DNA from: Bacillota bacterium
Lineage (GTDB): Bacteria; Bacillota; Clostridia; Peptostreptococcales; Anaerovoracaceae
Reading direction: 5' to 3'
Assembly: GCA_030525285.1 (NCBI GenBank)
Contig: JAUNFA010000002.1
Span: 1 to 64,000, forward strand
DNA length: 64,000 nucleotides
Shown: positions 1 through 64,000 of the stretch, one piece after another
Layout: each line of letters starts with the position of its first letter
How positions within the stretch are numbered: the first letter of the stretch is position 1
Notes under the pieces: generated by a model
Seen by the model: only the letters and a program-made list of their open reading frames with translations
Database searches by the model: none
What the model was told of the DNA's origin: nothing
Position numbers and translations under genes: made by a program

Positions 1-55
1 TTTAAAAGAAAGGAAACATGGTGTTTTCGCTTCCATAAACATCATACAAGGTATT

Positions 56-532
56 ATGAATTACTATTTTGATAACACCAAAACTACTTCATCAAAAATC
101 ATACAGGAAGAATATTTCCCTGTTATTATCGAATTCTCAAGCGAGGAGCTTAACAACAAATTCCTAGAGTTCAACTATACCGACACAGATATGTTTGAAG
201 TCTCTGTTAACCCAGAAACTTACGAAATTAAACGTTTTTCACTTACTCTATGTAATCATTACTCTTTTGTAGATGCCATAATGGTGCTTCCAACTTATGA
301 AGAGGGAATCCTTCACATTACTGGGCCAACTACCACCGAGTGTTCTCTGTTTAACGCCAACGTATATAAGGATGGTTTAGAAATAAGGATCTCATCAGAA
401 CTTGCATCACGATACTTAAAATCAGGACAGCTAATATTTGCACTTACAGAGAACAATAAGCTGACTTCTGTGTTTATTACAGAACTTACACCAAATAACA
501 TTGATCATGTAAAAACAGAATTAACATTTTAA
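56..532 (+). CDS. Hypothetical protein, 158 aa
   Basis: I do not recognise this family. The product is a soluble, acidic protein with no signal peptide, membrane helix or cysteine cluster, and its alternating hydrophobic pattern suggests a mostly beta fold. The ATG has only a weak AAGG four bases upstream. The gene stands alone on the plus strand and ends at a good hairpin terminator (544-573), which supports it being a real transcription unit. It lies just outside or at the edge of the accessory island, so an orphan immunity-type role is possible but is only a guess from position. Confidence 0.6.
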   Translation: MNYYFDNTKTTSSKIIQEEYFPVIIEFSSEELNNKFLEFNYTDTDMFEVSVNPETYEIKRFSLTLCNHYSFVDAIMVLPTYEEGILHITGPTTTECSLFNANVYKDGLEIRISSELASRYLKSGQLIFALTENNKLTSVFITELTPNNIDHVKTELTF

Positions 533-543
533 TCCAATATAAA

Positions 544-580
544 ACGGCATAGTCGGTTCCTCGATTATGCCGTGTTTCTC
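544..580 (+). terminator. Terminator after the 158-aa gene
   Basis: ACGGCATAGTCG (544-555) pairs with CGATTATGCCGT (562-573) around a short loop, with wobble tolerance near the loop. A pyrimidine-rich tail, GTTTCTCTTTT, follows. It sits 12 bases after the stop codon of the upstream plus-strand gene. Confidence 0.7.
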
Positions 581-613
581 TTTTATGGATGATAAAATAT
601 GAGTTACAGGGCA

Positions 614-714
614 AAAGCGCTGCACTCCTGACGGTGGACCTTCTCTTCCTTTCATAGGTCTCGCGCCGTAGAGTGCCACGCGCTAAAGCGCTGCACTCCT
701 GACGGTGGACCTTC
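614..714. repeat. Two exact 30-bp direct repeats with an internal stem-loop
   Basis: The same 30 bases occur at 614-643 and 685-714, 71 bp apart, beginning AAAGCGCTGCACTCC and ending GGTGGACCTTC. Between and into the second copy, GAGTGC (671-676) pairs with GCACTC (693-698) and GCGC (680-683) pairs with GCGC (688-691), making a cruciform-like hairpin. No gene is supported here; the antisense frames across it are repetitive and lack ribosome binding sites. The repeats lie at the left edge of the restriction-modification island and may be a mobile-element end or a small structured RNA. Confidence 0.6.
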
Positions 715-733
715 CATCCAACCAACAAAAAAA

Positions 734-758
734 GGACCCAAATATGGGTCCAATTTTT
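734..758. terminator. Hairpin with A and T tracts, bidirectional terminator-like
   Basis: GGACCCA (734-740) pairs perfectly with TGGGTCC (745-751) around loop AATA. It is preceded by seven A and followed by AATTTTT, so it could terminate in either direction. It lies between the repeat pair and the minus-strand operon. Confidence 0.5.
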
Positions 759-759
759 C

Positions 760-1099
760 TTGGTTGGGGATAGGTCTCACTATCTCTTTGGTAATCGAGA
801 TTAACGCTTCGATAGCTGGCAACCGTTGAAATTAGCGGGTTTCGCAATGTCAATGTTAGTAATGAGTTTGTAATTGAATAGTTCCCATGTCGTCTCACAC
901 TTTTGATTATTAAAACTCAATCTTCTTCTTTTCGAACAGGCTCAATTCTTATGATTTCAAGTTTCAAATCAGTTCGTTATTGAACTGTTTTGCCTCTTTG
1001 ATTTCATTTTATAAAGATGCGTCAAATGTGCGTCAGGTGCAACATGTTTCCCTTTGAAAATGCAGCTACATCTTTGATAGTTGAAACCCATCGTCACCG
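760..1099. other. Gene-free stretch at the left side of the island
   Basis: No reading frame here has convincing start signals or family resemblance. Antisense translation gives short pieces broken by stops, for example one resembling the degenerate tail of a mobile-element gene. The only clear structure is the pair of 11-bp-spaced TGCGTCA repeats at 1018-1035. It is probably recombination debris downstream of the membrane protein gene. Confidence 0.4.
1018..1035. repeat. Two TGCGTCA direct repeats, 11-bp period
   Basis: TGCGTCA occurs at 1018-1024 and 1029-1035, exactly one helical turn apart (units TGCGTCAAATG and TGCGTCAGGTG). The opposite end of the island has a different repeat with the same 11-bp period (7162-7191). 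Arm-type binding sites of a recombinase are a plausible reading. Confidence 0.5.
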
Positions 1100-1660
1100 T
1101 TACTGTGCTTCACTCTTTTTCGCTTCAATTCTTTTAATAACAGATTTTACTCTCTTAGATACATATGAAGTTTGTTTAACATAGGAAAACGAAAAGAGCA
1201 AAATTAACAAAAGCAAAATAACCCATTCTATATTATCTTGAAAAAAAGTAACATTGGCTCCTACGCAAATCTCATTAATTACAATACATATTTTTAATAC
1301 AAAAATACAAATAAAACACGATAGCAGTGTTCTATATGTATTATTTGTTTCTGACAAGGTGGCAACTAAAGGCTCTTCTTTACTGGCCCTTCCATAATCC
1401 GAATACGAAGAAAACTGTAGCAAAGGATTTTTTCTGATTTTTATTTTCTTCATTATTGGCTCAATTACTATCGAACCAACTCTACTTATAACAATTCCTA
1501 CAAAGTAATAAATCACCAAATTTTCAATCCAATTATCCGACACAACAACAATACCAAGCATCGTTTTTAATAAATAGCAGAACAAAATGCCTGGAAATAG
1601 GTTGTTGAATAAATTATAGGATGATATTCTTTCTACTATTGGTTTTATTAATTCTTCCAC
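1100..1660 (-). CDS. Four-helix membrane protein paired with the metallo-hydrolase
   Basis: A 186-aa protein with four predicted membrane helices, roughly residues 20-40, 45-66, 105-125 and 140-160. A polar, basic loop of about 35 residues lies between helices 2 and 3, and the C-terminus is strongly basic (KRVKSVIKRIEAKK). Near the N-terminus it has the motif YNLFNNLFPG just before helix 1. The start is GTG at 1660 with AGAGGT upstream. It is the last gene of the minus-strand operon, 16 bases after the metallo-hydrolase. I do not recognise a named family. Pairing of a small multi-helix membrane protein with an enzyme inside a restriction operon is typical of defence modules; that role is inference. 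Confidence 0.75.
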   Translation of the reverse strand: MEELIKPIVERISSYNLFNNLFPGILFCYLLKTMLGIVVVSDNWIENLVIYYFVGIVISRVGSIVIEPIMKKIKIRKNPLLQFSSYSDYGRASKEEPLVATLSETNNTYRTLLSCFICIFVLKICIVINEICVGANVTFFQDNIEWVILLLLILLFSFSYVKQTSYVSKRVKSVIKRIEAKKSEAQ

Positions 1661-1675
1661 AACAATTACCTCTTG

Positions 1676-2638
1676 TTAGATTGTCATTATATACCAACCG
1701 CAATACTTTTCATCATAAAAAGCATCTGTATTACGCTTCTTCGCATATGTTTCATAAGTTACATACACATCCATTCCTGAACTACCATTAGTATTAACAA
1801 TAACACAATTGGCCTGATTATTTGTAATGTGATCTAAGCCTCTATCGTTCCATGAAGAATAATCAAGATATTGACTCTTAGCATTTCCAAATAGTGTTAA
1901 CGTAGGATTCAGGGTGTCTAAGTAGTCATCATTTCCACCAGTTTTACGACCATGATGTGGTGCTATTAGAAGATCAATATCACTTACATCTTCCTTATAG
2001 TTTTCTAAAATATAATCCCATGTTTTTTCTGCTGAATCGCCAGCAAAAATGATTTTCTTGTTGTCTCCAGTTCTATACAAAATTACATATGAACAATCGT
2101 TATACTCTCCAGTGTCATTTGCTTCATTAACCAGTTCTAATGTTGGTGCAAGCAAATACAATCCGTCTGCACCAGATTTTCCATCTTCTGTTTGGTTATA
2201 GTACTTTCCTTTCTGGCCTGCATATAAATTCAAAACCTTGGTAGACGACACTGATGTTCTAATCTCTTGATAAAACTCCCAATCTGCTTTATCATACTTT
2301 CCCCAATCAGATTTTTCATCCATAACCTTTGTGTTTGCTGTATCCCAGAAATTCAAAACATCATATGTTTCAAATAGATTTTTAATACCATCCATATGAT
2401 CCATATCTGGATGAGTTAAGATAAAACGAAAAATGGTATTTACATTTCTATCTTTTAAATACTCTATCGGATTCACAGGATACTTTCTTTGATTGTGATT
2501 TCCTGATAATGACGAACTTTCAAATACCTCCTTCACTTTTCCTCCATTAGATATATCAATAATTGTGTTATGTTCCAAAGGATGCTTTATCCAGATACAA
2601 TCACCCTCATTTACATTTAAAAAATGTACTATCCCCAT
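1676..2638 (-). CDS. ComEC-like metallo-beta-lactamase-fold hydrolase
   Basis: About 320 aa, starting at the ATG at 2638, which has AGAGG eight bases upstream; a GTG three codons earlier overlaps that site. The N-terminus has GDCIWIKHP, as in ComEC/Rec2-type MBL domains. The metal-binding core is THPDMDHMDG (near residues 75-84), followed by FAGDS (near 198-202) and IAPHHGRKTGG (near 226-236). This set is the HxDxDH, Asp and His-His ligand pattern of MBL hydrolases. There is no membrane segment, so it is the soluble catalytic part only. Many ComEC-type MBL domains are thought to be nucleases. It lies 20 bases after the methyltransferase stop and 16 bases before the membrane protein, so all are likely co-expressed. 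Confidence 0.85.
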   Translation of the reverse strand: MGIVHFLNVNEGDCIWIKHPLEHNTIIDISNGGKVKEVFESSSLSGNHNQRKYPVNPIEYLKDRNVNTIFRFILTHPDMDHMDGIKNLFETYDVLNFWDTANTKVMDEKSDWGKYDKADWEFYQEIRTSVSSTKVLNLYAGQKGKYYNQTEDGKSGADGLYLLAPTLELVNEANDTGEYNDCSYVILYRTGDNKKIIFAGDSAEKTWDYILENYKEDVSDIDLLIAPHHGRKTGGNDDYLDTLNPTLTLFGNAKSQYLDYSSWNDRGLDHITNNQANCVIVNTNGSSGMDVYVTYETYAKKRNTDAFYDEKYCGWYIMTI

Positions 2639-2658
2639 ATCAATCACCTCTTACCTTT

Positions 2659-3408
2659 TTACTTTCTAAACACAAACAAATACTCATGTCCAATTAACAG
2701 AAAATTATATTTAACACTATTGGTTTTCCAATATCCTGTTGCTCGGCAGTTATGCTGTTCTTTGATAATCAGTTCTTTAAGTCTGAAACCGGCATCCTGG
2801 AATATTTTCATCACATCAAAAGACATAGGTATCATATGCCCTTTCTGTCGGGTATCACCCATGAGCACCGCAGAGAACTTGTCCTTTTTCAAGACACGAT
2901 AGCTTTCCGCAGCAACCTTTTTCATTTCTTCCAAAAAGTCTTTTACCTTTAAATGAGATAAGTCTTCTTCTATATCCTCACTATATTGAATTATGTCAGC
3001 ATAAGGTGGATGTGTGCATATCAAATCGATACTTTCATCCTCTATAAAGTCTAGATTTCTTGCATCACCTTTACATAGCTGGACTTCTCCGTTAGCCCCT
3101 TCATGCTCAAAATCTATTTTTTCTATGCATCTTTCCAATGCGACATCATTTACATCAACACCTATAATATTTCTGTTCAAAAGTTTTGCTTCGACCAAAG
3201 TAGTACCGCCCCCAACGAATTGATCCAGCACCATATCGTTTTCCTTTGAATATCTTAACATGATGTTTCTCGGAATGTATGGAGACCAGTTGCCTCTCCA
3301 CTTCGCATCATGGGTTGCCCAATCTCCTCTGTTAGGAAAACTCCATACAGTTGTCATTTCTAATTCAAAATCATCAGGTTCCCACTTCGTTATCTTCTTT
3401 TTTGCCAT
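2659..3408 (-). CDS. Amino-methyltransferase (N6-adenine or N4-cytosine), second enzyme of the R-M operon
   Basis: The 249-aa product has a SAM-binding motif I, LDQFVGGGTT (residues 61-70), with VDVN at 84-87. A catalytic tetrapeptide follows in the order I then IV, written HPPY (133-136) rather than the usual NPPY, DPPY or SPPY. The N-terminal 50 residues carry a tract (SFPNRGDW, WRGNWSPYIPRN) seen in TRM11-like/COG1041-type DNA methylases. Its start overlaps the endonuclease stop as TAATG, implying coupled translation. DpnII systems usually have a second methyltransferase, but this one does not look like DpnA. It may protect GATC or a different site. Confidence 0.8.
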   Translation of the reverse strand: MAKKKITKWEPDDFELEMTTVWSFPNRGDWATHDAKWRGNWSPYIPRNIMLRYSKENDMVLDQFVGGGTTLVEAKLLNRNIIGVDVNDVALERCIEKIDFEHEGANGEVQLCKGDARNLDFIEDESIDLICTHPPYADIIQYSEDIEEDLSHLKVKDFLEEMKKVAAESYRVLKKDKFSAVLMGDTRQKGHMIPMSFDVMKIFQDAGFRLKELIIKEQHNCRATGYWKTNSVKYNFLLIGHEYLFVFRK

Positions 3409-4277
3409 TAAATAAAAATCCTTTCCATTATCCCGTTTTCCATATCATCAATGCTGTAGATATAATCCATTACATCGAATGTTTCTCTTAAGTTACCCCT
3501 GGCACTTCTCCAGGCCGTTCCATCTGTAAACCACACAAATGTAAATCCATCAACAGTATCAGCTTCCTGTGAAAGCATTTTGTAGCTTCGTGCAGTTTCA
3601 TTTAATTTAGAACCGCCTCCGGTTCCACCGTAAAAGTTTGTCTCGATCGCATATATCATGTTGTCTGTTTTGACAACGAAATCAAATCGTTTTCTTGCTT
3701 TTCCATGGTTTGATAATGCAGATAAATCTATGTTCCACTTCTTTTCTACATCAGCTAGATACATTTCCTTAAAATAATTTTCTTCTCTCACAAATCCAGC
3801 TTTCACTATGTAGCTTTCCACCAAGTCTTCCATCTGATGTCCACCTCTATTTTTGCGTCCATTAGAATCAAGACCTGTTTCAACCCCAAGAGCATAATCT
3901 ATCAAATTATTTACAATATGATTTGCCAGCAGATCAAACAAGCCTGTCTCTCTCATGAAGTACTTATACTGTTCCATCGAACAACTTGGCTCATTAAATT
4001 TGTAAATAAAGGCACCTGCTTCGTCCTGTGCATATATTTCATTGCCTCTAACAGCCAAAAGAAGCGGAATGCATTTTAATGTTTCCGGATACTTTTCAAT
4101 TATTTTCTCAAAATCATCTTCAATATTCCTAGATCCAATTAATGAATTCAAAATGTTTAATTCGATCTTGTATTTCTCGACATTTTCAACGACTTTATCA
4201 AAATTCACATAGTAGTCATATCTTGAAATACTAAGGCGAAATTTACTCAGCCAACTGTCAAAATCTCTTTTGTTCAT
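3408..4277 (-). CDS. dpnII: DpnII/MboI-family type II restriction endonuclease (GATC)
   Basis: The 289-aa protein resembles R.DpnII along its length. It shares the N-terminal FDSWLSKF region, the NILNSLIGSRNIEDDF block (41-56), GLDSNGRKNRGG (135-146), and the PD-(D/E)xK-like core RFDFVVK then AIETNFY (D199, E212) followed by GSKLNETARSYK. Enzymes of this family cut unmethylated GATC. It is one base downstream of the 176-aa gene and overlaps the next methyltransferase by one base. GAGGA lies upstream of the ATG. The catalytic region appears intact. Confidence 0.92.
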   Translation of the reverse strand: MNKRDFDSWLSKFRLSISRYDYYVNFDKVVENVEKYKIELNILNSLIGSRNIEDDFEKIIEKYPETLKCIPLLLAVRGNEIYAQDEAGAFIYKFNEPSCSMEQYKYFMRETGLFDLLANHIVNNLIDYALGVETGLDSNGRKNRGGHQMEDLVESYIVKAGFVREENYFKEMYLADVEKKWNIDLSALSNHGKARKRFDFVVKTDNMIYAIETNFYGGTGGGSKLNETARSYKMLSQEADTVDGFTFVWFTDGTAWRSARGNLRETFDVMDYIYSIDDMENGIMERIFI

Positions 4278-4278
4278 A

Positions 4279-4809
4279 TCATCTTCCTCTAAATCCTGCG
4301 GTGGATACTATCTTGAAAATATCTCTATCCACCTCTAATAACTGTTCAATAATACTTCCGAACATGTATGCATCTGCACGGTTTGTTTTTTCCTGCACCG
4401 CTAATAGTTCCATCAACACATACAGAAATTCTACATCATACTCCCCATAAACGTTTAATTCTTCATAGTCTTCAATTCTTACAACGCGCTCCCCACGTAT
4501 TATCAGTTCTTTCAGGGTATCATAGTCGTTGTTATCGAGAGGAGTACAACGATTCCAACAAATATGAATCATATGGAGGAATCGTTTCGTCAGTTCTTCG
4601 TTCCCTTGCATCTTCATAAGCACATCAACTACCCAATGGATATGCTTAGGAGTTCTAATTCGGCTTCCATCTTTTTTATACTTTATTACAATATCGAACT
4701 CCGATAAATTACCTTGGAACACGAATATTTCATAGCGTTCGAATTCAAACTCTATTATTGCTTGTTTAGTACCATTTTCGATAAGGTGCTGTCCTCTTCT
4801 TATTTCCAT
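4279..4809 (-). CDS. Unknown 176-aa protein inside the DpnII operon
   Basis: I cannot assign a family. The protein is soluble and highly charged. An N-terminal beta-rich half (residues 1-55, with a basic KYKKDGSRIRTPKH tract) precedes a mainly helical acidic C-terminal half. AGGAG upstream of the ATG is good. It lies ten bases after the dam stop and one base before the endonuclease start, so it is made with the restriction system. A control protein, an endonuclease partner or a factor limiting self-restriction are all possible. No helix-turn-helix is evident. Confidence 0.7.
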   Translation of the reverse strand: MEIRRGQHLIENGTKQAIIEFEFERYEIFVFQGNLSEFDIVIKYKKDGSRIRTPKHIHWVVDVLMKMQGNEELTKRFLHMIHICWNRCTPLDNNDYDTLKELIIRGERVVRIEDYEELNVYGEYDVEFLYVLMELLAVQEKTNRADAYMFGSIIEQLLEVDRDIFKIVSTAGFRGR

Positions 4810-4818
4810 AAACTTCTC

Positions 4819-5886
4819 CTAACAATTTGTAATAAGCAATTCGTTTATTTTTCCTCTTGACTTTGCTTTACTGTTTATCATTCGGTTGGCTGTTACTCTT
4901 GCAACGTTCAGATACGAGTATATGTTGTCAAAGAAGTCATCTTTTGAATCCACATTTTTAGGATCCGAATTGCTGACAACAACTTTTGCACCCTTCTCAT
5001 CCAGTCGTTTAACAAATTCGGCCAGTTCTTTCTGCTCATTGTCTCCAAATCCATTTTCCGTATATGAAGTAAAACTGGAGGTATCCGTTAACGGTCTGTA
5101 TGGAGGGTCAAAATATGCAAAGGTTCTGCTATCTATGAAGTCATAAGAACTCTTATAATCTCCACAGGAAATCCTTACTTTCTGCAGCTTCTGCGATACA
5201 TTACGCAGATTTGATTCATCACAAATCAAAGGATTCTTGTATGAACCCATAGGTACATTAAATTCACCTTTCCTGTTTACCCTATACAGACCATTAAAGC
5301 ATGTCTTATTTAAGAAAATCATTAACGCTGCCTTTGTCAGATTGCTTGACTCATCATATGATACTTTTATAGTGTTAAACAGGTTCCTCTGCTCAAGATA
5401 ATATTCCTTTCTTGATTCATTATCGCGAGGAATAAATTCTTCCTGCATTGTTTGGAGTAGTGAAATCAATTCTTCAGGATAAGCCTTTACACATCTGTAT
5501 GCATTTATTAGATCCTCATTAATATCATTAATAAAGACCTCTTTTAAATCATACTTATCCAATATATCAAACAGAACTGCGCCACCTCCCACAAAAGGTT
5601 CAGCATATTTGTTTATATTTTCATCAAATGGATAGTGCTGCTGAATTTCTGATAGCAGTTGTCCTTTTCCCCCTGCCCATTTTAAAAATGGCTTTGCCTT
5701 ACTGCTTGGTTTTTCTTCATAGCGCAAAGCTCTTCCATCTTCCGGTTTTTCAGCATTGTTAGGAATTACCCACATATTGCCTAGCATTGTTGCTTCAGCT
5801 ACTCTGCCTTCTGAGCAAAGCACCGCAACTCTCCTCTGGGAAATCCCCCATTTTTCTGCTACCTCTTTAGCTGTCAAGTACTCCAT
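4819..5886 (-). CDS. dam: Dam-type adenine methyltransferase with N-terminal HTH domain
   Basis: The 355-aa protein has two parts. Residues 1-45 form an excisionase/MerR-like helix-turn-helix (LTAKEVAEKWGISQRRVAVL, then MWVIP at 39-43). After a linker, residues 65-355 are a D12-class alpha methyltransferase: FLKWAGGK (67-74), EPFVGGG (96-102), NKTCFNGLYRVNRKGEFN (193-210) and DPPYRPL (260-266). Such enzymes make GmATC and protect against DpnII-type cutting. The fused HTH may let the methylase regulate its own operon. It is the first gene of the operon, with AAGGAGG before the ATG and a good promoter at 5910-5938. Confidence 0.92.
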   Translation of the reverse strand: MEYLTAKEVAEKWGISQRRVAVLCSEGRVAEATMLGNMWVIPNNAEKPEDGRALRYEEKPSSKAKPFLKWAGGKGQLLSEIQQHYPFDENINKYAEPFVGGGAVLFDILDKYDLKEVFINDINEDLINAYRCVKAYPEELISLLQTMQEEFIPRDNESRKEYYLEQRNLFNTIKVSYDESSNLTKAALMIFLNKTCFNGLYRVNRKGEFNVPMGSYKNPLICDESNLRNVSQKLQKVRISCGDYKSSYDFIDSRTFAYFDPPYRPLTDTSSFTSYTENGFGDNEQKELAEFVKRLDEKGAKVVVSNSDPKNVDSKDDFFDNIYSYLNVARVTANRMINSKAKSRGKINELLITNC

Positions 5887-5899
5887 GGTTACCTCCTTA

Positions 5900-5938
5900 A
5901 TTCGAATACATTATATTCTATATCGCGAATAATAGCAA
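5900..5938 (-). promoter_or_regulatory. Promoter of the dam-dpnII operon with overlapping palindromes
   Basis: On the minus strand, TTGCTA (5933-5938) and TATAAT (5910-5915) are 17 bases apart. An ATTCGAAT palindrome (5900-5907) lies just downstream, and ATTCGCGAT (5921-5929) sits in the spacer, so ATTCG/CGAAT half-sites flank the -10 box. These are candidate operators for the HTH domain of the first gene. Confidence 0.65.
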
Positions 5939-5975
5939 TATCATTTTGCATTTCCCATCATTTTATGTTTTTAAA

Positions 5976-6112
5976 CTATTTGCACAGCTTTATCAATAAC
6001 TCATCCACTGCATCTATATATCTGCCTTCCCTGATGAGCTGATTTCTCAGTTCATCAGGGCGTTTATTATGATTCCTACTTCATATTCATCAAATCTATA
6101 TTTTGTTTTCAT
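5976..6112 (-). pseudogene. Frameshifted micro-gene of about 45 aa
   Basis: Reading minus from ATG at 6112 gives MKTKYRFDEYEVGIIINAL. After a one-base slip at the CTGATGAAC region, reading continues as ELRNQLIREG and then AVDELLIKLCK before a stop at 5976-5978. The total is one base short of 46 codons, so a single deletion best explains it. The two halves together look like the small charged proteins common next to integrases in clostridial mobile elements; that link is from memory. The slip lies in a strong 14-bp hairpin (6029-6060). Confidence 0.55.
6029..6060. repeat. Strong inverted repeat at the frameshift
   Basis: CCCTGATGAGCTGA (6029-6042) pairs with TCAGTTCATCAGGG (6047-6060), with one G-T wobble and a four-base loop TTTC (GAAA on the minus strand). 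The downstream tract is CGTTTATT, so terminator function is weak at best. It lies inside the broken micro-gene and upstream of the truncated recombinase. Confidence 0.6.
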
Positions 6113-6148
6113 GTTATCTATCGCTCCCACTCTTTTTCCCTAAAGACC

Positions 6149-6790
6149 ATGAAGAACCTCTTCGGCCTCATGTGGGATTATGCTGTTATCCACGAAATAA
6201 TTACTCCGGACAAACGGGAATTAATCAGATACCTTGATATCAGTAAGCCAGGGAATCCTAACAAGATGGATAGGAAACCGTTTTCCCACAAAGAAATCTC
6301 TAAACTCTGGGATATGCAGAAAGCTAATCCATATTTTTCTGTCGCGTTGATTATGATCTATACCGGAGTAAGAATTGGTGAACTTCTGAATCTAAAAAAA
6401 GAGGACGTACACATGGAAGAACGTTGGTTTCAGATCAGAGCTGTCAAAACTGCAGCAGGTATCAGAGAGGTGCCAATTGCCGAGAAGATTGTACCTCTCA
6501 TGGAGTATTGGATCAGCCGACCATGCGAATATCTAATCTGTTCCCAATCGGACGCACATCTATCTTATTACACCTTCCGTGACACATATTGGACTCCTAT
6601 TATGAATGCTATAAGTATGAAGCACAGACCACACGATACGAGGCATAGCTGCATCAGCCTTCTGACCGAAGCCGGTGTTGACGAGAGAATTATCAGGAAG
6701 ATTGTTGGTCATAAAGGTCAAGGTGTAACCGAAACAGTATACACACATTTTGAGTTCCCTATTAAGCTTGAAGCAATCAATAAAATTTAG
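6149..6790 (+). pseudogene. Tyrosine recombinase, N-terminally truncated (catalytic domain only)
   Basis: The 213-aa frame holds a complete catalytic domain: TGVRIGELL (first Arg), AVKTAAGIREVPI (Lys beta-hairpin), HDTRHSCISLL (His-x-x-Arg), VGHKGQG (second His) and the nucleophile in VYTHF. Full-length relatives have about 150 more residues for SAM-like core-binding and arm-binding domains. Here only a helix resembling the end of the core-binding domain remains (MKNLFGLMWDYAV). The upstream frame is open for some distance but does not resemble an integrase. The start ATG has no clear ribosome binding site. It is most likely a decaying element integrase; activity as a short recombinase is less likely. 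Confidence 0.75.
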
Positions 6791-6799
6791 GAGGTTAAG

Positions 6800-6973
6800 A
6801 TGGACAGGAAATCATATAAACAGAATTTTTACCGGGAACACTACGAGCGGATCTATATGGCAGTACCAAAGGGAATGAAGCAAACCATCAGAGAACAGGC
6901 ATCTGCTAAAGGTATGTCAGTAAATGCTTATCTACTATATCTCGTCAGACAAGACCGGGAAGGTGAAATTTGA
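6800..6973 (+). CDS. Small RHH-type DNA-binding protein, 57 aa
   Basis: ATG at 6800 follows AGGAGG by five bases, the best ribosome binding site in this area. The product begins MDRKSYKQNFYREHYERI, then has IYMAVPKGMKQTIREQA followed by GMSVNAYLLYLVRQD. That is the beta strand, helix, turn, helix layout of Arc/MetJ ribbon-helix-helix repressors, with the typical S-x-N-x-Y-L second helix. Length and position right after a recombinase match regulators carried on mobile elements. The gene starts nine bases after the recombinase stop and is probably co-transcribed with it. Confidence 0.75.
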   Translation: MDRKSYKQNFYREHYERIYMAVPKGMKQTIREQASAKGMSVNAYLLYLVRQDREGEI

Positions 6974-6977
6974 TAGG

Positions 6978-7160
6978 ATGCAGGTAGCAGATCGGAATCG
7001 ATCCATGGTATCCAGTATCTCCGGTAACGTCTACGATGGTTATGACATTACTTTTACCGGTGGTCACACTGGTCACTGCAGAACCAAGAAAGACGTTAGA
7101 AATTACATTACGAAATATTGTTCAATCTTAAGATTGTCTTGCGCAAGACAGAAAAAATAA
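6978..7160 (+). CDS. Possible small element-borne protein, 60 aa
   Basis: An ATG at 6978, four bases after the RHH stop, opens a 60-codon frame ending at 7160. The middle reads YDGYDITFTGGHTGHC followed by TKKDVRNYITKY, a strand-turn-strand-helix pattern that looks protein-like. The ribosome binding site is poor (GATAGG), although coupling to the preceding gene is possible. It has two His and two Cys but no standard zinc motif. I treat it as a hypothetical protein of the same mobile remnant. Confidence 0.4.
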   Translation: MQVADRNRSMVSSISGNVYDGYDITFTGGHTGHCRTKKDVRNYITKYCSILRLSCARQKK

Positions 7161-7161
7161 T

Positions 7162-7191
7162 GTCACTAACCCGTCACTAACTTGTCACTAA
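7162..7191. repeat. Three GTCACTAA direct repeats, 11-bp period
   Basis: GTCACTAA lies at 7162-7169, 7173-7180 and 7184-7191. Each copy starts exactly 11 bp after the last, so all face the same side of the helix. They follow the last island gene directly and end 32 bp before the rpsI terminator. Arm-type recombinase sites or operator sites for the RHH protein are both possible. Confidence 0.65.
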
Positions 7192-7222
7192 TAGCTGAAA
7201 ATTCCCATATTTGGACATAAAG

Positions 7223-7255
7223 AAAACCCCGAAAAATACACGTTTTCGGGGTTTT
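7223..7255. terminator. Terminator of rplM-rpsI, bidirectional
   Basis: AAAACCCCGAAAA (7223-7235) pairs perfectly with TTTTCGGGGTTTT (7243-7255) around a seven-base loop. A and T tracts at both sides allow termination from rpsI on the minus strand and from the island on the plus strand. It marks the right border between island and core genome. Confidence 0.9.
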
Positions 7256-7269
7256 GTGTTTCTCTTTTT

Positions 7270-7665
7270 TTATCTCTTTGAGAACTGTGATGCTCTTCTT
7301 GCTTTCTTGAGACCGTACTTCTTTCTTTCCTTCATTCTGCTGTCTCTTGTGAGGAATCCAGCAGCCTTAAGAGCTGGTCTGTAGGCTTCTCTGTCTGCTT
7401 CACAAAGAGCTCTTGCAATTCCGTGTCTGAGTGCTCCAGCCTGGCCTGTGTAACCGCCACCTGTTACTGTAGCGATAACATCAAACTTGCCTTCACAACC
7501 TGCCACTTCGAAAGGTCTCTTAACCTCTCTCTTAACGATTTCCATTGCCAGATATTCGTCGAGAGGCTTCTTGTTAACTGTGATATTGCCGTTACCAGGG
7601 ATTAATCTAACTCTAGCAACTGAAGATTTTCTTCTTCCTGTTCCGTAATACTGTGTATTTGCCAT
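7270..7665 (-). CDS. rpsI: 30S ribosomal protein S9
   Basis: This 131-aa protein is the usual length for bacterial S9. It begins [14 protein letters not shown] and ends in the basic tail [17 protein letters not shown] that reaches the decoding site of the small subunit. It follows rplM by 17 bases, the universal order, and is transcribed from the promoter at 8287-8315. Confidence 0.98.
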
Positions 7666-7682
7666 TGATTAGTCCTCCCTTC

Positions 7683-8111
7683 TTAAATATCCAGTACCTC
7701 TGGCTTCTGAGCTGCATGATCGTGCTCAGGTCCAGCGTAAACCTTTAACTTCTTGTACATCTGTCTGCCCAGCTTACCGTTAGGCATCATGCCCTTAACA
7801 GCATGTCTTACAACCTCTGTTGGGTGCTTTTCAAGCATCTGTTCGAGAGTCATTTCTCTAAGTCCACCAGGATATCCCGTGTGTCTCTTGTAGATTTTCT
7901 CTTTTCTCTTCTTGCCTGTTACTTCAATCTTCTCTGCGTTGATTACGATAACATAGTCACCTGTGTCTACGTGTGGAGTGTAGATTGGCTTGTTCTTACC
8001 TCTCAGAATTGTTGCAATCTGTGTTGATAATCTACCCAGGTTCTTACCTTCGGCATCGATTACATACCATTTGCGTTCTACTTCTGCAGGCTTTGCGATA
8101 AATGAACTCAT
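7683..8111 (-). CDS. rplM: 50S ribosomal protein L13
   Basis: A 142-aa L13 with the expected [16 protein letters not shown] opening, [12 protein letters not shown] and the [20 protein letters not shown] block. AAAGGAAG lies upstream of the ATG. It is the first gene of the L13-S9 operon and probably the autoregulatory member, given the structured leader ahead of it. Confidence 0.98.
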
Positions 8112-8286
8112 TTCTCGTTCTTCCTTTCTACCTACTCAGATTAACCCCTGTTAATCTTTTTCGGCCCTGCCTACTCGATTCTCATGAATTGTTTCGGCGT
8201 ACTAAAACTTATATTTCAGCTGTGCTTGCTCCGAAGGAAACCCTTCTGCGCACACAAAAATCCGTACGACTGCGTCGCACGGATTT
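8112..8286 (-). promoter_or_regulatory. Structured 5' leader of rplM-rpsI
   Basis: The transcript from the promoter at 8287-8315 would begin almost at once with a long hairpin. AAATCCGTGCGAC and GTCGTACGGATTT pair across 8258-8286 and are followed by TTTTTGTG. A second hairpin, AGATTAAC (8138-8145 on plus) with GTTAATCT (8150-8157), lies just before the ribosome binding site. L13 leaders with autoregulation are known in Firmicutes; this one fits the position but I cannot confirm the consensus. Confidence 0.6.
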
Positions 8287-8315
8287 ATAATACACAATTC
8301 CAAGGCCCTTGTCAA
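8287..8315 (-). promoter_or_regulatory. Promoter of rplM-rpsI
   Basis: On the minus strand TTGACA (8310-8315) and TATTAT (8287-8292) are separated by exactly 17 bases. This is a near-consensus vegetative promoter, as expected for ribosomal protein genes. Confidence 0.8.
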
Positions 8316-8349
8316 AGCATTTTCAACCTTTTGACCCATTTACAGCCCA

Positions 8350-8772
8350 TTAATCCTCTTTTTTAAGGTTAGCCTTGAATTTCTCGAACATTTCCGGGAA
8401 TTTTCTTTTTATGGATATAGGCTTATAGTCTCCGTTTCTTGCAAAGAAGTGCATGCTGCTTCCCCTGAAGCACACCTTGTCTTCTGCCACGTTTATGATT
8501 TCATATTCGAATACCATTCTTACGCCAGTGAACTCTACAAGATCCATTCTTACGCTGAATTCATCGTCGTATCTCAGGAAATCGATAAACTGTTCATTTG
8601 CACTTACAGCCGGAATAATAACGTCCAGCTTTTCCATGTCGCAATAGTTCATCACGTGGTCCCTGATCCAATCCATTCTGGCATCCTCCAGAAGTCTCAG
8701 ATAATTGGAATGATGGACAACACCCATTCTGTCAGTTTCATAATAACGCACTCTTCGTCTGTATTCCCACAT
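8350..8772 (-). CDS. Acyl-CoA thioesterase, 4HBT hot-dog fold (YbgC/FadM-like)
   Basis: The 140-aa protein has the 4-hydroxybenzoyl-CoA thioesterase signature near the N-terminus: RYYETDRMGVVHHSNYLR with the catalytic acid and the HHSNYLRLLEDAR helix. Length is normal for the family, which hydrolyses short to medium acyl-CoAs in the cytoplasm. It starts eight bases after the XRE-ligase stop and is the last gene of that cluster, so it probably acts on the CoA esters made by the two ligases. Confidence 0.88.
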   Translation of the reverse strand: MWEYRRRVRYYETDRMGVVHHSNYLRLLEDARMDWIRDHVMNYCDMEKLDVIIPAVSANEQFIDFLRYDDEFSVRMDLVEFTGVRMVFEYEIINVAEDKVCFRGSSMHFFARNGDYKPISIKRKFPEMFEKFKANLKKED

Positions 8773-8780
8773 ATCTTCGC

Positions 8781-10658
8781 CTACTTTCTCTTCAAAAGAC
8801 CCTTTTCCATATCTTCAGCAGCTCTCGCCTTGAGAACATAATGCATTTTTTTACCTGTTGCGGTATGCGGTAACTCATCAACCAGTTTGTACCACCTAGG
8901 ACGCTTATATGTACTCAGCACAGGGCTTTCCTTACAGAATTCGATCAGTTCGCCTACAGTGAGTGACTCGTCCTTCGGAACTACGTAAGCCGCAACCGCC
9001 TGTCCTCTGACTTTGTCAGGAACAGCTGTAACCATTGAATCCGCAACCTTTTCAAAAGTATTAATTGCTTCTTCAATCTGTGTAGGGTATATATTCTCAC
9101 CGGAGCACACAATCATATCATCCTTACGTCCGGAAATTGTAACGTATGATTTGTCATCCCATGTACCCAGATCCGACGTATACATCCAGCCTTTGTAAAA
9201 TTTGCGGGCTGCCTCTTCTTCGTTGTTATAATAAGTATATGTGGTTTTGCCTGGACAACCCAGAATTACTTCTCCGACGGTTTCTCCATCCTGAGGAACC
9301 ACTTCGTCAGGCTCGGCCTTGCGGTCATCGTATACCCTTACAACTCTGACCTCGTCATCTGTGCAGCTACCGCCCACACCACCTGCGCCTTCCGGAAGAT
9401 CGTAAGGTCTGAGGAAAGAATTCCAAAAGGTTTCCGTTGTACCGTATCCGTTAAAAATATTCGGAGTCAGAACTTCCATAAACCTCTCGCATGCTGCTTT
9501 TTCGAGGGGTGCCCCCATGGTAATGATTCCTCTTATTGTACTCAGGTTGTATGGTGTCTTCTCCTGAATTCTTGAAATCATTTCGAGAGTTGCAGGAGAC
9601 CCGGTGAGGAAAGTAATGCCGTAGTCTTCAACGTATTTGAGCACGGTCTTTGCAGCAAAGCTTCTCATCAGTACCATTGTACCGCCTACATAGAACGTAG
9701 GACAGGTTCCTCCTGAATGACATCCCCCTCTGTGGAAAAGGGGTGTCATGTTCATGCACACGTCCTTCTGATTGAGCGGATAATGCATGATTGCATCATG
9801 TGCGCTGAGCACTTCGTTAATATCGTTAATCGGCACACTCTTTGGCAAGGCTGAAGTTCCGCTTGTGCACAGTCTGATTACTTCATCATAAATATGTGAT
9901 TCAAAGTCCTTGATTGGATCTGTAATTGGCTGTGAATTCACGTAATCTGTATACGTAATGTGTCCCTCTGGTACTGACACCTTATCAAGATTGTCTGCCA
10001 TAACTATTCTCTCAGGCTTATGTTCACTCTTGTTCACAGCGTCTGATACCATACCGCTGACCTCAGCCGAATATATTATAACCTTTGGTTGGTTGTGCTC
10101 CATAAGAAGAGCAAGTTCCCCATATGAAAGTTTGTAATTCGCAAGTAAAGTGATTGCACCCACCTTTCTAGGACCCACATATGCAGCACAAAATTCAGGA
10201 CAATTAGCCATTACAGCCATTACCACGTCATTTTTCCCTACGCCGTCCTCTCTGAGAGCATGTGCAAGTTTGTTCGCTTCGACATTAAACTGTCGATATG
10301 TCCACGACCTTCCGGTAAGCGGATCGATAATAGCCTTCTTACCGCCATATCTTCTCACATTTCTCATGAAACCGTTAAGCCATGTATATTCATGCTCGAA
10401 GGTTTCTCTGAACATCCTGTCGTCATATGTTCTGCTCACTTTGTTTACCTCCTTTGTATCTGCTTCAATAAGTTCTTCAACCGAAATTTCAAGAGCCCGA
10501 GCGAAGTCATTCGCCTTGCTTCGTGGCACGTCATTTTCTCCCGCCTCAATTCTGCTTATTGTAGATCTCGACTTGTATCCCATTCTTTGTGCCAGCTGAT
10601 CCTGACTGAGACCCAGTTCGTATCTTCTCCTCGCAATATTATCACCGATTGTCGACAT
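8781..10658 (-). CDS. XRE helix-turn-helix fused to AMP-forming acyl-CoA synthetase
   Basis: About 625 aa from the ATG at 10658, which has AGAGG eight bases upstream; a GTG three codons earlier is less likely. Residues 5-62 are an XRE domain (IARRRYELGLSQDQLAQRMG, then RSTISRIEAGEN). From about residue 85 to the end is an ANL-superfamily adenylating enzyme: P-loop variant RLCTSGTSALPKSV, GYGTTETFW, TSDLGTWDDKSYVTISGRKDD and the C-terminal Lys in TATGKKMHYVL. The enzyme core looks complete. Fusion to a DNA-binding domain is unusual and suggests a regulator that senses its acid or acyl-AMP ligand, or an enzyme that also represses its own operon. It lies 66 bases after the broken ligase gene. 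Confidence 0.88.
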   Translation of the reverse strand: MSTIGDNIARRRYELGLSQDQLAQRMGYKSRSTISRIEAGENDVPRSKANDFARALEISVEELIEADTKEVNKVSRTYDDRMFRETFEHEYTWLNGFMRNVRRYGGKKAIIDPLTGRSWTYRQFNVEANKLAHALREDGVGKNDVVMAVMANCPEFCAAYVGPRKVGAITLLANYKLSYGELALLMEHNQPKVIIYSAEVSGMVSDAVNKSEHKPERIVMADNLDKVSVPEGHITYTDYVNSQPITDPIKDFESHIYDEVIRLCTSGTSALPKSVPINDINEVLSAHDAIMHYPLNQKDVCMNMTPLFHRGGCHSGGTCPTFYVGGTMVLMRSFAAKTVLKYVEDYGITFLTGSPATLEMISRIQEKTPYNLSTIRGIITMGAPLEKAACERFMEVLTPNIFNGYGTTETFWNSFLRPYDLPEGAGGVGGSCTDDEVRVVRVYDDRKAEPDEVVPQDGETVGEVILGCPGKTTYTYYNNEEEAARKFYKGWMYTSDLGTWDDKSYVTISGRKDDMIVCSGENIYPTQIEEAINTFEKVADSMVTAVPDKVRGQAVAAYVVPKDESLTVGELIEFCKESPVLSTYKRPRWYKLVDELPHTATGKKMHYVLKARAAEDMEKGLLKRK

Positions 10659-10724
10659 TTTTTTCACCTCTTATTCGTTACATTACCTGACATCATCACT
10701 TCCCGACACATCCCCAGCCTTATA

Positions 10725-12395
10725 TTAGTCGTGTTTCTTATGTCCTTTCGCGCTTTCGCTAAGACGCATTGCAACCCTTCTGATTTTGCCGCTAATCGTC
10801 TTCGGCATCTCAGAAACGAATTCAACAATGTGAATCCACTTGTAGCTTGCAAGTTTGCTGTTTGCCTGATGAACAATTTCCTGTTCCAGCTGCGGAGTTT
10901 TCTCGTATCCGTCTGCCAGAACTATTGTAGCCTTAATAGCCTGACCTCTGTCTTCGTGAGGCACTCCTACGACAGCACACTCAAGAATCGCAGGATGCTC
11001 CATAAGAACATTCTCTATTTCAAAAGGTCCCACTCTGTAACCTCTAGTCTTAATAAGGTCATCCAATCTGCCTACATACCAGAAGTATCCATCCTCATCA
11101 ACTTCAGCAGTATCACCAGTATGGTACATTCCACCTCTCCACGCTTCTTCATACAGCTCGTCATTATCACAGTACCCCATGAAAATTCCCTGCTGATATT
11201 CCTTTTAGGCGTCAGGAATCACTACAATTTCACCGACTTCACCTGGTGGCACCGGTTCCCCATCAGAATTTACAACCTTTATATTATAAAGCGGACTTGG
11301 AACACCCATAGAACCTGGTTTAGGTTCCATTCCCACAAAATTCGCAAGCATAAGAGTTGTCTCAGTTTGTCCGAAGCCCTCCATGAGCTTCAGTCCTGTC
11401 TGCTCCAGTACCTTATCATATACTTCTGGGTTGAGCGCCTCTCCTGCAGTTGTCATATGCTCAAGGGATCCGAGATCCACTTTATCCATTCCGTATTTGA
11501 CAAAATATCTATACACTGTCGGCGGCGCACAAAAGCTTGTCACCTTATATTTTTCTATGATTCTAAGCAGTGATCTTGGAGTGAATCTGTGCATGTCATA
11601 AACCATTACAGCACAGCCGCAAAGCCATTGACCATATATTTTACCCCATGAAGCCTTACCCCAGCCTGTTTCAGCCAAAGTGAAGTGGAGTCCGCCATCT
11701 TTAACATTTTGCCAGTATTTCGCAGTTATTATATGAGAAAGAGAGTATGTGTGATCGTGGATTACAGCCTTCGGGTATCCTGTTGTTCCCGAAGTGAAAT
11801 ACAGGATCATTTCATCCGTTACCTTAGTATCTATTCTTTCCAGTTCTTCGGAAGCCGATTCCATTTCAGCGGTAAAATCCACGGTACCGTCCATTGTCTT
11901 TCTTACTGCAAATATTTTTTCAATCTGCGGGCATTCATCCGCTGCAGCAAGCATGTCGTTCAAAGTGTTGCCGTCAGGGGTTCCCACCATCGCCTTGATG
12001 TTTGCTGCCTTGATTCTGTATACCAGGTCCTCAACATTGAGCAGGTTTGTTGCTGGAATCATTACAGCGCCTAACTTTTCAAGAGCCGGAGCAACATACC
12101 AGTATTCATAGTTCCTTTTGAGTATTACTATAACCTTGTCACCTTTGCCTATACCATGGCTTTTGAATATATTCGCCGCCTTGTTGCTTAATTTTGATAT
12201 TTCTGAGAAGGTAAATGTTCTTTCTTCTTTGTCAACGTTGCACCAGACCATTGCTTTCTGATTGGGTGCCAACCTGGCCATCTCATCAACAACATCATAA
12301 CCAAAATTGTAATTATCGGGATAATTAAACTGAATTCCGTTAATTACACCATCATTGTCAAAAGATTCAACGATGTAATTGTTGTATAATTTCAT
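10725..12395 (-). pseudogene. Acyl-CoA synthetase interrupted by an in-frame TAA
   Basis: The frame runs 556 codons with a single stop, TAA at 11205-11207 (minus), and no frame change. The first part (396 aa) has YFTSGTTGYPKAVIHDH, AETGWGKASWGK and GFGQTETT. The second part (160 aa, from KEYQQGIF) has YHTGDTAEVDEDGYFWYVGR and KTISGKIRR with the catalytic Lys. Together they form a normal medium-chain-type acyl-CoA synthetase. The stop falls in the hinge before the C-terminal domain, so the first fragment alone could adenylate poorly or not at all. An internal ATG at 11180 could restart the second fragment but lacks a good ribosome binding site. A C-to-T change of CAA is the simplest origin. 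Confidence 0.85.
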
Positions 12396-12428
12396 TCTTT
12401 ACCTCACTTATTTTTTTCATGCGTTTAA

Positions 12429-12457
12429 ATTTTACAGCTTTGTTGATTTAATGTCAA
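12429..12457 (-). promoter_or_regulatory. Promoter of the acyl-CoA synthetase cluster
   Basis: Minus-strand TTGACA (12452-12457) and TAAAAT (12429-12434) are 17 bases apart, upstream of the ligase ATG at 12395. The spacer contains one copy of the ATCAACAAAG element, so a protein bound there would block RNA polymerase. Confidence 0.75.
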
Positions 12458-12529
12458 CACTTTGTTGATTGTTGTTGATTTCATATTTTCAACAAAGCAG
12501 CATGCGTTTCATTCAAAAACTCAACAAAC
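12438..12529. promoter_or_regulatory. Operator array of ATCAACAAAG elements
   Basis: CTTTGTTGAT (plus reading) occurs at 12438-12447 and 12460-12469, 22 bp apart, and as GTTGTTGATT at 12471-12480. The reverse form TCAACAAAG is at 12489-12497 and TCAACAAAC at 12521-12529. The 12460 and 12489 copies form an inverted pair. A CATGCGTTT motif also occurs twice (12418-12426, 12501-12509). The array surrounds the promoter, so it is a candidate binding region for the XRE-ligase fusion encoded downstream. Confidence 0.7.
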
Positions 12530-12562
12530 CGCAACTCTGAATCAACATCAGTGTTGCGGTTT
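12526..12562 (-). terminator. Terminator of tyrS
   Basis: AAACCGCAAC (12526-12535) pairs with GTTGCGGTTT (12553-12562) around a 17-base loop. On the minus strand it is followed by GTTGAGTTTTT. It begins 19 bases after the tyrS stop and shares its edge with the operator array. Confidence 0.65.
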
Positions 12563-12580
12563 GTGTTAATCTTGGTTAAG

Positions 12581-13918
12581 CTATTTGAGAGTAACAATAA
12601 TTTTTTTCTTCTTGCCCTTTTCAACGAGGATTTTGCCATCTTTGAAAATTTCCGGAGTTACTGCATATTTCTTATCAGTAATTTTAATTCCTTCAATCTT
12701 AAGTCCGCCCTGCTCGATAGTCATGAAGCCTTCTCTGTTACTTGGTACCAGTCCCAAGTCCTTAATGAAGCTTACAACACCCTTGCCTTCTCCCTCAAGC
12801 TCTGCGGCATCAATTTCAACTGTCGGCAAATTCGACAGATTGCCGCCGCCTCCGAATGCAGCTCTTGCAGCTTCCTGCGCCTTAGCAGCCTCTTCTTCAC
12901 CGTGAACCAACTTAGTAACTTCATAGGCCAAAGTTTCTTTGGCTGCATTGATTTCCTTACCTTCAAGAGAAGCTAGACGTTTCACCTCATCCATTGGCAG
13001 GAATGTAAGCATTCTGAGACATTTCTCAACATCTGCATCACCTACATTTCTCCAGTACTGATAGAACTCATATGGCGAGGTTTTATCAGCATCAAGCCAA
13101 AGTGCTCCCTTCTGAGTTTTACCCATCTTATTGCCTTCTGAGTTAGTAAGAAGAGAGAAAGTCATTCCGTATACTTCTTTGCCTATCTTCTTGCGAGTCA
13201 GTTCGACGCCTCCGATTATGTTTGACCACTGGTCATTGCCGCCGAATTCAATCTTAACTCCAATATCACGAGCCATTACCATGAAGTCGTAACTCTGCAT
13301 AAGCATATAGTTAAGTTCCATCATCGTCAGACCGCCTTCGCGATCCATTCTCTGCTTGAAGCATTCTGCACGGAGCATGGTATTGACATTGAAGCAGGTT
13401 CCCACCTCTCGCATGAACTCAATGTAGTTGAGTGGGAGAATCCAGTGTGCATTGTTTACAGCAATCGCCTTGCCCGGTTCTGGTGTCTTGTTTTCTTTTC
13501 CCGGAGCATAAACACCATTGTTTCCTTCATATTTCCACTCATCATCAAAGTCCAGAAATCTGTCAAAGAGTTTCTTGAAAGCCTGACAGTTATTGTCTAT
13601 TGTCTCCGGAGTCATCATCTGACGCATGTCACTTCTTCCTGAAGGGTCACCTACGAAACCTGTGCCGCCTCCGATGAGAACAACCGGCGTATGTCCGAAC
13701 TTCTGCATATACATCATGATAATAACCTGCATAAAGTGTCCTACATGAAGACAATCTGCTGTTGGATCAAAGCCAATATAAAATTTTACTTTTTCGTTCT
13801 TAAGAAGTTCACGAACCTTCTCCTCATCCGTAGACTGTTCAATAAATCCTCTTTCTTTGAGAACGTCATAGACATTGTCGTGCTCACTGACATTGTCCGG
13901 AATGAAATCAAAATTCAT
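12581..13918 (-). CDS. tyrS: Tyrosyl-tRNA synthetase
   Basis: A 445-aa class I synthetase. It has the HIGH equivalent HVGH in CLHVGHFMQ, then [22 protein letters not shown] for tyrosine and tRNA recognition, the KMSKS equivalent KMGKT, and a C-terminal S4 RNA-binding domain (about residues 375-440). It attaches tyrosine to tRNA-Tyr in the cytoplasm. The leader is only about 50 bases, too short for a T-box, so it is probably transcribed with upp upstream. Confidence 0.97.
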
Positions 13919-13969
13919 TTTACTGTAACTCTCCTTTGTTCTGCGATTTTTCCTATATGTGAATCCGTC

Positions 13970-14599
13970 TTATTTTGTGCCGTAAATTCTATCTCCTGCA
14001 TCTCCAAGACCTGGTACAATATATGCATTTTCATTGAGACATTCGTCCTTTGCAGCCGCATAAATGTTCACATCAGGGTGAGCTTTCTGAAGAACTTCAA
14101 TACCTTCAGGAGCTGCAATCAGACACATGAATGTAATTTTTCTGCCGCCTCTTTCTTTGATGAAATCAATTGCAGCTGCTGCACTTCCGCCTGTTGCCAG
14201 CATTGGGTCGAGAACGAAAATTTCTCTTTCTCCAATATCGTTAGGTAGTTTGCAGTAATATTCAACAGGCTGATGAGTTTCAGGGTCTCTGTACAGTCCT
14301 ACGAATCCCACCTTTGCATTCGGAATCAGATCCAGGAATCCGTCAACCATTCCAAGTCCTGCTCTGAGGATAGGAACGATAGCAACATCTTCACCATCAA
14401 GCATGTTAACTTTTGTCTTGCAGATAGGTGTCTGAATCTCAACCTCCTTGAGCGGGAGATGTCTTGTTGCTTCGAATCCCATAAGTCTTGAGATTTCGCC
14501 CACCAGTTCTCTGAAATCCTTTGTGCCGGTTTCTGTCTTTCTAATCAGTGCTGTTTTGTGCTGAATTAACGGATGGTCAAAAACATATACCTTGCTCAT
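13970..14599 (-). CDS. upp: Uracil phosphoribosyltransferase
   Basis: The 209-aa protein matches Upp throughout: the N-terminal [16 protein letters not shown] block, [13 protein letters not shown], and the PRPP-binding loop [12 protein letters not shown], ending in [14 protein letters not shown]. It converts uracil and PRPP to UMP for pyrimidine salvage. It is on the minus strand between rpiB and tyrS, a common order in Clostridia. Confidence 0.97.
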
Positions 14600-14668
14600 G
14601 CTTTCTTCCTGCCTTTCTTTAAATTATATCCTAAATTACAATATTCGAACGGTTCCCCGCAAATGACA

Positions 14669-15097
14669 TTATTCTTCTATCTTGTCAACTCTTCTCTGAT
14701 GACGTCCGCCTTCGAACTCAGTATCTATGAAAGCGGCTGTAATAGCAAGGGCAGTTTTCACGTCAGTAATTCTGCCGCCCATTGCCAACATGTTGGCATC
14801 ATTGTGCTGTCTTGTGAGTTTAGCCATCTCGACACTTGTACAAAGTCCGCATCTGATCCCTCTCACCTTATTCGCCGCAATGCTTATGCCAATACCGGTG
14901 CCGCAGCACACAATTCCTCTGTCTGCTTCACCATCAACAACAGCTCTTGCACATGCTCTGCCGTACTCAGGATAATCAACGGATTCCTCTGAATTTGTTC
15001 CCAGATCAATTACTTTAATACCTCTCAATACGAGATATTTCTTAACCTCTTCCTTAAGTTTATAACCGCCATGGTCACTTGCAACTGCAATTTTCAT
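14669..15097 (-). CDS. rpiB: Ribose-5-phosphate isomerase B
   Basis: A 142-aa RpiB/LacAB-family isomerase starting MKIAVASDHGGYKLKEE, with active-site CCGTGIGISIAANK (Cys and the GTGIG loop) and TRQHNDANMLAMGGR. It interconverts ribulose-5-phosphate and ribose-5-phosphate. Length is typical. It starts 11 bases after the tsaC stop and is likely in the same operon. Confidence 0.95.
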   Translation of the reverse strand: MKIAVASDHGGYKLKEEVKKYLVLRGIKVIDLGTNSEESVDYPEYGRACARAVVDGEADRGIVCCGTGIGISIAANKVRGIRCGLCTSVEMAKLTRQHNDANMLAMGGRITDVKTALAITAAFIDTEFEGGRHQRRVDKIEE

Positions 15098-15108
15098 ACG
15101 GCACCTCC

Positions 15109-16107
15109 TTAAACCTTTACAATATTATATCCCGCGGATCTTACCATTCTGTTCATAACCGCAAAGCCCCATTGATCATCTGTATCAAGGGCTCCTGCAA
15201 TAATCAGATCCACTCCTGCTTTATCCATGTCTCTCAGATCTGCAAAAAGATCGTGGGCCGCTTCATCAAAGCCATTTTCCTCGAAGAGAATGACTCCTAC
15301 CTTAAGCCCTTCACGTTCTTTATCTTCTCTGATTCGCTCTATTTCACTTTCAACATTCGTCCTCTGCCCTGACACGATAACCATATCTGCCTCCGGGGCA
15401 TAATGCTTGTATTTCATTCCGGGTGATCTGGGTTTGAATCCCTCATCTTCCGCTTTTTTAAACAGCGCACTGTCGTATATAACTTTTTTGCCGAGAACAG
15501 CTTCAATCTTCTGAGCGGTAATTATTCCCGGTCTCAAAATTACCGGTGTTTCTCCCGTCATGTCCACTACAGTTGACTCTATGCCCACCTTGCAGTCTTC
15601 CCCTCTGATTATTCCCTGAATTCTGCCGTCCATGTCTGCAATAACATCATCTGCTCTTGTAGGACTGGGCTTGCCCGAAAGGTTCGCACTGGGAGCCGCA
15701 ATCGGACATCCCGACATAGCAATCAGCTTAAGCGCTACCTCATTTGCCGGCATTCGAACTGCTACAGTATCAAGTCCACCTGTAGTTCTCATTGGCACAC
15801 TTTCGCCCTTGGGAACTACCATCGTAAGAGGCCCTGGCCACAACTCATCCATAAGCCTCTTCATATCATTGGTAATGCTCCCTGTCAGTTTATCAAGGTC
15901 GCTACTGTCTGACACATGAACAATCATGGGATTATCACTGGGACGTCCCTTTGCCTTGTACACATCGGCAACAGCCTTTGAATTCATAGCATCTGCCCCA
16001 AGACCGTAAACAGTCTCTGTAGGAAAGGCCACAAGACCGCCCCGGGAAATTATTTCGGCTGCCTTTTCAATATCCTTTGAAGTTGTGCTGTAAATAACTG
16101 TTTTCAT
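15109..16107 (-). CDS. sua5: L-threonylcarbamoyladenylate synthase (Sua5/YwlC type)
   Basis: The 332-aa length indicates the long Sua5 form: an N-terminal YrdC domain (about residues 10-200) with FPTETVYGLGADA, YKAKGRPSDNPMIVHV and CPIAAPSANLSGKPSPT, plus a C-terminal Sua5 domain after the RSPGMKYKHYAPEA linker. It makes threonylcarbamoyl-AMP for t6A37 in tRNA. Its start overlaps the prfA stop by one base, showing coupled translation. Confidence 0.95.
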   Translation of the reverse strand: MKTVIYSTTSKDIEKAAEIISRGGLVAFPTETVYGLGADAMNSKAVADVYKAKGRPSDNPMIVHVSDSSDLDKLTGSITNDMKRLMDELWPGPLTMVVPKGESVPMRTTGGLDTVAVRMPANEVALKLIAMSGCPIAAPSANLSGKPSPTRADDVIADMDGRIQGIIRGEDCKVGIESTVVDMTGETPVILRPGIITAQKIEAVLGKKVIYDSALFKKAEDEGFKPRSPGMKYKHYAPEADMVIVSGQRTNVESEIERIREDKEREGLKVGVILFEENGFDEAAHDLFADLRDMDKAGVDLIIAGALDTDDQWGFAVMNRMVRSAGYNIVKV

Positions 16108-17168
16108 TAGAAACTCTTCATCTTTTCTGCCTGGTCGCTGGTAATGAGCGCATCAATTACCTCGTCGATTTCACCATCCAGGAAGCTGTCCAGCCTGTAT
16201 AATGTCAGACCTATTCTGTGATCCGAAATTCTTCCCTGTGGGAAATTGTATGTTCTGATTCTCTCCGAACGGTCACCGGAACCGACCATGCTCTTTCGCT
16301 GTCCCGCTATTTCGTTCTGCTGTTTCTGCATTTCCATGTCATAAAGTCGTGCCTTGAGAACCTTGAACGCCTTGTCCTTGTTCTTGTGCTGATCTTTTTC
16401 ATCCTGACATGTTACAACTAATCCTGAAGGAATATGTGTCAGTCTTACGGCTGAATCCGTAGTATTAACGCACTGACCACCGTTACCTGATGCTCTGTAT
16501 ACGTCGACTCTTACATCGTTAGGGTCAATGTTGATCTCCACGTCATCAACCTCAGGCAGAACAGCTACAGTTGCCGCTGAGGTATGGACTCTTCCTGATG
16601 ACTCTGTTTCAGGCACTCTCTGCACTCTATGGACACCACTTTCATACTTGAGTCTTGAATATGCTCCCTTACCTTTAATGAGGATAACCGCCTCCTTAAT
16701 ACCGCCCAGTCCTGTGTCATTGACTTCCATCATCTCTGTCTTCCAACGGTTTCTTTCTGCATATCTTATGTACATTCTAAGCAGGTCTGATGCAAAGAGT
16801 GCGGCCTCATCGCCGCCTGTTCCTGCTCTAACCTCCAGAATTACGTTCTTTTCGTCGTTAGGGTCCTTAGGAAGAAGCAGGATTTTAAGTTCATCCTCCT
16901 GCTGTGAAATCAGATCGTTAAGTTCACTGATTTCAAGTTTAGCCATTTCACGAATCTCTTCATCGTCCTCGTTAAGCATTTCCTTAGCATCAGCAAGATC
17001 CATCTTCGCCTTCTTGTATTCCTTATATTTCTTGACAATCGGCTCCATCTCACCCATTTCTTTAATGTGCTTCTGCCACACTGGCTGATTGTTGATAATG
17101 TCGGGATCCGACACAAGACGAGCCAATTCATCGTATTTATCTGTTATAAAATCCAGTTTATCAAACAT
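16107..17168 (-). CDS. prfA: Peptide chain release factor 1
   Basis: RF1 of about 353 aa, recognising UAA and UAG. It carries the GGQ motif in [18 protein letters not shown] and the following DEKDQHKNK region. The start at 17168 (MFDKLDFI) is preferred because GGAG lies six bases before it; the ATG four codons earlier overlaps that GGAG. Its methyltransferase PrmC is encoded about 10 kb upstream on the same strand, with the gcv and hyd genes in between. Confidence 0.96.
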
Positions 17169-17327
17169 ATTAAACTCCATTCTTTTCGCAGTTTCTTTAA
17201 CATAGTATTATAGCAGAAATCACTGTAAAACAGAACCGAAATACTCAATTCTCTCTTCTTATTCGAAAATTATTTCAACAACCTGTCTTCAGTCAGAACC
17301 TGATTCTGCCGGTATTATTGCAATAAG

Positions 17328-17358
17328 AAACCGCTCCCCTTTTGAAGAGCGGTAGTTT
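17328..17358 (-). terminator. Terminator of rpmE
   Basis: ACCGCTC (17330-17336) pairs with GAGCGGT (17347-17353) just after the rpmE stop. The minus-strand tail is TTCTTATTG. It separates rpmE from prfA. Confidence 0.65.
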
Positions 17359-17365
17359 TATTAAA

Positions 17366-17566
17366 CTATTTAAGACCGTACTTGTTCTTAAACTTCTCAA
17401 CACGTCCGCCTCTCTGTGCGAACTTCTGCTGTCCTGTAAAGAACGGATGGCACGCTGAGCAAATATCAGTTCTGATCTCTGATTCAACTGACTTTGTCAC
17501 AAATGTGTTACCGCATGCGCAAGTTACTTTACATTCCTGATAGTTAGGATGGATTCCTTCCTTCAT
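17366..17566 (-). CDS. rpmE: 50S ribosomal protein L31, zinc-binding form
   Basis: A 66-aa L31 starting at the ATG at 17566 (MKEGIHPNY), with AGAGG eight bases upstream; a GTG three codons earlier is unlikely. The zinc ligands CACGN and [10 protein letters not shown] are all present, so this is the zinc-requiring type. It has its own promoter and a hairpin leader. Confidence 0.97.
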
Positions 17567-17611
17567 GCTTTTCACCTCTTTCTTGCTCAGGCGCTCAGCC
17601 TAAGTCATATT

Positions 17612-17665
17612 ACTGCTTCGATTTCAAAGCAGTGTTATCGTAACATAGGCAAATTATGAATTCAA
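17612..17665 (-). promoter_or_regulatory. Promoter and leader hairpin of rpmE
   Basis: TTGAAT (17660-17665) and TACGAT (17637-17642) lie 17 bases apart on the minus strand. The early transcript folds ACTGCTT against AAGCAGT (17612-17633 on plus). Autoregulated L31 leaders exist in bacteria; this one is only a positional candidate. Confidence 0.6.
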
Positions 17666-17693
17666 CACTTTTTTACAATAAACTGTTGAAATT

Positions 17694-19103
17694 CTAATGT
17701 TTTTTGCGTTTTGGCATTGCATGGATTGCTCCACCTACCATATCTTCCAGTGCCTCACCTATACCCTCATTATATGTTGGGTGTGCACGCATTCCCTTAA
17801 GCATGTCTTCAACCGTCATTTCATTAGCAATTGCTGTTACGAATTCACCTATCATATCGGTGGCACGTCCGCACATCATCTGTGCCCCCAGCACCTTGCC
17901 TGTTGAGGCTTCAGCTACAACTTTGATGAAACCACGCTCTTCAGCTGCAATAAGGGATTTACCATTAGCTCCCATCAGGAACTTGCCTACATTAACATCA
18001 ATGTTTGCATCCTTAGCTTCTGCTTCGGTCATACCCACGCATCCAATTTCAGGGCTTGTGTATACACAGCTCGGCACTATATCAAGGTTGACTGAAGGAG
18101 TTTCTCCTGCAATTTCTTCTGCAACAAAAATCCCTTCCGCTTCAGCTACATGTGCAAGCTGAATTCCCGGAATAACATCACCGATAGCATAAACACCGGC
18201 TATTGAAGTTTCCAGTCTTTCATTTACAACAATGCGACCTCTGTCCATTTTAAGTTCTATAGTTTCACCCAAAAGGCCTTCGGTATTGGCTCTTCTTCCT
18301 GCTGCACACAGAATCATCTCAGCCTCAACCGCCATTTCTTTATTTTTCTCTGTAAACACACATCGAAGTCCGTCTTCTGTCTTCTCAATTTTGTTTACCA
18401 TTGCCGAAACATGCACATCCACACCACGCTTTTTGAGTATCATTTTCAGATTCTGCGAAATGTCTTTGTCCATATTGGCAAGAGGTCTTGCCAACGCTTC
18501 AATAATTGTAATTTTACAGCCCAGAGCCGAAAGCGCCTCTGCGAATTCGGTTCCGATTACACCTCCACCGATTATCACAAGACTTGCAGGCATTTCCTGT
18601 GCTGCGAAAAGCCCGTCGCTTGTCACAACGCCTTCAAGTTCTGCACCCTTAATAGGAGGTATGGATGGTACTGAGCCAGTTGCAATTATAATATTTTCTC
18701 CAGATATGACCTCAGTACCATCCACTGATTCTATTTCAACGGTTTTTCCGGCCATAAGCCTTCCTGTACCGTTATATGCTACAACACCATTTCCTTTGAG
18801 CAGCCCGTCAACACCGGCAACAAGCTGATCTATAGTCTTCTCTCTGTATTCACAAATCTCGGAATAATCGAAAGTGACATTTTCAGCTTTGATTCCGAAC
18901 TTTTCGCCCTCAAGTGCGCCCCTGTAAGTTTCTGCTGCGTGGAGCATCGCCTTGGTAGGAATGCATCCTCTGTTGAGACACGTTCCTCCCGATCTCCTGT
19001 TTTCGATAATTGCTACAGATTTACCCAGCTTTGCCGCCTTGATTGCCGCAACATATCCACCGGGACCTGCACCTATTACCACCACATCGTACTTTTCTAC
19101 CAT
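17694..19103 (-). CDS. lpdA: Dihydrolipoyl dehydrogenase
   Basis: The 469-aa flavoprotein has an FAD-binding GAGPGGYVAAIKAA, the redox disulfide GGTCLNRGCIPTKA, an NAD-binding IGGGVIGTEFAEA and the C-terminal catalytic RAHPTYNEGIGEA. It reoxidises the lipoyl arm of GcvH (the L-protein). No pyruvate dehydrogenase genes lie nearby and it is the last gene of the gcv operon, so its main partner is probably glycine cleavage. It overlaps the lplA stop by seven bases. Confidence 0.95.
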   Translation of the reverse strand: MVEKYDVVVIGAGPGGYVAAIKAAKLGKSVAIIENRRSGGTCLNRGCIPTKAMLHAAETYRGALEGEKFGIKAENVTFDYSEICEYREKTIDQLVAGVDGLLKGNGVVAYNGTGRLMAGKTVEIESVDGTEVISGENIIIATGSVPSIPPIKGAELEGVVTSDGLFAAQEMPASLVIIGGGVIGTEFAEALSALGCKITIIEALARPLANMDKDISQNLKMILKKRGVDVHVSAMVNKIEKTEDGLRCVFTEKNKEMAVEAEMILCAAGRRANTEGLLGETIELKMDRGRIVVNERLETSIAGVYAIGDVIPGIQLAHVAEAEGIFVAEEIAGETPSVNLDIVPSCVYTSPEIGCVGMTEAEAKDANIDVNVGKFLMGANGKSLIAAEERGFIKVVAEASTGKVLGAQMMCGRATDMIGEFVTAIANEMTVEDMLKGMRAHPTYNEGIGEALEDMVGGAIHAMPKRKKH

Positions 19104-20041
19104 TTTTCCTCTCCTATTGCTGCCAGTGCCTTGTCAATAACATCGTCAGAATACTTCGCTCCTTTAAGAAGTTCTGTTATTCTCTGAGATGTCTTATCAT
19201 CCATGGAATCGCTGTACACCAGCAAATCCGTAATGATTCCGGCCTTTACCTGAAGCTGGAGGGTCACTTCTCCAGCTTCGGTTTTACCGGTTAATTCATA
19301 TTGGAAATCAATCTTTCTTCCATAAATCCAGTCCCATGAAGAAAATCTGTCAACTTTGCTCTTCAGCAGTTCTTGAGGGATATCCTCCATGGTTCGCTCT
19401 GTGGCCTTAAGTCCATATACACTCTGGAAGGCCTCTATGAGAGATTCTTTGAGAGATTCAATTGTTATTTCTGGGTTAAGCGCCTTCAGGTTCGTAACTC
19501 TGGACTTCACAGATGCCACACCCTTGGATTTGAGTTTCGCATCCGAAACGGTTAGATATCGCAAAAGTGCACCGGTATCCACATCTACCATCAGCGTTCC
19601 GTGATGATAGCAGTAATCGCCCTTTCTGTAAAAAGCATTGCCTGAAAACTTGCGTCCCTCTGCCAGAATATCGTTACGTCCTGATTTCTCAGCTTTTATG
19701 CCCAGGGAATTTACTGCATTGATTATGACTTGCAGCTGTTTATCAAGATCGTAATTCTCTTTTCTTACAAGGAATGTAAAATTCAGGTTGCCCGTATCAT
19801 GGTATACTGCGCCGCCACCACTAAGACGTCTCACGACGTAACCACCGTCTTTTTCAAGGTTTTCGGCCTGGCACTCTTTCCACGCATTCTGGTTCTTACC
19901 GATTACTACCGTCTTCTTGTTCTGCCACAAATACATAATGCATTCATCTTCGTGACAGTCTTCCAGAAGATACTCCTCTACGGAGAGGTTTTCGTAGGGC
20001 TTGAAGTTATCGCTTATAAAATAACTAATCTCTTTTACCAT
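19097..20041 (-). CDS. lplA: Lipoate-protein ligase A
   Basis: A 314-aa biotin/lipoyl ligase-family protein. RRLSGGGAVYHDTGNLNFTF is the lipoate-binding loop and GRNDI with KFSGNAFYRK the Lys-containing active site; a C-terminal accessory domain follows from about residue 240. It attaches free lipoate to GcvH. The gene sits five bases after gcvPB and overlaps lpdA, placing scavenged lipoate loading in the same transcript as its target. Confidence 0.95.
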   Translation of the reverse strand: MVKEISYFISDNFKPYENLSVEEYLLEDCHEDECIMYLWQNKKTVVIGKNQNAWKECQAENLEKDGGYVVRRLSGGGAVYHDTGNLNFTFLVRKENYDLDKQLQVIINAVNSLGIKAEKSGRNDILAEGRKFSGNAFYRKGDYCYHHGTLMVDVDTGALLRYLTVSDAKLKSKGVASVKSRVTNLKALNPEITIESLKESLIEAFQSVYGLKATERTMEDIPQELLKSKVDRFSSWDWIYGRKIDFQYELTGKTEAGEVTLQLQVKAGIITDLLVYSDSMDDKTSQRITELLKGAKYSDDVIDKALAAIGEEKW

Positions 20042-20045
20042 TTAT

Positions 20046-21476
20046 CTATTCCTCATTAAAGTTGTACTTCAGTACAGGTTTTCTTGCCGCCATTACTTCA
20101 TCCGGTCTTCCTATCGGAGCATTGTGCGGAGCACTGTGCAGTGATTCCGGATCAGTCTTTGCCTTTTCTGCCAGTTCGATAAGTACATCCACCGCATGGT
20201 CAAGAGTTTCTCTCGATTCAGTTTCTGTCGGTTCAACCATCAGCGCTTCATGAACTATGAGCGGGAAGTACATTGTAGGCGGATGGATGCCATAATCCAG
20301 GAGGCCCTTGGCAATATCCATTGCCGCAACACCAGTTTCTGCTTTGATATCTCCTATATCCATAACAAATTCGTGCATGCACAGTCCCTTGCATGCCATC
20401 TTGTAGTGAGACTTGAGTCTGCTCATCATATAGTTGGCATTCAGCACTGCATTGCAGCTCGCTTCCTTAAGGCCTTCTCCACCTAATGATTCAATATAAG
20501 CCAGTGCCTTCACTACAACCGCAAAGTTACCGTAAAAGTTTTTCATCTCACCGATTGAGGCTTCAGGCTTGCATGTTGTGAGAACTCCATCCTCTTCAAC
20601 AATATTCACTGACGGAAGGTATGGAGCCAGAATTTCCTTGCATCCTACAGGACCTGCTCCCGGACCGCCGCCACCGTGAGGTGTACTGAAAGTTTTGTGC
20701 AGATTAAGGTGAACCACGTCAAATCCCATGTCTCCCGGACGTACAACTCCCATAATTGCGTTAAGGTTCGCACCGTCATAGTAGCAAAGTCCGCCACAAT
20801 CATGAATGATATCTGTAATTTCGATAATGTTTCTGTCGAAGAGACCAACTGTGTTAGGATTTGTAAGCATAAGTCCTGCCACATCATCCCCTGCCGCAGC
20901 TCTAAGTGCGTCAAGATCTACATATCCATCCTCATCTGAGGGAATGCTTACCACCTTAAAGCCTGCCATTACAGCACTTGCAGGATTCGTTCCGTGAGCT
21001 GAGTCAGGAACAATAATCTTGGTTCTTCCCATGTCTCCTCTTGCTTCGTGATAAGCCTTAATCAAAAGCAGACCCGTAAGCTCACCATGCGCTCCCGCTG
21101 CAGGCTGAAGAGTCATTGCATCCATTCCGGCTATTTCGCACAGATAATCCTCTGTACGTTTGATTACGCCCAGAGTGCCCTGCATGGTTTCTGCGGGCTG
21201 GAGTGGATGTACGTCAGCAAAGCCGGCGAGAGCCGCCATGTCCTCATTGATTTTGGGATTGTACTTCATTGTACATGAGCCGAGAGGATAGAAGCCGTCG
21301 TTTACACCGTGGCACTTTCTTGCCAGTTCGGTATAATGTCTGCTTACCTCGCCCTCTGTCATTTCCGGCAGTCTTGGAAGTTCTGCTCTGCTATTGTCAA
21401 ATGATATTGTTTCTACATCGCATGCAGGGAGAATATGCATTTTTCTTCCCGCAGCACCTTTTTCAAATGCCAGCAT
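20046..21476 (-). CDS. gcvPB: Glycine dehydrogenase (decarboxylating) subunit 2
   Basis: The 476-aa P-protein beta subunit carries the PLP lysine in NLHKTFSTPHGGGGPGAGP. Also seen are LQPAAGAHGELTGL and PDSAHGTNPASAVM. With GcvPA it decarboxylates glycine and passes the aminomethyl group to GcvH. It overlaps gcvPA by one base (TAATG). The split two-subunit form is typical of Firmicutes. Confidence 0.97.
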   Translation of the reverse strand: MLAFEKGAAGRKMHILPACDVETISFDNSRAELPRLPEMTEGEVSRHYTELARKCHGVNDGFYPLGSCTMKYNPKINEDMAALAGFADVHPLQPAETMQGTLGVIKRTEDYLCEIAGMDAMTLQPAAGAHGELTGLLLIKAYHEARGDMGRTKIIVPDSAHGTNPASAVMAGFKVVSIPSDEDGYVDLDALRAAAGDDVAGLMLTNPNTVGLFDRNIIEITDIIHDCGGLCYYDGANLNAIMGVVRPGDMGFDVVHLNLHKTFSTPHGGGGPGAGPVGCKEILAPYLPSVNIVEEDGVLTTCKPEASIGEMKNFYGNFAVVVKALAYIESLGGEGLKEASCNAVLNANYMMSRLKSHYKMACKGLCMHEFVMDIGDIKAETGVAAMDIAKGLLDYGIHPPTMYFPLIVHEALMVEPTETESRETLDHAVDVLIELAEKAKTDPESLHSAPHNAPIGRPDEVMAARKPVLKYNFNEE

Positions 21477-22789
21477 TACTTCACCTCCTTGATTATTGCT
21501 GCAACCTTATCGATTTCTTCTCTTGTATTCAGTTCTGTGCAACACCAAAGAATTCTATGTTCATCAAGAGGCAGACCTCCCAGAATTCCCTGTTCATCCA
21601 GTGCCTTGAGAACATCTTCTGATTTTTTATCGGATTCAGTTACAAACTCATTGAAATATTCACCCTTGTTAACTGTACTAAGACCTGCTTCTTCAAGCTT
21701 TGCAGCCATATAATGAGCCTTCGATGCACTCTGCACTGCTGCTTCACGAAGTCCTTCTGCACCCATTGTCGTAAGGTATACGCCTACTGTCAGTGCACAC
21801 AGAGCCTGGTTCGAACAAATATTACTCGATGCCTTTTCTCTTCTGATATGCTGTTCTCTGGCCTGAAGAGTCAAGACATAAGCAGTATTGCCCTTGGCGT
21901 CAACTGTCTGTCCTACAATTCTGCCCGGAAGCTTTCTCATCATGCTGCTCTTTGCTGCCATAAATCCAATATATGGACCGCCTGATGAAATCGGCAATCC
22001 CAGAGGCTGTGCGTCGCCAACTGCAACATCCGCACCACATTCTGCAGGAGTTTTCAGCACTCCCAGTGACATAGGGTTAACACTCATGACAAACTTTGCC
22101 CCCACATCATGTGTCTTTTCTCCCAGAGCCTGACCATCTTCAATGTTGCCATAATAGTTAGGACTCTGAATCATCAGACAAGCAACTTCCTTGTTCAGGA
22201 TTTCATCCAGCGCTTCAATATCAGTAACTCCGTCTTTTTCAGGCGCGACAATTATCTCCACTCCGCTGCCAAAGGCATAAGTTTTGATTACTTCAAGAGT
22301 CTCCGGCTGCATTGCCGCAGATACTACCGCCTTTTTTCTCTTTCTGTCAACACACATTGCAACCGCTTCTGCTGCTGCAGTACCACCGTCGTATACCGAT
22401 GCGTTAGATACATCCATTCCGGTCAGCTCGCATATCATTGTCTGATATTCAAAAATTGACTGGAGTATACCCTGGCTGATTTCAGCCTGATACGGAGTAT
22501 ACGCCGTTACTAGATTCTCCTTGGATATGACGCTTTTTACGATTGACGGTATGTAGTGTCTGTATGCTCCTGCTCCTCGGAAAATCGTGTCATAAATTCT
22601 GTTGGCACCTGCCAGTGCGCTGATGCTCCTTCTTACTTCGATTTCTGACTTTCCCTCAGGCAGATTAAGACCGTTTTTGAGCTTCAGTTCTTCCGGAACG
22701 TCCACGTAAAGGTCGTCCAGTGAGCTCAAACCGATTGATTCCAGCATTTCCAGCTGTTCTTTTTCGGTTCCCGGTACGTAACTTCCCAT
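21476..22789 (-). CDS. gcvPA: Glycine dehydrogenase (decarboxylating) subunit 1
   Basis: The 437-aa P-protein alpha subunit. Characteristic stretches are GAGAYRHYIPSIVK, TAYTPYQAEISQGILQ and SSGGPYIGFMAA. AGAGGTG precedes the ATG. It lies 21 bases after gcvH, between it and its partner subunit. Confidence 0.97.
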   Translation of the reverse strand: MGSYVPGTEKEQLEMLESIGLSSLDDLYVDVPEELKLKNGLNLPEGKSEIEVRRSISALAGANRIYDTIFRGAGAYRHYIPSIVKSVISKENLVTAYTPYQAEISQGILQSIFEYQTMICELTGMDVSNASVYDGGTAAAEAVAMCVDRKRKKAVVSAAMQPETLEVIKTYAFGSGVEIIVAPEKDGVTDIEALDEILNKEVACLMIQSPNYYGNIEDGQALGEKTHDVGAKFVMSVNPMSLGVLKTPAECGADVAVGDAQPLGLPISSGGPYIGFMAAKSSMMRKLPGRIVGQTVDAKGNTAYVLTLQAREQHIRREKASSNICSNQALCALTVGVYLTTMGAEGLREAAVQSASKAHYMAAKLEEAGLSTVNKGEYFNEFVTESDKKSEDVLKALDEQGILGGLPLDEHRILWCCTELNTREEIDKVAAIIKEVK

Positions 22790-22810
22790 TCTTTCACCTC
22801 TTCCGATTAA

Positions 22811-23191
22811 CTATTCCTGTTCACTTTCAACGAATGCTTCATACTCTTCTGCTGAAAGAAGTTCTTCTGCTTCTGATACATCGCTAACCTTCACAAACCA
22901 TGCATCGTATGGTGATTCGTTGATTGATTCAGGTGCATCCATAAGTTCTTCATTCACTTCTGCTACAACGCCTGTTACAGGTGAATAAACGTCTGATACA
23001 GCCTTAACTGATTCAACATCAGCGAATGAATCTCCGGCAACAACCTCGTCGCCTTCTTCCGGAAGGTTAACAAATACCAGGTCACCCAGTTCTGACTGTG
23101 CGTAGTCAGTAAGACCGATTACCATTTCATCTCCATCTTCTTTAATCCATTCGTGTGACTTGCTGTACTTTAATTCTGCTCTGATTTCCAT
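22811..23191 (-). CDS. gcvH: Glycine cleavage system H protein
   Basis: A 126-aa lipoyl carrier. The lipoylated lysine is in [14 protein letters not shown], within a standard hybrid-motif lipoyl domain (EWIKEDGDE to the C-terminus). It shuttles the aminomethyl group between the P, T and L proteins. AAGGAG precedes the ATG. Confidence 0.97.
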
Positions 23192-23232
23192 TTGATTTCT
23201 CCTTTTAATATGAATTTTGTTTTGGGTTTTAT

Positions 23233-24318
23233 CTATTTATCTCTCTTGTAGAATGGCAGAGAGATTACTTCAACTTCAACTGTCCTTCCTCTTACCTCAA
23301 CCTGCAGCTTGTCGCCAACCTGACAGCTTTCAGCATCAACAAGCGCCATACCTACGGCCTGTCCCAGGAATGGGCAGTGGGTTCCCGATGTAGTGTGACC
23401 AATGGAAACGCCATCCTTTGAAACAGGCATTTCTTCTCTGATGATTCCTCTGCCTGTAACCTTAAGACCGATTCTTTTGATTTTCTTGCCCTTAGCCTCT
23501 ATTGCAGCCTTACCGATAAAGTCATCCTTCTTAAGCTTTACCGCAAATCCAAGACCTGTCTCAAGAGGACTGATCTCATCATTCATTTCGTGACCATAAA
23601 GAGGCATCGCTGCTTCCATTCTGAGAGTGTCTCTTGCTCCGAGTCCACAAGGAATAAGACCTTCATCCTTGCCGTTTTTGAGAAGTGTGTTCCACATTTC
23701 TTCTGCCTTATCTGATGCCAGATACAGTTCAACACCATCCTCACCCGTGTATCCTGTTCTCGATACTATACAAGGAATTCCGGCAACTTCCGCATCCAAT
23801 ACTGCATGATAATTCTTGGCAGGAATATTGCTTTCATCAGTCAGCTTACTGAGAATTTCTATTGCTTTAGGACCCTGAAGAGCCAGCTGTGCATAATCCT
23901 CAGATACGTCTTCAAAAGTTACATCACCGAACTGATGATCCAGCATCCACTGGTAGTCCTTATCCTTATTTGCTGCGTTTACAACGATGAGGTAATCATT
24001 GTCACCTCTCTTATAAACGATAAGGTCATCAACAGTTCCGCCGTTTTCATTGCACATAGGACTGTATCTTGCCTGCCCGTCAACCATTCCGCTAAAGTCA
24101 TTTGTCATCATCATCTGAAGATTGTCAAATGCATCCTTACCGCTGCATACAACTTCTCCCATATGCGATACATCAAAGAGTCCTGCCTCTGTTCTTACCG
24201 CCATATGTTCTTTGATTACACCTGTTCCGTACTGTACAGGCAACAGATAACCTGCGAAAGGCACAATTTTTCCGCCCGCTTTAACATGGGCATCGTAAAG
24301 TGGGGTCTTTTTTTCCAT
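23233..24318 (-). CDS. gcvT: Aminomethyltransferase (glycine cleavage T protein)
   Basis: About 361 aa from the ATG at 24318 ([12 protein letters not shown]). AAGGAG lies 11 bases upstream, and an earlier ATG at 24339 overlaps that site. The folate-binding region includes [29 protein letters not shown] and [13 protein letters not shown]. It makes methylene-tetrahydrofolate and ammonia from the GcvH-bound intermediate. First gene of the operon and directly controlled by the glycine riboswitch. Confidence 0.96.
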
Positions 24319-24384
24319 TATTGTTTGGTCTCCTTCCATTACTCAGCTTATTTCAAACTTCTTCTGTGCTAAAGTTTTCTATTA

Positions 24385-24455
24385 AACAAAAATAGCAGAC
24401 AATATAAATACCACCAACCACTTGTCGCGATTACCGATGATATTTGTTTGTCTGC
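24385..24455 (-). terminator. Riboswitch expression platform: intrinsic terminator before gcvT
   Basis: On the minus strand GCAGACAA (24448-24455) pairs with TTGTCTGC (24395-24402), extended by AAATA/TATTT pairing, with a long apical loop. The tail TATTTTTGTTT follows. The 5' arm overlaps the last bases of the second glycine aptamer, so ligand-bound aptamer and terminator compete, as expected for an ON switch. Confidence 0.75.
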
Positions 24456-24638
24456 CTCTGTCCTTTTACCTGAAATATTCGCCCTGTCATAGATACCGGC
24501 AAAGCTTAATTCTTCGGTACAATATTCAAATTGCGTTCTCCAGAGTGTTGTCCGGATTCGTTCCTTTTGCCTGAGAGTTTTTGCACTGCACCTTCGGCGT
24601 CAGAATCTACATCACTGCGGATAATGATCTCTCACAAA
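24452..24638 (-). ncRNA. Tandem glycine riboswitch
   Basis: Two aptamers are visible. The first runs from GAGAGATC through GCCGAAGGTGCA to ACTCTCAGGCAAAAGGA. The second starts CTCTGGAGA, has a diverged TACCGAAG core, and ends TTTCAGGTAAAAGGACAGAGG. These are the hallmark elements of glycine riboswitches, which turn on gcv operons when glycine is plentiful. It lies directly upstream of gcvT with a promoter ahead and a terminator behind. Confidence 0.92.
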
Positions 24639-24657
24639 CCCATCTTCCAACAATCAC

Positions 24658-24687
24658 ATTGTAAGTTATCAAATGCAGTGATGTCAA
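24658..24687 (-). promoter_or_regulatory. Promoter of the gcv operon
   Basis: TTGACA (24682-24687) and TACAAT (24658-24663) are 18 bases apart on the minus strand, with the start site expected about 15 bases before the first riboswitch aptamer. Confidence 0.78.
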
Positions 24688-24751
24688 TACCCTTTACTCA
24701 CCTGCAGACTGTTAATCCCTAGTTGCGGTCTACTGCCCGCCCGCTCCGAAT

Positions 24752-25972
24752 TCACTTGTCCGTCACCTCTATTTTATCCAGTATACCCGTTACCTCGGCT
24801 ATTGCAATGCCATAGTTTGTAATCGGTGTTCCTGCCGCTTCAGCCGCTGCAATTCTGCTCATTACATGGGCCCTGTTAAACATGCATGCACCGCAGTGAA
24901 TAATAAGGTCAAAACTCCTGAGCTCTTCCACATCCGGAAAATCATTGCCGCAAACATTGACAATCTCTATCCCTTCTCCTGCTTTCTGCCTGAGCATACG
25001 CGGTATTTTCACTCTGCCGATATCTTCTCCCAGAGGCACGTGAGTACACGCCTCTGCAATAAGCACTCGTGAATCCTTTCCAAGTTCTGATATGTATCCT
25101 GCACCCTCCATGAACTTTCCCACATCTCCTTTATATGCCGCAAACAGCACACTGAATGATGTGAGCAGACTCTTCTCAGGCTTAATCTCATAAACCTGTC
25201 TGAAGCATTGTGAATCAGTAATAATCAGGTCCGGATCTCTTTTGAGATTGTTCAGAGTTCTTGCAAATACGTCTGCGGAAGTCGCCACCGCCGTACATTT
25301 TCTGTCCAGAAGCTCTCGGATTGTCTGCACCTGTGGCAAAATCAGTCTACCCTTCGGTGCCTGAATATCCTGTGGCATTACAAGCACCACAAGGCTTTCC
25401 TCCGTTACCAGCTCCCCCAGAATTCTTCTTCGCATATAATCTTCAGGAACTGCTTCGCTTATCAGAGTTCTCAACTCTGCAATTCCCTCTCCTGTTACCG
25501 CGCTGACTGTGATTTGCGGAATATCCTTGAATTCAGCTTCATCAAATGTTCCGCCACAGACCGGTGCTCCCATATCGATTTTATTTACAGCCATGATGAT
25601 AGGTATATTCTTTTCTTTAAGTCTGCCTATCCATTCCTTTTCCATATCAAAGTCACGGTCACTTATTTCCTGTCCGTCCACAACGATTATTCCTATGTCC
25701 GTCACGTCAATGACATCCCGGGTCTTGCCGACTCTGAGAAGTCCCAGTTCTCCCTCGTCATCATATCCTGCAGTATCAATGAAAACCACAGGTCCCACAG
25801 GGTGGAGTTCCATTGATTTGAACACCGGGTCCGCAGTTGTTCCCGGTGTATCTGACACCAATGCAATTTCCTGTCCCGTAAGTCTGTTAATAAGCGAGGA
25901 CTTGCCGCTGTTTCGCCTTCCGAACAGTCCTATATGAAGCCTGTCAGCTCTGGGTGTGTCGTTGAGATTCAT
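24752..25972 (-). CDS. hydF: [FeFe]-hydrogenase H-cluster maturation GTPase HydF
   Basis: The 406-aa protein has an N-terminal GTPase domain (FGRRNSGKSSLINRL, DTPGTTADP, DTAGYDDEG, NKID). The C-terminal metal-cluster domain has ligands CTHVPLGEDIGR and HCGAC. HydF is the scaffold that delivers the di-iron subcluster to the hydrogenase. It lies 30 bases after hydG. HydE and the hydrogenase structural genes are not in this window. Confidence 0.95.
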   Translation of the reverse strand: MNLNDTPRADRLHIGLFGRRNSGKSSLINRLTGQEIALVSDTPGTTADPVFKSMELHPVGPVVFIDTAGYDDEGELGLLRVGKTRDVIDVTDIGIIVVDGQEISDRDFDMEKEWIGRLKEKNIPIIMAVNKIDMGAPVCGGTFDEAEFKDIPQITVSAVTGEGIAELRTLISEAVPEDYMRRRILGELVTEESLVVLVMPQDIQAPKGRLILPQVQTIRELLDRKCTAVATSADVFARTLNNLKRDPDLIITDSQCFRQVYEIKPEKSLLTSFSVLFAAYKGDVGKFMEGAGYISELGKDSRVLIAEACTHVPLGEDIGRVKIPRMLRQKAGEGIEIVNVCGNDFPDVEELRSFDLIIHCGACMFNRAHVMSRIAAAEAAGTPITNYGIAIAEVTGILDKIEVTDK

Positions 25973-26002
25973 AGTTAAAACTCCTCTCTAAACTTCCTGT
26001 CG

Positions 26003-27427
26003 TTAAAATCTGAAGTCGCGCTTTCCCTCGTCCATATCCTTAAGATGTTCTTCTACCAGCTGTCGCACCTTTTCGTTAGGAATCATTGCAAGCCTTTCAT
26101 TTATGAGTGCCAACCCCTTGGTCTTCGTTTCTTCTGTAGCATAATCTTCCAGATATTCCTTAAGAGTCATCATTGCATTCGGCTGACATATGTTAGCAAT
26201 CTGTCCTGTCTTGACGAGGCTCATGAACCTGTCACCGGTTCTGCCCTCTCTGTAGCACGCAGTGCAGAATGAAGGAATATGACCTTTATCAATAAGCCAG
26301 TCCACAACTTCGTTCAAAGTTCTCCTGTCGCTTACATCAAACTGAGCTGAATTGTTCTCTTCGGTTTCTTCTTCAACATATCCACCTACACTTGTGCGGC
26401 TTCCTCCGGAAATCTGCGAAACGCCTATCTCGATGGCTTCACCGCGCATTTTTTCCGATTCTCTTGTTGACATTATAATTCCCGTATATGGCACTGCGAT
26501 TCGCAAGATTGCAATTATTCTCTTGAAAACATCATCTGGCACACCATTGTCGAATTCATCAGGATCGATGTCATCTGCCGGTCTTACCCTAGGTACGCTT
26601 ATTGTGTGCGGTCCACATCCGTAAGTGTCCTCCAGATGTCTTGCATGCATGAGTATTCCAACGAAATCGTACTTGTACAGATTGAGGCCAAAGAGAACTC
26701 CGCATCCCACATCGTCGATGCCGCCCTGCATTGCCCTGTCCATTGCCTCTGTGTGATATGCATAATCCGACTTAGGACCTGTCGGATGTAGGTACTCATA
26801 CTGTTTCTTATTGTAGGTTTCCTGGAAAAGAATGTAGGTGCCTATTCCCGCGTCGTGGAGCTTCTTGTAATTCTCGACTGTTGTCGCCGCAATGTTCACA
26901 TTTACTCTGCGTATTGCCCCATTCTTGTGCTTGATGCTGTATATGGTCTCAATGCTTTCGAGAACATATTCAATAGGATTCATCGTAGGATGCTCGCCCA
27001 GTTCGATTGCAAGTCTCTTATGTCCCATATCCTGAAGGGCAATAACCTCCTGTTTTATTTCATCCTGGGTCAGTTTGCTTCTCCTTATGTGTTTGTTCTG
27101 TCCGTGATATGGACAGTATCTGCATCCGTTAACGCAGTAGTTTGACAAATAGAGAGGAGCGAACATTACAATTCTGTTGCCGTAAAATTTTTCTTTGATT
27201 TCTTTTGCCACGCTGAAAATTTTGTCATTTATCGCTGGGTCATCGCACTCAAGAAGCTGGGCAGCTTCTCTGTATGTAAGTCCCTTACAGTCACGAGCTC
27301 TCTCGAGAATTTTGTCCATGGCTTCAATGTCGTTCTTATGCTCTTCTGCATATTTTAAAGTATCGAGTATTTCCTCATGGCTGATGAACTCTTCAGCCTT
27401 CATAGATTTGCTGTTGTAATTATTCAT
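26003..27427 (-). CDS. hydG: [FeFe]-hydrogenase maturation radical SAM tyrosine lyase HydG
   Basis: About 474 aa from the ATG at 27427 (MNNYNSKSM), which has AAGGGA eight bases upstream; an upstream in-frame start at 27487 falls inside a hairpin and is rejected. The radical SAM motif is CVNGCRYC and the second cluster motif CTAC is followed after 22 residues by C in QIANIC. HydG splits tyrosine to give CO and cyanide for the H-cluster. Co-transcribed with hydF. Confidence 0.95.
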   Translation of the reverse strand: MNNYNSKSMKAEEFISHEEILDTLKYAEEHKNDIEAMDKILERARDCKGLTYREAAQLLECDDPAINDKIFSVAKEIKEKFYGNRIVMFAPLYLSNYCVNGCRYCPYHGQNKHIRRSKLTQDEIKQEVIALQDMGHKRLAIELGEHPTMNPIEYVLESIETIYSIKHKNGAIRRVNVNIAATTVENYKKLHDAGIGTYILFQETYNKKQYEYLHPTGPKSDYAYHTEAMDRAMQGGIDDVGCGVLFGLNLYKYDFVGILMHARHLEDTYGCGPHTISVPRVRPADDIDPDEFDNGVPDDVFKRIIAILRIAVPYTGIIMSTRESEKMRGEAIEIGVSQISGGSRTSVGGYVEEETEENNSAQFDVSDRRTLNEVVDWLIDKGHIPSFCTACYREGRTGDRFMSLVKTGQIANICQPNAMMTLKEYLEDYATEETKTKGLALINERLAMIPNEKVRQLVEEHLKDMDEGKRDFRF

Positions 27428-27451
27428 ATCTGTCTTCCCTTCAATATTAAA

Positions 27452-27483
27452 ATATCCTCTGACAGCAACGGCTGTCAGAGGAT
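27452..27483 (-). terminator. Fourteen-bp perfect hairpin between prmC and hydG
   Basis: TATCCTCTGACAGC (27452-27465) pairs perfectly with GCTGTCAGAGGATA (27470-27483), loop AACG. On the minus strand it is followed by TTTTAATATT. It ends the rho-DUF1385-prmC transcript or acts as an attenuator for hydG, whose ribosome binding site starts about 10 bases further on. Confidence 0.75.
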
Positions 27484-27590
27484 ACACTTATCCCGTAATT
27501 TGAATTCTTGAAGCCGTCACCTTCTGTGTCAGTACGCCTGTGCGCCTTTCACGTCAGCTGAACATGTATTATAATAATTTACATTTTACC
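27484..27590 (-). promoter_or_regulatory. Leader region before hydG with a consensus -10
   Basis: Right at the prmC stop there is TATAAT on the minus strand (27568-27573 on plus) with only a weak -35 match. The roughly 85 bases that follow hold small hairpin arms (GAAG/CTTC) and a copy of CTGACA, which is also in the 5' arm of the 27452-27483 hairpin and could pair with its 3' arm. I could not match it to a known riboswitch. Confidence 0.4.
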
Positions 27591-28453
27591 ACACGATCTT
27601 TGCCTGGTAAATCGCGGATCACCTCTGCCGGAGAATATCTTCCGTTATCTTTAATCATCTTTCGCAGTTCTTCACCCTGATCATGTCCAATTTCTACCAT
27701 CAACCAGCCGCCCGGTTTAAGATATTTATGAGCCTGACCGACGATTATCTCATAAAAATCAAGACCATCTCTTCCCCCGTCAAGTGCCTGTACCGGTTCA
27801 TGATCCTTTACCTCTTCCTGAAGTATCTGTATCATTGCTTTCCTGATATACGGAGGATTGGATACGATCACATCAAATTTGCGACCTTTGTGAGGTTCGA
27901 ACATATCTCCCTGACAAAACTCTGCTTTGGCATGAAGCTCTGCCGCATTTTCTCTGGCTACCTTCAATGCATCCTCACTTATGTCTGAACACGTCACTCC
28001 TATATCCGTGCATATTTTACTTAGGGAAATTCCCACGCATCCGCTTCCTGTACACAGATCAAGAACCTCAACTGAATCCCGTTTCTTAAGCCTGTCAATA
28101 AGGCTCTGCCTTTTGCGCGGTATACCCTGTATTGTTCTCGCCGCCTCTGTAACCAGGGTTTCTGTGTCTTGTCTCGGTATGAGAACCTTATCGTTTACCT
28201 TGAAATTATAACCCATGAAGCTCTGACATCCCGTTATATGCTGTAACGGCACCCTGCTTGCTCTTTTGTCGATAAGCTTGAAATATGCCTCCTCGGTTTC
28301 AGGGTCCACTTCTTTCTCCGCATTCATGAAAACAGCTACCTTATCAACTCCCGTCAGGAAGCTGTACAATTCCTCTGCATCTACTCCCGGATTCATGACA
28401 TAGGCATTTGCCAGTCTGTGCTTACCCTCATTGATCAGAATTCTCGTCTTCAT
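27569..28453 (-). CDS. prmC: Release factor glutamine methyltransferase PrmC
   Basis: The 294-aa protein has an N-terminal helical domain and a C-terminal SAM domain with VLDLCTGSGCVGISL and the substrate motif VSNPPYI. LIPRQDTETLV precedes motif I. It methylates the GGQ glutamine of RF1 and RF2. The start overlaps the DUF1385 stop by 26 bases, so translation is coupled. Confidence 0.96.
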   Translation of the reverse strand: MKTRILINEGKHRLANAYVMNPGVDAEELYSFLTGVDKVAVFMNAEKEVDPETEEAYFKLIDKRASRVPLQHITGCQSFMGYNFKVNDKVLIPRQDTETLVTEAARTIQGIPRKRQSLIDRLKKRDSVEVLDLCTGSGCVGISLSKICTDIGVTCSDISEDALKVARENAAELHAKAEFCQGDMFEPHKGRKFDVIVSNPPYIRKAMIQILQEEVKDHEPVQALDGGRDGLDFYEIIVGQAHKYLKPGGWLMVEIGHDQGEELRKMIKDNGRYSPAEVIRDLPGKDRVVKCKLL

Positions 28454-29447
28454 TATCTATAATATCAACAGCCTCCTCGCTGCCATCCTTTCCTATAATA
28501 TATTCTCTTGCCGGTGTATCATCGCACACTGCCTTAATTGATGCGATTGCAACCTCAAGCTGCGCCGTATCCGGCTCCTTGGTTGTTATCTTCTGAAGAT
28601 AAAGCCCCGGCAGGCTCAAAATCTTAACCACAATATTGTCACTTTTGCCCGCCCACTTGAGCAGCTCGTATGAAATTCCTGCAATTACCGGCAACAGCAT
28701 CAGCCTCGTCAGAATCCTAAGCCACAGCACCGGCCATCCCAGCAGGAAATGCAATGCGAAAGCAATAATAAACACAAACATGAGGAAGCTGGTACCACAT
28801 CTGGGGTGTAGTGTCGGAAAACTTTGAGCATTCTCCGGTATAAGCTCCAGTTTGTTCTCAAAACAGTGTATGGTTTTGTGCTCCGCCCCATGATAACAGA
28901 ATACAGTCCTGATATCCGGCATATAGGACACAAGCCACACATATCCTATGAACATGGCTATCCTGAGTGTCCCCTCTACAAAGTTAAGCCAGAACACACT
29001 GTCTGTCACATGTTTCAGCAGATTAACCACCCATGTAGGCGCAATTATAAACAGTGCCACCGACAGAATCACAGCAATCACAACAGATGAATACAACATG
29101 AAATTCCATGCGGCCTTGCTGCCGAATCTGCTGTTGAGCCACTTCTCGAATCGTCCTTCTTCGTATTCTTCCTCATCATATAGGGCAAGTATTTCTGCGG
29201 ACTCCATAAGGGCTTTTGTCCCCTCAACAAGGGACTGTACGAAAGCACACACACCACGAACAAAGGGATATGTCATCCACTTCTTCGGTTCCTTACCCTC
29301 TTCAGTCCTTACGCGTATTTTACCATTGGGAATTCTCACTGCCAGAGCCGTCTTATTCTCGCCCTTCATCATGATACCTTCCATTACAGCCTGCCCGCCC
29401 ATTTTCGTCGGTGAAGCCTGCTTCAGAAAAATTTTGTTTAAATCCAT
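28428..29447 (-). CDS. DUF1385 family membrane protein
   Basis: The 339-aa protein begins with the DUF1385 signature KMGGQAVMEGIMMKGENKTALAVR and has several membrane helices between about residues 110 and 270. A conserved FCYHGAEHKTIHCFE motif has an HGAEHK core that could bind metal. The family is widely linked to prfA, prmC and rpmE in Firmicutes but its biochemical function is unknown. GAGG precedes the ATG, nine bases after the rho stop. Confidence 0.92.
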   Translation of the reverse strand: MDLNKIFLKQASPTKMGGQAVMEGIMMKGENKTALAVRIPNGKIRVRTEEGKEPKKWMTYPFVRGVCAFVQSLVEGTKALMESAEILALYDEEEYEEGRFEKWLNSRFGSKAAWNFMLYSSVVIAVILSVALFIIAPTWVVNLLKHVTDSVFWLNFVEGTLRIAMFIGYVWLVSYMPDIRTVFCYHGAEHKTIHCFENKLELIPENAQSFPTLHPRCGTSFLMFVFIIAFALHFLLGWPVLWLRILTRLMLLPVIAGISYELLKWAGKSDNIVVKILSLPGLYLQKITTKEPDTAQLEVAIASIKAVCDDTPAREYIIGKDGSEEAVDIIDNEDENSDQ

Positions 29448-29456
29448 TAATTCCTC

Positions 29457-30785
29457 TTATTTACCTTCAAGTTTCGTCTTCTTAATAATCTCGATAAAAG
29501 TTTTGTTGTCTTTGGTGTGAGCCAGATTATCGATAATCATCTCCGATGCTTCCTGATTGTCCCTACTTCCCAGTGCTCTCCTCATGTACCAGATTGCTTC
29601 AAGCTCATCCTGATTCATAAGCAGGTCTTCTCTCCTTGTTCCGGATTTGTTCAGATCTATTGCAGGGAAAATTCGCTTTTCGCTCATCTTACGGTCAAGA
29701 TGCAGCTCCATATTGCCCGTTCCCTTGAATTCCTCATAAATGAGATCGTCCATTCTACTTCCTGTTTCTACGAGAGCTGTTGCAAGAATAGTTATGCTGC
29801 CACCCTCCTCGAGATTTCTTGCAGCACCAAAAAACTTCTTCGGCTTATGAAGCGCTCCCGGATCGAAACCGCCGCTGAGAGTTTTACCCGAAGATGGTAC
29901 GACCAGATTGTATGCTCTAGCAAGCCTTGTGATACTATCCAGCAGAACGACCACATCTTTACCATGTTCGGCAAGTCTCTGTGCTCTTGACAGTACCATC
30001 TCTGCAACCTTGACGTGATGCTGGGGCATCTCATCAAAAGTCGAATATATTACGTCTCCATCCTTGAGACTTCTCTTCATGTCCGTTACTTCCTCCGGCC
30101 TTTCGTCAACCAGAAGAACTATCATCTCAACGTCTTTGTAATTCTTCTCTATTGCATTGGCAAGCTTCTTAAGGAGAATTGTCTTACCCGCCTTAGGAGG
30201 CGCTACAATAAGACCTCTCTGCCCTTTGCCAATAGGTGCTATAAGGTCAATAAGTCTTAGACTCAAATCTCTGCTTCCGTCTTCGAGAACGAATTTTTCA
30301 TTAGGAAAAATCGGCGTCAGTCTGTCAAAGTCCGGACGCTTGATCGCAACTCCGGGTTCATCGCCATTAACCGATATTACATACAGAAGCGCACCAAATT
30401 TGTTCCCCTCATTAGGATGCCTGCAAATTCCTCGTACTTTGTCACCCGTCTTCAGATTAAATCGTCTTATCTGTGCAGGTGCAACATATATATCTTTATC
30501 GCTTGTCAGAAAATTATTGAACCTTAGGAAACCGAATCCATCTTCTGCCAGTTCTAGAATTCCCTCAACCTCAAATCTGTCATCCTTGTCGGGAACAACA
30601 CTCTTGCTTTCCCTTTCTTTTTCTTTCTTGACTGTCGATTTACCCTTCTCATCAGCCATAAGAGCCTGAATCAGCTCAGCCTTTTTCATTTTTTCGTAAC
30701 CTTCCAGACCGAAAGTCTCCGCAATTTGGCGCAACTCTGCTACTTTCTTTGATTTCAAAGTTGCCTCGTCTATTGTCTTCCACAT
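29457..30785 (-). CDS. rho: Transcription termination factor Rho
   Basis: About 442 aa from the ATG at 30785 ([13 protein letters not shown]), with AAGGAA seven bases upstream; an in-frame start 22 codons earlier lacks such a site. Domains in order: N-terminal SAP-like helix bundle, a charged insertion rich in Lys and Glu (about 45-65), a cold-shock RNA-binding domain with [15 protein letters not shown], then the RecA-like ATPase with Walker [13 protein letters not shown] and Walker [16 protein letters not shown]. It ends transcripts as a hexameric helicase. Confidence 0.97.
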
Positions 30786-30972
30786 AGTAAGTTCCTTTCT
30801 GCACTTAATATACAACTTTCCTTCATTCATCACAACAGGCGAACCCGCCATTTTATCATATCTTCACATTCGCTCCCCATAGATTTATTTTGCCCCGACA
30901 GCAGATTTCTCCAATGACGAATTTTTATCCTTCATTTCATATCGTATATATATTGAAAGGGAGGATGAAATC

Positions 30973-31344
30973 ATGTCAAATCTACCAACAAATTCCTGCT
31001 ATATATCTGCCAATCTCAGATTCGTACGAAAAATAATGGGGTTAAATCAGGCGCAGACTGCCCAGCTAATGTGCATCTCCAGAACCTCATACAATTCACT
31101 TGAACACGGCACACGGGATGCCACATTTAAGGATCTTCACACCTTGGAGCAAATTAGCGGAATCTGCATGGACAACTGGCTTAATTCCAACATGCAGACA
31201 AAATTCATAGCCTCATTCCGTTCCGATGCATTATTGCTCACTATCGGGGATTTTCTTCGTGAATACGCCAAGCTTTCCTCCAAAGGGCGTCGCGTAATTG
31301 CTGACCATATATCCTATTACTACCGTCAGGAGGTTGAATTATGA
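30973..31344 (+). CDS. XRE-family regulator, first of a pair
   Basis: The 123-aa protein has an HTH at about residues 13-66 (LRFVRKIMGLNQAQTAQLMCISRTSYNSLE is the core region) and a helical C-terminal tail. GGGAGG lies nine bases before the ATG. It overlaps the next XRE gene by four bases (ATGA). Targets are unknown. The HTH recognition helix differs from its partner, so the two may bind different sites or form a heterodimer. Confidence 0.85.
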   Translation: MSNLPTNSCYISANLRFVRKIMGLNQAQTAQLMCISRTSYNSLEHGTRDATFKDLHTLEQISGICMDNWLNSNMQTKFIASFRSDALLLTIGDFLREYAKLSSKGRRVIADHISYYYRQEVEL

Positions 31345-31703
31345 ATATGAATGTCAATCTTAAACTTCTCGGGGAAAATATGCGCTATCTCAGAAGCGCT
31401 GCAAATATGAGTCAGGAAGAACTGTCCACCGCAGCAGGCATATCGAGAAATATGTATATACGCTACGAAACCGGCAAATCATGTCCGCCTTTGGACAAGC
31501 TGTTTCTTATTGCCGAATGTTTGGACATTCCCCCAGGACTTCTCCTGACGGACAACATCAATTCTTATGTCTGCATGTCACTGGACTGCAAAATCGGCGA
31601 CATCGTCAAACAGTATCTTTCGCTCACTTATTTTTCAAAGAGAACAGTCATGTACGAAATCCGTCTTCTTCAAGAACTGGAGAATGGAATCTATAAAGGA
31701 TAA
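31341..31703 (+). CDS. XRE-family regulator, second of a pair
   Basis: A 120-aa protein with a classical XRE domain (MRYLRSAANMSQEELSTAAG, then SRNMYIRYETGK and PPLDKLFLIAE), followed by a short helical tail. AGGAGG is eight bases before the ATG. Translation is coupled to the preceding regulator. It is more typical of the XRE family than its neighbour. Confidence 0.87.
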   Translation: MNMNVNLKLLGENMRYLRSAANMSQEELSTAAGISRNMYIRYETGKSCPPLDKLFLIAECLDIPPGLLLTDNINSYVCMSLDCKIGDIVKQYLSLTYFSKRTVMYEIRLLQELENGIYKG

Positions 31704-31896
31704 CGAAAACTGTATCTATCATAAAAACATTGTTATATAACAGTATACAATAAAAGAAGCCGATACGCTAGGCATCCGCTCCTCAGTATATTTGTATCAA
31801 TACTTATCTCGAGTAACTTCGTTACTCATCTTATCAATAAGCATTATATATTACACCGGTTACATTCAGGTTACATTTCCCTCGTTTCACGAAAGT

Positions 31897-32844
31897 TTAT
31901 AACAGAATACATGAAATCACTTTAATTATAAGCGGCAGGGTAACTATAGATACCAATGTACTCATGAACAAAATCTTAATTGCAACATGAGGGTTCAGAT
32001 TTTCCTGCTCCGAAAGCATGCTCACCGTTGCCGCCACCGGGAATCCTGCCCCCAGAACCAGAGTAATCTTGACAAGAGGCGAAAGCGGCATGAACCAGAC
32101 TATTGCCAACGTGACCGCAGGCATCACAATAAGTTTCATCCACGATGATTCTATGGTAACCTTGTCCTTTAATATCTCTTTTAACGAGCATGTACTCAGA
32201 GTTGAACCGATGTAAATCATTGCCATCGGAGTAGATACATTGCCAATGGCAGTTAGGTATTCATCCACCGGCCCCGGAATGTCAAAAGGGCTTAAGCTTA
32301 TGACAAATCCTATCATAAGCGCCAGTATGTTAGGGTTCATGATAACCTTAAGACCTGCTCTCAGAGTTCCTCTGATGTTCATAGTTCCCCCGTATTCACT
32401 TCCCTGTCTCATTCTTGCCAGACAGTAAGTAAATAAGCAGAAGTTAAGAGCTGCATTGTGAGCCAGCATTAGCAGAAGCCCCGTCTCACCAAAAAAAATC
32501 AGTGCAACAGGAAATCCCATAAATCCATCATTAGACATCATCATCGAACATTCTGCAACGGGCGCGTCTTTTGCCGGGAATTTTCTCAATTTCGCATAAC
32601 CTCTTGCAAGAATGCCGTAAAAATACATGAGTACAACGCTCAGCACGAATGTTATTAGGAACTCTCTGATTACGCTGCCGCTCATATCTATGCTTCCGAT
32701 ATTATGCACTATGAGACACGGATACGCAAAATAGACGATAAGCTTGTTCATACTGTGATCCATCTTATCGTCTATGAAATCAATTTTTCTCAATATCCAT
32801 CCTGTGAACAGAATGGCGAACAGTACCAGGTATTTACCGTACAT
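31897..32844 (-). CDS. AEC family transporter
   Basis: The 315-aa membrane protein has about ten helices in two inverted halves, each with a conserved break (PCLIVHNIG in the first half; GAGFPVAATVSM in the second). It belongs to the auxin efflux carrier/AEC superfamily, which moves organic acids such as malate in bacteria. Substrate cannot be set from sequence. It is monocistronic on the minus strand. Confidence 0.85.
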   Translation of the reverse strand: MYGKYLVLFAILFTGWILRKIDFIDDKMDHSMNKLIVYFAYPCLIVHNIGSIDMSGSVIREFLITFVLSVVLMYFYGILARGYAKLRKFPAKDAPVAECSMMMSNDGFMGFPVALIFFGETGLLLMLAHNAALNFCLFTYCLARMRQGSEYGGTMNIRGTLRAGLKVIMNPNILALMIGFVISLSPFDIPGPVDEYLTAIGNVSTPMAMIYIGSTLSTCSLKEILKDKVTIESSWMKLIVMPAVTLAIVWFMPLSPLVKITLVLGAGFPVAATVSMLSEQENLNPHVAIKILFMSTLVSIVTLPLIIKVISCILL

Positions 32845-32884
32845 CGAACCGGTCTCCTCGCTGTCTCAAATCAGTTGTTTCGGA

Positions 32885-34417
32885 TTAACTGAAATAAAGA
32901 TTGTTTGTTATGTACTCAGGATCACTTGTCATGTCAATGCCAAGAGCCTTGAGTGTCTTCTCGTCTTTGTCGCTGAGAATTGCCGTGCAATGACCTTTGC
33001 AGCCATTCAGCTTAGGCAGTTTCCTGAATGCCATTTCGGCAGTCGGATTTGTTTCCGTTGAAATAGCTAGCGCCATAAGCACCTCTTCAACATTGAGCAC
33101 CTTGCTTTCCTGACCCAGGGGTCCTGTTTTTAATTCCTGAATGCTCTTGAGTATGTTCAGGGAAATGAGCTTGATTTCATCCGAAATCCCTGCCATCACC
33201 TTAATCGAATTAAGAATAGCTGCTGCCGCTGCAACCATAATTCTAGAGTTTCGTCCTGTTACAAATGACCCGTTAACACACTTGCCGTCAGGCAGTTCCA
33301 ATGATACTGCAGTTACGCTGTCTGAATTGTCCCCGCAGCTTTTTTTGCTCTCCGCATATTCTCGTGCTGCTGCGACAACTGTTCTGTCCTCTACCTTAAG
33401 GTCCATTTCGTCCATAAGCAGCTTGGCTCTCTGCAGTGTTTTCGTATCTATCTTGCCCTTTCTGTAATCACATTCGGCAATCATATATCTTCTTATTATC
33501 TCCTGACATGCAGCATCTCTTACTACCTGATCGTTTGTAATGCTAAATCCGGCTCTGTTAACACCCATGTCAGTAGGTGATTTGTATTCTGATTCTTCTC
33601 CGGTTATCTTCTCTATTATTCGCTTGACTACAGGGAAAACCTCCAGGTCTCTGTTATAGTTGACAGCAGTTTCTCCGTAGGCATCCAAGTGGAAAGAGTC
33701 AATCATGTTCACATCCTGCAGGTCTGCAGTAGCACTCTCATATGCTACGTTAACCGGGTGTTTGAGAGGTATGCTCCAGATAGGGAAAGTCTCGAACTTG
33801 GCATAACGCACTTTGCGTCCAAGCTTATATTCATGATAAAGCTGTGACAGACAAGTTGCCAGCTTGCCGCTACCTCCTCCGGGTCCGTTTACAACTACTA
33901 GCGGCTTGCTTACTTCAATATACGGATTGGCACCATATCCCTCATCGCTTACAATCGTATCCACATCAGTAGGGTACCCTTTAGTGAATCTATGCTTGTA
34001 CGTGCGAATGCCTCTTCTTTCAAGCTTACTTATGAACTTATCAACTGCCGGAGAATTATCCTCGTATCTTGTTACAACTACACTGTTAACATCCAGATCA
34101 TACTTTCTGAACATGTCGATTATTCTCAGCACTTCAAGGTCATAAGTTATTCCGAAGTCCTGTCTGGTCTTGCGAGTTGTAATATCACCCGCATAAATGC
34201 ATATGATAATTTCCGCCTGGTCCTTCATCTTCTGAAGAAGCTTGATTTTGGCGTTTTCGTCAAAGCCCGGCAACACCCTTGCAGCATGCTTGTCATGAAC
34301 CAGCTTGCCACCGAATTCCAGGTACAATCTTTCACTTTTGTCGCTCTGAATACGCTGCAAAATATATTTTGACTGTTCCTCAATGTACTTTTCTGCACTA
34401 AAACCTATAGCCGACAT
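32885..34417 (-). CDS. DUF1846 family protein
   Basis: About 510 aa from the ATG at 34417 ([12 protein letters not shown]), with AAGGAG six bases upstream; an earlier in-frame start lacks a site. The family signature includes [23 protein letters not shown] and the glycine-rich [21 protein letters not shown]. The latter resembles a nucleotide-binding loop. DUF1846 proteins are widespread and conserved in Firmicutes, with no settled biochemical role. Confidence 0.92.
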
Positions 34418-34451
34418 CTTTTTCTCCTTTAACACTAAATACTAACAATTA

Positions 34452-34544
34452 TTATAAGTATGCGATTGCCATTGTCACAGTTGTTACAACCATTGCAATG
34501 ATAATGGCAAATGCAACTATCTTCACCGTTCTCTGGTTCATCAT
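34452..34544 (-). CDS. Small single-helix membrane protein, 30 aa
   Basis: ATG at 34544 follows AGGAGG by eight bases. The product starts MMNQRTVKIV and continues with a hydrophobic helix (VAFAIIIAMVVTTVTMAIAYL) to the C-terminus. Length and layout resemble Prli42 and DUF4044-type mini membrane proteins of Firmicutes, with a short basic N-terminus and one helix. It sits 12 bases after the DUF1934 stop and before DUF1846, in line with both. Confidence 0.7.
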   Translation of the reverse strand: MMNQRTVKIVAFAIIIAMVVTTVTMAIAYL

Positions 34545-34556
34545 AACAGTTTCCTC

Positions 34557-34982
34557 CTACATGAGTGTAATATTCAGCCTGTTTCTTCCTTCGAGAAGTC
34601 CCTTGAGACTTATGTTGTAATCTATGTCCAAACTTCCCTTGTCCTCATATGTAATAGTATTCTCAAGACTGTTTGTCAGAACTTCTACCTCAATAGGACC
34701 CATCGGTGTAGGGTAATACCCTGTGAACCGTTTGCCTTTCTCAAATCTGATTTCATTACCTATTCCTGCACCCTCGCCGAATCGTTTCATCTGAACATTG
34801 CCGTCTTTGACCTTGAGTCTGGTACGGCATCCGGGAATTCCCGAAAGCTCGCTCTCCTCATAAATCAGATACAGGGCTCCGTTCTTCTCGTACAGTTTGG
34901 CTTCCGTAACAAACTCCATAGTATCTTCGCCATGTTCATCATTGACCTGATTGGCAGTGATTTTCACCATGGTTTCCTTCAT
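34557..34982 (-). CDS. DUF1934 family calycin-like protein (YwiB-like)
   Basis: The 141-aa protein is mainly beta, with EESELSGIPGCRTRLKV and TGYYPTPMGPIEVEVLT, both typical of DUF1934, a small calycin-fold family. The molecular role is not known. It lies between hslO and the mini membrane protein on the minus strand with short gaps. Confidence 0.88.
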   Translation of the reverse strand: MKETMVKITANQVNDEHGEDTMEFVTEAKLYEKNGALYLIYEESELSGIPGCRTRLKVKDGNVQMKRFGEGAGIGNEIRFEKGKRFTGYYPTPMGPIEVEVLTNSLENTITYEDKGSLDIDYNISLKGLLEGRNRLNITLM

Positions 34983-35000
34983 TTGCTATGCCTCCTAATA

Positions 35001-35915
35001 TTACAATCTTTCAAGCAGATTAGTCAGTTCCTTCTCATTGAACTGATACTTTTTCAGACAGAAATGGCACTGAAGTTCAGCCTGTCCGTCTTCTTCAATA
35101 ATCTTCTGCAGTTCATCCCTGCCGATTGTTGCCAGAGCGCCTTCTATTCTTTCTCTGCTGCAGTCACATTCCCATTTGATTTCTCTTGTTTCCAGAATTT
35201 CAGGGCGGAATTCTTCAGGCATATCTTTGAAAATGTCATTCATTATTTCCTGCAGAAGACCCTTTTCGCTAAGACCTGCACTCTTGGCCTTCGCTCTGCT
35301 GATTATTGTTGTCATCGGATCCAGGTCTCCCAGCATTTTTTCCAAAGCGTCCACGACACCATCTGCAGCATCCGGAAGCATCTGGATAACCATACCGCCT
35401 GCAGCTCCAACACTAAGGTCACGTTCTACCTTGACTCCAAGTGCAACAGAAGAATTCTGTTGTTCTGATATGTAGAAATATGCAGTCAAATCGTCTGCAA
35501 TCTCTCCGTCAACGAGAGCGATTGTTCCCACATAAGGTTCTTTGAGTCCTATATCCTTAATTACTGTAAGTTCGCCTATACCAAGGCTTCCTCCTACATC
35601 CAGCTTACCGTCCTCATTGAGAGGAAGGTCAACCTGCGGATTAGCAATCAGTGCCTTCACGTGACCGTCACCATATGCAGTAGCCAAAATCTGTCCGGCA
35701 GGACCGTCTCCTTTGAAATCAACAGTTAGCTTATCGGTGTCGTTCTTGAGCATTATTCCCATTATTCCTGCACCAGTTGCTACTCTGCCTATGCCTGCAG
35801 TACCTAGTGGAGTTGTCTCATGAATATCCGCAGCCTGCTGCACAAGCTCTGTTGTCTCAGCGATATAAACTCTATATGATTTACTTTTGTCTATTGCAAT
35901 TATTGCGTTTTCCAT
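35001..35915 (-). CDS. hslO: Hsp33 redox-regulated holdase
   Basis: About 304 aa from the ATG at 35915 (MENAIIAID), with AGAGGTG upstream; a GTG three codons earlier is less likely. The C-terminal redox switch has all four zinc cysteines, in WECDCSRERIE and CHFCLKKYQF. Under oxidation the zinc is lost and the protein binds unfolded proteins. Length is typical. Confidence 0.96.
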   Translation of the reverse strand: MENAIIAIDKSKSYRVYIAETTELVQQAADIHETTPLGTAGIGRVATGAGIMGIMLKNDTDKLTVDFKGDGPAGQILATAYGDGHVKALIANPQVDLPLNEDGKLDVGGSLGIGELTVIKDIGLKEPYVGTIALVDGEIADDLTAYFYISEQQNSSVALGVKVERDLSVGAAGGMVIQMLPDAADGVVDALEKMLGDLDPMTTIISRAKAKSAGLSEKGLLQEIMNDIFKDMPEEFRPEILETREIKWECDCSRERIEGALATIGRDELQKIIEEDGQAELQCHFCLKKYQFNEKELTNLLERL

Positions 35916-36054
35916 TATTATCACCTCTCATATAACTAATGATTTTATCACATTTTTGTATATATAACTACATCTTTTCTACACCAAAACTCCACAATAT
36001 TCTATTATATTGTCAGTATTAGAACATTCCCATTAAATTTTAAAGGAGAATCCT

Positions 36055-37497
36055 ATGGATGATAACAGAAATAAACGAACGGACTATGAGCCGAACTTCA
36101 TACTAAAAGAAAGTCCTGCCGAAGATAATCCTGCCGGCGATGATTCCTCCGAAGAATTTTCTCAAACCGGTTTTCTTCAGGCTTCCGAAAATCAGCAAAA
36201 TGAATGTTCCCACGAGGATAAGCAAAACGAACATTCCTCTGATTCTTCATCAATCGGTACTTATCATGACCCGCGCAGTAATTTCAAGAAGCATAAACCT
36301 CACATAAATTATAACAGCGATAATGACCCGAGCACAAGGTGCCGCAGGAAACGCTCCCCTTCAGGCTCAGATGGTTCCCGCATGATAACTTTCACCAGAA
36401 AGACTCTGGTTCTTCTTCTGATACTTGTAATGGTTATTTCAATAGTATTCGGTGGTACAGCAGCCGTTATAGCAAATTCCCTTATGGGTAATGATACCTC
36501 TTCAAGCAGTCGCTCATCATCCGGATCCAAGAATTATACATTGGAAGATTCTACCGGAAGTAGTATGAGCATTGCTGACATTACCGAAAAGACTCAGGAT
36601 AGTGTCGTTGAAATACAAACTGAAAGCATTTCTTCCGACTCCTGGATTCAGGAGTACGTTACCGAAGGTGCCGGAAGCGGTGTTATAATTTCTTCAGATG
36701 GATACATTATCACTAATAACCACGTTATCGAAGGTGCAAGCAAAATAACGGTCACAACAACAAGCGAGAAATCCTACTCTGCTAAGGTTGTGGGGACTGA
36801 CACGATTAACGATATTGCTGTTCTCAAGATTAACGCTAAAAATCTCAATGCAGTAACATACGGCAACAGCGACAAACTGGAAGTGGGAGAACTGGCAGTA
36901 GCAATCGGTAACCCTCTGGGAGAGCTTGGCGGATCAGTAACCTCCGGTATAATCAGTGCTTTGGATAGAGAGGTTAACATTGACGGCAAAGCAATGCATC
37001 TTCTCCAGACCGACGCTTCCATAAATCCGGGAAACAGCGGCGGCGGACTTTTTAATGACAACGGTCAGCTTATCGGTCTCGTCGTTGCCAAATCATCAGG
37101 CTCAGATATTGACAACATCGGCTTCGCCATTCCTGTGAATACAGTTGCAGATGTTGCAGATCAGCTTATGTCCAAGGGTTACGTAAGCAACCAGCCAACA
37201 ACAGGAATGTCATATACCGAGCAATCTTCCGGCAGCGGGCAGTTGTTCGGTGATATGGGACTTACCGACTCTTCGGCATACGTATTCATCACCAAAGTGT
37301 CCGGCAAAAATGCCAAATCCGCAGGCTTTAAGGCAGGCGATATGGTTTATGCCGTTGACGGCAAAGTAATCAGCAGTTTTGATGATCTTTCAACAATAAT
37401 CACCTCCAAAAAAGCCGGGGATAAAATCAAATACACAATAGTCAGAGACAGTCAAACCAAGGATATTACATTTACCCTTGAAGAAAAGAAAAGTTAG
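36055..37497 (+). CDS. htrA: HtrA/DegP-like membrane-anchored serine protease
   Basis: The 480-aa protein has a long hydrophilic N-terminal region (1-110, rich in Ser, Asp, Glu, Asn), one membrane helix (about 117-140), a trypsin-like S1C domain and one PDZ domain (about 385-475). The catalytic triad is His223 in TNNHVIEG, Asp253 in INDIAVLKI and Ser328 in NPGNSGGG. It probably works outside the membrane in quality control of surface and secreted proteins. AAGGAG precedes the ATG. Confidence 0.94.
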   Translation: MDDNRNKRTDYEPNFILKESPAEDNPAGDDSSEEFSQTGFLQASENQQNECSHEDKQNEHSSDSSSIGTYHDPRSNFKKHKPHINYNSDNDPSTRCRRKRSPSGSDGSRMITFTRKTLVLLLILVMVISIVFGGTAAVIANSLMGNDTSSSSRSSSGSKNYTLEDSTGSSMSIADITEKTQDSVVEIQTESISSDSWIQEYVTEGAGSGVIISSDGYIITNNHVIEGASKITVTTTSEKSYSAKVVGTDTINDIAVLKINAKNLNAVTYGNSDKLEVGELAVAIGNPLGELGGSVTSGIISALDREVNIDGKAMHLLQTDASINPGNSGGGLFNDNGQLIGLVVAKSSGSDIDNIGFAIPVNTVADVADQLMSKGYVSNQPTTGMSYTEQSSGSGQLFGDMGLTDSSAYVFITKVSGKNAKSAGFKAGDMVYAVDGKVISSFDDLSTIITSKKAGDKIKYTIVRDSQTKDITFTLEEKKS

Positions 37498-37510
37498 ACC
37501 TTTAGTATTA

Positions 37511-37555
37511 ACTCCTCGAATGGATTTCATTAGCGGAGTCTTTATTATTTTTAAG
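37511..37555 (+). terminator. Terminator after htrA
   Basis: ACTCC (37511-37515) pairs with GGAGT (37535-37539), extended inward by CGAATG/CATTAG-type pairing, then CTTTATTATTTTT. It separates htrA from the aromatic operon that starts at 37570. Confidence 0.55.
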
Positions 37556-37569
37556 AAAAGAGGACACAT

Positions 37570-38409
37570 ATGGAAATAGGAATCATAGGACTTGGACTTA
37601 TAGGCGGCTCCCTTGCCAAAGCAATCAGCAGGAATACAGATCACACAGTTTACGGATACGACCTTGATGAGAATGTTGTGGCAAAAGCCCTTCTCGTTGA
37701 CGCAATAGAGCAGCCTCTTACAGACAAAATTCTCCCGCGATGTGATATAATAATAGTTGCACTTTATCCACAGGCAACAATCGATTATGTCAAAGCTCAT
37801 GCAGATTTTATCGGAAAAGGCGCCATCATCATTGATTGCGGAGGTGTCAAGAGAGTTGTCTGTGAGCAGCTAATTCCACTGAGCGAAAAAAAGGGCTTCC
37901 TGTTCATAGGCGGTCACCCTATGGCAGGGCTCGAACACTCAGGCTTTGATTATGCACGAAGAGGCCTGTTTAACAACGCGTCTATGGTTTTATGCGCTAA
38001 TAACGGTTCCGCTGAAGATATAGAAAAAATCAAAGACCTCTTTACTCCAATAGGCTTTACTAATTTCGCAATGACTACACCAGATGATCACGACAAGAAG
38101 ATAGCATTCACATCACAGCTGGCTCATGTAGTATCAAACGCATATATCAAAAGTCCGACTGCAATGGTGCACGCAGGTTTTTCAGCAGGCAGCTACAAGG
38201 ATCTTACTCGAGTTGCCAAGTTAAACGAACATATGTGGACTGAACTTTTCCTTGAAAACCCCGATTATCTTTCCGAAGAAATCGACACACTCATCAGAAA
38301 TCTTCAGGCCTATAGCAAAGCTATTAAAGAGAATGACGCCGATATGCTCTGCGATCTCCTCCGGGATGGCCGCGAAAAGAAGGCAATAATCGACGGTGAA
38401 ATATTCTAA
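37570..38409 (+). CDS. tyrA: Prephenate dehydrogenase
   Basis: The 279-aa protein has an NAD-binding GIIGLGLIGGSLAKAI, GGHPMAGLEHSG and TRVAKLNEHMWTELF. It turns prephenate into 4-hydroxyphenylpyruvate for tyrosine. There is no fused chorismate mutase and no ACT domain, so feedback control would have to act elsewhere. It is the first gene of the plus-strand aromatic operon. Confidence 0.93.
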   Translation: MEIGIIGLGLIGGSLAKAISRNTDHTVYGYDLDENVVAKALLVDAIEQPLTDKILPRCDIIIVALYPQATIDYVKAHADFIGKGAIIIDCGGVKRVVCEQLIPLSEKKGFLFIGGHPMAGLEHSGFDYARRGLFNNASMVLCANNGSAEDIEKIKDLFTPIGFTNFAMTTPDDHDKKIAFTSQLAHVVSNAYIKSPTAMVHAGFSAGSYKDLTRVAKLNEHMWTELFLENPDYLSEEIDTLIRNLQAYSKAIKENDADMLCDLLRDGREKKAIIDGEIF

Positions 38410-38425
38410 CTCAAAGGAGTATCAC

Positions 38426-39535
38426 ATGATAAAAATTCCCATTTCCGCTTCAAAAGATTACGACGTAATAATGCATCCGGGTATATTGGATATGTCAGGG
38501 TTCTACATCAAAGAATCCCTGAGCCTTAAGGACGATCCCCTAACCGGCAAACTGAGCAACAGAAAAATCTGCATCATTACCGATGCTACGGTCAATCGGT
38601 TGTACGGTCAACCCGAGCATAAACTTTATTTAAGCCTCAAAGCTGCAGGATTTCACGTTTACAAGTTCGTATTTCGCGGCGGGGAAGACACAAAATCAAT
38701 GGATACCATTGAAGAAATACTCGACTTCCTGACGAGCAAGGGCTTCACAAGAACTGATTTGCTTCTGGCTCTTGGCGGCGGCATTGTCGGCGATGTGACC
38801 GGCTTCGCTGCATCCATATATCTCAGAGGCATCGATTTTATACAGGTGCCTACAACACTTCTTGCTTGTGTCGACTCTTCTGTGGGTGGTAAGACAGGAG
38901 TTAACCTTAAAGCCGGCAAAAATCTTGCAGGTTCATTCTGGCAACCCAGACTGGTTCTCTTCGATTCGGATGTACTCGCCACCCTTTCCTATGACCTGCT
39001 TCTAGATGGCATAGCCGAAACAATTAAAGCCGGCATGATTGCCGACAAGCTTATACTCGAGACGATTACACGCAAGCGTAATCTTAATGATCCTGAATTT
39101 CTGACTACTCTGGCCTCTTTGGCAGTAGAAGTAAAAAAGAAGGTTGTAGAAGAAGATGAGTTTGACAACGGCAACAGACAACTGCTCAACTTCGGTCACA
39201 CCATCGCTCACGGAATAGAAAAATGCAGCAATTACAAAATAAGTCATGGCCATGCCGTTGCCATCGGCATGAAAATCGTAGCTGTGGCAAGTGATAGACT
39301 TGGCTGGACCATTGAAAAGAGCAGTGAACAGCTTATCGAAATTCTGGAGAGATTTAATTTCCCTCTTGAATGTCCCTACAGCGCATGGGAACTGGCTAAT
39401 GCCGCCCTGGCAGATAAAAAACGCCGTGGAGACAACATTACCCTTATCATACCAGCCGCAATCGGCAAGTGCAGGCTTAAGACAATTCCCGTTTCACGAC
39501 TTGAACAGTTTATTGATTACGGCGTAAACAATTAA
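38426..39535 (+). CDS. aroB: 3-dehydroquinate synthase
   Basis: About 369 aa from the ATG at 38426, six bases after AAAGGAG; an in-frame ATG ten codons earlier overlaps tyrA and lacks a site. It has GGGIVGDVTGFAASIYLRGIDF, QVPTTLLACVDSSVGGKTGVN and NFGHTIAHGIE with the metal-binding histidines. It cyclises DAHP to dehydroquinate with NAD and a divalent metal. Confidence 0.96.
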   Translation: MIKIPISASKDYDVIMHPGILDMSGFYIKESLSLKDDPLTGKLSNRKICIITDATVNRLYGQPEHKLYLSLKAAGFHVYKFVFRGGEDTKSMDTIEEILDFLTSKGFTRTDLLLALGGGIVGDVTGFAASIYLRGIDFIQVPTTLLACVDSSVGGKTGVNLKAGKNLAGSFWQPRLVLFDSDVLATLSYDLLLDGIAETIKAGMIADKLILETITRKRNLNDPEFLTTLASLAVEVKKKVVEEDEFDNGNRQLLNFGHTIAHGIEKCSNYKISHGHAVAIGMKIVAVASDRLGWTIEKSSEQLIEILERFNFPLECPYSAWELANAALADKKRRGDNITLIIPAAIGKCRLKTIPVSRLEQFIDYGVNN

Positions 39536-39546
39536 TAGAGATTCAT

Positions 39547-40818
39547 ATGAAAGTAACAATTTTTCCACAAAAACTCAAAGGCACAATTGGAGCAATTCCT
39601 TCCAAATCCCATGCCCATAGAATACTGATCGCACAGAAGCTGGCACACATTCAGAGTCAAGGCGCAGAGAGCTCCGTTGAAGTGCCTTCTTTTTCCAAAG
39701 ATATTGAAGCAACCAAGGCATGTCTTAAGGCTCTTGATTCTGAAAAACCACACCTTAATTGTGGGGAAAGTGGTTCTACTATTCGCTTCATGCTTCCGGT
39801 TACTATGGCACTCAAGGATACAGCAACCTTTGCAGGCTCCGGTAAGCTTCCACAGAGGCCTTTAAGTCCTCTCAAGGAAGAAATGGCAGCTCACGGGGTC
39901 GCATTTAACATATATGAATCTACCAATAACAGTACGAATTCCGGTGATAATGTGGATATCTGCACTACCAAAGGTCGCCTTCAACCGGGCATCTACCGGC
40001 TAGCGGGCAATGTAAGTTCCCAATTCATAACGGGACTTCTGTTTGCCCTACCCCTTCTTGACGGAGACAGCAGTCTTCAACTGACCACCCAGCTAGAATC
40101 CGCAGGTTATGTAGATTTGTCTCTGGATGTGCTGCGCACTTTCGGAATTATCATAAATGAAACTTTATCCCCTTCAGGGTTTATTAATTATCAGATTCCC
40201 GGCAATCAAAAATATCGCGAACCCTCTGATCTCAGGCTTCAGGGGGACTGGTCCAACGCTTCATTTTGGCTTGCATGCGGTGCACTGGGCAGCGAAATCA
40301 CTTGCACTAATCTTGACATAAATTCGCCCCAGCGGGACAAGGAAATAATCCACGTCCTTAAACTGATGGGTGCTAATATTACCATAACCGACGATTCTGT
40401 TACAGTATCTCCGGGCGCAAAACTTAACCCTCAAAATGTTAACATTTCACAGACACCCGACATGGCTCCGGTACTTGCTGTCTTAATGGCGGGGGCATAT
40501 GGCACAAGTTCTATGACAGATGCTGCAAGACTCAAAATCAAAGAGTCCGACAGATTATCCGCAATATTCGATACTATTACAGGTCTTGGCGGCCGTATAA
40601 CCATTGGTGATGACTACGCTACCATAAACGGCAGTGGCTGGCTTGAAGGCGGTACAGTAAACAGTTTCAACGATCATCGCATTGCCATGGCTGCAGCTAC
40701 TGCATCATGCATATGTCGCAAACCTGTCATCATAGAAGACGCTCAGGCAGTTACCAAAAGTTATCCTAATTTTTATGAAGACTTCGCTTCCTTGGGTGGT
40801 CATATAATCAAGGAGTAA
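39547..40818 (+). CDS. aroA: EPSP synthase
   Basis: The 423-aa protein has IPSKSHAHRILI, the phosphoenolpyruvate site NCGESGSTIRFMLP, AGNVSSQFITGLLFALP and FNDHRIAMA. It joins shikimate-3-phosphate and phosphoenolpyruvate. The start is 12 bases after the aroB stop, with a weak ribosome binding site (AGAGATTC), so coupling to aroB is likely. Confidence 0.95.
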   Translation: MKVTIFPQKLKGTIGAIPSKSHAHRILIAQKLAHIQSQGAESSVEVPSFSKDIEATKACLKALDSEKPHLNCGESGSTIRFMLPVTMALKDTATFAGSGKLPQRPLSPLKEEMAAHGVAFNIYESTNNSTNSGDNVDICTTKGRLQPGIYRLAGNVSSQFITGLLFALPLLDGDSSLQLTTQLESAGYVDLSLDVLRTFGIIINETLSPSGFINYQIPGNQKYREPSDLRLQGDWSNASFWLACGALGSEITCTNLDINSPQRDKEIIHVLKLMGANITITDDSVTVSPGAKLNPQNVNISQTPDMAPVLAVLMAGAYGTSSMTDAARLKIKESDRLSAIFDTITGLGGRITIGDDYATINGSGWLEGGTVNSFNDHRIAMAAATASCICRKPVIIEDAQAVTKSYPNFYEDFASLGGHIIKE

Positions 40819-40825
40819 TTATCAT

Positions 40826-41920
40826 ATGAAATCAACCTTCGGCAAAAATATTATCGTTTCCATATGGGGCGGCTCTCACGAAGATGCAATCGGTGTAGAC
40901 ATTACCGGACTTCCAGTCGGCACCAAAATCAACAAGCAGGAGCTCGGAAGTTTTCTTAAAAGGCGAGCGCCGGGCACAAGCCCCTTCGCAACTCAACGAA
41001 AAGAAGCTGATGTCCCCATTCCAGTCTCTGGCATAATCGAGGGAGACACGTGGATTGTAAGCGATCAAACAGTATCATTTCAGATAATCAACAGCAACCG
41101 CAAATCTGGAGATTATAAGAATCTTCGCTCAGTACCAAGACCTGGCCACGCCGACTATACAGCACGAATGCGCTACGGCACGGAGCTTAATATGGCAGGC
41201 GGCGGACCTTTCAGTGCCAGGATGACCGCACCACTTTGCATTGCAGGCGGCATAGCCTTGCAGATTCTAGAAAGACAAGGAATTACCATCGGCGCTCATA
41301 TTCTCAGCATAGGAAATATTAAGGATACACCTATAAACCCCGTTAACATTTCCTCCGAACTTGCTGATACCCTTAAATCGCGCCATCCTCTGGCTGTAAT
41401 TGATCCAGCTGCGGGTAAAAAAATGGAAGAAGCTATAACAGCCGCTTCAAAGAATCTCGACTCTCTAGGGGGTGTAATCGAAGGATTTATCACAGGCCTT
41501 CCCGCTGGCATAGGCGGCGCCATGTACGATGGACTGGAAAGCACCCTGGCACCTGTTTTATTCGGAATTCCTGCGGTTAAGGGCGTAGAATTCGGTGCCG
41601 GCTTTGAATCAGCAACTTTGTTGGGCTCTCAGAATAACGACCCATTTTATTATGACGGCGATACAGTTCGTACAGCAACTAATAATCACGGCGGCATTCT
41701 GGGAGGTATCACATCAGGTATGCCCCTTATTACAAGACTTGCCTTCAAGCCTACACCTTCAATAGGTCGCGAGCAGGATTCAGTGAATCTGGATACCGGC
41801 AAAAACGAAAAACTGACAATAACAGGCAGACATGATCCCTGCGTTGCAGTGCGTGCCGTTCCCATTGTAGAAGCAGCACTGGCAATAGGTATTCTTGACT
41901 GCATGATGGAGGATAGATAA
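40826..41920 (+). CDS. aroC: Chorismate synthase
   Basis: The 364-aa protein begins with a diverged SIWGGSHEDAIGV motif and has RPGHADYTARMRYG, GGGPFSARMTAP and AVRAVPIVEAALA. It forms chorismate from EPSP and needs reduced FMN. It lies eight bases after aroA and overlaps the pheA start by one base. Confidence 0.96.
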   Translation: MKSTFGKNIIVSIWGGSHEDAIGVDITGLPVGTKINKQELGSFLKRRAPGTSPFATQRKEADVPIPVSGIIEGDTWIVSDQTVSFQIINSNRKSGDYKNLRSVPRPGHADYTARMRYGTELNMAGGGPFSARMTAPLCIAGGIALQILERQGITIGAHILSIGNIKDTPINPVNISSELADTLKSRHPLAVIDPAAGKKMEEAITAASKNLDSLGGVIEGFITGLPAGIGGAMYDGLESTLAPVLFGIPAVKGVEFGAGFESATLLGSQNNDPFYYDGDTVRTATNNHGGILGGITSGMPLITRLAFKPTPSIGREQDSVNLDTGKNEKLTITGRHDPCVAVRAVPIVEAALAIGILDCMMEDR

Positions 41921-43083
41921 TGACAGATAAATTTGCAGAAGAGAAACTTCAGGAGCTGCGTGATCAGGCCGATGTTCTCGATGATAAAATTGTGGATCTT
42001 TTTAAGGAACGAATGGAACTCGTCATCAAAATGGCTGAATACAGAGCTGAGAACAGACTACCTTTCGCCCGTGACAAACGGGAAAGAGAAATACTCAAGC
42101 GCGTTTCTGACAGAATCGGTGAGGAATATGAAGAGTACGGACGACTGATTTACAATACTGTTTTTGATGTGGATCACTCTGTTCAATCAGGGGTTCTGGC
42201 AAAACGAAGCAACCTTGCAGAGAGAATCAGCAAAGCAGTCGACGATACGCCCAAACTTTTCCCAAAGAGGGCAACTGTTGCCTGTCAAGGCGTTGCTGGA
42301 GCATATTCCCATGCCGCCGCAGAAAGATTGTTCCAGCTTCCAGAAATCCAGTTTCACAATTCCTTCGAAGATGTTTTCGCCGCAGTAGAAAACGGCGATG
42401 TAGAATACGGCATTCTTCCCATCGAAAACAGTTCCTTTGGCTCCGTTGTATCAACATACAACCTGATGCAGCATTACAATTTTTACATTGTGAAGAGCCT
42501 GAGACTTAGAATAAACCATCAGCTGCTTGCCAAACCGGGCACCGAACTGAGTGAGATTAGCGAAATTTACTCCCACGAGCAGGCCATAGGTCAATGCAGT
42601 CAGTTCCTTGCTGAACTGAAGGGTGTTAAGGTTACCCAGGTGGCCAACACTGCAATGGCTGCCCGAATGGTAGCGGAAAGCGATCGAAAGGATGTTGCCG
42701 CAATCTCTTCACGGGAATGTGCTGATCTTTACGGACTCGATATTATCAGGAAACACATTCAGGTTACCGACAACAACTACACCAGATTTATATGCATTAG
42801 CAAGAAACTGGAGATTTATCCCGGTGCCAACAGAATCAGCCTGATACTGACCCTGCCCCATGTACCTTGTTCTCTCTATCACATGGTGGCAAAATTCGCA
42901 GCAATCGACGTGAATTTAACCAAGCTTGAATCAAGACCAATTCCGGGAAGTGACTTCGAGTTCCTGTTTTATTTCGATCTTGATGCATCTGTCTATCAAG
43001 AGGATTTGCTTTATCTTCTCAGCGAACTTGAAGCATCTCCTGAAACCTTCGTGTTCCTTGGTTGTTATCCGGAGGCAATATAA
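41920..43083 (+). CDS. pheA: Bifunctional chorismate mutase-prephenate dehydratase (P-protein)
   Basis: The 387-aa protein has an AroQ-type chorismate mutase domain (about 1-90: LRDQADVLDDKIVDLFKERM, ENRLPFARDKRERE). A prephenate dehydratase domain follows (about 115-290: ACQGVAGAYSHAAA, PIENSSFGSV, DNNYTRFI). A C-terminal ACT domain (about 300-380: HVPCSLYHMVAKFA, ESRPIPGSDFEFLF) is the usual phenylalanine feedback site. It overlaps aroC by one base. Confidence 0.96.
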   Translation: MTDKFAEEKLQELRDQADVLDDKIVDLFKERMELVIKMAEYRAENRLPFARDKREREILKRVSDRIGEEYEEYGRLIYNTVFDVDHSVQSGVLAKRSNLAERISKAVDDTPKLFPKRATVACQGVAGAYSHAAAERLFQLPEIQFHNSFEDVFAAVENGDVEYGILPIENSSFGSVVSTYNLMQHYNFYIVKSLRLRINHQLLAKPGTELSEISEIYSHEQAIGQCSQFLAELKGVKVTQVANTAMAARMVAESDRKDVAAISSRECADLYGLDIIRKHIQVTDNNYTRFICISKKLEIYPGANRISLILTLPHVPCSLYHMVAKFAAIDVNLTKLESRPIPGSDFEFLFYFDLDASVYQEDLLYLLSELEASPETFVFLGCYPEAI

Positions 43084-44367
43084 ATGATGTACGGACTTAT
43101 CGGCAAGCCCCTCGGGCACAGTTATTCCAAAGTTATCCATGAAATGCTGGGAAAATACGAATATAACCTCAATGAGCTTGAACCAGCTCAAATGAAGGAA
43201 CTTATCAAATCCCGCAATTTCAAAGGACTTAATGTTACTATCCCATACAAAAAAGACGTAATTCCCCTCTGCGACAGGGTGACTAAACTGGCCGGCGAAA
43301 TAGGTGCGGTGAACACACTTTACTTCAAAGACGGTCAGCTCTGGGGACACAATACAGACTATGAAGGATTCCTCTACGCGTCAAAACGTGCAGGCATTCA
43401 GTACTGCAACAAGGTTGTGGCAATTCTGGGAACAGGTGGCGCATCCCTTTCGGCACTGGCCGCAGTAAAACACGAGGGTTGTAGCGAGGTTTACAGAGTT
43501 TCACGTTCTTCATCTGATGCAGACTGTGGAATAATAAACTATGAAACCCTTTATTCTATGGCCGGTCACATTCAGGTCATTGTAAACACTACACCCGTCG
43601 GCACATATCCCGACAACCTGCATCGCCTTATTAATCTCGATGAATTCAGCAAACTTGAATCCGTTATGGATGTAATCTATAATCCTTTCAAAACTCTGCT
43701 GGTTCAAGACGCTCAGGCGCGCAAGTTGCACGTTTCCAACGGACTTCCCATGCTTGTGGCACAGGCAACTGCTGCCGCAGGATACTTTCTCAATGCACCC
43801 GGCAGCTTCGATAAAATGAATGAGAAAATCATCGAGGCCCTTGAAGAAAAACTGAGAAACATCGTGCTAATCGGAATGCCCGGAAGCGGCAAATCCAAAG
43901 TAGCCAAAGCCCTAAGCAACATTACCGGCAAACCTTTCTTTGATATGGACAAAGAAATTGAAAATCGTGAAGGAATTACAATTCCTGAAATATTTGAGAA
44001 GCAGGGTGAAAAGGCATTCAGAGACATGGAAACTCAGGTTGCCCAGGATCTGGGAAAAGAACGCGGCATAATCATCGCCACCGGCGGCGGCAGTATTCTT
44101 CGTCCACAAAATGTGGCTGCCCTAAAGCAGAACGGTCTTGTAATTCATCTTGTACGTCCCATAGATAAATTGCCTACTAACGGACGTCCTCTCAGCAAGG
44201 ATATTGATGCACTGCGCCAGATGGAAAAAATTCGACTTCCCCTTTACCGTAGGGCTGCCGATATTACATTAAACAATTCACGTTATCTCAGCAGACGCAA
44301 GCTTGAACAATACCTTCTTGACAAGCTGCCTATTACAAAGGAAAAATCTTATGACAATGACAAATAA
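43084..44367 (+). CDS. aroE-aroK: Fused shikimate dehydrogenase and shikimate kinase
   Basis: The 427-aa protein joins two enzymes. Residues 1-250 are AroE: GKPLGHSYSKVIHEM, NVTIPYKKDVIP, GHNTDYEGF and ILGTGGASLS. From about 257 it is AroK: Walker A LIGMPGSGKSKVAKAL, DMDKEIENREG, the substrate-binding region FRDMETQV, and ATGGGSILRP. Fusing the two steps around shikimate is uncommon. The start codon lies immediately after the pheA stop. Both active sites look complete. Confidence 0.93.
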   Translation: MMYGLIGKPLGHSYSKVIHEMLGKYEYNLNELEPAQMKELIKSRNFKGLNVTIPYKKDVIPLCDRVTKLAGEIGAVNTLYFKDGQLWGHNTDYEGFLYASKRAGIQYCNKVVAILGTGGASLSALAAVKHEGCSEVYRVSRSSSDADCGIINYETLYSMAGHIQVIVNTTPVGTYPDNLHRLINLDEFSKLESVMDVIYNPFKTLLVQDAQARKLHVSNGLPMLVAQATAAAGYFLNAPGSFDKMNEKIIEALEEKLRNIVLIGMPGSGKSKVAKALSNITGKPFFDMDKEIENREGITIPEIFEKQGEKAFRDMETQVAQDLGKERGIIIATGGGSILRPQNVAALKQNGLVIHLVRPIDKLPTNGRPLSKDIDALRQMEKIRLPLYRRAADITLNNSRYLSRRKLEQYLLDKLPITKEKSYDNDK

Positions 44368-44995
44368 AGAAATTGTGAGAAGCTGTATAGACTGCGGTTC
44401 CTGCAGCTGCGATGGTAGCTCAGGCAACTATCCTGAATTTTGTCCTACTACCGATATTTCACAAGAGCTTGTGGAACAGGTCCGAGATATATACATTGAA
44501 GATGATGAAAACAGTCAGGTAGCCATTAACGCCGCACTTGTAGAGGCTGAAGGATACGGTAAACTGACAAGAGTTGAAGAAATCGCAGAATTTGCCCACA
44601 AGATGGGATTTGAGACCATCGGCATCGCCACATGCGTTGGGCTTATCAAAGAGGCTCGTGCGGCTGCGTCTGTTTTTCGCACCAAGGGTTTCAAAGTTTA
44701 CAGCATAGGCTGCAAGGTTGCCGCCCAGCCCAAAACCTCCATCGGTATTGACAAAAAATGCGAATCCTCCGGCGTTAACATGTGCAACCCCATACTTCAG
44801 GCAAAACTTCTCAACAACTGCGAAACAAACCTTAATGTGGTCGTAGGTCTCTGTGTCGGACATGACTCACTTTTTTACAAATATTCCGAGGCTCTCGTAA
44901 CAACACTCGTAACCAAAGATCGTGTACTCGCCCATAACCCATGTGCGGCTCTGTATCAGCTTGATTCATATTACTCACGGATACTCGAAAAATAA
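44351..44995 (+). CDS. DUF1847 family cysteine-rich protein
   Basis: About 214 aa from the ATG at 44351, overlapping the aroK end by 17 bases, with AAAGGA upstream. It has an N-terminal CIDCGSCSC cluster and further cysteines (ATCVGL, GCKVA, GVNMCNP, VGLCVGHD, NPCAALYQ). DUF1847 proteins are proposed metal-binding proteins of anaerobes; no reaction is established. Its overlap with the aromatic operon means it is made together with those enzymes. Confidence 0.88.
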   Translation: MTMTNKEIVRSCIDCGSCSCDGSSGNYPEFCPTTDISQELVEQVRDIYIEDDENSQVAINAALVEAEGYGKLTRVEEIAEFAHKMGFETIGIATCVGLIKEARAAASVFRTKGFKVYSIGCKVAAQPKTSIGIDKKCESSGVNMCNPILQAKLLNNCETNLNVVVGLCVGHDSLFYKYSEALVTTLVTKDRVLAHNPCAALYQLDSYYSRILEK

Positions 44996-45002
44996 TACAT
45001 TT

Positions 45003-45040
45003 AAAAAATATTCCGCCGATAACTCGACGGAATATTTTTT
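45003..45040. terminator. Bidirectional terminator between aro operon and alr
   Basis: AAAAAATATTCCG (45003-45015) pairs with CGGAATATTTTTT (45028-45040), and the stem continues with CG/CG inside. A and T tracts on both sides serve the converging DUF1847 and alr genes; it even overlaps the alr stop codon at 45039. Confidence 0.85.
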
Positions 45041-46208
45041 ATCCTCTCAGCATAAGTTCTTTTTCTACTATGATTCCATTATCAAAATAAATGCGCGGTA
45101 CTCTTTTGCTTACGGCGCAAGTCAGTTCATAAGGTATGGTTCCTGCCAACTCGGCAATTCTGTTAATGGAATTATTCGGCCCGAAAATCTCAATCTCAGA
45201 GCCTACCTCCACTGACATCTTGTCGGTAATATCCACCATACACATATCCATGCATATTTTGCCTATCTGTCTGGCGTGACCCTCAGCTGTCATCAGTTCC
45301 ACCTTGTTTGAGAGGCACCTCAGGAAACCATCAGCATATCCATATGGCAGCACTGCCACCCTTGTTGTCTTATCGGTTTCATATATGCCACCGTAGCTGA
45401 TTTTGGTTCCTGCCGGATAAGTTTTGATGGTGCTTACTGTTGTTTTCATAGTCATGACAGGCTTAAGTCCAAGCTTCTCGGCATATTCTCCATATCCGTA
45501 CAGCAATAGACCTGGTCTTACCATGTCCATCCAGGTTTCCGGATAATTAGCAACTGCTCCGGTATTAGCGCAGTGACATATTGCAAATTTATGTCTTAGT
45601 TTCTCTTCAACAGCACTGATTACATCTTTAAAAAGTTTGAGCTGGTGCTCGGTGTATTCAACACATTCTGCCTTGTCCTCATCTGACATTGAAAAATGAG
45701 TGAATATGCCCTCCGCCTCAAGACCCGGCATCTGGCATGCTTCAACTATACCGTCCACACCAGTCCCGAAATAATTACCGTCACACAAGTACCCCAGTCT
45801 CGACATTCCTGTATCAACCTTAATGTGAATTCGCAGATTCTTTCCCAGTTCACAGGCTTCTTCACTGTATTCTACCGCTTTTGCCATACATGTAACTGTC
45901 TGGGTAATATTGTTCTCTATAAGTTTCCCTACTTCCTCTCTTGGAGTGTGTCCGAGAATCATGACGGGCATTGTGATGCCATTGGCTCTAAGTTCCATTG
46001 CTTCATCCAGACTGCTTACAGCCAGATAGTCGGCTCCCAGTTCCTGCAATACTCTTGAGACCTGTACAGAGCCGTGACCATAAGCATCAGCCTTGACCAC
46101 GCCAAGAAATTTCACATCTTCGCCCACTCTGCTGCGAAGTTGTCTGTAATTATGTTTAAGGGCATCAAAATCAATTTCAGCCCATGTTCTCCTAAGTGTT
46201 GATTTCAT
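45039..46208 (-). CDS. alr: Alanine racemase (first copy)
   Basis: About 389 aa from the ATG at 46208 (MKSTLRRTWAEI), with GGGAG six bases upstream. The PLP lysine is in GVVKADAYGHG and the catalytic tyrosine in GTKISYGGIYE; KVDTGMSRLGY is also present. It makes D-alanine for peptidoglycan. It follows a nitroreductase gene by 23 bases on the minus strand. Confidence 0.95.
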   Translation of the reverse strand: MKSTLRRTWAEIDFDALKHNYRQLRSRVGEDVKFLGVVKADAYGHGSVQVSRVLQELGADYLAVSSLDEAMELRANGITMPVMILGHTPREEVGKLIENNITQTVTCMAKAVEYSEEACELGKNLRIHIKVDTGMSRLGYLCDGNYFGTGVDGIVEACQMPGLEAEGIFTHFSMSDEDKAECVEYTEHQLKLFKDVISAVEEKLRHKFAICHCANTGAVANYPETWMDMVRPGLLLYGYGEYAEKLGLKPVMTMKTTVSTIKTYPAGTKISYGGIYETDKTTRVAVLPYGYADGFLRCLSNKVELMTAEGHARQIGKICMDMCMVDITDKMSVEVGSEIEIFGPNNSINRIAELAGTIPYELTCAVSKRVPRIYFDNGIIVEKELMLRG

Positions 46209-46231
46209 ACTAATCTCCCACATCTCACAGT

Positions 46232-46897
46232 TTAATCGTCAAACCCATACCACTGTGTCAGATTTGACATATCTTCTCGCTCCGACACCACCTGATTTGC
46301 AGGAAAATCTTCATCGGGATATCCCAAAGCAATTCCCACGACAAATTCTGTGTCAGGATCCACATCAATATAACGACGAATTCCTCCAAGATAAGTTACC
46401 GCCTGAAGTTCGACACATGTTCCCAGCCCCTCGGCCATTGCCGCCAGTGTGAAGTTCTGCATGAAGGCTCCAATGTCAAGACGGTGGAACTCCTTATCAA
46501 ACTCCTTGTCAATACATATCAAAACAACAGCCGGAGCGTCGAAGAATCTGAACCCTCTCTGAGTCCACCACAACCTCTTCTCCTTATCCTCTCTCTGAAT
46601 GTCCATGGCCGCAAAAAGCTGCTTAGCCACTCCAATCATTCGCTGTCTGCCCTCGCCCTGCATTACAGGATCCTTAACATCTTCCTCTGCATCTTTAAGG
46701 AAAGCTTCCGCGTTGGCTTCTCCGATTTTGTTTTTAACATCACCTGCCAGAACTATACATCTCCATGGCTGTGAATTAAGTGCACTTACCGCTCGTGATG
46801 CGGTGGTGAGAACCTGCTCGATGGTTTCCTTTGAAACCGGTGTATCCTTAAATCCTCTGATGGACTTCCTGTTCATTATCGCTTCTTTGATATCCAT
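46232..46897 (-). CDS. Nitroreductase family FMN oxidoreductase
   Basis: The 221-aa protein has the nitroreductase N-terminal signature MNRKSIRGFKDTPVSKE and ALNSQPWRCIVLAG for FMN binding, with LGTCVELQAV and VVGIALGYPDED near the C-terminus. These enzymes use NAD(P)H and FMN on nitro-, quinone- or flavin-type substrates. No partner sets the substrate here. It is the first gene upstream of alr. Confidence 0.88.
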   Translation of the reverse strand: MDIKEAIMNRKSIRGFKDTPVSKETIEQVLTTASRAVSALNSQPWRCIVLAGDVKNKIGEANAEAFLKDAEEDVKDPVMQGEGRQRMIGVAKQLFAAMDIQREDKEKRLWWTQRGFRFFDAPAVVLICIDKEFDKEFHRLDIGAFMQNFTLAAMAEGLGTCVELQAVTYLGGIRRYIDVDPDTEFVVGIALGYPDEDFPANQVVSEREDMSNLTQWYGFDD

Positions 46898-47065
46898 ATC
46901 TTTTTCTCCTGTCTTAGCACAGATTGCAATTTATATTATCTGATAACAGTATATCATTTTGTTGCCCATTCTTCTCCATTTTAAAACATTTTATACGATT
47001 CATTCCATGCTTGTAGCGAAACATGCGAACAAACCGAAATCTTCAACACTCCACAGCGGAATTCT

Positions 47066-47095
47066 TTGACATACTTACATATATTATGCTATCCT
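47066..47095 (+). promoter_or_regulatory. Promoter of tRNA-Arg
   Basis: TTGACA (47066-47071) and TATCCT (47090-47095) are 18 bases apart, ending 12 bases before the mature tRNA. Confidence 0.65.
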
Positions 47096-47107
47096 TATTA
47101 AAGATTT

Positions 47108-47182
47108 GCCCTCATAGTTAAATGGATATAACAAATCTCTCCTAAAGATTAGTTCTTGGTTCGATTCCGAGTGGGGGTGCCA
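47108..47182 (+). tRNA. tRNA-Arg (anticodon CCT)
   Basis: A cloverleaf forms. The acceptor stem pairs GCCCTCA with TGGGGGT using two wobbles. The D-arm is GTTA-AATGGATA-TAAC. The anticodon stem AATCT/AGATT has loop CTCCTAA, giving anticodon CCT (reads AGG). The T-arm is CTTGG-TTCGATT-CCGAG. CCA is encoded. It has its own promoter and terminator. No mobile element is inserted at its 3' end. Confidence 0.95.
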
Positions 47183-47185
47183 CAC

Positions 47186-47226
47186 AAAAAGCAATTTTCA
47201 TCGATTGATGGAAATTGCTTTTTATT
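47186..47226 (+). terminator. Terminator of tRNA-Arg
   Basis: AAAAAGCAATTTTCATC pairs with GATGGAAATTGCTTTTT around loop GATT, followed by ATTTTC, starting four bases after the tRNA. Confidence 0.88.
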
Positions 47227-47263
47227 TTCTGAACCAGTTCAATTTGCTGATAAAATTACGACG

Positions 47264-47297
47264 AAAACCCGGTTCAGCTAAAACTGAACCGGGTTTT
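47264..47297. terminator. Strong hairpin terminator after the aminotransferase gene
   Basis: AAAACCCGGTTCAG (47264-47277) pairs perfectly with CTGAACCGGGTTTT (47284-47297), loop CTAAAA. It serves the minus-strand aminotransferase and backs up the tRNA terminator on the plus strand. Confidence 0.85.
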
Positions 47298-47343
47298 GTG
47301 AGATTACTGTTTTGATTCTGTCTTCTGTAATTGACAGTTTCAG

Positions 47344-48477
47344 CTATCTGCCCATCTCTCTGTTAAATACGTCCACCATATTTGCCTTAAGTCTGAATCC
47401 CAGCTTGCTGAGTGTACCTTGCAGCGCGGCAATTGTCTCGACCATATCTTCGTAATTGGCATTCTCGCCCATGTGGCCGATACGAATAACCTTTCCTGCC
47501 AGCACATCAAAAGCTCCGGTAATCATAATCCCATAATCTTCAATCATGGTGTCAAGAATCTGCCTGTCTATCAAACCGTCAGGCACATTGATAACTGTCA
47601 CTGTATTTGAATATCCGCTGTTCACATACATTTCAAGACCTGCTTCATTAACCGCCGCACGAGTTGCAGCTGCTATGCGAGCATGTCTTTGGAGGACATC
47701 AGGTTCAGCAAGATAATTGTCAACAGCTGCAGCAAGACCCATGATATCGCTGATTGGCATTGTATATGGGAACCATTTATCTTCGTAATATGTTTTAAAT
47801 GCAGTAATATTGGCATAAAATGACGCGATTGGCGTTTTGCGGTTGCACATTACATCCATTGCCTTATCGCTGACCCATACCATGGTCAGTCCCGGAGGCG
47901 CCGACAGGCACTTTTGAGAACCTCCGCAAAGTATGTCGATGTAGCTTCCGTCGAAGTCCACAGGCTCACCGAACATTGCAGATACAGAGTCAACTACGGA
48001 CATTATGCCATATTCCGCCAGTATCGGACAAAGCTTATCAATTTCATTGAGCATACCGCTTGGCGTATCACAATGAACCAATGTCGCATATTTGAAGTCG
48101 TGATCCTTCTCAAGATAAGCACGTAGCTCATCAGGGTCGAAAGGCTCGTGGTAATCTTTCGTATACATTACCGGCTCTCCCCCATACATTGAAACGAATC
48201 CATCAAAACCTCTCCCAAAGATGCCATTGTCCATTACAAGAACTCTGTCTCCTGGCTCCGTAAGTGATGCACAGGCTGCTTCAAGACCGAGGATTCCCTC
48301 ACCATCCATGATGTACGCTCTGCCTGAGCAGTTCATTATCTTTTCAAGCTTATCGCACAGAGCTTTGTAATCCTCTGCAAATGCCGGATCCACGTCCGGG
48401 TTAGTAGTTACCTTGCTTCTTGCAATTCTTACGTTTTCGCGTACCTGAACAGGTCCCGCCGTCATTATTTTTGCCAT
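47344..48477 (-). CDS. Class V aminotransferase (alanine/serine-glyoxylate or -pyruvate type)
   Basis: The 377-aa PLP enzyme has AGPVQVRENVR, MDGEGILGLEAAC, VDSVSAMFGEPVDF and the PLP lysine in GGSQKCLSAPPG. These place it in the AGT/SPT/PucG group that moves amino groups to glyoxylate or pyruvate. It lies nine bases after an ECF S-component gene, so its substrate may be linked to what that transporter brings in. PucG-like purine breakdown is possible given the nearby ureide-type hydrolases, but no glyoxylate-producing enzyme is seen. Confidence 0.85.
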   Translation of the reverse strand: MAKIMTAGPVQVRENVRIARSKVTTNPDVDPAFAEDYKALCDKLEKIMNCSGRAYIMDGEGILGLEAACASLTEPGDRVLVMDNGIFGRGFDGFVSMYGGEPVMYTKDYHEPFDPDELRAYLEKDHDFKYATLVHCDTPSGMLNEIDKLCPILAEYGIMSVVDSVSAMFGEPVDFDGSYIDILCGGSQKCLSAPPGLTMVWVSDKAMDVMCNRKTPIASFYANITAFKTYYEDKWFPYTMPISDIMGLAAAVDNYLAEPDVLQRHARIAAATRAAVNEAGLEMYVNSGYSNTVTVINVPDGLIDRQILDTMIEDYGIMITGAFDVLAGKVIRIGHMGENANYEDMVETIAALQGTLSKLGFRLKANMVDVFNREMGR

Positions 48478-48486
48478 TGTTTCTCC

Positions 48487-49017
48487 TTAGAATCCCATTC
48501 TCTTAACTGCTGCCGCAAGACGTGGGGCAAACGGAATTACAATAATTCCTGCTAAGAGAACCTGTATAATATTGCCTGGAATTGAACCAAGCGGTGCAAC
48601 CCAGTTGTGATAAAGAATAAGTTCAGCGAAATAGTAACCAACAATTTTGATAACGCATGCGCATACAACTGCGATTGAGTATTTGAGAACAGCATTGCAT
48701 TTCATCTTCTCAGCGATAAGTCCTGCAACCCAACCCATTGCTGCTACGATAACAAGTGTGAACGGAGCCCACAATGTCCATCCTGATACCAGGTCGAACA
48801 TGGCCATTCCCACACCACCCGCAATAGCACCGGTCTTCTTGCCAAAGAGAAATGCTGCCAGGAAAAGTGGAATGTTACCAAGGTGAATCAGTCCACCGTT
48901 ACCGATAATCGGTAATCTTACATTGATAAACATTGTTGCTACAAATGTAAGTGCGATAAAAAGCGCATTGATTACGAGTATCTTCGTGTTGTCATTACTT
49001 CTTGTGATTGTATTCAT
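48487..49017 (-). CDS. ECF transporter substrate-binding (S) component
   Basis: The 176-aa membrane protein has five to six helices and the ECF-S features RLPIIGNGGLIHLGNIPLFL and FGKKTGAIAGGVGMAMFDLVSG, with an Ala- and Gly-rich second half. S-components bind a vitamin or small metabolite and need shared EcfA/A'/T subunits encoded elsewhere. The substrate is not fixed by sequence. Its 5' leader (from about 49249) is long and structured and can hide its ribosome binding site. Confidence 0.85.
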   Translation of the reverse strand: MNTITRSNDNTKILVINALFIALTFVATMFINVRLPIIGNGGLIHLGNIPLFLAAFLFGKKTGAIAGGVGMAMFDLVSGWTLWAPFTLVIVAAMGWVAGLIAEKMKCNAVLKYSIAVVCACVIKIVGYYFAELILYHNWVAPLGSIPGNIIQVLLAGIIVIPFAPRLAAAVKRMGF

Positions 49018-49249
49018 TTTTGCGTCCCTCCTATGAATCGGAGGAACCGGCCGATTCCTTTAATGTACCATGTACTTAAATCTTAATGTTAACAATTACA
49101 ATTATATTATCGAACTATACTTAATGAAATATACACAATCTTTTATTTTGATAAGTACAGTTAGCTGTTTTTTCCCAATATTTATCTACTGTACACCTCT
49201 ATTCTTGATTTCATTCAAAGCACAGTAACCTCCACGTTATGCTCTGGAC
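49018..49249 (-). ncRNA. Long structured leader of the ECF S-component gene
   Basis: The transcript from the promoter at 49256-49285 would carry about 230 untranslated bases. Visible folds are AGCA...GTAAC with GTTATGCT (49219-49243 on plus), GTACAGT (49155-49161) with ACTGTAC (49188-49194), and two exclusive stems at the start of the gene. One pairs CCTCC with GGAGG (49027-49044), covering the Shine-Dalgarno; the other pairs GAATCGG with CCGATTC (49035-49057). I could not match it to a known riboswitch class. Confidence 0.5.
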
Positions 49250-49255
49250 TTTCTC

Positions 49256-49285
49256 ATTATAATACTCAGAAGTTTTTTATTGCAA
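49256..49285 (-). promoter_or_regulatory. Promoter of the ECF leader
   Basis: TTGCAA (49280-49285) and TATAAT (49256-49261) are 18 bases apart on the minus strand. Confidence 0.65.
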
Positions 49286-49312
49286 TATAAGTAGTTACGG
49301 CGCTGCCTTTTA

Positions 49313-49321
49313 TGCTATAAT
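49313..49321 (+). promoter_or_regulatory. Extended -10 promoter of purB
   Basis: TGCTATAAT at 49313-49321 is a consensus extended -10 element. No good -35 box is seen at 17 bases upstream. It lies about 90 bases ahead of the purB ATG and close to the divergent ECF promoter. Confidence 0.55.
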
Positions 49322-49328
49322 TTATTGT

Positions 49329-49382
49329 GTATGCTTTGATGGCACTTTATGACATCAAGGTCATCGGCATACTTTTATATAG
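49329..49382 (+). promoter_or_regulatory. Hairpin leader of purB, attenuator-like
   Basis: GTATGC (49329-49334) pairs with GCATAC (49367-49372) around an inner TTGATG/CATCAA stem, and TTTTATAT follows. A nearby CATC (49362-49365) can replace CATC of the inner stem. This could be a terminator that some factor relieves. No purine aptamer consensus is present. Confidence 0.45.
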
Positions 49383-49411
49383 CATAATATTAATCAGAAG
49401 GAGTTAGATTT

Positions 49412-50848
49412 ATGGATAAATATCAGAATTACTCAAGTCCATTATCCGAAAGGTATCCAAGCCCTGAAATGAAGTACCTGTTTTCATCGGAAAAGAAATT
49501 CAGAACATGGCGCAAACTGTGGATTGCTCTTGCCGAAACAGAACAGGAATTAGGTCTTGACATTACCGACGAGCAGATTGCTGAACTTAAGGCTGCTGCT
49601 GAGGATATTGACTACGAAGCTGCCAAAGAACGTGAAAAGATTGTAAGACACGACGTTATGTCACACGTATACGCTTATGGTCTCAAATGTCCTAACGCTA
49701 AGGGAATCATTCATCTTGGCGCAACTTCGTGCTATGTAGGCGACAATACTGACCTTATTATTATGACTGAAGCTCTTAAGCTGGTTCGCAGGAAGATTAT
49801 TAATGTTATCTCAAACCTGGCTGATTTCTGCGACAAATATAAGTCACTGCCTACTCTGGGATTCACACATTTCCAGCCTGCACAGCCTACAACTGTCGGC
49901 AAGCGTGCGTCCCTCTGGCTTCAGGATCTCACTCTGGATTTGGAAGAAATTGATTTCGTACTTGACTCAATGAAACTTCTCGGTTCCAAGGGAACTACAG
50001 GCACACAGGCCAGCTTCCTCGAACTCTTTGACGGTGATATCGAGAAAGTTAAGCAGATAGATGGTAAGATTGCTGAGAAGATGGGATACGACAAGTGCTA
50101 CCCGGTATCGGGTCAGACTTATTCACGTAAAGTTGACTCACGTGTTGCCAATGTACTGGCAAGTATTGCCCAGAGTGCGCACAAGTTTAGCAATGATATC
50201 AGATTGCTTCAGCATCTCAAGGAAGTGGAAGAACCATTCGAGAAGAATCAGATTGGGTCATCCGCAATGGCTTACAAGAGAAATCCTATGAGATCAGAAC
50301 GTATCGCAGCTCTTGCAAATTACGTTATTTCAGACGCTACAAATCCTGCCATAACAGCAGCTACTCAGTGGTTCGAAAGAACTCTCGACGATTCAGCCAA
50401 CAAGAGAATCAGCATGAGCGAAGCTTTCCTTGCTACAGACGGCATTCTGGAATTGTACATGAACATTACTTCAGGTCTTGTTGTTTATCCTAAGGTTATC
50501 GAATCAAGACTTATGAGCGAGCTTCCTTTCATGGCTACAGAAAACATCATGATGGATGCTGTTAAAGCCGGTGGTGACAGACAGATTCTCCACGAACTTA
50601 TCAGACAGCATTCAATGGATGCTGGTAAGAGAGTCAAAGAAGAAGGCGCATCGAACGACCTCCTTGACAGAATTGCTGCAGACCCGGCCTTCGGTATGAG
50701 CCGTGAACAGCTCGACCAGCTTATGAAACCTGAACTTTATACCGGTTGTGCTGCAAGTCAGGTTGAGACATTCCTAACAGAAGTTGTTCAGCCTATTTTG
50801 GATGCTAACCGTGATGCTCTCGGCATTGAAGCTGAAATTAATGTATAA
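49412..50848 (+). CDS. purB: Adenylosuccinate lyase
   Basis: The 478-aa enzyme has HLGATSCYVGDNTDLI, TLGFTHFQPAQPTTVGKRA and the flexible signature loop GSSAMAYKRNPMRSE with the catalytic serine. It acts twice in purine synthesis, making AICAR and AMP. Good AAGGAG upstream. Followed by purA, so AMP synthesis from IMP is complete here. Confidence 0.97.
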   Translation: MDKYQNYSSPLSERYPSPEMKYLFSSEKKFRTWRKLWIALAETEQELGLDITDEQIAELKAAAEDIDYEAAKEREKIVRHDVMSHVYAYGLKCPNAKGIIHLGATSCYVGDNTDLIIMTEALKLVRRKIINVISNLADFCDKYKSLPTLGFTHFQPAQPTTVGKRASLWLQDLTLDLEEIDFVLDSMKLLGSKGTTGTQASFLELFDGDIEKVKQIDGKIAEKMGYDKCYPVSGQTYSRKVDSRVANVLASIAQSAHKFSNDIRLLQHLKEVEEPFEKNQIGSSAMAYKRNPMRSERIAALANYVISDATNPAITAATQWFERTLDDSANKRISMSEAFLATDGILELYMNITSGLVVYPKVIESRLMSELPFMATENIMMDAVKAGGDRQILHELIRQHSMDAGKRVKEEGASNDLLDRIAADPAFGMSREQLDQLMKPELYTGCAASQVETFLTEVVQPILDANRDALGIEAEINV

Positions 50849-50920
50849 ACACACTTTTATATATTGTTAATAAATAAAATTTGATTTTGCATATATATAT
50901 GCAAACGAAAGGAGCCTGAA

Positions 50921-52213
50921 ATGGTAAAAGCTATAGTCGGCGCTAACTGGGGCGACGAAGGAAAAGGTAAAATTACGGATACTCTGGCTAAGGATGCGGA
51001 TATCATCATTCGTTTCCAGGGGGGAAGTAATGCAGGTCATACTATTAAGAATGCCTACGGCAAATTCGCTCTGCACATGCTTCCATCGGGAGTATTTTAT
51101 GGTCATACTACAAGTATTCTCGGTAATGGTGTTGCCCTTAACATCCCTTACCTCTTCAACGAAATCAACGATATCGTAAGCAAAGGTGTGCCGATGCCTA
51201 AGATTCTCGTTTCTGACAGAGCACAGGTTCTCATGCCTTATCACATGCTCTTTGACCAGTACGAGGAAGAACGTCTGGCAGGCAAGGCATTCGGTTCGAC
51301 AAAATCAGGAATCGCACCTTTTTATTCAGATAAATACGCTAAGATCGGTTTCCAGGTACAGGAACTGTTCATGGATGAGGCTGAGCTGAGAGATAAGGTT
51401 GAAAGAGTACTGGCACAGAAGAATGTAATTCTCAAGCACCTCTACAACAAGCCTGAGCTCAGTGTGGATGACATCATGAAAACTCTGGCAGAATACAGAG
51501 ACATGGTTGCCCCTTATGTATGTGACGTTTCCCAGTTCCTTCACGAAGCACTTGCAGAAGGCAAAGAGATTCTTCTTGAAGGACAGCTCGGTTCCCTTAA
51601 GGATACTGACCACGGCATCTATCCTATGGTTACATCATCCTCAACACTAGCTGCCTTCGGTGCAATCGGTGCAGGAATTCCACCTTATGAAATCAAAGAC
51701 ATTATCACCGTTGTTAAAGCTTATTCAAGTGCAGTAGGTGGCGGTGCATTCGTAAGTGAAATTCTGGATGAAGCTGAAGCAGATGAACTTAGAAATCGTG
51801 GCGGAGACGGTGGCGAATACGGCGCCACTACAGGCAGACCAAGAAGAGTTGGCTGGTTTGATGCTGTTGCAACCAAGTACGGATGCCAGATTCAGGGAAC
51901 TACTCAGGTCGCTTTTACAGTACTGGATCCACTGGGATATCTGGATGAAATTCCTGTATGTGTAGGATACGAAATCGATGGTGAAGTAACCGACAGATTC
52001 CCTTGCACCTCCAAGCTGGAGAAAGCAAAACCTGTTTTCAAGAACTTCCCTGGATGGAAGTGTGATATTACAGGAATCCGTGAATTTGATAAACTTCCTT
52101 TGAACGCTCAGAACTATGTTAATGAAGTAGAAAAGCTTATCGGCTACCCTATTACGTTGGTTTCCAACGGACCGGGTAGAGAAGATATAATTAAACGCGA
52201 CCCTCAGATTTAA
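50921..52213 (+). CDS. purA: Adenylosuccinate synthetase
   Basis: The 430-aa GTP-dependent enzyme has GANWGDEGKGKITD, QGGSNAGHTI, GSTKSGIAP and EGQLGSLKDTDHGIYPMVTSS. It joins IMP and aspartate. AAAGGAG precedes the ATG. The intergenic stretch after purB is 72 bases with no strong terminator. Confidence 0.97.
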   Translation: MVKAIVGANWGDEGKGKITDTLAKDADIIIRFQGGSNAGHTIKNAYGKFALHMLPSGVFYGHTTSILGNGVALNIPYLFNEINDIVSKGVPMPKILVSDRAQVLMPYHMLFDQYEEERLAGKAFGSTKSGIAPFYSDKYAKIGFQVQELFMDEAELRDKVERVLAQKNVILKHLYNKPELSVDDIMKTLAEYRDMVAPYVCDVSQFLHEALAEGKEILLEGQLGSLKDTDHGIYPMVTSSSTLAAFGAIGAGIPPYEIKDIITVVKAYSSAVGGGAFVSEILDEAEADELRNRGGDGGEYGATTGRPRRVGWFDAVATKYGCQIQGTTQVAFTVLDPLGYLDEIPVCVGYEIDGEVTDRFPCTSKLEKAKPVFKNFPGWKCDITGIREFDKLPLNAQNYVNEVEKLIGYPITLVSNGPGREDIIKRDPQI

Positions 52214-52286
52214 TCGAGCGCCCTTTATATGGGCATCCCTGATCTGAGATCACTCACAAAAACATAATTTCGGAAGGAGGAACATT

Positions 52287-53684
52287 ATGTCATTATTAAT
52301 TAAGAACGGGATTGTTGTAACTGCAGAAGGCGAAGGCAAGGCCGACATTCTTGTTGATGGCGAAAGCATTGTGGCTGTAGGTGCTGACCTTAAGGCTGAC
52401 GGTGCTGAAGTCATTGACGCTGAAGGTAAATATGTTCTGCCCGGCGGTGTAGACCAGCATGTACACTTCTCATTCACGTACAAAGGTAGCAAAACAAGAG
52501 GTTTTGAGACTTCAAATGCTGCTGCTGTAGGTGGTACTACAACCCTAATCGAGTTCGTTAACCAGGAGAAAGGCAAAGGTCTTGTTGAAACCATCGAAGA
52601 TTACCGCAAGACAGATGCCGACAATATCGCAATGGTTGACTACACATTCCACAGTGTAATGACTGACCCAAGACCTGAAGTAATCGACGAAATTCCTAAG
52701 CTTGCTGATGCAGGTTATCCTACAATGAAGTTGTTCATGGCCTACAAGGGACAGTTCTTCCATGCCGATGATGATGCCATCTTACAGGCACTTCAGAAAG
52801 GTAAAGAATCTGGTGTTACAATCATGGTTCACGCAGAAAACGCAGACATGATTGACGTTGCAACCAAACAGCTTGTTGCAGAAGGCAAAGTAGGTCCTTA
52901 TTATCATGCAGTAAGCCGTCCGCCTGTAGTTGAGGCAGAAGCAACAAGAAGAGCCATCTATCTTGCAGAAATGGCTGATGCACCTCTTTATATCGTACAC
53001 GTTACATGCAAAGAGGCTCTCGAGGAAGTTAAGGCTGCATATAACAGAGGTCAGAAAATCTTCGGTGAAACATGTGCTCACTATCTGGTTCTCGATGAAT
53101 CCGATCTTGCAAGACCTAACTACGAAGGTGCCAAGTATGTATGCTCCCCTGCCCTCAGAACAGAAGAACACAGAGAGGCTCTTTGGGAAGCTGTTGACAG
53201 GAAGTGGCTCAATGCAATTTCATCTGACCACTGCGGATTTGACTTTGCAGAACAGAAGCATATGGGATACGGTGAAGGCAAATCCTTTGCAGATATTCCT
53301 AATGGTGCACCATCACTTCAGAACAGACTTAACATACTTTGGACATATGGTGTTGAAAAAGGCAAAATTTCAAGAAGCAGACTTGTTGACCTTTATGCTA
53401 CTTCACCTGCTAAGGTTAATGGCCTTGAAAAGAAGGGACAGCTTAAGGCTGGCTTTGATGCTGATATCGTTATCTTCGATCCTAATTATAAGGGAATTAT
53501 CAGTGCCAAAACTAATCTTGAAGGAGTTGACTATTCACCATTTGAAGGCTTCGAACAGATTGGCCGACCTGAATCCGTATTCCTGAGAGGTAAGAAGATT
53601 GTCGACAACGGCAATTACATAGGAAGCAAGGGCGACGGTCAGCTTATTCACGCTAAGCCATTCGGTTCATCATATCAGTGGTAA
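52287..53684 (+). CDS. Dihydropyrimidinase/hydantoinase
   Basis: The 465-aa amidohydrolase has metal ligands in PGGVDQHVHFSF, the lysine that is carbamylated in TMKLFMAYKG, and further ligands in MVHAEN, IVHVTCKEA and SSDHCGF. It opens dihydropyrimidine or hydantoin rings to N-carbamoyl amino acids. GGAAGGAGG precedes the ATG. The next gene encodes a carbamoylase, so ring opening and decarbamoylation are probably linked. Substrate (dihydrouracil or a hydantoin) cannot be fixed by sequence. Confidence 0.9.
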   Translation: MSLLIKNGIVVTAEGEGKADILVDGESIVAVGADLKADGAEVIDAEGKYVLPGGVDQHVHFSFTYKGSKTRGFETSNAAAVGGTTTLIEFVNQEKGKGLVETIEDYRKTDADNIAMVDYTFHSVMTDPRPEVIDEIPKLADAGYPTMKLFMAYKGQFFHADDDAILQALQKGKESGVTIMVHAENADMIDVATKQLVAEGKVGPYYHAVSRPPVVEAEATRRAIYLAEMADAPLYIVHVTCKEALEEVKAAYNRGQKIFGETCAHYLVLDESDLARPNYEGAKYVCSPALRTEEHREALWEAVDRKWLNAISSDHCGFDFAEQKHMGYGEGKSFADIPNGAPSLQNRLNILWTYGVEKGKISRSRLVDLYATSPAKVNGLEKKGQLKAGFDADIVIFDPNYKGIISAKTNLEGVDYSPFEGFEQIGRPESVFLRGKKIVDNGNYIGSKGDGQLIHAKPFGSSYQW

Positions 53685-53711
53685 CCCACTTCTGCCGAGG
53701 TGAAACAAGTT

Positions 53712-55022
53712 ATGAAAATTAACGGTCAAAGGCTTCTGACCAACCTTCATAATATATCGGAATTTACCGATACACCGGGAGATGGTGTTACCAGATTCAC
53801 TTATTCTCCTCAGGAAGCTAAGGTCAGAGAATATATAATCAAAAGAGCAGAAGCTGCAGGGTGCAACGTCAATATTGACACCCTGCAGAATATTCATATC
53901 GGCCTTAAGAGTAATAGGCCGGGTCGCAAATGCGTAATGTCAGGTTCTCATATTGATACTGTTCAAAACGGTGGATGGCTTGACGGAATCTTCGGTGTAT
54001 GCGGTGCTCTAGAAGTCATGGAGACTCTTGCGGAGCATATTTCCAATCCGGAATCTTCCGCTACCGATGAGGGCGACATTCTCAACTTTAACTATCAGAT
54101 GACAATATTTGCTGAAGAAGAGGGTTCGAACTTCGGATCAACTATGACCGGAAGCAAGTTTATGGTTGGCATTTACGATGAAGATAATCTTGATGGGCTC
54201 AAGGACAGTAACGGCAGAACTTTGAGAGAAACGCTGGAAAGTCTCAAGGAAATACCGGATTCACCTGAATGTCGTACTCCTCTTTACAACAGAAACCATG
54301 TTGATCTTTCAAAGGTGCGTGTGGATTTTGACAATATAAAATCCATGATCGAACTGCATATTGAACAGGGCCCCGTTCTCCACAGAGAGAATCGGGAAAT
54401 TGGTATAGTCGATTGCATTTTTGGAATGCGTGTTGTCGAAATCACTATGCACGGTATCGGTAATCATGCCGGTGCTACACCTATGACAGAAAGACACGAC
54501 GCCCTCTGCGCAGCTGCCGAAGCAATTTCAGCTGCGGAGTCTATTGTTTCTGCTGATGATAACAAGCGGGCTGTTGTTACTGCAGGCCATATAGAATGCC
54601 TGCCGAACCAATCCAATGTAATCCCTGAAACTGTAAAGTTCACCCTTGAAGTTCGCGATAATGACAACGACATTATCAACAGTTTTATGGATAAATGTAT
54701 TGAGGCCATTAAGGCTGTTGCTGCCAGACGCGGTGTGGGATGTGATATTAGAGAACATTCCAAGGCTGCACCTATTAATCTCAGTCAGAGAATTATAAGT
54801 AGCATGCAGTCACAGGCTGAAGCCCGCAATCTAAACTACAAACTCATGAACAGCGGTGCCGTTCACGACGCTTGTATGCTCGCCTACCATGTAGACACAG
54901 GCATGATTTTTACTCCGAGCATCGATGGACGCAGCCATGTTCCAGAAGAAAATACTGATGAAAAAGATTTGGTGCTTGCTGCTCAGTTCCTTATGGATAT
55001 TATTCTTGAAGAACTGAAATAG
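53712..55022 (+). CDS. M20-family Zn-dependent N-carbamoyl amino acid hydrolase
   Basis: About 436 aa from the ATG at 53712, nine bases after GAGGTG; a GTG four codons earlier overlaps that site. The zinc core is SGSHIDTVQNGGWLDGIFG and FAEEEGSNFG, with ELHIEQGPVL and the dimer-domain motif GIGNHAGATPM. Close families are N-carbamoyl-L-amino-acid hydrolase, beta-ureidopropionase and allantoate amidohydrolase. Placement after a hydantoinase favours the first two. A stretch near residues 170-210 is somewhat longer than usual. Confidence 0.9.
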   Translation: MKINGQRLLTNLHNISEFTDTPGDGVTRFTYSPQEAKVREYIIKRAEAAGCNVNIDTLQNIHIGLKSNRPGRKCVMSGSHIDTVQNGGWLDGIFGVCGALEVMETLAEHISNPESSATDEGDILNFNYQMTIFAEEEGSNFGSTMTGSKFMVGIYDEDNLDGLKDSNGRTLRETLESLKEIPDSPECRTPLYNRNHVDLSKVRVDFDNIKSMIELHIEQGPVLHRENREIGIVDCIFGMRVVEITMHGIGNHAGATPMTERHDALCAAAEAISAAESIVSADDNKRAVVTAGHIECLPNQSNVIPETVKFTLEVRDNDNDIINSFMDKCIEAIKAVAARRGVGCDIREHSKAAPINLSQRIISSMQSQAEARNLNYKLMNSGAVHDACMLAYHVDTGMIFTPSIDGRSHVPEENTDEKDLVLAAQFLMDIILEELK

Positions 55023-55052
55023 CAGGACAGCACAGTTTCCCGGAGGATACAC

Positions 55053-56192
55053 GTGTACAAAGACGCAATGAGAGCCGCCTGGACTGAAATAAACCTTACG
55101 AATCTTGATTACAACATCAAGCAACTTAAGGAAAAGGTTAAACGCGGTACAAAAATCACAGCTGTTATCAAAGCTGATGCATATGGACATGGTGCGGTTA
55201 AGGTGGCATCCGTACTCCGCGCTAATAAAATAAATTCCTTTGGCGTTGCTACTCTCGGCGAGGCTGTAAGGTTGCGAAACTCTGGATTTGTGCTGGAAGA
55301 AATTGTCATTTTAAGTCCTACGCCTGAACCTCTTATTGAGCCTATTATACAGCATAGATTATCACCTGTAGTAAGCTCCTACGCGAATGCCGAGGCAATA
55401 TCTCAGGCTGCTGCCAATGCAGGTATCCTTATTAAAGGTTATGTTGCTGTTGACACTGGTATGGGACGAATCGGGTTTAATCCTGATGACACTACTTCTA
55501 TTGATGAAATCCGAATGATAGACAATCTTCCGAATTTTAAAATTCAAGGAATCTTTTCTCATCTTGCCACAGCTGACGAAGACGACAAAACTTACGCCTC
55601 CGTTCAGGAACAGGTATTCAATGTATTTAATAAAAAGCTGGTCAATGCTGACATTAAAGTTCCTGCCCGAGCTCTTGCCAACAGTGCTGCCATTATGGAT
55701 ATTACTTCCACACATTATGAGATATGTCAGCCAGGCATATTACTCTATGGCATCTACCCTTCACGTGAAGTTGACAGACATCATTTGAACATTAAACCTG
55801 TTATGTCTGTTAAGGCTAATATCATAGAGCTTCGTAAAGTTCCCGCAGGCACTTCCATAGGTTATGGCAGGAAGTTTATCGCCAAGAGGGACAGTATTAT
55901 AGCTACTATTCCAATTGGTTATAGTGACGGACTTTCAAGGACATACTCAAGAAGAGGCCGTGTCATAGTAAATGGTGTACTTGCTCCTTTTGCCGGTATG
56001 ATATCCATGGATTTGGCTACCATTGATGTTACCAAAGTGCCATATGTACGGCTTGGTGATGAGGTTACCATAATGGGTTCTGACGGCATGGTGGAAATAA
56101 CAGCTGATGATATAGCTTCTACTCTTGATACTATCAGCTATGAAGTTACCTGTAACTTTGGTGTAAGACTTCCAAAAGTTTATAAGTACTAA
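55053..56192 (+). CDS. Alanine racemase-like protein (second copy)
   Basis: A 379-aa fold-type III PLP enzyme starting at GTG 55053, six bases after GGAGG. PLP lysine in AVIKADAYGHG, catalytic tyrosine in GTSIGYGRKF, and AVDTGMGRIGF. It differs clearly from the copy at 45039-46208. Being third in a row after hydantoinase and carbamoylase, it may racemise the amino acid released by those enzymes rather than make D-Ala. That is inference. Confidence 0.85.
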   Translation: MYKDAMRAAWTEINLTNLDYNIKQLKEKVKRGTKITAVIKADAYGHGAVKVASVLRANKINSFGVATLGEAVRLRNSGFVLEEIVILSPTPEPLIEPIIQHRLSPVVSSYANAEAISQAAANAGILIKGYVAVDTGMGRIGFNPDDTTSIDEIRMIDNLPNFKIQGIFSHLATADEDDKTYASVQEQVFNVFNKKLVNADIKVPARALANSAAIMDITSTHYEICQPGILLYGIYPSREVDRHHLNIKPVMSVKANIIELRKVPAGTSIGYGRKFIAKRDSIIATIPIGYSDGLSRTYSRRGRVIVNGVLAPFAGMISMDLATIDVTKVPYVRLGDEVTIMGSDGMVEITADDIASTLDTISYEVTCNFGVRLPKVYKY

Positions 56193-56199
56193 CAGTTAA

Positions 56200-56230
56200 G
56201 GGTGGCGGTAATTAATAATTACCGCCACCC
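56200..56230. terminator. Bidirectional hairpin between racemase and SprT-like genes
   Basis: GGGTGGCGGTAATT (56200-56213) pairs perfectly with AATTACCGCCACCC (56217-56230). It sits between the converging racemase and SprT-like genes. The T tracts are short (ATTTATAG). Confidence 0.7.
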
Positions 56231-56232
56231 AT

Positions 56233-56733
56233 TTATAGTTCTATTACTGTAAGTTTACCTCCACAGGTACATCTGTAAGCATTAATTTTTTTCATTACAC
56301 ATGTGTATCTCTGCCTTGGATATTCCTTGCCACATGACTGACACTTCATTATGTACTTTATATTTGTTTTGGCATATCTGTTCTCAATTCCCAGTTCTTC
56401 CAGATCTACCAGCCGCTTAATGTTATAACCGTATTTTGTGTTCATGATTGCTGCATATTCCTTCCATAGACTACCATGGTTGTTGCAACCCTCACAACTG
56501 TGGAGCACTTCATGTGCCATTACGCTCTTTATATGTTTGCTGTTGCATTCAAGGATAAATTCACTTATCTCTATGCGGAATCCTCCTTCTTCTCTGATGC
56601 AGCAGCCTAATCTCTTTTTGGTTCTTTTGTTTATTTTTACCTGCGGATAAATGTTTGAAGGCACCGGAATACCTTCTTCCAGCGCCTCATTAATTACATC
56701 CGTGAGCATTTCATTCAATTGTTCCTGTGTCAT
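56233..56733 (-). CDS. SprT-like zinc metallopeptidase domain protein
   Basis: The 166-aa protein has the metallopeptidase motif MAHEVLHSCEGCNNHGSLW (His74, Glu75, His78; His86 as third ligand) and a C-terminal zinc ribbon with CQSCGKEY and CTCGGK. SprT/Spartan-like proteins in eukaryotes cut DNA-protein crosslinks; bacterial ones are little studied. Its start lies next to a parS site and just downstream of parB on the same strand. Confidence 0.88.
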   Translation of the reverse strand: MTQEQLNEMLTDVINEALEEGIPVPSNIYPQVKINKRTKKRLGCCIREEGGFRIEISEFILECNSKHIKSVMAHEVLHSCEGCNNHGSLWKEYAAIMNTKYGYNIKRLVDLEELGIENRYAKTNIKYIMKCQSCGKEYPRQRYTCVMKKINAYRCTCGGKLTVIEL

Positions 56734-56742
56734 AACAACTCC

Positions 56743-56758
56743 CGTTTCACGTGAAACT
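56743..56758. promoter_or_regulatory. Second parS-like site
   Basis: CGTTTCACGTGAAACT matches the parS consensus TGTTTCACGTGAAACA at 14 of 16 bases, with both ends changed. It lies between parB and the SprT-like gene. Confidence 0.8.
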
Positions 56759-56765
56759 ATCTGCT

Positions 56766-57677
56766 CTATCCAAGTGTTTTCAATAGTTCTATCAATCTTT
56801 CAAGCTCATCCTTGCTGTAGAATTCTATTTCTATCCTACCCTTTCTGCCCTTTTGATTGAGATTAACCTTAGTCCCGAGAGCAACCTTAAGGTCCTCCTC
56901 TACTCTCTGCACGTCTGCCGATTTTTTGTTTGATTTAGCAGCCGTTCTTTTAATATTCTTATTTGCCTTAGCCAGAGCCTCAACCTGTCTTACACTCAGC
57001 CCCTGCTCTACCGCCTGAATGGCAAGTTTAATCTGTTTCTCCTCATTATCAATTGTTATCAACGCTCTGACGTGTCCGCTTGATAATTTACCCTCACTTA
57101 CCATCCTTCTTATTTGTTTAGGCAGCTTGAGCAATCTCAACTGATTTGTTATATAAGGTCTTGATTTACCAAGGCTCTTGGAAACCTGTTCCTGGCTGAG
57201 TCCATATCTTTCAATCATTTGATTGATACCTTCAGCCTCCTCTATAGGATCCAGGTCTTCTCTCTGCATGTTCTCTATTATGGCAAGGAGCATATTCTCC
57301 TCATCCGACAATTCTCTTACTATTGCAGGAATCTCTCTGATTCCAATCTTCCTGGCAGCTCTCCATCTTCTTTCTCCGGCTACTATTTCGTAACCGTTTG
57401 GAGATTTACGGACTACCAAAGGCTGTATCAGACCGTGTTCCTTGATGGATTCAGCAAGTTCTTCAAGTTTGCTTTCATCAAATGTTTTTCTTGGCTGATT
57501 ACTGTTTGGTTTAATATTATTTATATCTATATAATTTATTCCTTCATTACTGTCTGCTATAGTGGTGTTTTTACTTTCTTTACCGCCATCTTCAGATGTT
57601 TCCGGTGTAATGTTTACCTCCATGTCTCCAAACAGCGCATCAAGTCCTTTACCTAACCCTCTTGGTTTATTTGCCAT
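56766..57677 (-). CDS. parB: Chromosome partitioning protein ParB
   Basis: The 303-aa protein has the N-terminal RGLGKGLDALFGD, the CTPase/spreading motifs PNSNQPRKTFDE and VAGERRWRAARKIG, the HTH LSQEQVSKSLGKSRPYITNQLRLL and a C-terminal dimerisation helix. It loads on parS and slides as a CTP clamp. It overlaps the parA stop by one base. Confidence 0.97.
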   Translation of the reverse strand: MANKPRGLGKGLDALFGDMEVNITPETSEDGGKESKNTTIADSNEGINYIDINNIKPNSNQPRKTFDESKLEELAESIKEHGLIQPLVVRKSPNGYEIVAGERRWRAARKIGIREIPAIVRELSDEENMLLAIIENMQREDLDPIEEAEGINQMIERYGLSQEQVSKSLGKSRPYITNQLRLLKLPKQIRRMVSEGKLSSGHVRALITIDNEEKQIKLAIQAVEQGLSVRQVEALAKANKNIKRTAAKSNKKSADVQRVEEDLKVALGTKVNLNQKGRKGRIEIEFYSKDELERLIELLKTLG

Positions 57678-58450
57678 TACATGTCACCTTCATTATTAAG
57701 AAATTCATCTGCAAATTCTATATATGCTCTTGCCCCTGAAGACTTAGGGTCATACTGGATTACAGGCATTCCATGGCTCGGAGCCTCTGCAAGTCGCACA
57801 TTTCTCGGAATTACAGTAGTATATACCTTCTCTTTGAAATACTTCTTTACCTCTTCAACTACCTGAATAGACAAATTAGTTCTTCCATCAAACATACTGA
57901 GTATTACACCCTCAATTTGCAGATCAGGGTTGCTGTTTTTCTTAACAATTTCTATTGTGCTCATTAGCTGGCTTACCCCTTCCAATGCATAAAACTCGCA
58001 CTGGATAGGAATAAGTACTGAATCTACAGCGGTAAGTGAGTTAATGGTAAGCAAGCCAAGTGATGGTGGACAATCTACAAAAATATAGTCATAATTAGGC
58101 TTTACCTGATCAATAGCCTTCTTAAGTCGTTTTTCTCTTCCAGCTATCTGAATAAGCTCTACCTCAGCTCCTGCCAACTGCACACTTGCTGGCATTATAT
58201 CCAGATTCTTTATACCTGTTGGTATAATAGCATCCTCAGGTTTGTAAGTGTCTTCAATAAGTATTTCATGTGTTGTCACCTTCAGATCCTTCTTTGATAT
58301 ACCAACACCACTTGTAGTATTACCCTGAGGGTCAATATCCAGAACAAGAATCTTTTTACCCTTTAATGCTAAGCATGCTGCCAGATTTATATTTGTGGTT
58401 GTTTTACCAACTCCACCCTTCTGATTAAAAATAGCTATGGCTTTTCCCAC
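57677..58450 (-). CDS. parA: Chromosome partitioning ATPase ParA/Soj
   Basis: About 257 aa starting at GTG 58450, seven bases after AGGAGG; earlier in-frame starts have no such site. It has the deviant Walker A NQKGGVGKTTTNINLA, DIDPQGNTTSG and DCPPSLGLLT. It moves ParB-parS complexes and, in Firmicutes, also influences DnaA. Confidence 0.97.
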   Translation of the reverse strand: MGKAIAIFNQKGGVGKTTTNINLAACLALKGKKILVLDIDPQGNTTSGVGISKKDLKVTTHEILIEDTYKPEDAIIPTGIKNLDIMPASVQLAGAEVELIQIAGREKRLKKAIDQVKPNYDYIFVDCPPSLGLLTINSLTAVDSVLIPIQCEFYALEGVSQLMSTIEIVKKNSNPDLQIEGVILSMFDGRTNLSIQVVEEVKKYFKEKVYTTVIPRNVRLAEAPSHGMPVIQYDPKSSGARAYIEFADEFLNNEGDM

Positions 58451-58528
58451 GTACTTTCCTCCTATCATTTTCATTACGTAATTCTCATTATAATACACAC
58501 CTATCACTTTTGCTACGATAAAAAAGAA

Positions 58529-58562
58529 AAAACAGAATGTTTCACGTGAAACATTCTGTTTT
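58529..58562. promoter_or_regulatory. Perfect parS site inside a 34-bp palindrome
   Basis: The 16-base consensus TGTTTCACGTGAAACA lies at 58538-58553. The palindrome extends beyond it, AAAACAGAA on the left (58529-58537) and TTCTGTTTT on the right (58554-58562), with no mismatches. It lies between rsmG and parA. The flanks give it A and T tails like a terminator. Confidence 0.95.
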
Positions 58563-58581
58563 GAAGTATCATGTTTATAAC

Positions 58582-59289
58582 TTAAAGCGGCTGTTTTGCA
58601 GGGGTTCCGGGTTTTCTCGGATATTTCTTGGGTGTAGGATTAATTTTAGCAACATATACAAGAACATGGTCAAGTTCGAGATCTTTGAGTTCATTATAAA
58701 AGACACCATAAACTTCTCCACCCAATTGCTCTATGGCATATTCTGCAGCTTCTATTTCATCCCTGCAGTTAGGTCCCTTATATGCAATGAAAGTTCCCCC
58801 CACCTTAACAAAAGGCAGACAGTATTCACTCAATGTGCTCATTCCGGCAACAGCACGTGATACGCACAAATCAAATTTCTCGCGCATATCTCCTCTCCTT
58901 GCCATTTCCTCTGCCCTGCCATGAACAGCCTTTACATTATTGATTCCAAGTTTGCTACAGATTTCATTAATGATATTGATTCGCTTATTCAGAGAATCCA
59001 TCAGCACGAACCTTTTGTTAGGAAAGGCTATCGCAAGAGGCACGCCGGGAAATCCCCCACCGGTTCCTACATCAATAATATCATCAGCCTCATCGAATTC
59101 CTCACAATCGGCACAGGTCAAAGAATCGATGAAATGTTTAGTAATGAATTCATCTCTATCTGTTATGCTCGTAAGGTTTATGGACTCATTCAATCTCACT
59201 ATTTCATCCATATACCCTTCAAATTTAACAGCCTTATCATCTGTCCACTTAATATTAAGTTCTTCAAAACAATTCTTAATTCTGTTCAT
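58582..59289 (-). CDS. rsmG: 16S rRNA (guanine-N7) methyltransferase RsmG
   Basis: About 235 aa from the ATG at 59289 ([11 protein letters not shown]), overlapping the mnmG end by 14 bases; a frame start 44 codons earlier lies wholly within mnmG. SAM motif [17 protein letters not shown], with [18 protein letters not shown] and FIAYKGPN. It makes m7G527 in 16S rRNA. AAGGAG is further upstream than ideal, so coupling to mnmG is likely. Confidence 0.95.
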
Positions 59290-61168
59290 TTCTGTTAGTT
59301 CTTCTCTCCTTTTCGAGCCATATAAGAAGTACATTGATATCTGCCGGTGAAACTCCCGATATTCTTGAAGCCTGTCCCACAGACAAAGGCTTGAAACGGC
59401 TGAGTTTCTGCCTTGCTTCAATTCTCAGACCATCAATTGAATTGTAGTCTATGTCCTGAGAAAGCTTGCGATTTTCAAGTTTCTTGAATTTTTCAATCTG
59501 TCTTCTCTGCTTATCTATATATCCATCGTACTTAATCTGTACTTCCATCATTGTTTTTTCATGATCAGATAACACAGGTCTTTCCTTATCATAATCAGCT
59601 AGCTCATCATATGTTATCTCAGGTCTTCTCATAAGCTCCACTAATGATGCTCCGTTTTTAATAGGCGTGCTCCCTTTGGAAATCAGGAATTCGTTGATTG
59701 TATCAGGCTGAATGTGAGTTTTATTAAGTCTTCTTATTTCTTCGTCAACCACCTGACGCTTATGTAAATATTTACCATATCTTTCTTCACTGACAAGTCC
59801 AATCTCATAACCCTTCTCTGTCAATCTCAAATCAGCATTATCCTGGCGGAGCACCAATCTGTATTCTGCTCTGCTGGTCATAATTCTATATGGTTCTTCT
59901 GTTCCCTTAGTAACAAGGTCATCAATAAGAACGCCAATATATGCCTCACTTCTGTCAAGAACGAAAGGCTCCTTTCCGTCTATCTTCTGAACTGCATTTA
60001 TTCCTGCCATCAGTCCCTGTGCTGCAGCTTCTTCATAACCAGAACTTCCGTTAAATTGTCCCGCACAGAACAAATTCTCTATACTCCTGTTTTCCAGACT
60101 TACCTTTAGGTCCAATGGATCAATGCAATCATACTCAATAGCATAGGCAGGCCTTACAATTTCAATGTTTTCCAGACCTTCTATTGATTTATAAAATTCT
60201 TCCTGCACATCCTCCGGAAGACTTGTACTCATGCCTTGTATATACATTTCATCAGTATATAATCCTTCCGGCTCTATGAAAAGTTGATGCCTTTTCCTGT
60301 CTGCGAATCTGTTAACCTTATCTTCAATTGATGGACAATATCTTGGACCTACACCTTCTATCTGCCCACCGAACAGTGCAGATCTGTGAAAATTGCTTCT
60401 TATAATATCATGAGTTTTTTCATTGGTATAAGTAAGCCAGCACTTCACCTGATCCTTTTGAAGATTGTCATTCATGAAAGAAAACGGCACTATTTTCTCA
60501 TCACCATTCTGTGCTGTCATTTTTTCATAATCAAAAGTTGATGCCAGTGCTCTTGCCGGTGTTCCCGTCTTGAATCTTCTCATCGGAAGTCCATGCTCCC
60601 GTAAATTTGTTGCAAGTTCATTTGATGGTGCAAGACCATTAGGTCCGCTTTCTGTAACGCTTTCACCAATAAAAACTTTACCGGCAAGGAATGTGCCGGT
60701 TGCAAGTATTACCGTCGTGGCTTTATAGTATGCTCCCGTTCTGAGAAGCACACCGCATACTTTTCCATCCTCTACAAGTATATCGACCGCCTCACCCTGC
60801 TTCAGGTAAAGATTATCCTGTGCCTCAATGGTCTTTTTCATTTCTATATGATAAGCATTCTTATCAGCTTGTGCTCTCAAGGAATGAACAGCAGGACCTT
60901 TGGCTGTATTAAGCATTCTGCTCTGTATGAAGGTCTTATCTATATTAAGTCCCATCTCACCACCAAGTGCATCTATTTCTCTAACAAGATGACCTTTGCC
61001 TGTTCCACCTATTGATGGATTGCATGCCATCATCGCTACTGCCTCCAGATTTATGCTGAGCATTAGAGTTTTCTTGCCCAATCTGGCCGCAGCAAGACCA
61101 GCCTCACATCCGGCATGACCTGCACCTATAACGATAACATCGTATTTTCCCATTAAATATTTGTTCAT
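59276..61168 (-). CDS. mnmG: tRNA uridine-5-carboxymethylaminomethyl modification enzyme MnmG (GidA)
   Basis: The 630-aa flavoprotein has [53 protein letters not shown]-like [11 protein letters not shown] and [15 protein letters not shown]. With MnmE it modifies wobble U34 of certain tRNAs. It is five bases after mnmE, in the conserved origin-side order. Confidence 0.97.
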
Positions 61169-61173
61169 ATTTT

Positions 61174-62544
61174 CTATTTACCCAAACAGAATCTGGAGAA
61201 AACTTCATCCAGAACATCATCTGAAACAGTCTCTCCTATTATTTCACCAAGTAATGCATAAGCTTCGTTAATATCTACTTCTACAAATTCCAAAGCTTCC
61301 CCTGCTCCAATCATCTGCGAAGCATCATTGAGAGATTTTAAACTTTTCTCAAGAAGTTCAATATGTCTCACATTATTAACCAGAACACTTTCTTTCTGGC
61401 TTATCTTTCCACCGTATACGAGACCTTCTATATAAGATTCTATTTCATCAATACCTTCTCCGTCAATAAGCCTTGTAGGTATAATATCTGCTGCATTCAA
61501 TTTTGATTGGAATAATTCCTTATCTATCACACTGCCCAGATCCTGCTTATTAATCAGAACAAGACATCTTCTATCTTTCAAAAGTTCGAGGATTTCATTA
61601 TCCTCTTCTGTTAGACCACAACTGCCGTCAACGATGAATATTACGAAATCCGCACTGTTAAAAGCTTCCTTGGATTTTTTTATTCCAAGCTGCTCAACGA
61701 TATCATCTGTATCTCTAATACCGGCAGTATCTATAAGGTTAACAGGTATTCCTCTGACATTGATAGACTCCTCAATTGTATCACGGGTAGTACCTGGTAT
61801 TTCCGTTACAATTGCCCTTGATTCTCTCAACAGTGAATTCATCAAAGATGACTTTCCAACGTTAGGTTTTCCTACTATTGCTACCTTTATTCCTTCCTTT
61901 ATCAAACGACCTGTGTCGGCTGTAGACAGTAGATTTTCAATCATATCGCCTATTAACTTTATTTGTTTTTGTGCATTTTCATATGTTAAATATTCTATAT
62001 CCTCATCAGGATAATCTATATTAACAGTTATCTCAACGAGAAGGTCCAGAATGGATTTTCTTATTTCCTTAATACGTGATGAAAGCTGTCCATCAAGCTG
62101 AGAAACAGCCACATCAAATCCCTTATCTGTCTTAGCTTTTATAACATCAATAACAGCTTCAGCCTGTGAAAGATCCAGTCGTCCATTAAGAAAAGCTCTC
62201 TTCGTAAACTCACCTGGTTCTGCCATTCTTGCACCCTCTCTCAAAACAAGTTCAAGAGTCCTTTTGAGAGAAATTATGCTGCCATGACAGTTTATTTCAA
62301 CAACATCTTCGGCTGTATATGTGCTTGGTTTTTTCATGTATACAGCAAGAACCTCATCTATAATATGACCATTTGATGTATCATTGATGGTTCCGTATGT
62401 CATTCTTCTGCTTTCAATTTTTGAATTTTTAAAAGGTGTGAAAATCTTATTTAGAATAGACAGTGAGTTTTCACCACTTATTCTTATTATTCCTATTCCA
62501 CCCTCTCCATATGCCGTAGCTATAGCTGCAATTGTATCTTCCAT
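61174..62544 (-). CDS. mnmE: tRNA modification GTPase MnmE (TrmE)
   Basis: About 456 aa from the ATG at 62544 ([10 protein letters not shown]), with AAAGGT upstream; an earlier in-frame start lacks a site. It has an N-terminal folate domain ([12 protein letters not shown]), [18 protein letters not shown], the G domain ([35 protein letters not shown]), and the C-terminal FSRFCLGK cysteine motif. Partner of MnmG. Confidence 0.97.
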
Positions 62545-62590
62545 AATTATTACCTTTAAAAACAAAGGTCCGCTATTGCGGACCATAATG

Positions 62591-63415
62591 TTATTTCTTA
62601 AGTTCTATTACAACCTTTCTGTAAGGTTCCTCACCTTCACTGCGAGTTGTAACATGTGGATTATGCTGTAAAGTCGCATGAATTATTTTTCTCTCATATG
62701 GATTCATAGGTTCCAGTCTTACAGGCTTTCTGTTCTTCTGAACTTTAGCTGCAAGTCTGTTTGCTAATGCTTCAAGAGTCTTCTGTCTCTTGCTTCTGTA
62801 ATTTTCAGCATCAACAACAACCTTTATATATTTCTCATTGTCCTTATTTACAACAAGACTTGTAAGATACTGAATAGCATCGAGAGTTGCACCTCTCTTA
62901 CCAATCACAGTACCGGAATCCTTACCGGCAATATCAAGATGAATCATTCCTTCACCGACTCTAGCCTTAATATCAAGATTAAGTCCCATCTTTTCAGTAA
63001 TTTCTTTCATGAATTCCAAAGCTTCATTATCATCAACCTCTGTCAATTCATCTACATTTACTGTATCAAGACTCAAAGTGTTAATTTCTTCATCTTTGTG
63101 ATATTTATTCTTGTTTTTGTTGTGATTCTTGTTTCTGTTCTTATTGTGAGGTTTCTTTTCCTGCTTTTCAGCCTTAACCTCAACTGATGTAGTCTTTTCC
63201 TCTACTACTTCTTCTATAACAGGTTCTTCTTTTATTTCTTCAACCTTTTTGGGAGTTACACGAACTCTTGCAAGCTTTGAACCTAAACCAAGAAAGCCTT
63301 TAGAAGGCTCTTCAAGAACCTCAACCTCAACTTCATCTCTGGAGAGTCTTAAATCCTGAAGAGCATATTTGACTGCTTCTTCAACATCAACCCCATATTT
63401 CTCTGAATAAGTCAT
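62591..63415 (-). CDS. khpB: RNA-binding protein KhpB (Jag/EloR)
   Basis: About 274 aa from the ATG at 63415 (MTYSEKYG), five bases after GGAGG. Order: Jag N-terminal domain (SKGFLGLGSKLARV), a Lys/Asn/His-rich linker (about 85-110), a KH domain with GKRGATLDAIQYL, and a C-terminal R3H domain (MNPYERKIIHATL). It acts with KhpA in RNA binding and cell elongation control in Firmicutes. Confidence 0.95.
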   Translation of the reverse strand: MTYSEKYGVDVEEAVKYALQDLRLSRDEVEVEVLEEPSKGFLGLGSKLARVRVTPKKVEEIKEEPVIEEVVEEKTTSVEVKAEKQEKKPHNKNRNKNHNKNKNKYHKDEEINTLSLDTVNVDELTEVDDNEALEFMKEITEKMGLNLDIKARVGEGMIHLDIAGKDSGTVIGKRGATLDAIQYLTSLVVNKDNEKYIKVVVDAENYRSKRQKTLEALANRLAAKVQKNRKPVRLEPMNPYERKIIHATLQHNPHVTTRSEGEEPYRKVVIELKK

Positions 63416-63449
63416 TATATCCTCCAAAAGTAATCGAGATTCAATTCTT

Positions 63450-64000
63450 TTATTTTTTCTTACTTAATTTTTCCCTTAATTCCTGGATCTCAGCTTCTTT
63501 TTTAATTTTCTTTCTGATTGTTGTCAGATGAATATTAAAACCAATCTGTATAATCTGGCTCACTGCCCAGTATACAGAAAGACCTGATGGATAAGTTCTT
63601 GCAAGCCACAGAATCATTAATGGGAAGATATACTGCATCATCTTCATCATTCCATTCATCTGCTGTGCCTGCATATCAGAACCACCGTTGTCCTGAAGCA
63701 GTCTGTTCATAGTGAATGCTATGAATGTTGCAACACCGGCAACTATAGGCAGAATCCATTTATCAGGCTGGCTAAGGTCTTCAATCCACATGAACTTCTC
63801 ATGGAATGCAAAAATCATACTTGAATTCTGTTCATTCATATACATAAGAGGGTTCCTGAGGAGAGCAAAAAGACCCATAATAATCGGCATCTGAATTAAC
63901 ATAGGAAGACAACCGCTCATTGGGTTGAAACCTTCCTCTTTGTATAATTCTGCCATCTTAACATTTAATGTTTCCTTATCATTAGCATATCTGTTCTGCA
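63450..64000 (-). CDS. yidC: Membrane protein insertase YidC, partial (N-terminus beyond window)
   Basis: The frame stays open to the window edge, so only the C-terminal part is here. It has ELYKEEGFNPMSGCLPMLIQ, several membrane helices, YPSGLSVYWAVSQIIQIGFN and a basic C-terminal tail that can touch the ribosome. It inserts membrane proteins alone or with Sec. rnpA, rpmH and dnaA are expected further right. Confidence 0.96.
   Translation of the reverse strand, partial: QNRYANDKETLNVKMAELYKEEGFNPMSGCLPMLIQMPIIMGLFALLRNPLMYMNEQNSSMIFAFHEKFMWIEDLSQPDKWILPIVAGVATFIAFTMNRLLQDNGGSDMQAQQMNGMMKMMQYIFPLMILWLARTYPSGLSVYWAVSQIIQIGFNIHLTTIRKKIKKEAEIQELREKLSKKK

Follow-up and report, generated by a model that had tools for sequence, protein, structure and literature searches.

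An XRE-acyl-CoA synthetase fusion in an Anaerovoracaceae genome as a candidate autoregulator of its own operon

Introduction

Can an acyl-CoA synthetase also act as the transcription factor of its own operon? The question is raised by an open reading frame in a single MAG (assembly GCA_030525285.1) of a Bacillota bacterium (Clostridia, Anaerovoracaceae). We analysed positions 1-64,000 of the forward strand of contig JAUNFA010000002.1, a 64,000-nucleotide stretch referred to here as the window. An earlier note on this DNA had described the frame as an XRE DNA-binding domain joined to a complete AMP-forming ligase, and had proposed that acid activation might be coupled to transcription through it. 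Here, we followed up this proposal by analysing the fusion, its relatives and its promoter.

Results

The fusion ORF (8781-10658, minus strand) encodes 625 aa from an ATG at 10658 in a single uninterrupted frame. A GTG at 10667 is an alternative in-frame start, and AAGAGGTG is located at 10665-10672, 5' of the ATG. Pfam matches, all above the cut-offs, follow the order HTH_3 (8.5e-11), AMP-binding (1.3e-53), and AMP-binding_C (3.9e-16). The HTH_3 match reaches 42.2 bits against a cut-off of 23, identifying the N-terminal domain (10470-10631, minus strand) as an XRE (Cro/CI) helix-turn-helix. It is followed by a short linker and a complete ANL acyl-CoA synthetase, consisting of the large AMP-binding domain (9252-10367, minus strand; Pfam) and the AMP-binding_C domain (8850-9080, minus strand), in which Pfam and a motif check placed the catalytic lysine (TATGK). 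The uninterrupted ORF and this domain order bear out the described architecture. In the AlphaFold model of the window fusion (mean pLDDT 75.6), residues 4-64 form five helices, residues 66-80 are of low confidence, and the ligase follows. The model of a paralogue, described below, was poor (mean pLDDT 59) and was left out of the analysis. Sequence and fold comparisons with the PDB both gave ANL ligases as neighbours of the window protein; in NCBIfam the ligase is nearest to generic long-chain fatty-acid-CoA ligases, yet below the curated cut-offs.

Motifs A3, A5, A7, and A8 and the A10 lysine are intact in the window ligase, as they are in the eight fused paralogues that were checked, and together with the 2 Pfam domains they mark the window ORF as an ANL acyl-CoA synthetase. 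The P-loop (TSGTSALPK, 9840-9866, minus strand) has alanine in place of glycine. The earlier note quoted this sequence (CTSGTSALPK) correctly, but its suggestion that the atypical P-loop favours sensing over turnover did not hold. The HTH-less relatives carry the identical motif, and an ordinary P-loop, TSGTTGxPK, is present in the paralogous fusions; the motif is therefore uninformative on sensing. We reject the P-loop as a sensing adaptation, the substitution being a trait of the clade and unrelated to the HTH.

In 80 genome loci (58-72% identity), the related ligases begin at about the window sequence TYDDRMF and carry no HTH. The closest relative, in genome G052 (79% identity), likewise lacks it. 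The window HTH has no close fused relative, and by sequence comparison the window fusion is atypical in its own lineage. The earlier note had pointed to a misannotated start or sequencing join as the explanation to fear, with HTH-less homologues preceded by a separate HTH gene. This concern was confirmed in part: the homologues lack the HTH and the window ligase keeps a ribosome-binding site of its own, but no separate HTH gene was seen upstream of the ligase among the ten clade A loci listed.

A survey of domain architectures, as proposed in the note, did find genuine XRE-ligase fusions, in a paralogous ligase clade of the same genus. A different XRE domain is present there in 16 genes from 14 genomes, attached to ligases 50-55% identical to the window ligase, with no Shine-Dalgarno (SD) sequence at the ligase start. 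On the strength of these sequences the XRE-ligase architecture is genuine. G049 and G053 contain tandem copies of the paralogous fusion, which have diverged (L220, 6703-10485, in G053; L221, 4980-8754, in G049).

In the maximum-likelihood tree, the HTH label changes at least 3 times. The window gene falls in a large HTH-less clade, as sister (100/99) to the HTH-less G052 gene; the remaining HTH genes form a separate clade, four members of which have no HTH. The window HTH is 24-32% identical to the paralogue HTHs and 47-52% identical to prophage-type repressors, its closest matches. Common descent of the 2 HTH types is ruled out by the tree together with the 24-32% identity, and as read from these sequences two independent HTH gains in the genus are required. 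An origin of the window HTH from XRE-cupin regulators is also ruled out, the best matches being prophage-type repressors without a cupin. No paralogous-type fusion was found outside the genus in the order and class samples (about 390 genomes each), and no window-type HTH-ligase junction was found in the phylum sample (about 400 genomes; the samples partly overlap).

The next gene 3' of the fusion encodes a hotdog acyl-CoA thioesterase (4HBT, YbgC/FadM type; 8350-8772, minus strand), and this ligase-thioesterase pair is kept in many relatives. Upstream and in the same direction lies an MbcS-like acyl-CoA synthetase gene (10725-12395, minus strand). An in-frame TAA (11205-11207) cuts it between the two ANL domains, and the G052 orthologue is intact; the interrupted gene may be a pseudogene, a split gene or the result of a sequence error. 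Beside rpsI/rplM, the window also contains a phage-type integrase fragment (6149-6790, plus strand) and a D12 adenine methyltransferase gene with an N-terminal HTH_17 (4819-5886, minus strand); the region 4819-6790 is probably the remnant of a mobile element. Whether such fusions adjoin fatty-acid genes, as the note had asked, was answered positively for part of the set. A complete fab operon lies divergently to the fusion in G017 and G051, and the four HTH-less members of the paralogous clade (L230, L231, L109, and L110) are located directly behind fabF, at the end of the fatty-acid synthesis operon. These HTH-less members thus belong to the fab operon, and the presence of an HTH goes together with a promoter of the gene's own. 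Both fused and HTH-less paralogue forms are present in G016 and G002. The same order fabF-ligase-thioesterase occurs at several Ruminococcus loci.

At the window junction, an internal SD sequence, AAAGGAGGT (10447-10455, minus strand), is followed by seven bases and then GTG-AGC-AGA (MSRTYDD). This GTG (10437-10439, minus strand) is a probable internal start for a free ligase of 552 aa (MSRTYDDRMF...) and coincides with the start codon of the relatives; the G052 ligase has GGAGGAAGTCAATATGACTAGA at the position matching the window SD and start. Among the 991 in-frame internal start codons in window ORFs of at least 150 aa, it is the only one with an SD of at least 7 nt located 3-12 nt upstream. 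Because the ligase keeps its own SD and GTG inside the ORF at the relatives' start position, the window ORF likely yields two products, the fusion and the free ligase. Given the internal start, the fused form might be the minor product.

The same junction is also compatible with two adjacent genes, the first for a small XRE autoregulator and the second for the ligase. A one-base indel near 10452-10460, either genuine or introduced by assembly, would have joined their frames, and the cell would make two proteins. This reading fits the SD and GTG found inside the ORF at the conserved ligase start, and the absence of the HTH from all close relatives. Moreover, a one-base shift ends the HTH frame at a TAA that lies within AGGAGGTAA, an arrangement often seen where two genes meet, and an indel in the window, recent or artefactual, is therefore possible. 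However, the sequence as it stands has no stop or frameshift, the adjacent housekeeping genes are intact, and the paralogous clade proves that a stable fusion of this architecture can exist. We consider two separate genes rather unlikely, about a one-in-four reading in our judgement.

The predicted promoter of the operon, TTGACA-17-TAAAAT (12429-12457, minus strand), matches 11 of 12 consensus bases and is the best of the region; behind it lie the genes for the MbcS-like ligase, the XRE-ligase, and the thioesterase. Operator-like palindrome 1, TTGTTGA-N7-TCAACA (12440-12459), overlaps the -35 element and the spacer, and a pattern search located palindrome 2, TTGTTGA-N10-TCAACAA, at 12472-12495. 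Two direct copies of ATCAACAAAG (12438-12447 and 12460-12469, minus strand) lie 22 bp apart. In the 1.66-Mb genome, TTGTTGA-N4-12-TCAACA occurs at only two sites, both at this promoter, and the reversed-pattern control gave 0. The note's choice of 12430-12530 as a candidate target was therefore apt, both genome-unique palindromes being located there over the promoter. The window-type repeats are absent from the G052 MbcS orthologue, whose matching ligase has no HTH.

The paralogous fusions have candidate operators of another type. In 11 of 15 upstream regions, a pair of TGAATTATAATTCA-type palindromes is spaced by 41-42 bp and encloses a third, degenerate copy, an array with 20-22 bp steps around a promoter read from the sequence as TTGTCT-17-TATGAT. 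In the other four upstream regions (the tandem copies of G049 and G053), the sites are degenerate or missing. Across the 13 fusion genomes whose upstream region is available, 18 of 22 TGAATTATAATTCA-type sites genome-wide (at most 1 mismatch) lie in fusion promoters. In both lineages, the candidate operators were assigned from location and uniqueness only.

These sites bear on whether the window HTH is simply a non-functional prophage-repressor relic in frame with the ligase. Its similarity to prophage-type repressors and the integrase fragment about 2 to 4 kb away are in keeping with a relic, but the HTH scores well above the Pfam cut-off, and palindromes unique to the genome lie at the operon promoter and are missing from the G052 orthologue. 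We regard a relic as improbable. The regulatory role that the note gave the XRE-ligase is plausible, given the candidate operators at the promoter from which its operon would be transcribed.

We therefore put forward, with moderate confidence and from sequence-based evidence, that the XRE-ligase is an enzyme controlling the operon that encodes it. Its XRE head, on a short flexible linker, would bind the palindromic operators over the promoter, and the bound fusion would repress the MbcS-like ligase, XRE-ligase, and thioesterase genes. Palindromes are bound by XRE heads in dimeric form, and dimers are known for several ANL ligases; the ligase could therefore, and probably does, bring the two XRE heads together. 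Repression may be relieved when the ligase binds acid or acyl-adenylate, by a trigger-enzyme logic; this coupling of ligand to DNA binding is a speculative part of the proposal, little better than a guess. The window ORF would very likely also give free ligase from the internal GTG, and the paralogous clade would make the fusion as its sole product.

Autoregulation could also proceed without sensing, with the ligase acting only as a dimerisation module and repression proportional to the protein's own abundance. In favour of this version, the catalytic motifs are unchanged, the HTH is N-terminal, away from the mobile C-domain and attached through a linker of low model confidence, and the candidate operators are unique to their locus. 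That one enzyme family was fused twice independently suggests a role beyond that of a generic dimeriser, and we give the version without sensing a minority chance.

Discussion

The autoregulating enzyme proposed here may have a wider counterpart. In relatives, an enzyme of this kind independently acquired another type of DNA-binding head, which makes it probable that these enzymes regulate the genes encoding them. A tentative extension, which we would currently doubt more than believe, is that ANL acyl-CoA synthetases with XRE heads form a new class of trigger enzymes. Two or more gains of unrelated XRE heads would have occurred within one genus, each head having a dedicated operator array, and the adenylation state would set the transcription of the acid-activation operon to which the enzyme belongs and perhaps, in G017 and G051, that of the divergent fatty-acid synthesis operon. 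If true, the very common ANL acyl-CoA synthetase fold would join the few enzymes known to serve as transcription factors for themselves. One genus with HTH-bearing and HTH-less versions and defined candidate operators would make the control of transcription by catalysis directly testable through natural variants. In a full-text literature search, with most subscription papers beyond its reach, no description of a fusion between an XRE domain and an acyl-CoA synthetase came up.

The ANL synthetases in the PDB (4-chlorobenzoate-CoA ligase, FadD13, and Thermus tt0168) have the same domains and core motifs as the window protein at ~24% identity, but unlike the fusion they show no HTH match beyond the ligase region. 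In the XRE-cupin regulators (PMC7901475) an XRE head sits on a metabolic sensor domain, whereas the window protein has a whole enzyme in place of the cupin, and Pfam gave no cupin match in the ORF. Trigger enzymes, which have an added DNA-binding function, are listed for E. coli as BirA, NadR, PepA, PutA, and PyrH, a list that includes no ANL acyl-CoA synthetase (PMC8249747). By domain content, the window ORF and its paralogues likewise combine an enzyme and a DNA-binding domain in one chain. NadR and PutA are also metabolic enzymes with a DNA-binding function of their own and few target promoters, but the enzymes differ from that of the window. The Group II biotin protein ligase BirA acts as both enzyme and repressor, and biotin ligases exist without (Group I) and with (Group II) an HTH (PMC4016012). 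Pfam found only AMP-binding and HTH families in the window ORF and no biotin protein ligase domain. Versions with and without an HTH thus occur in both systems, built on the biotin protein ligase fold in BirA and on an ANL ligase with an XRE head here.
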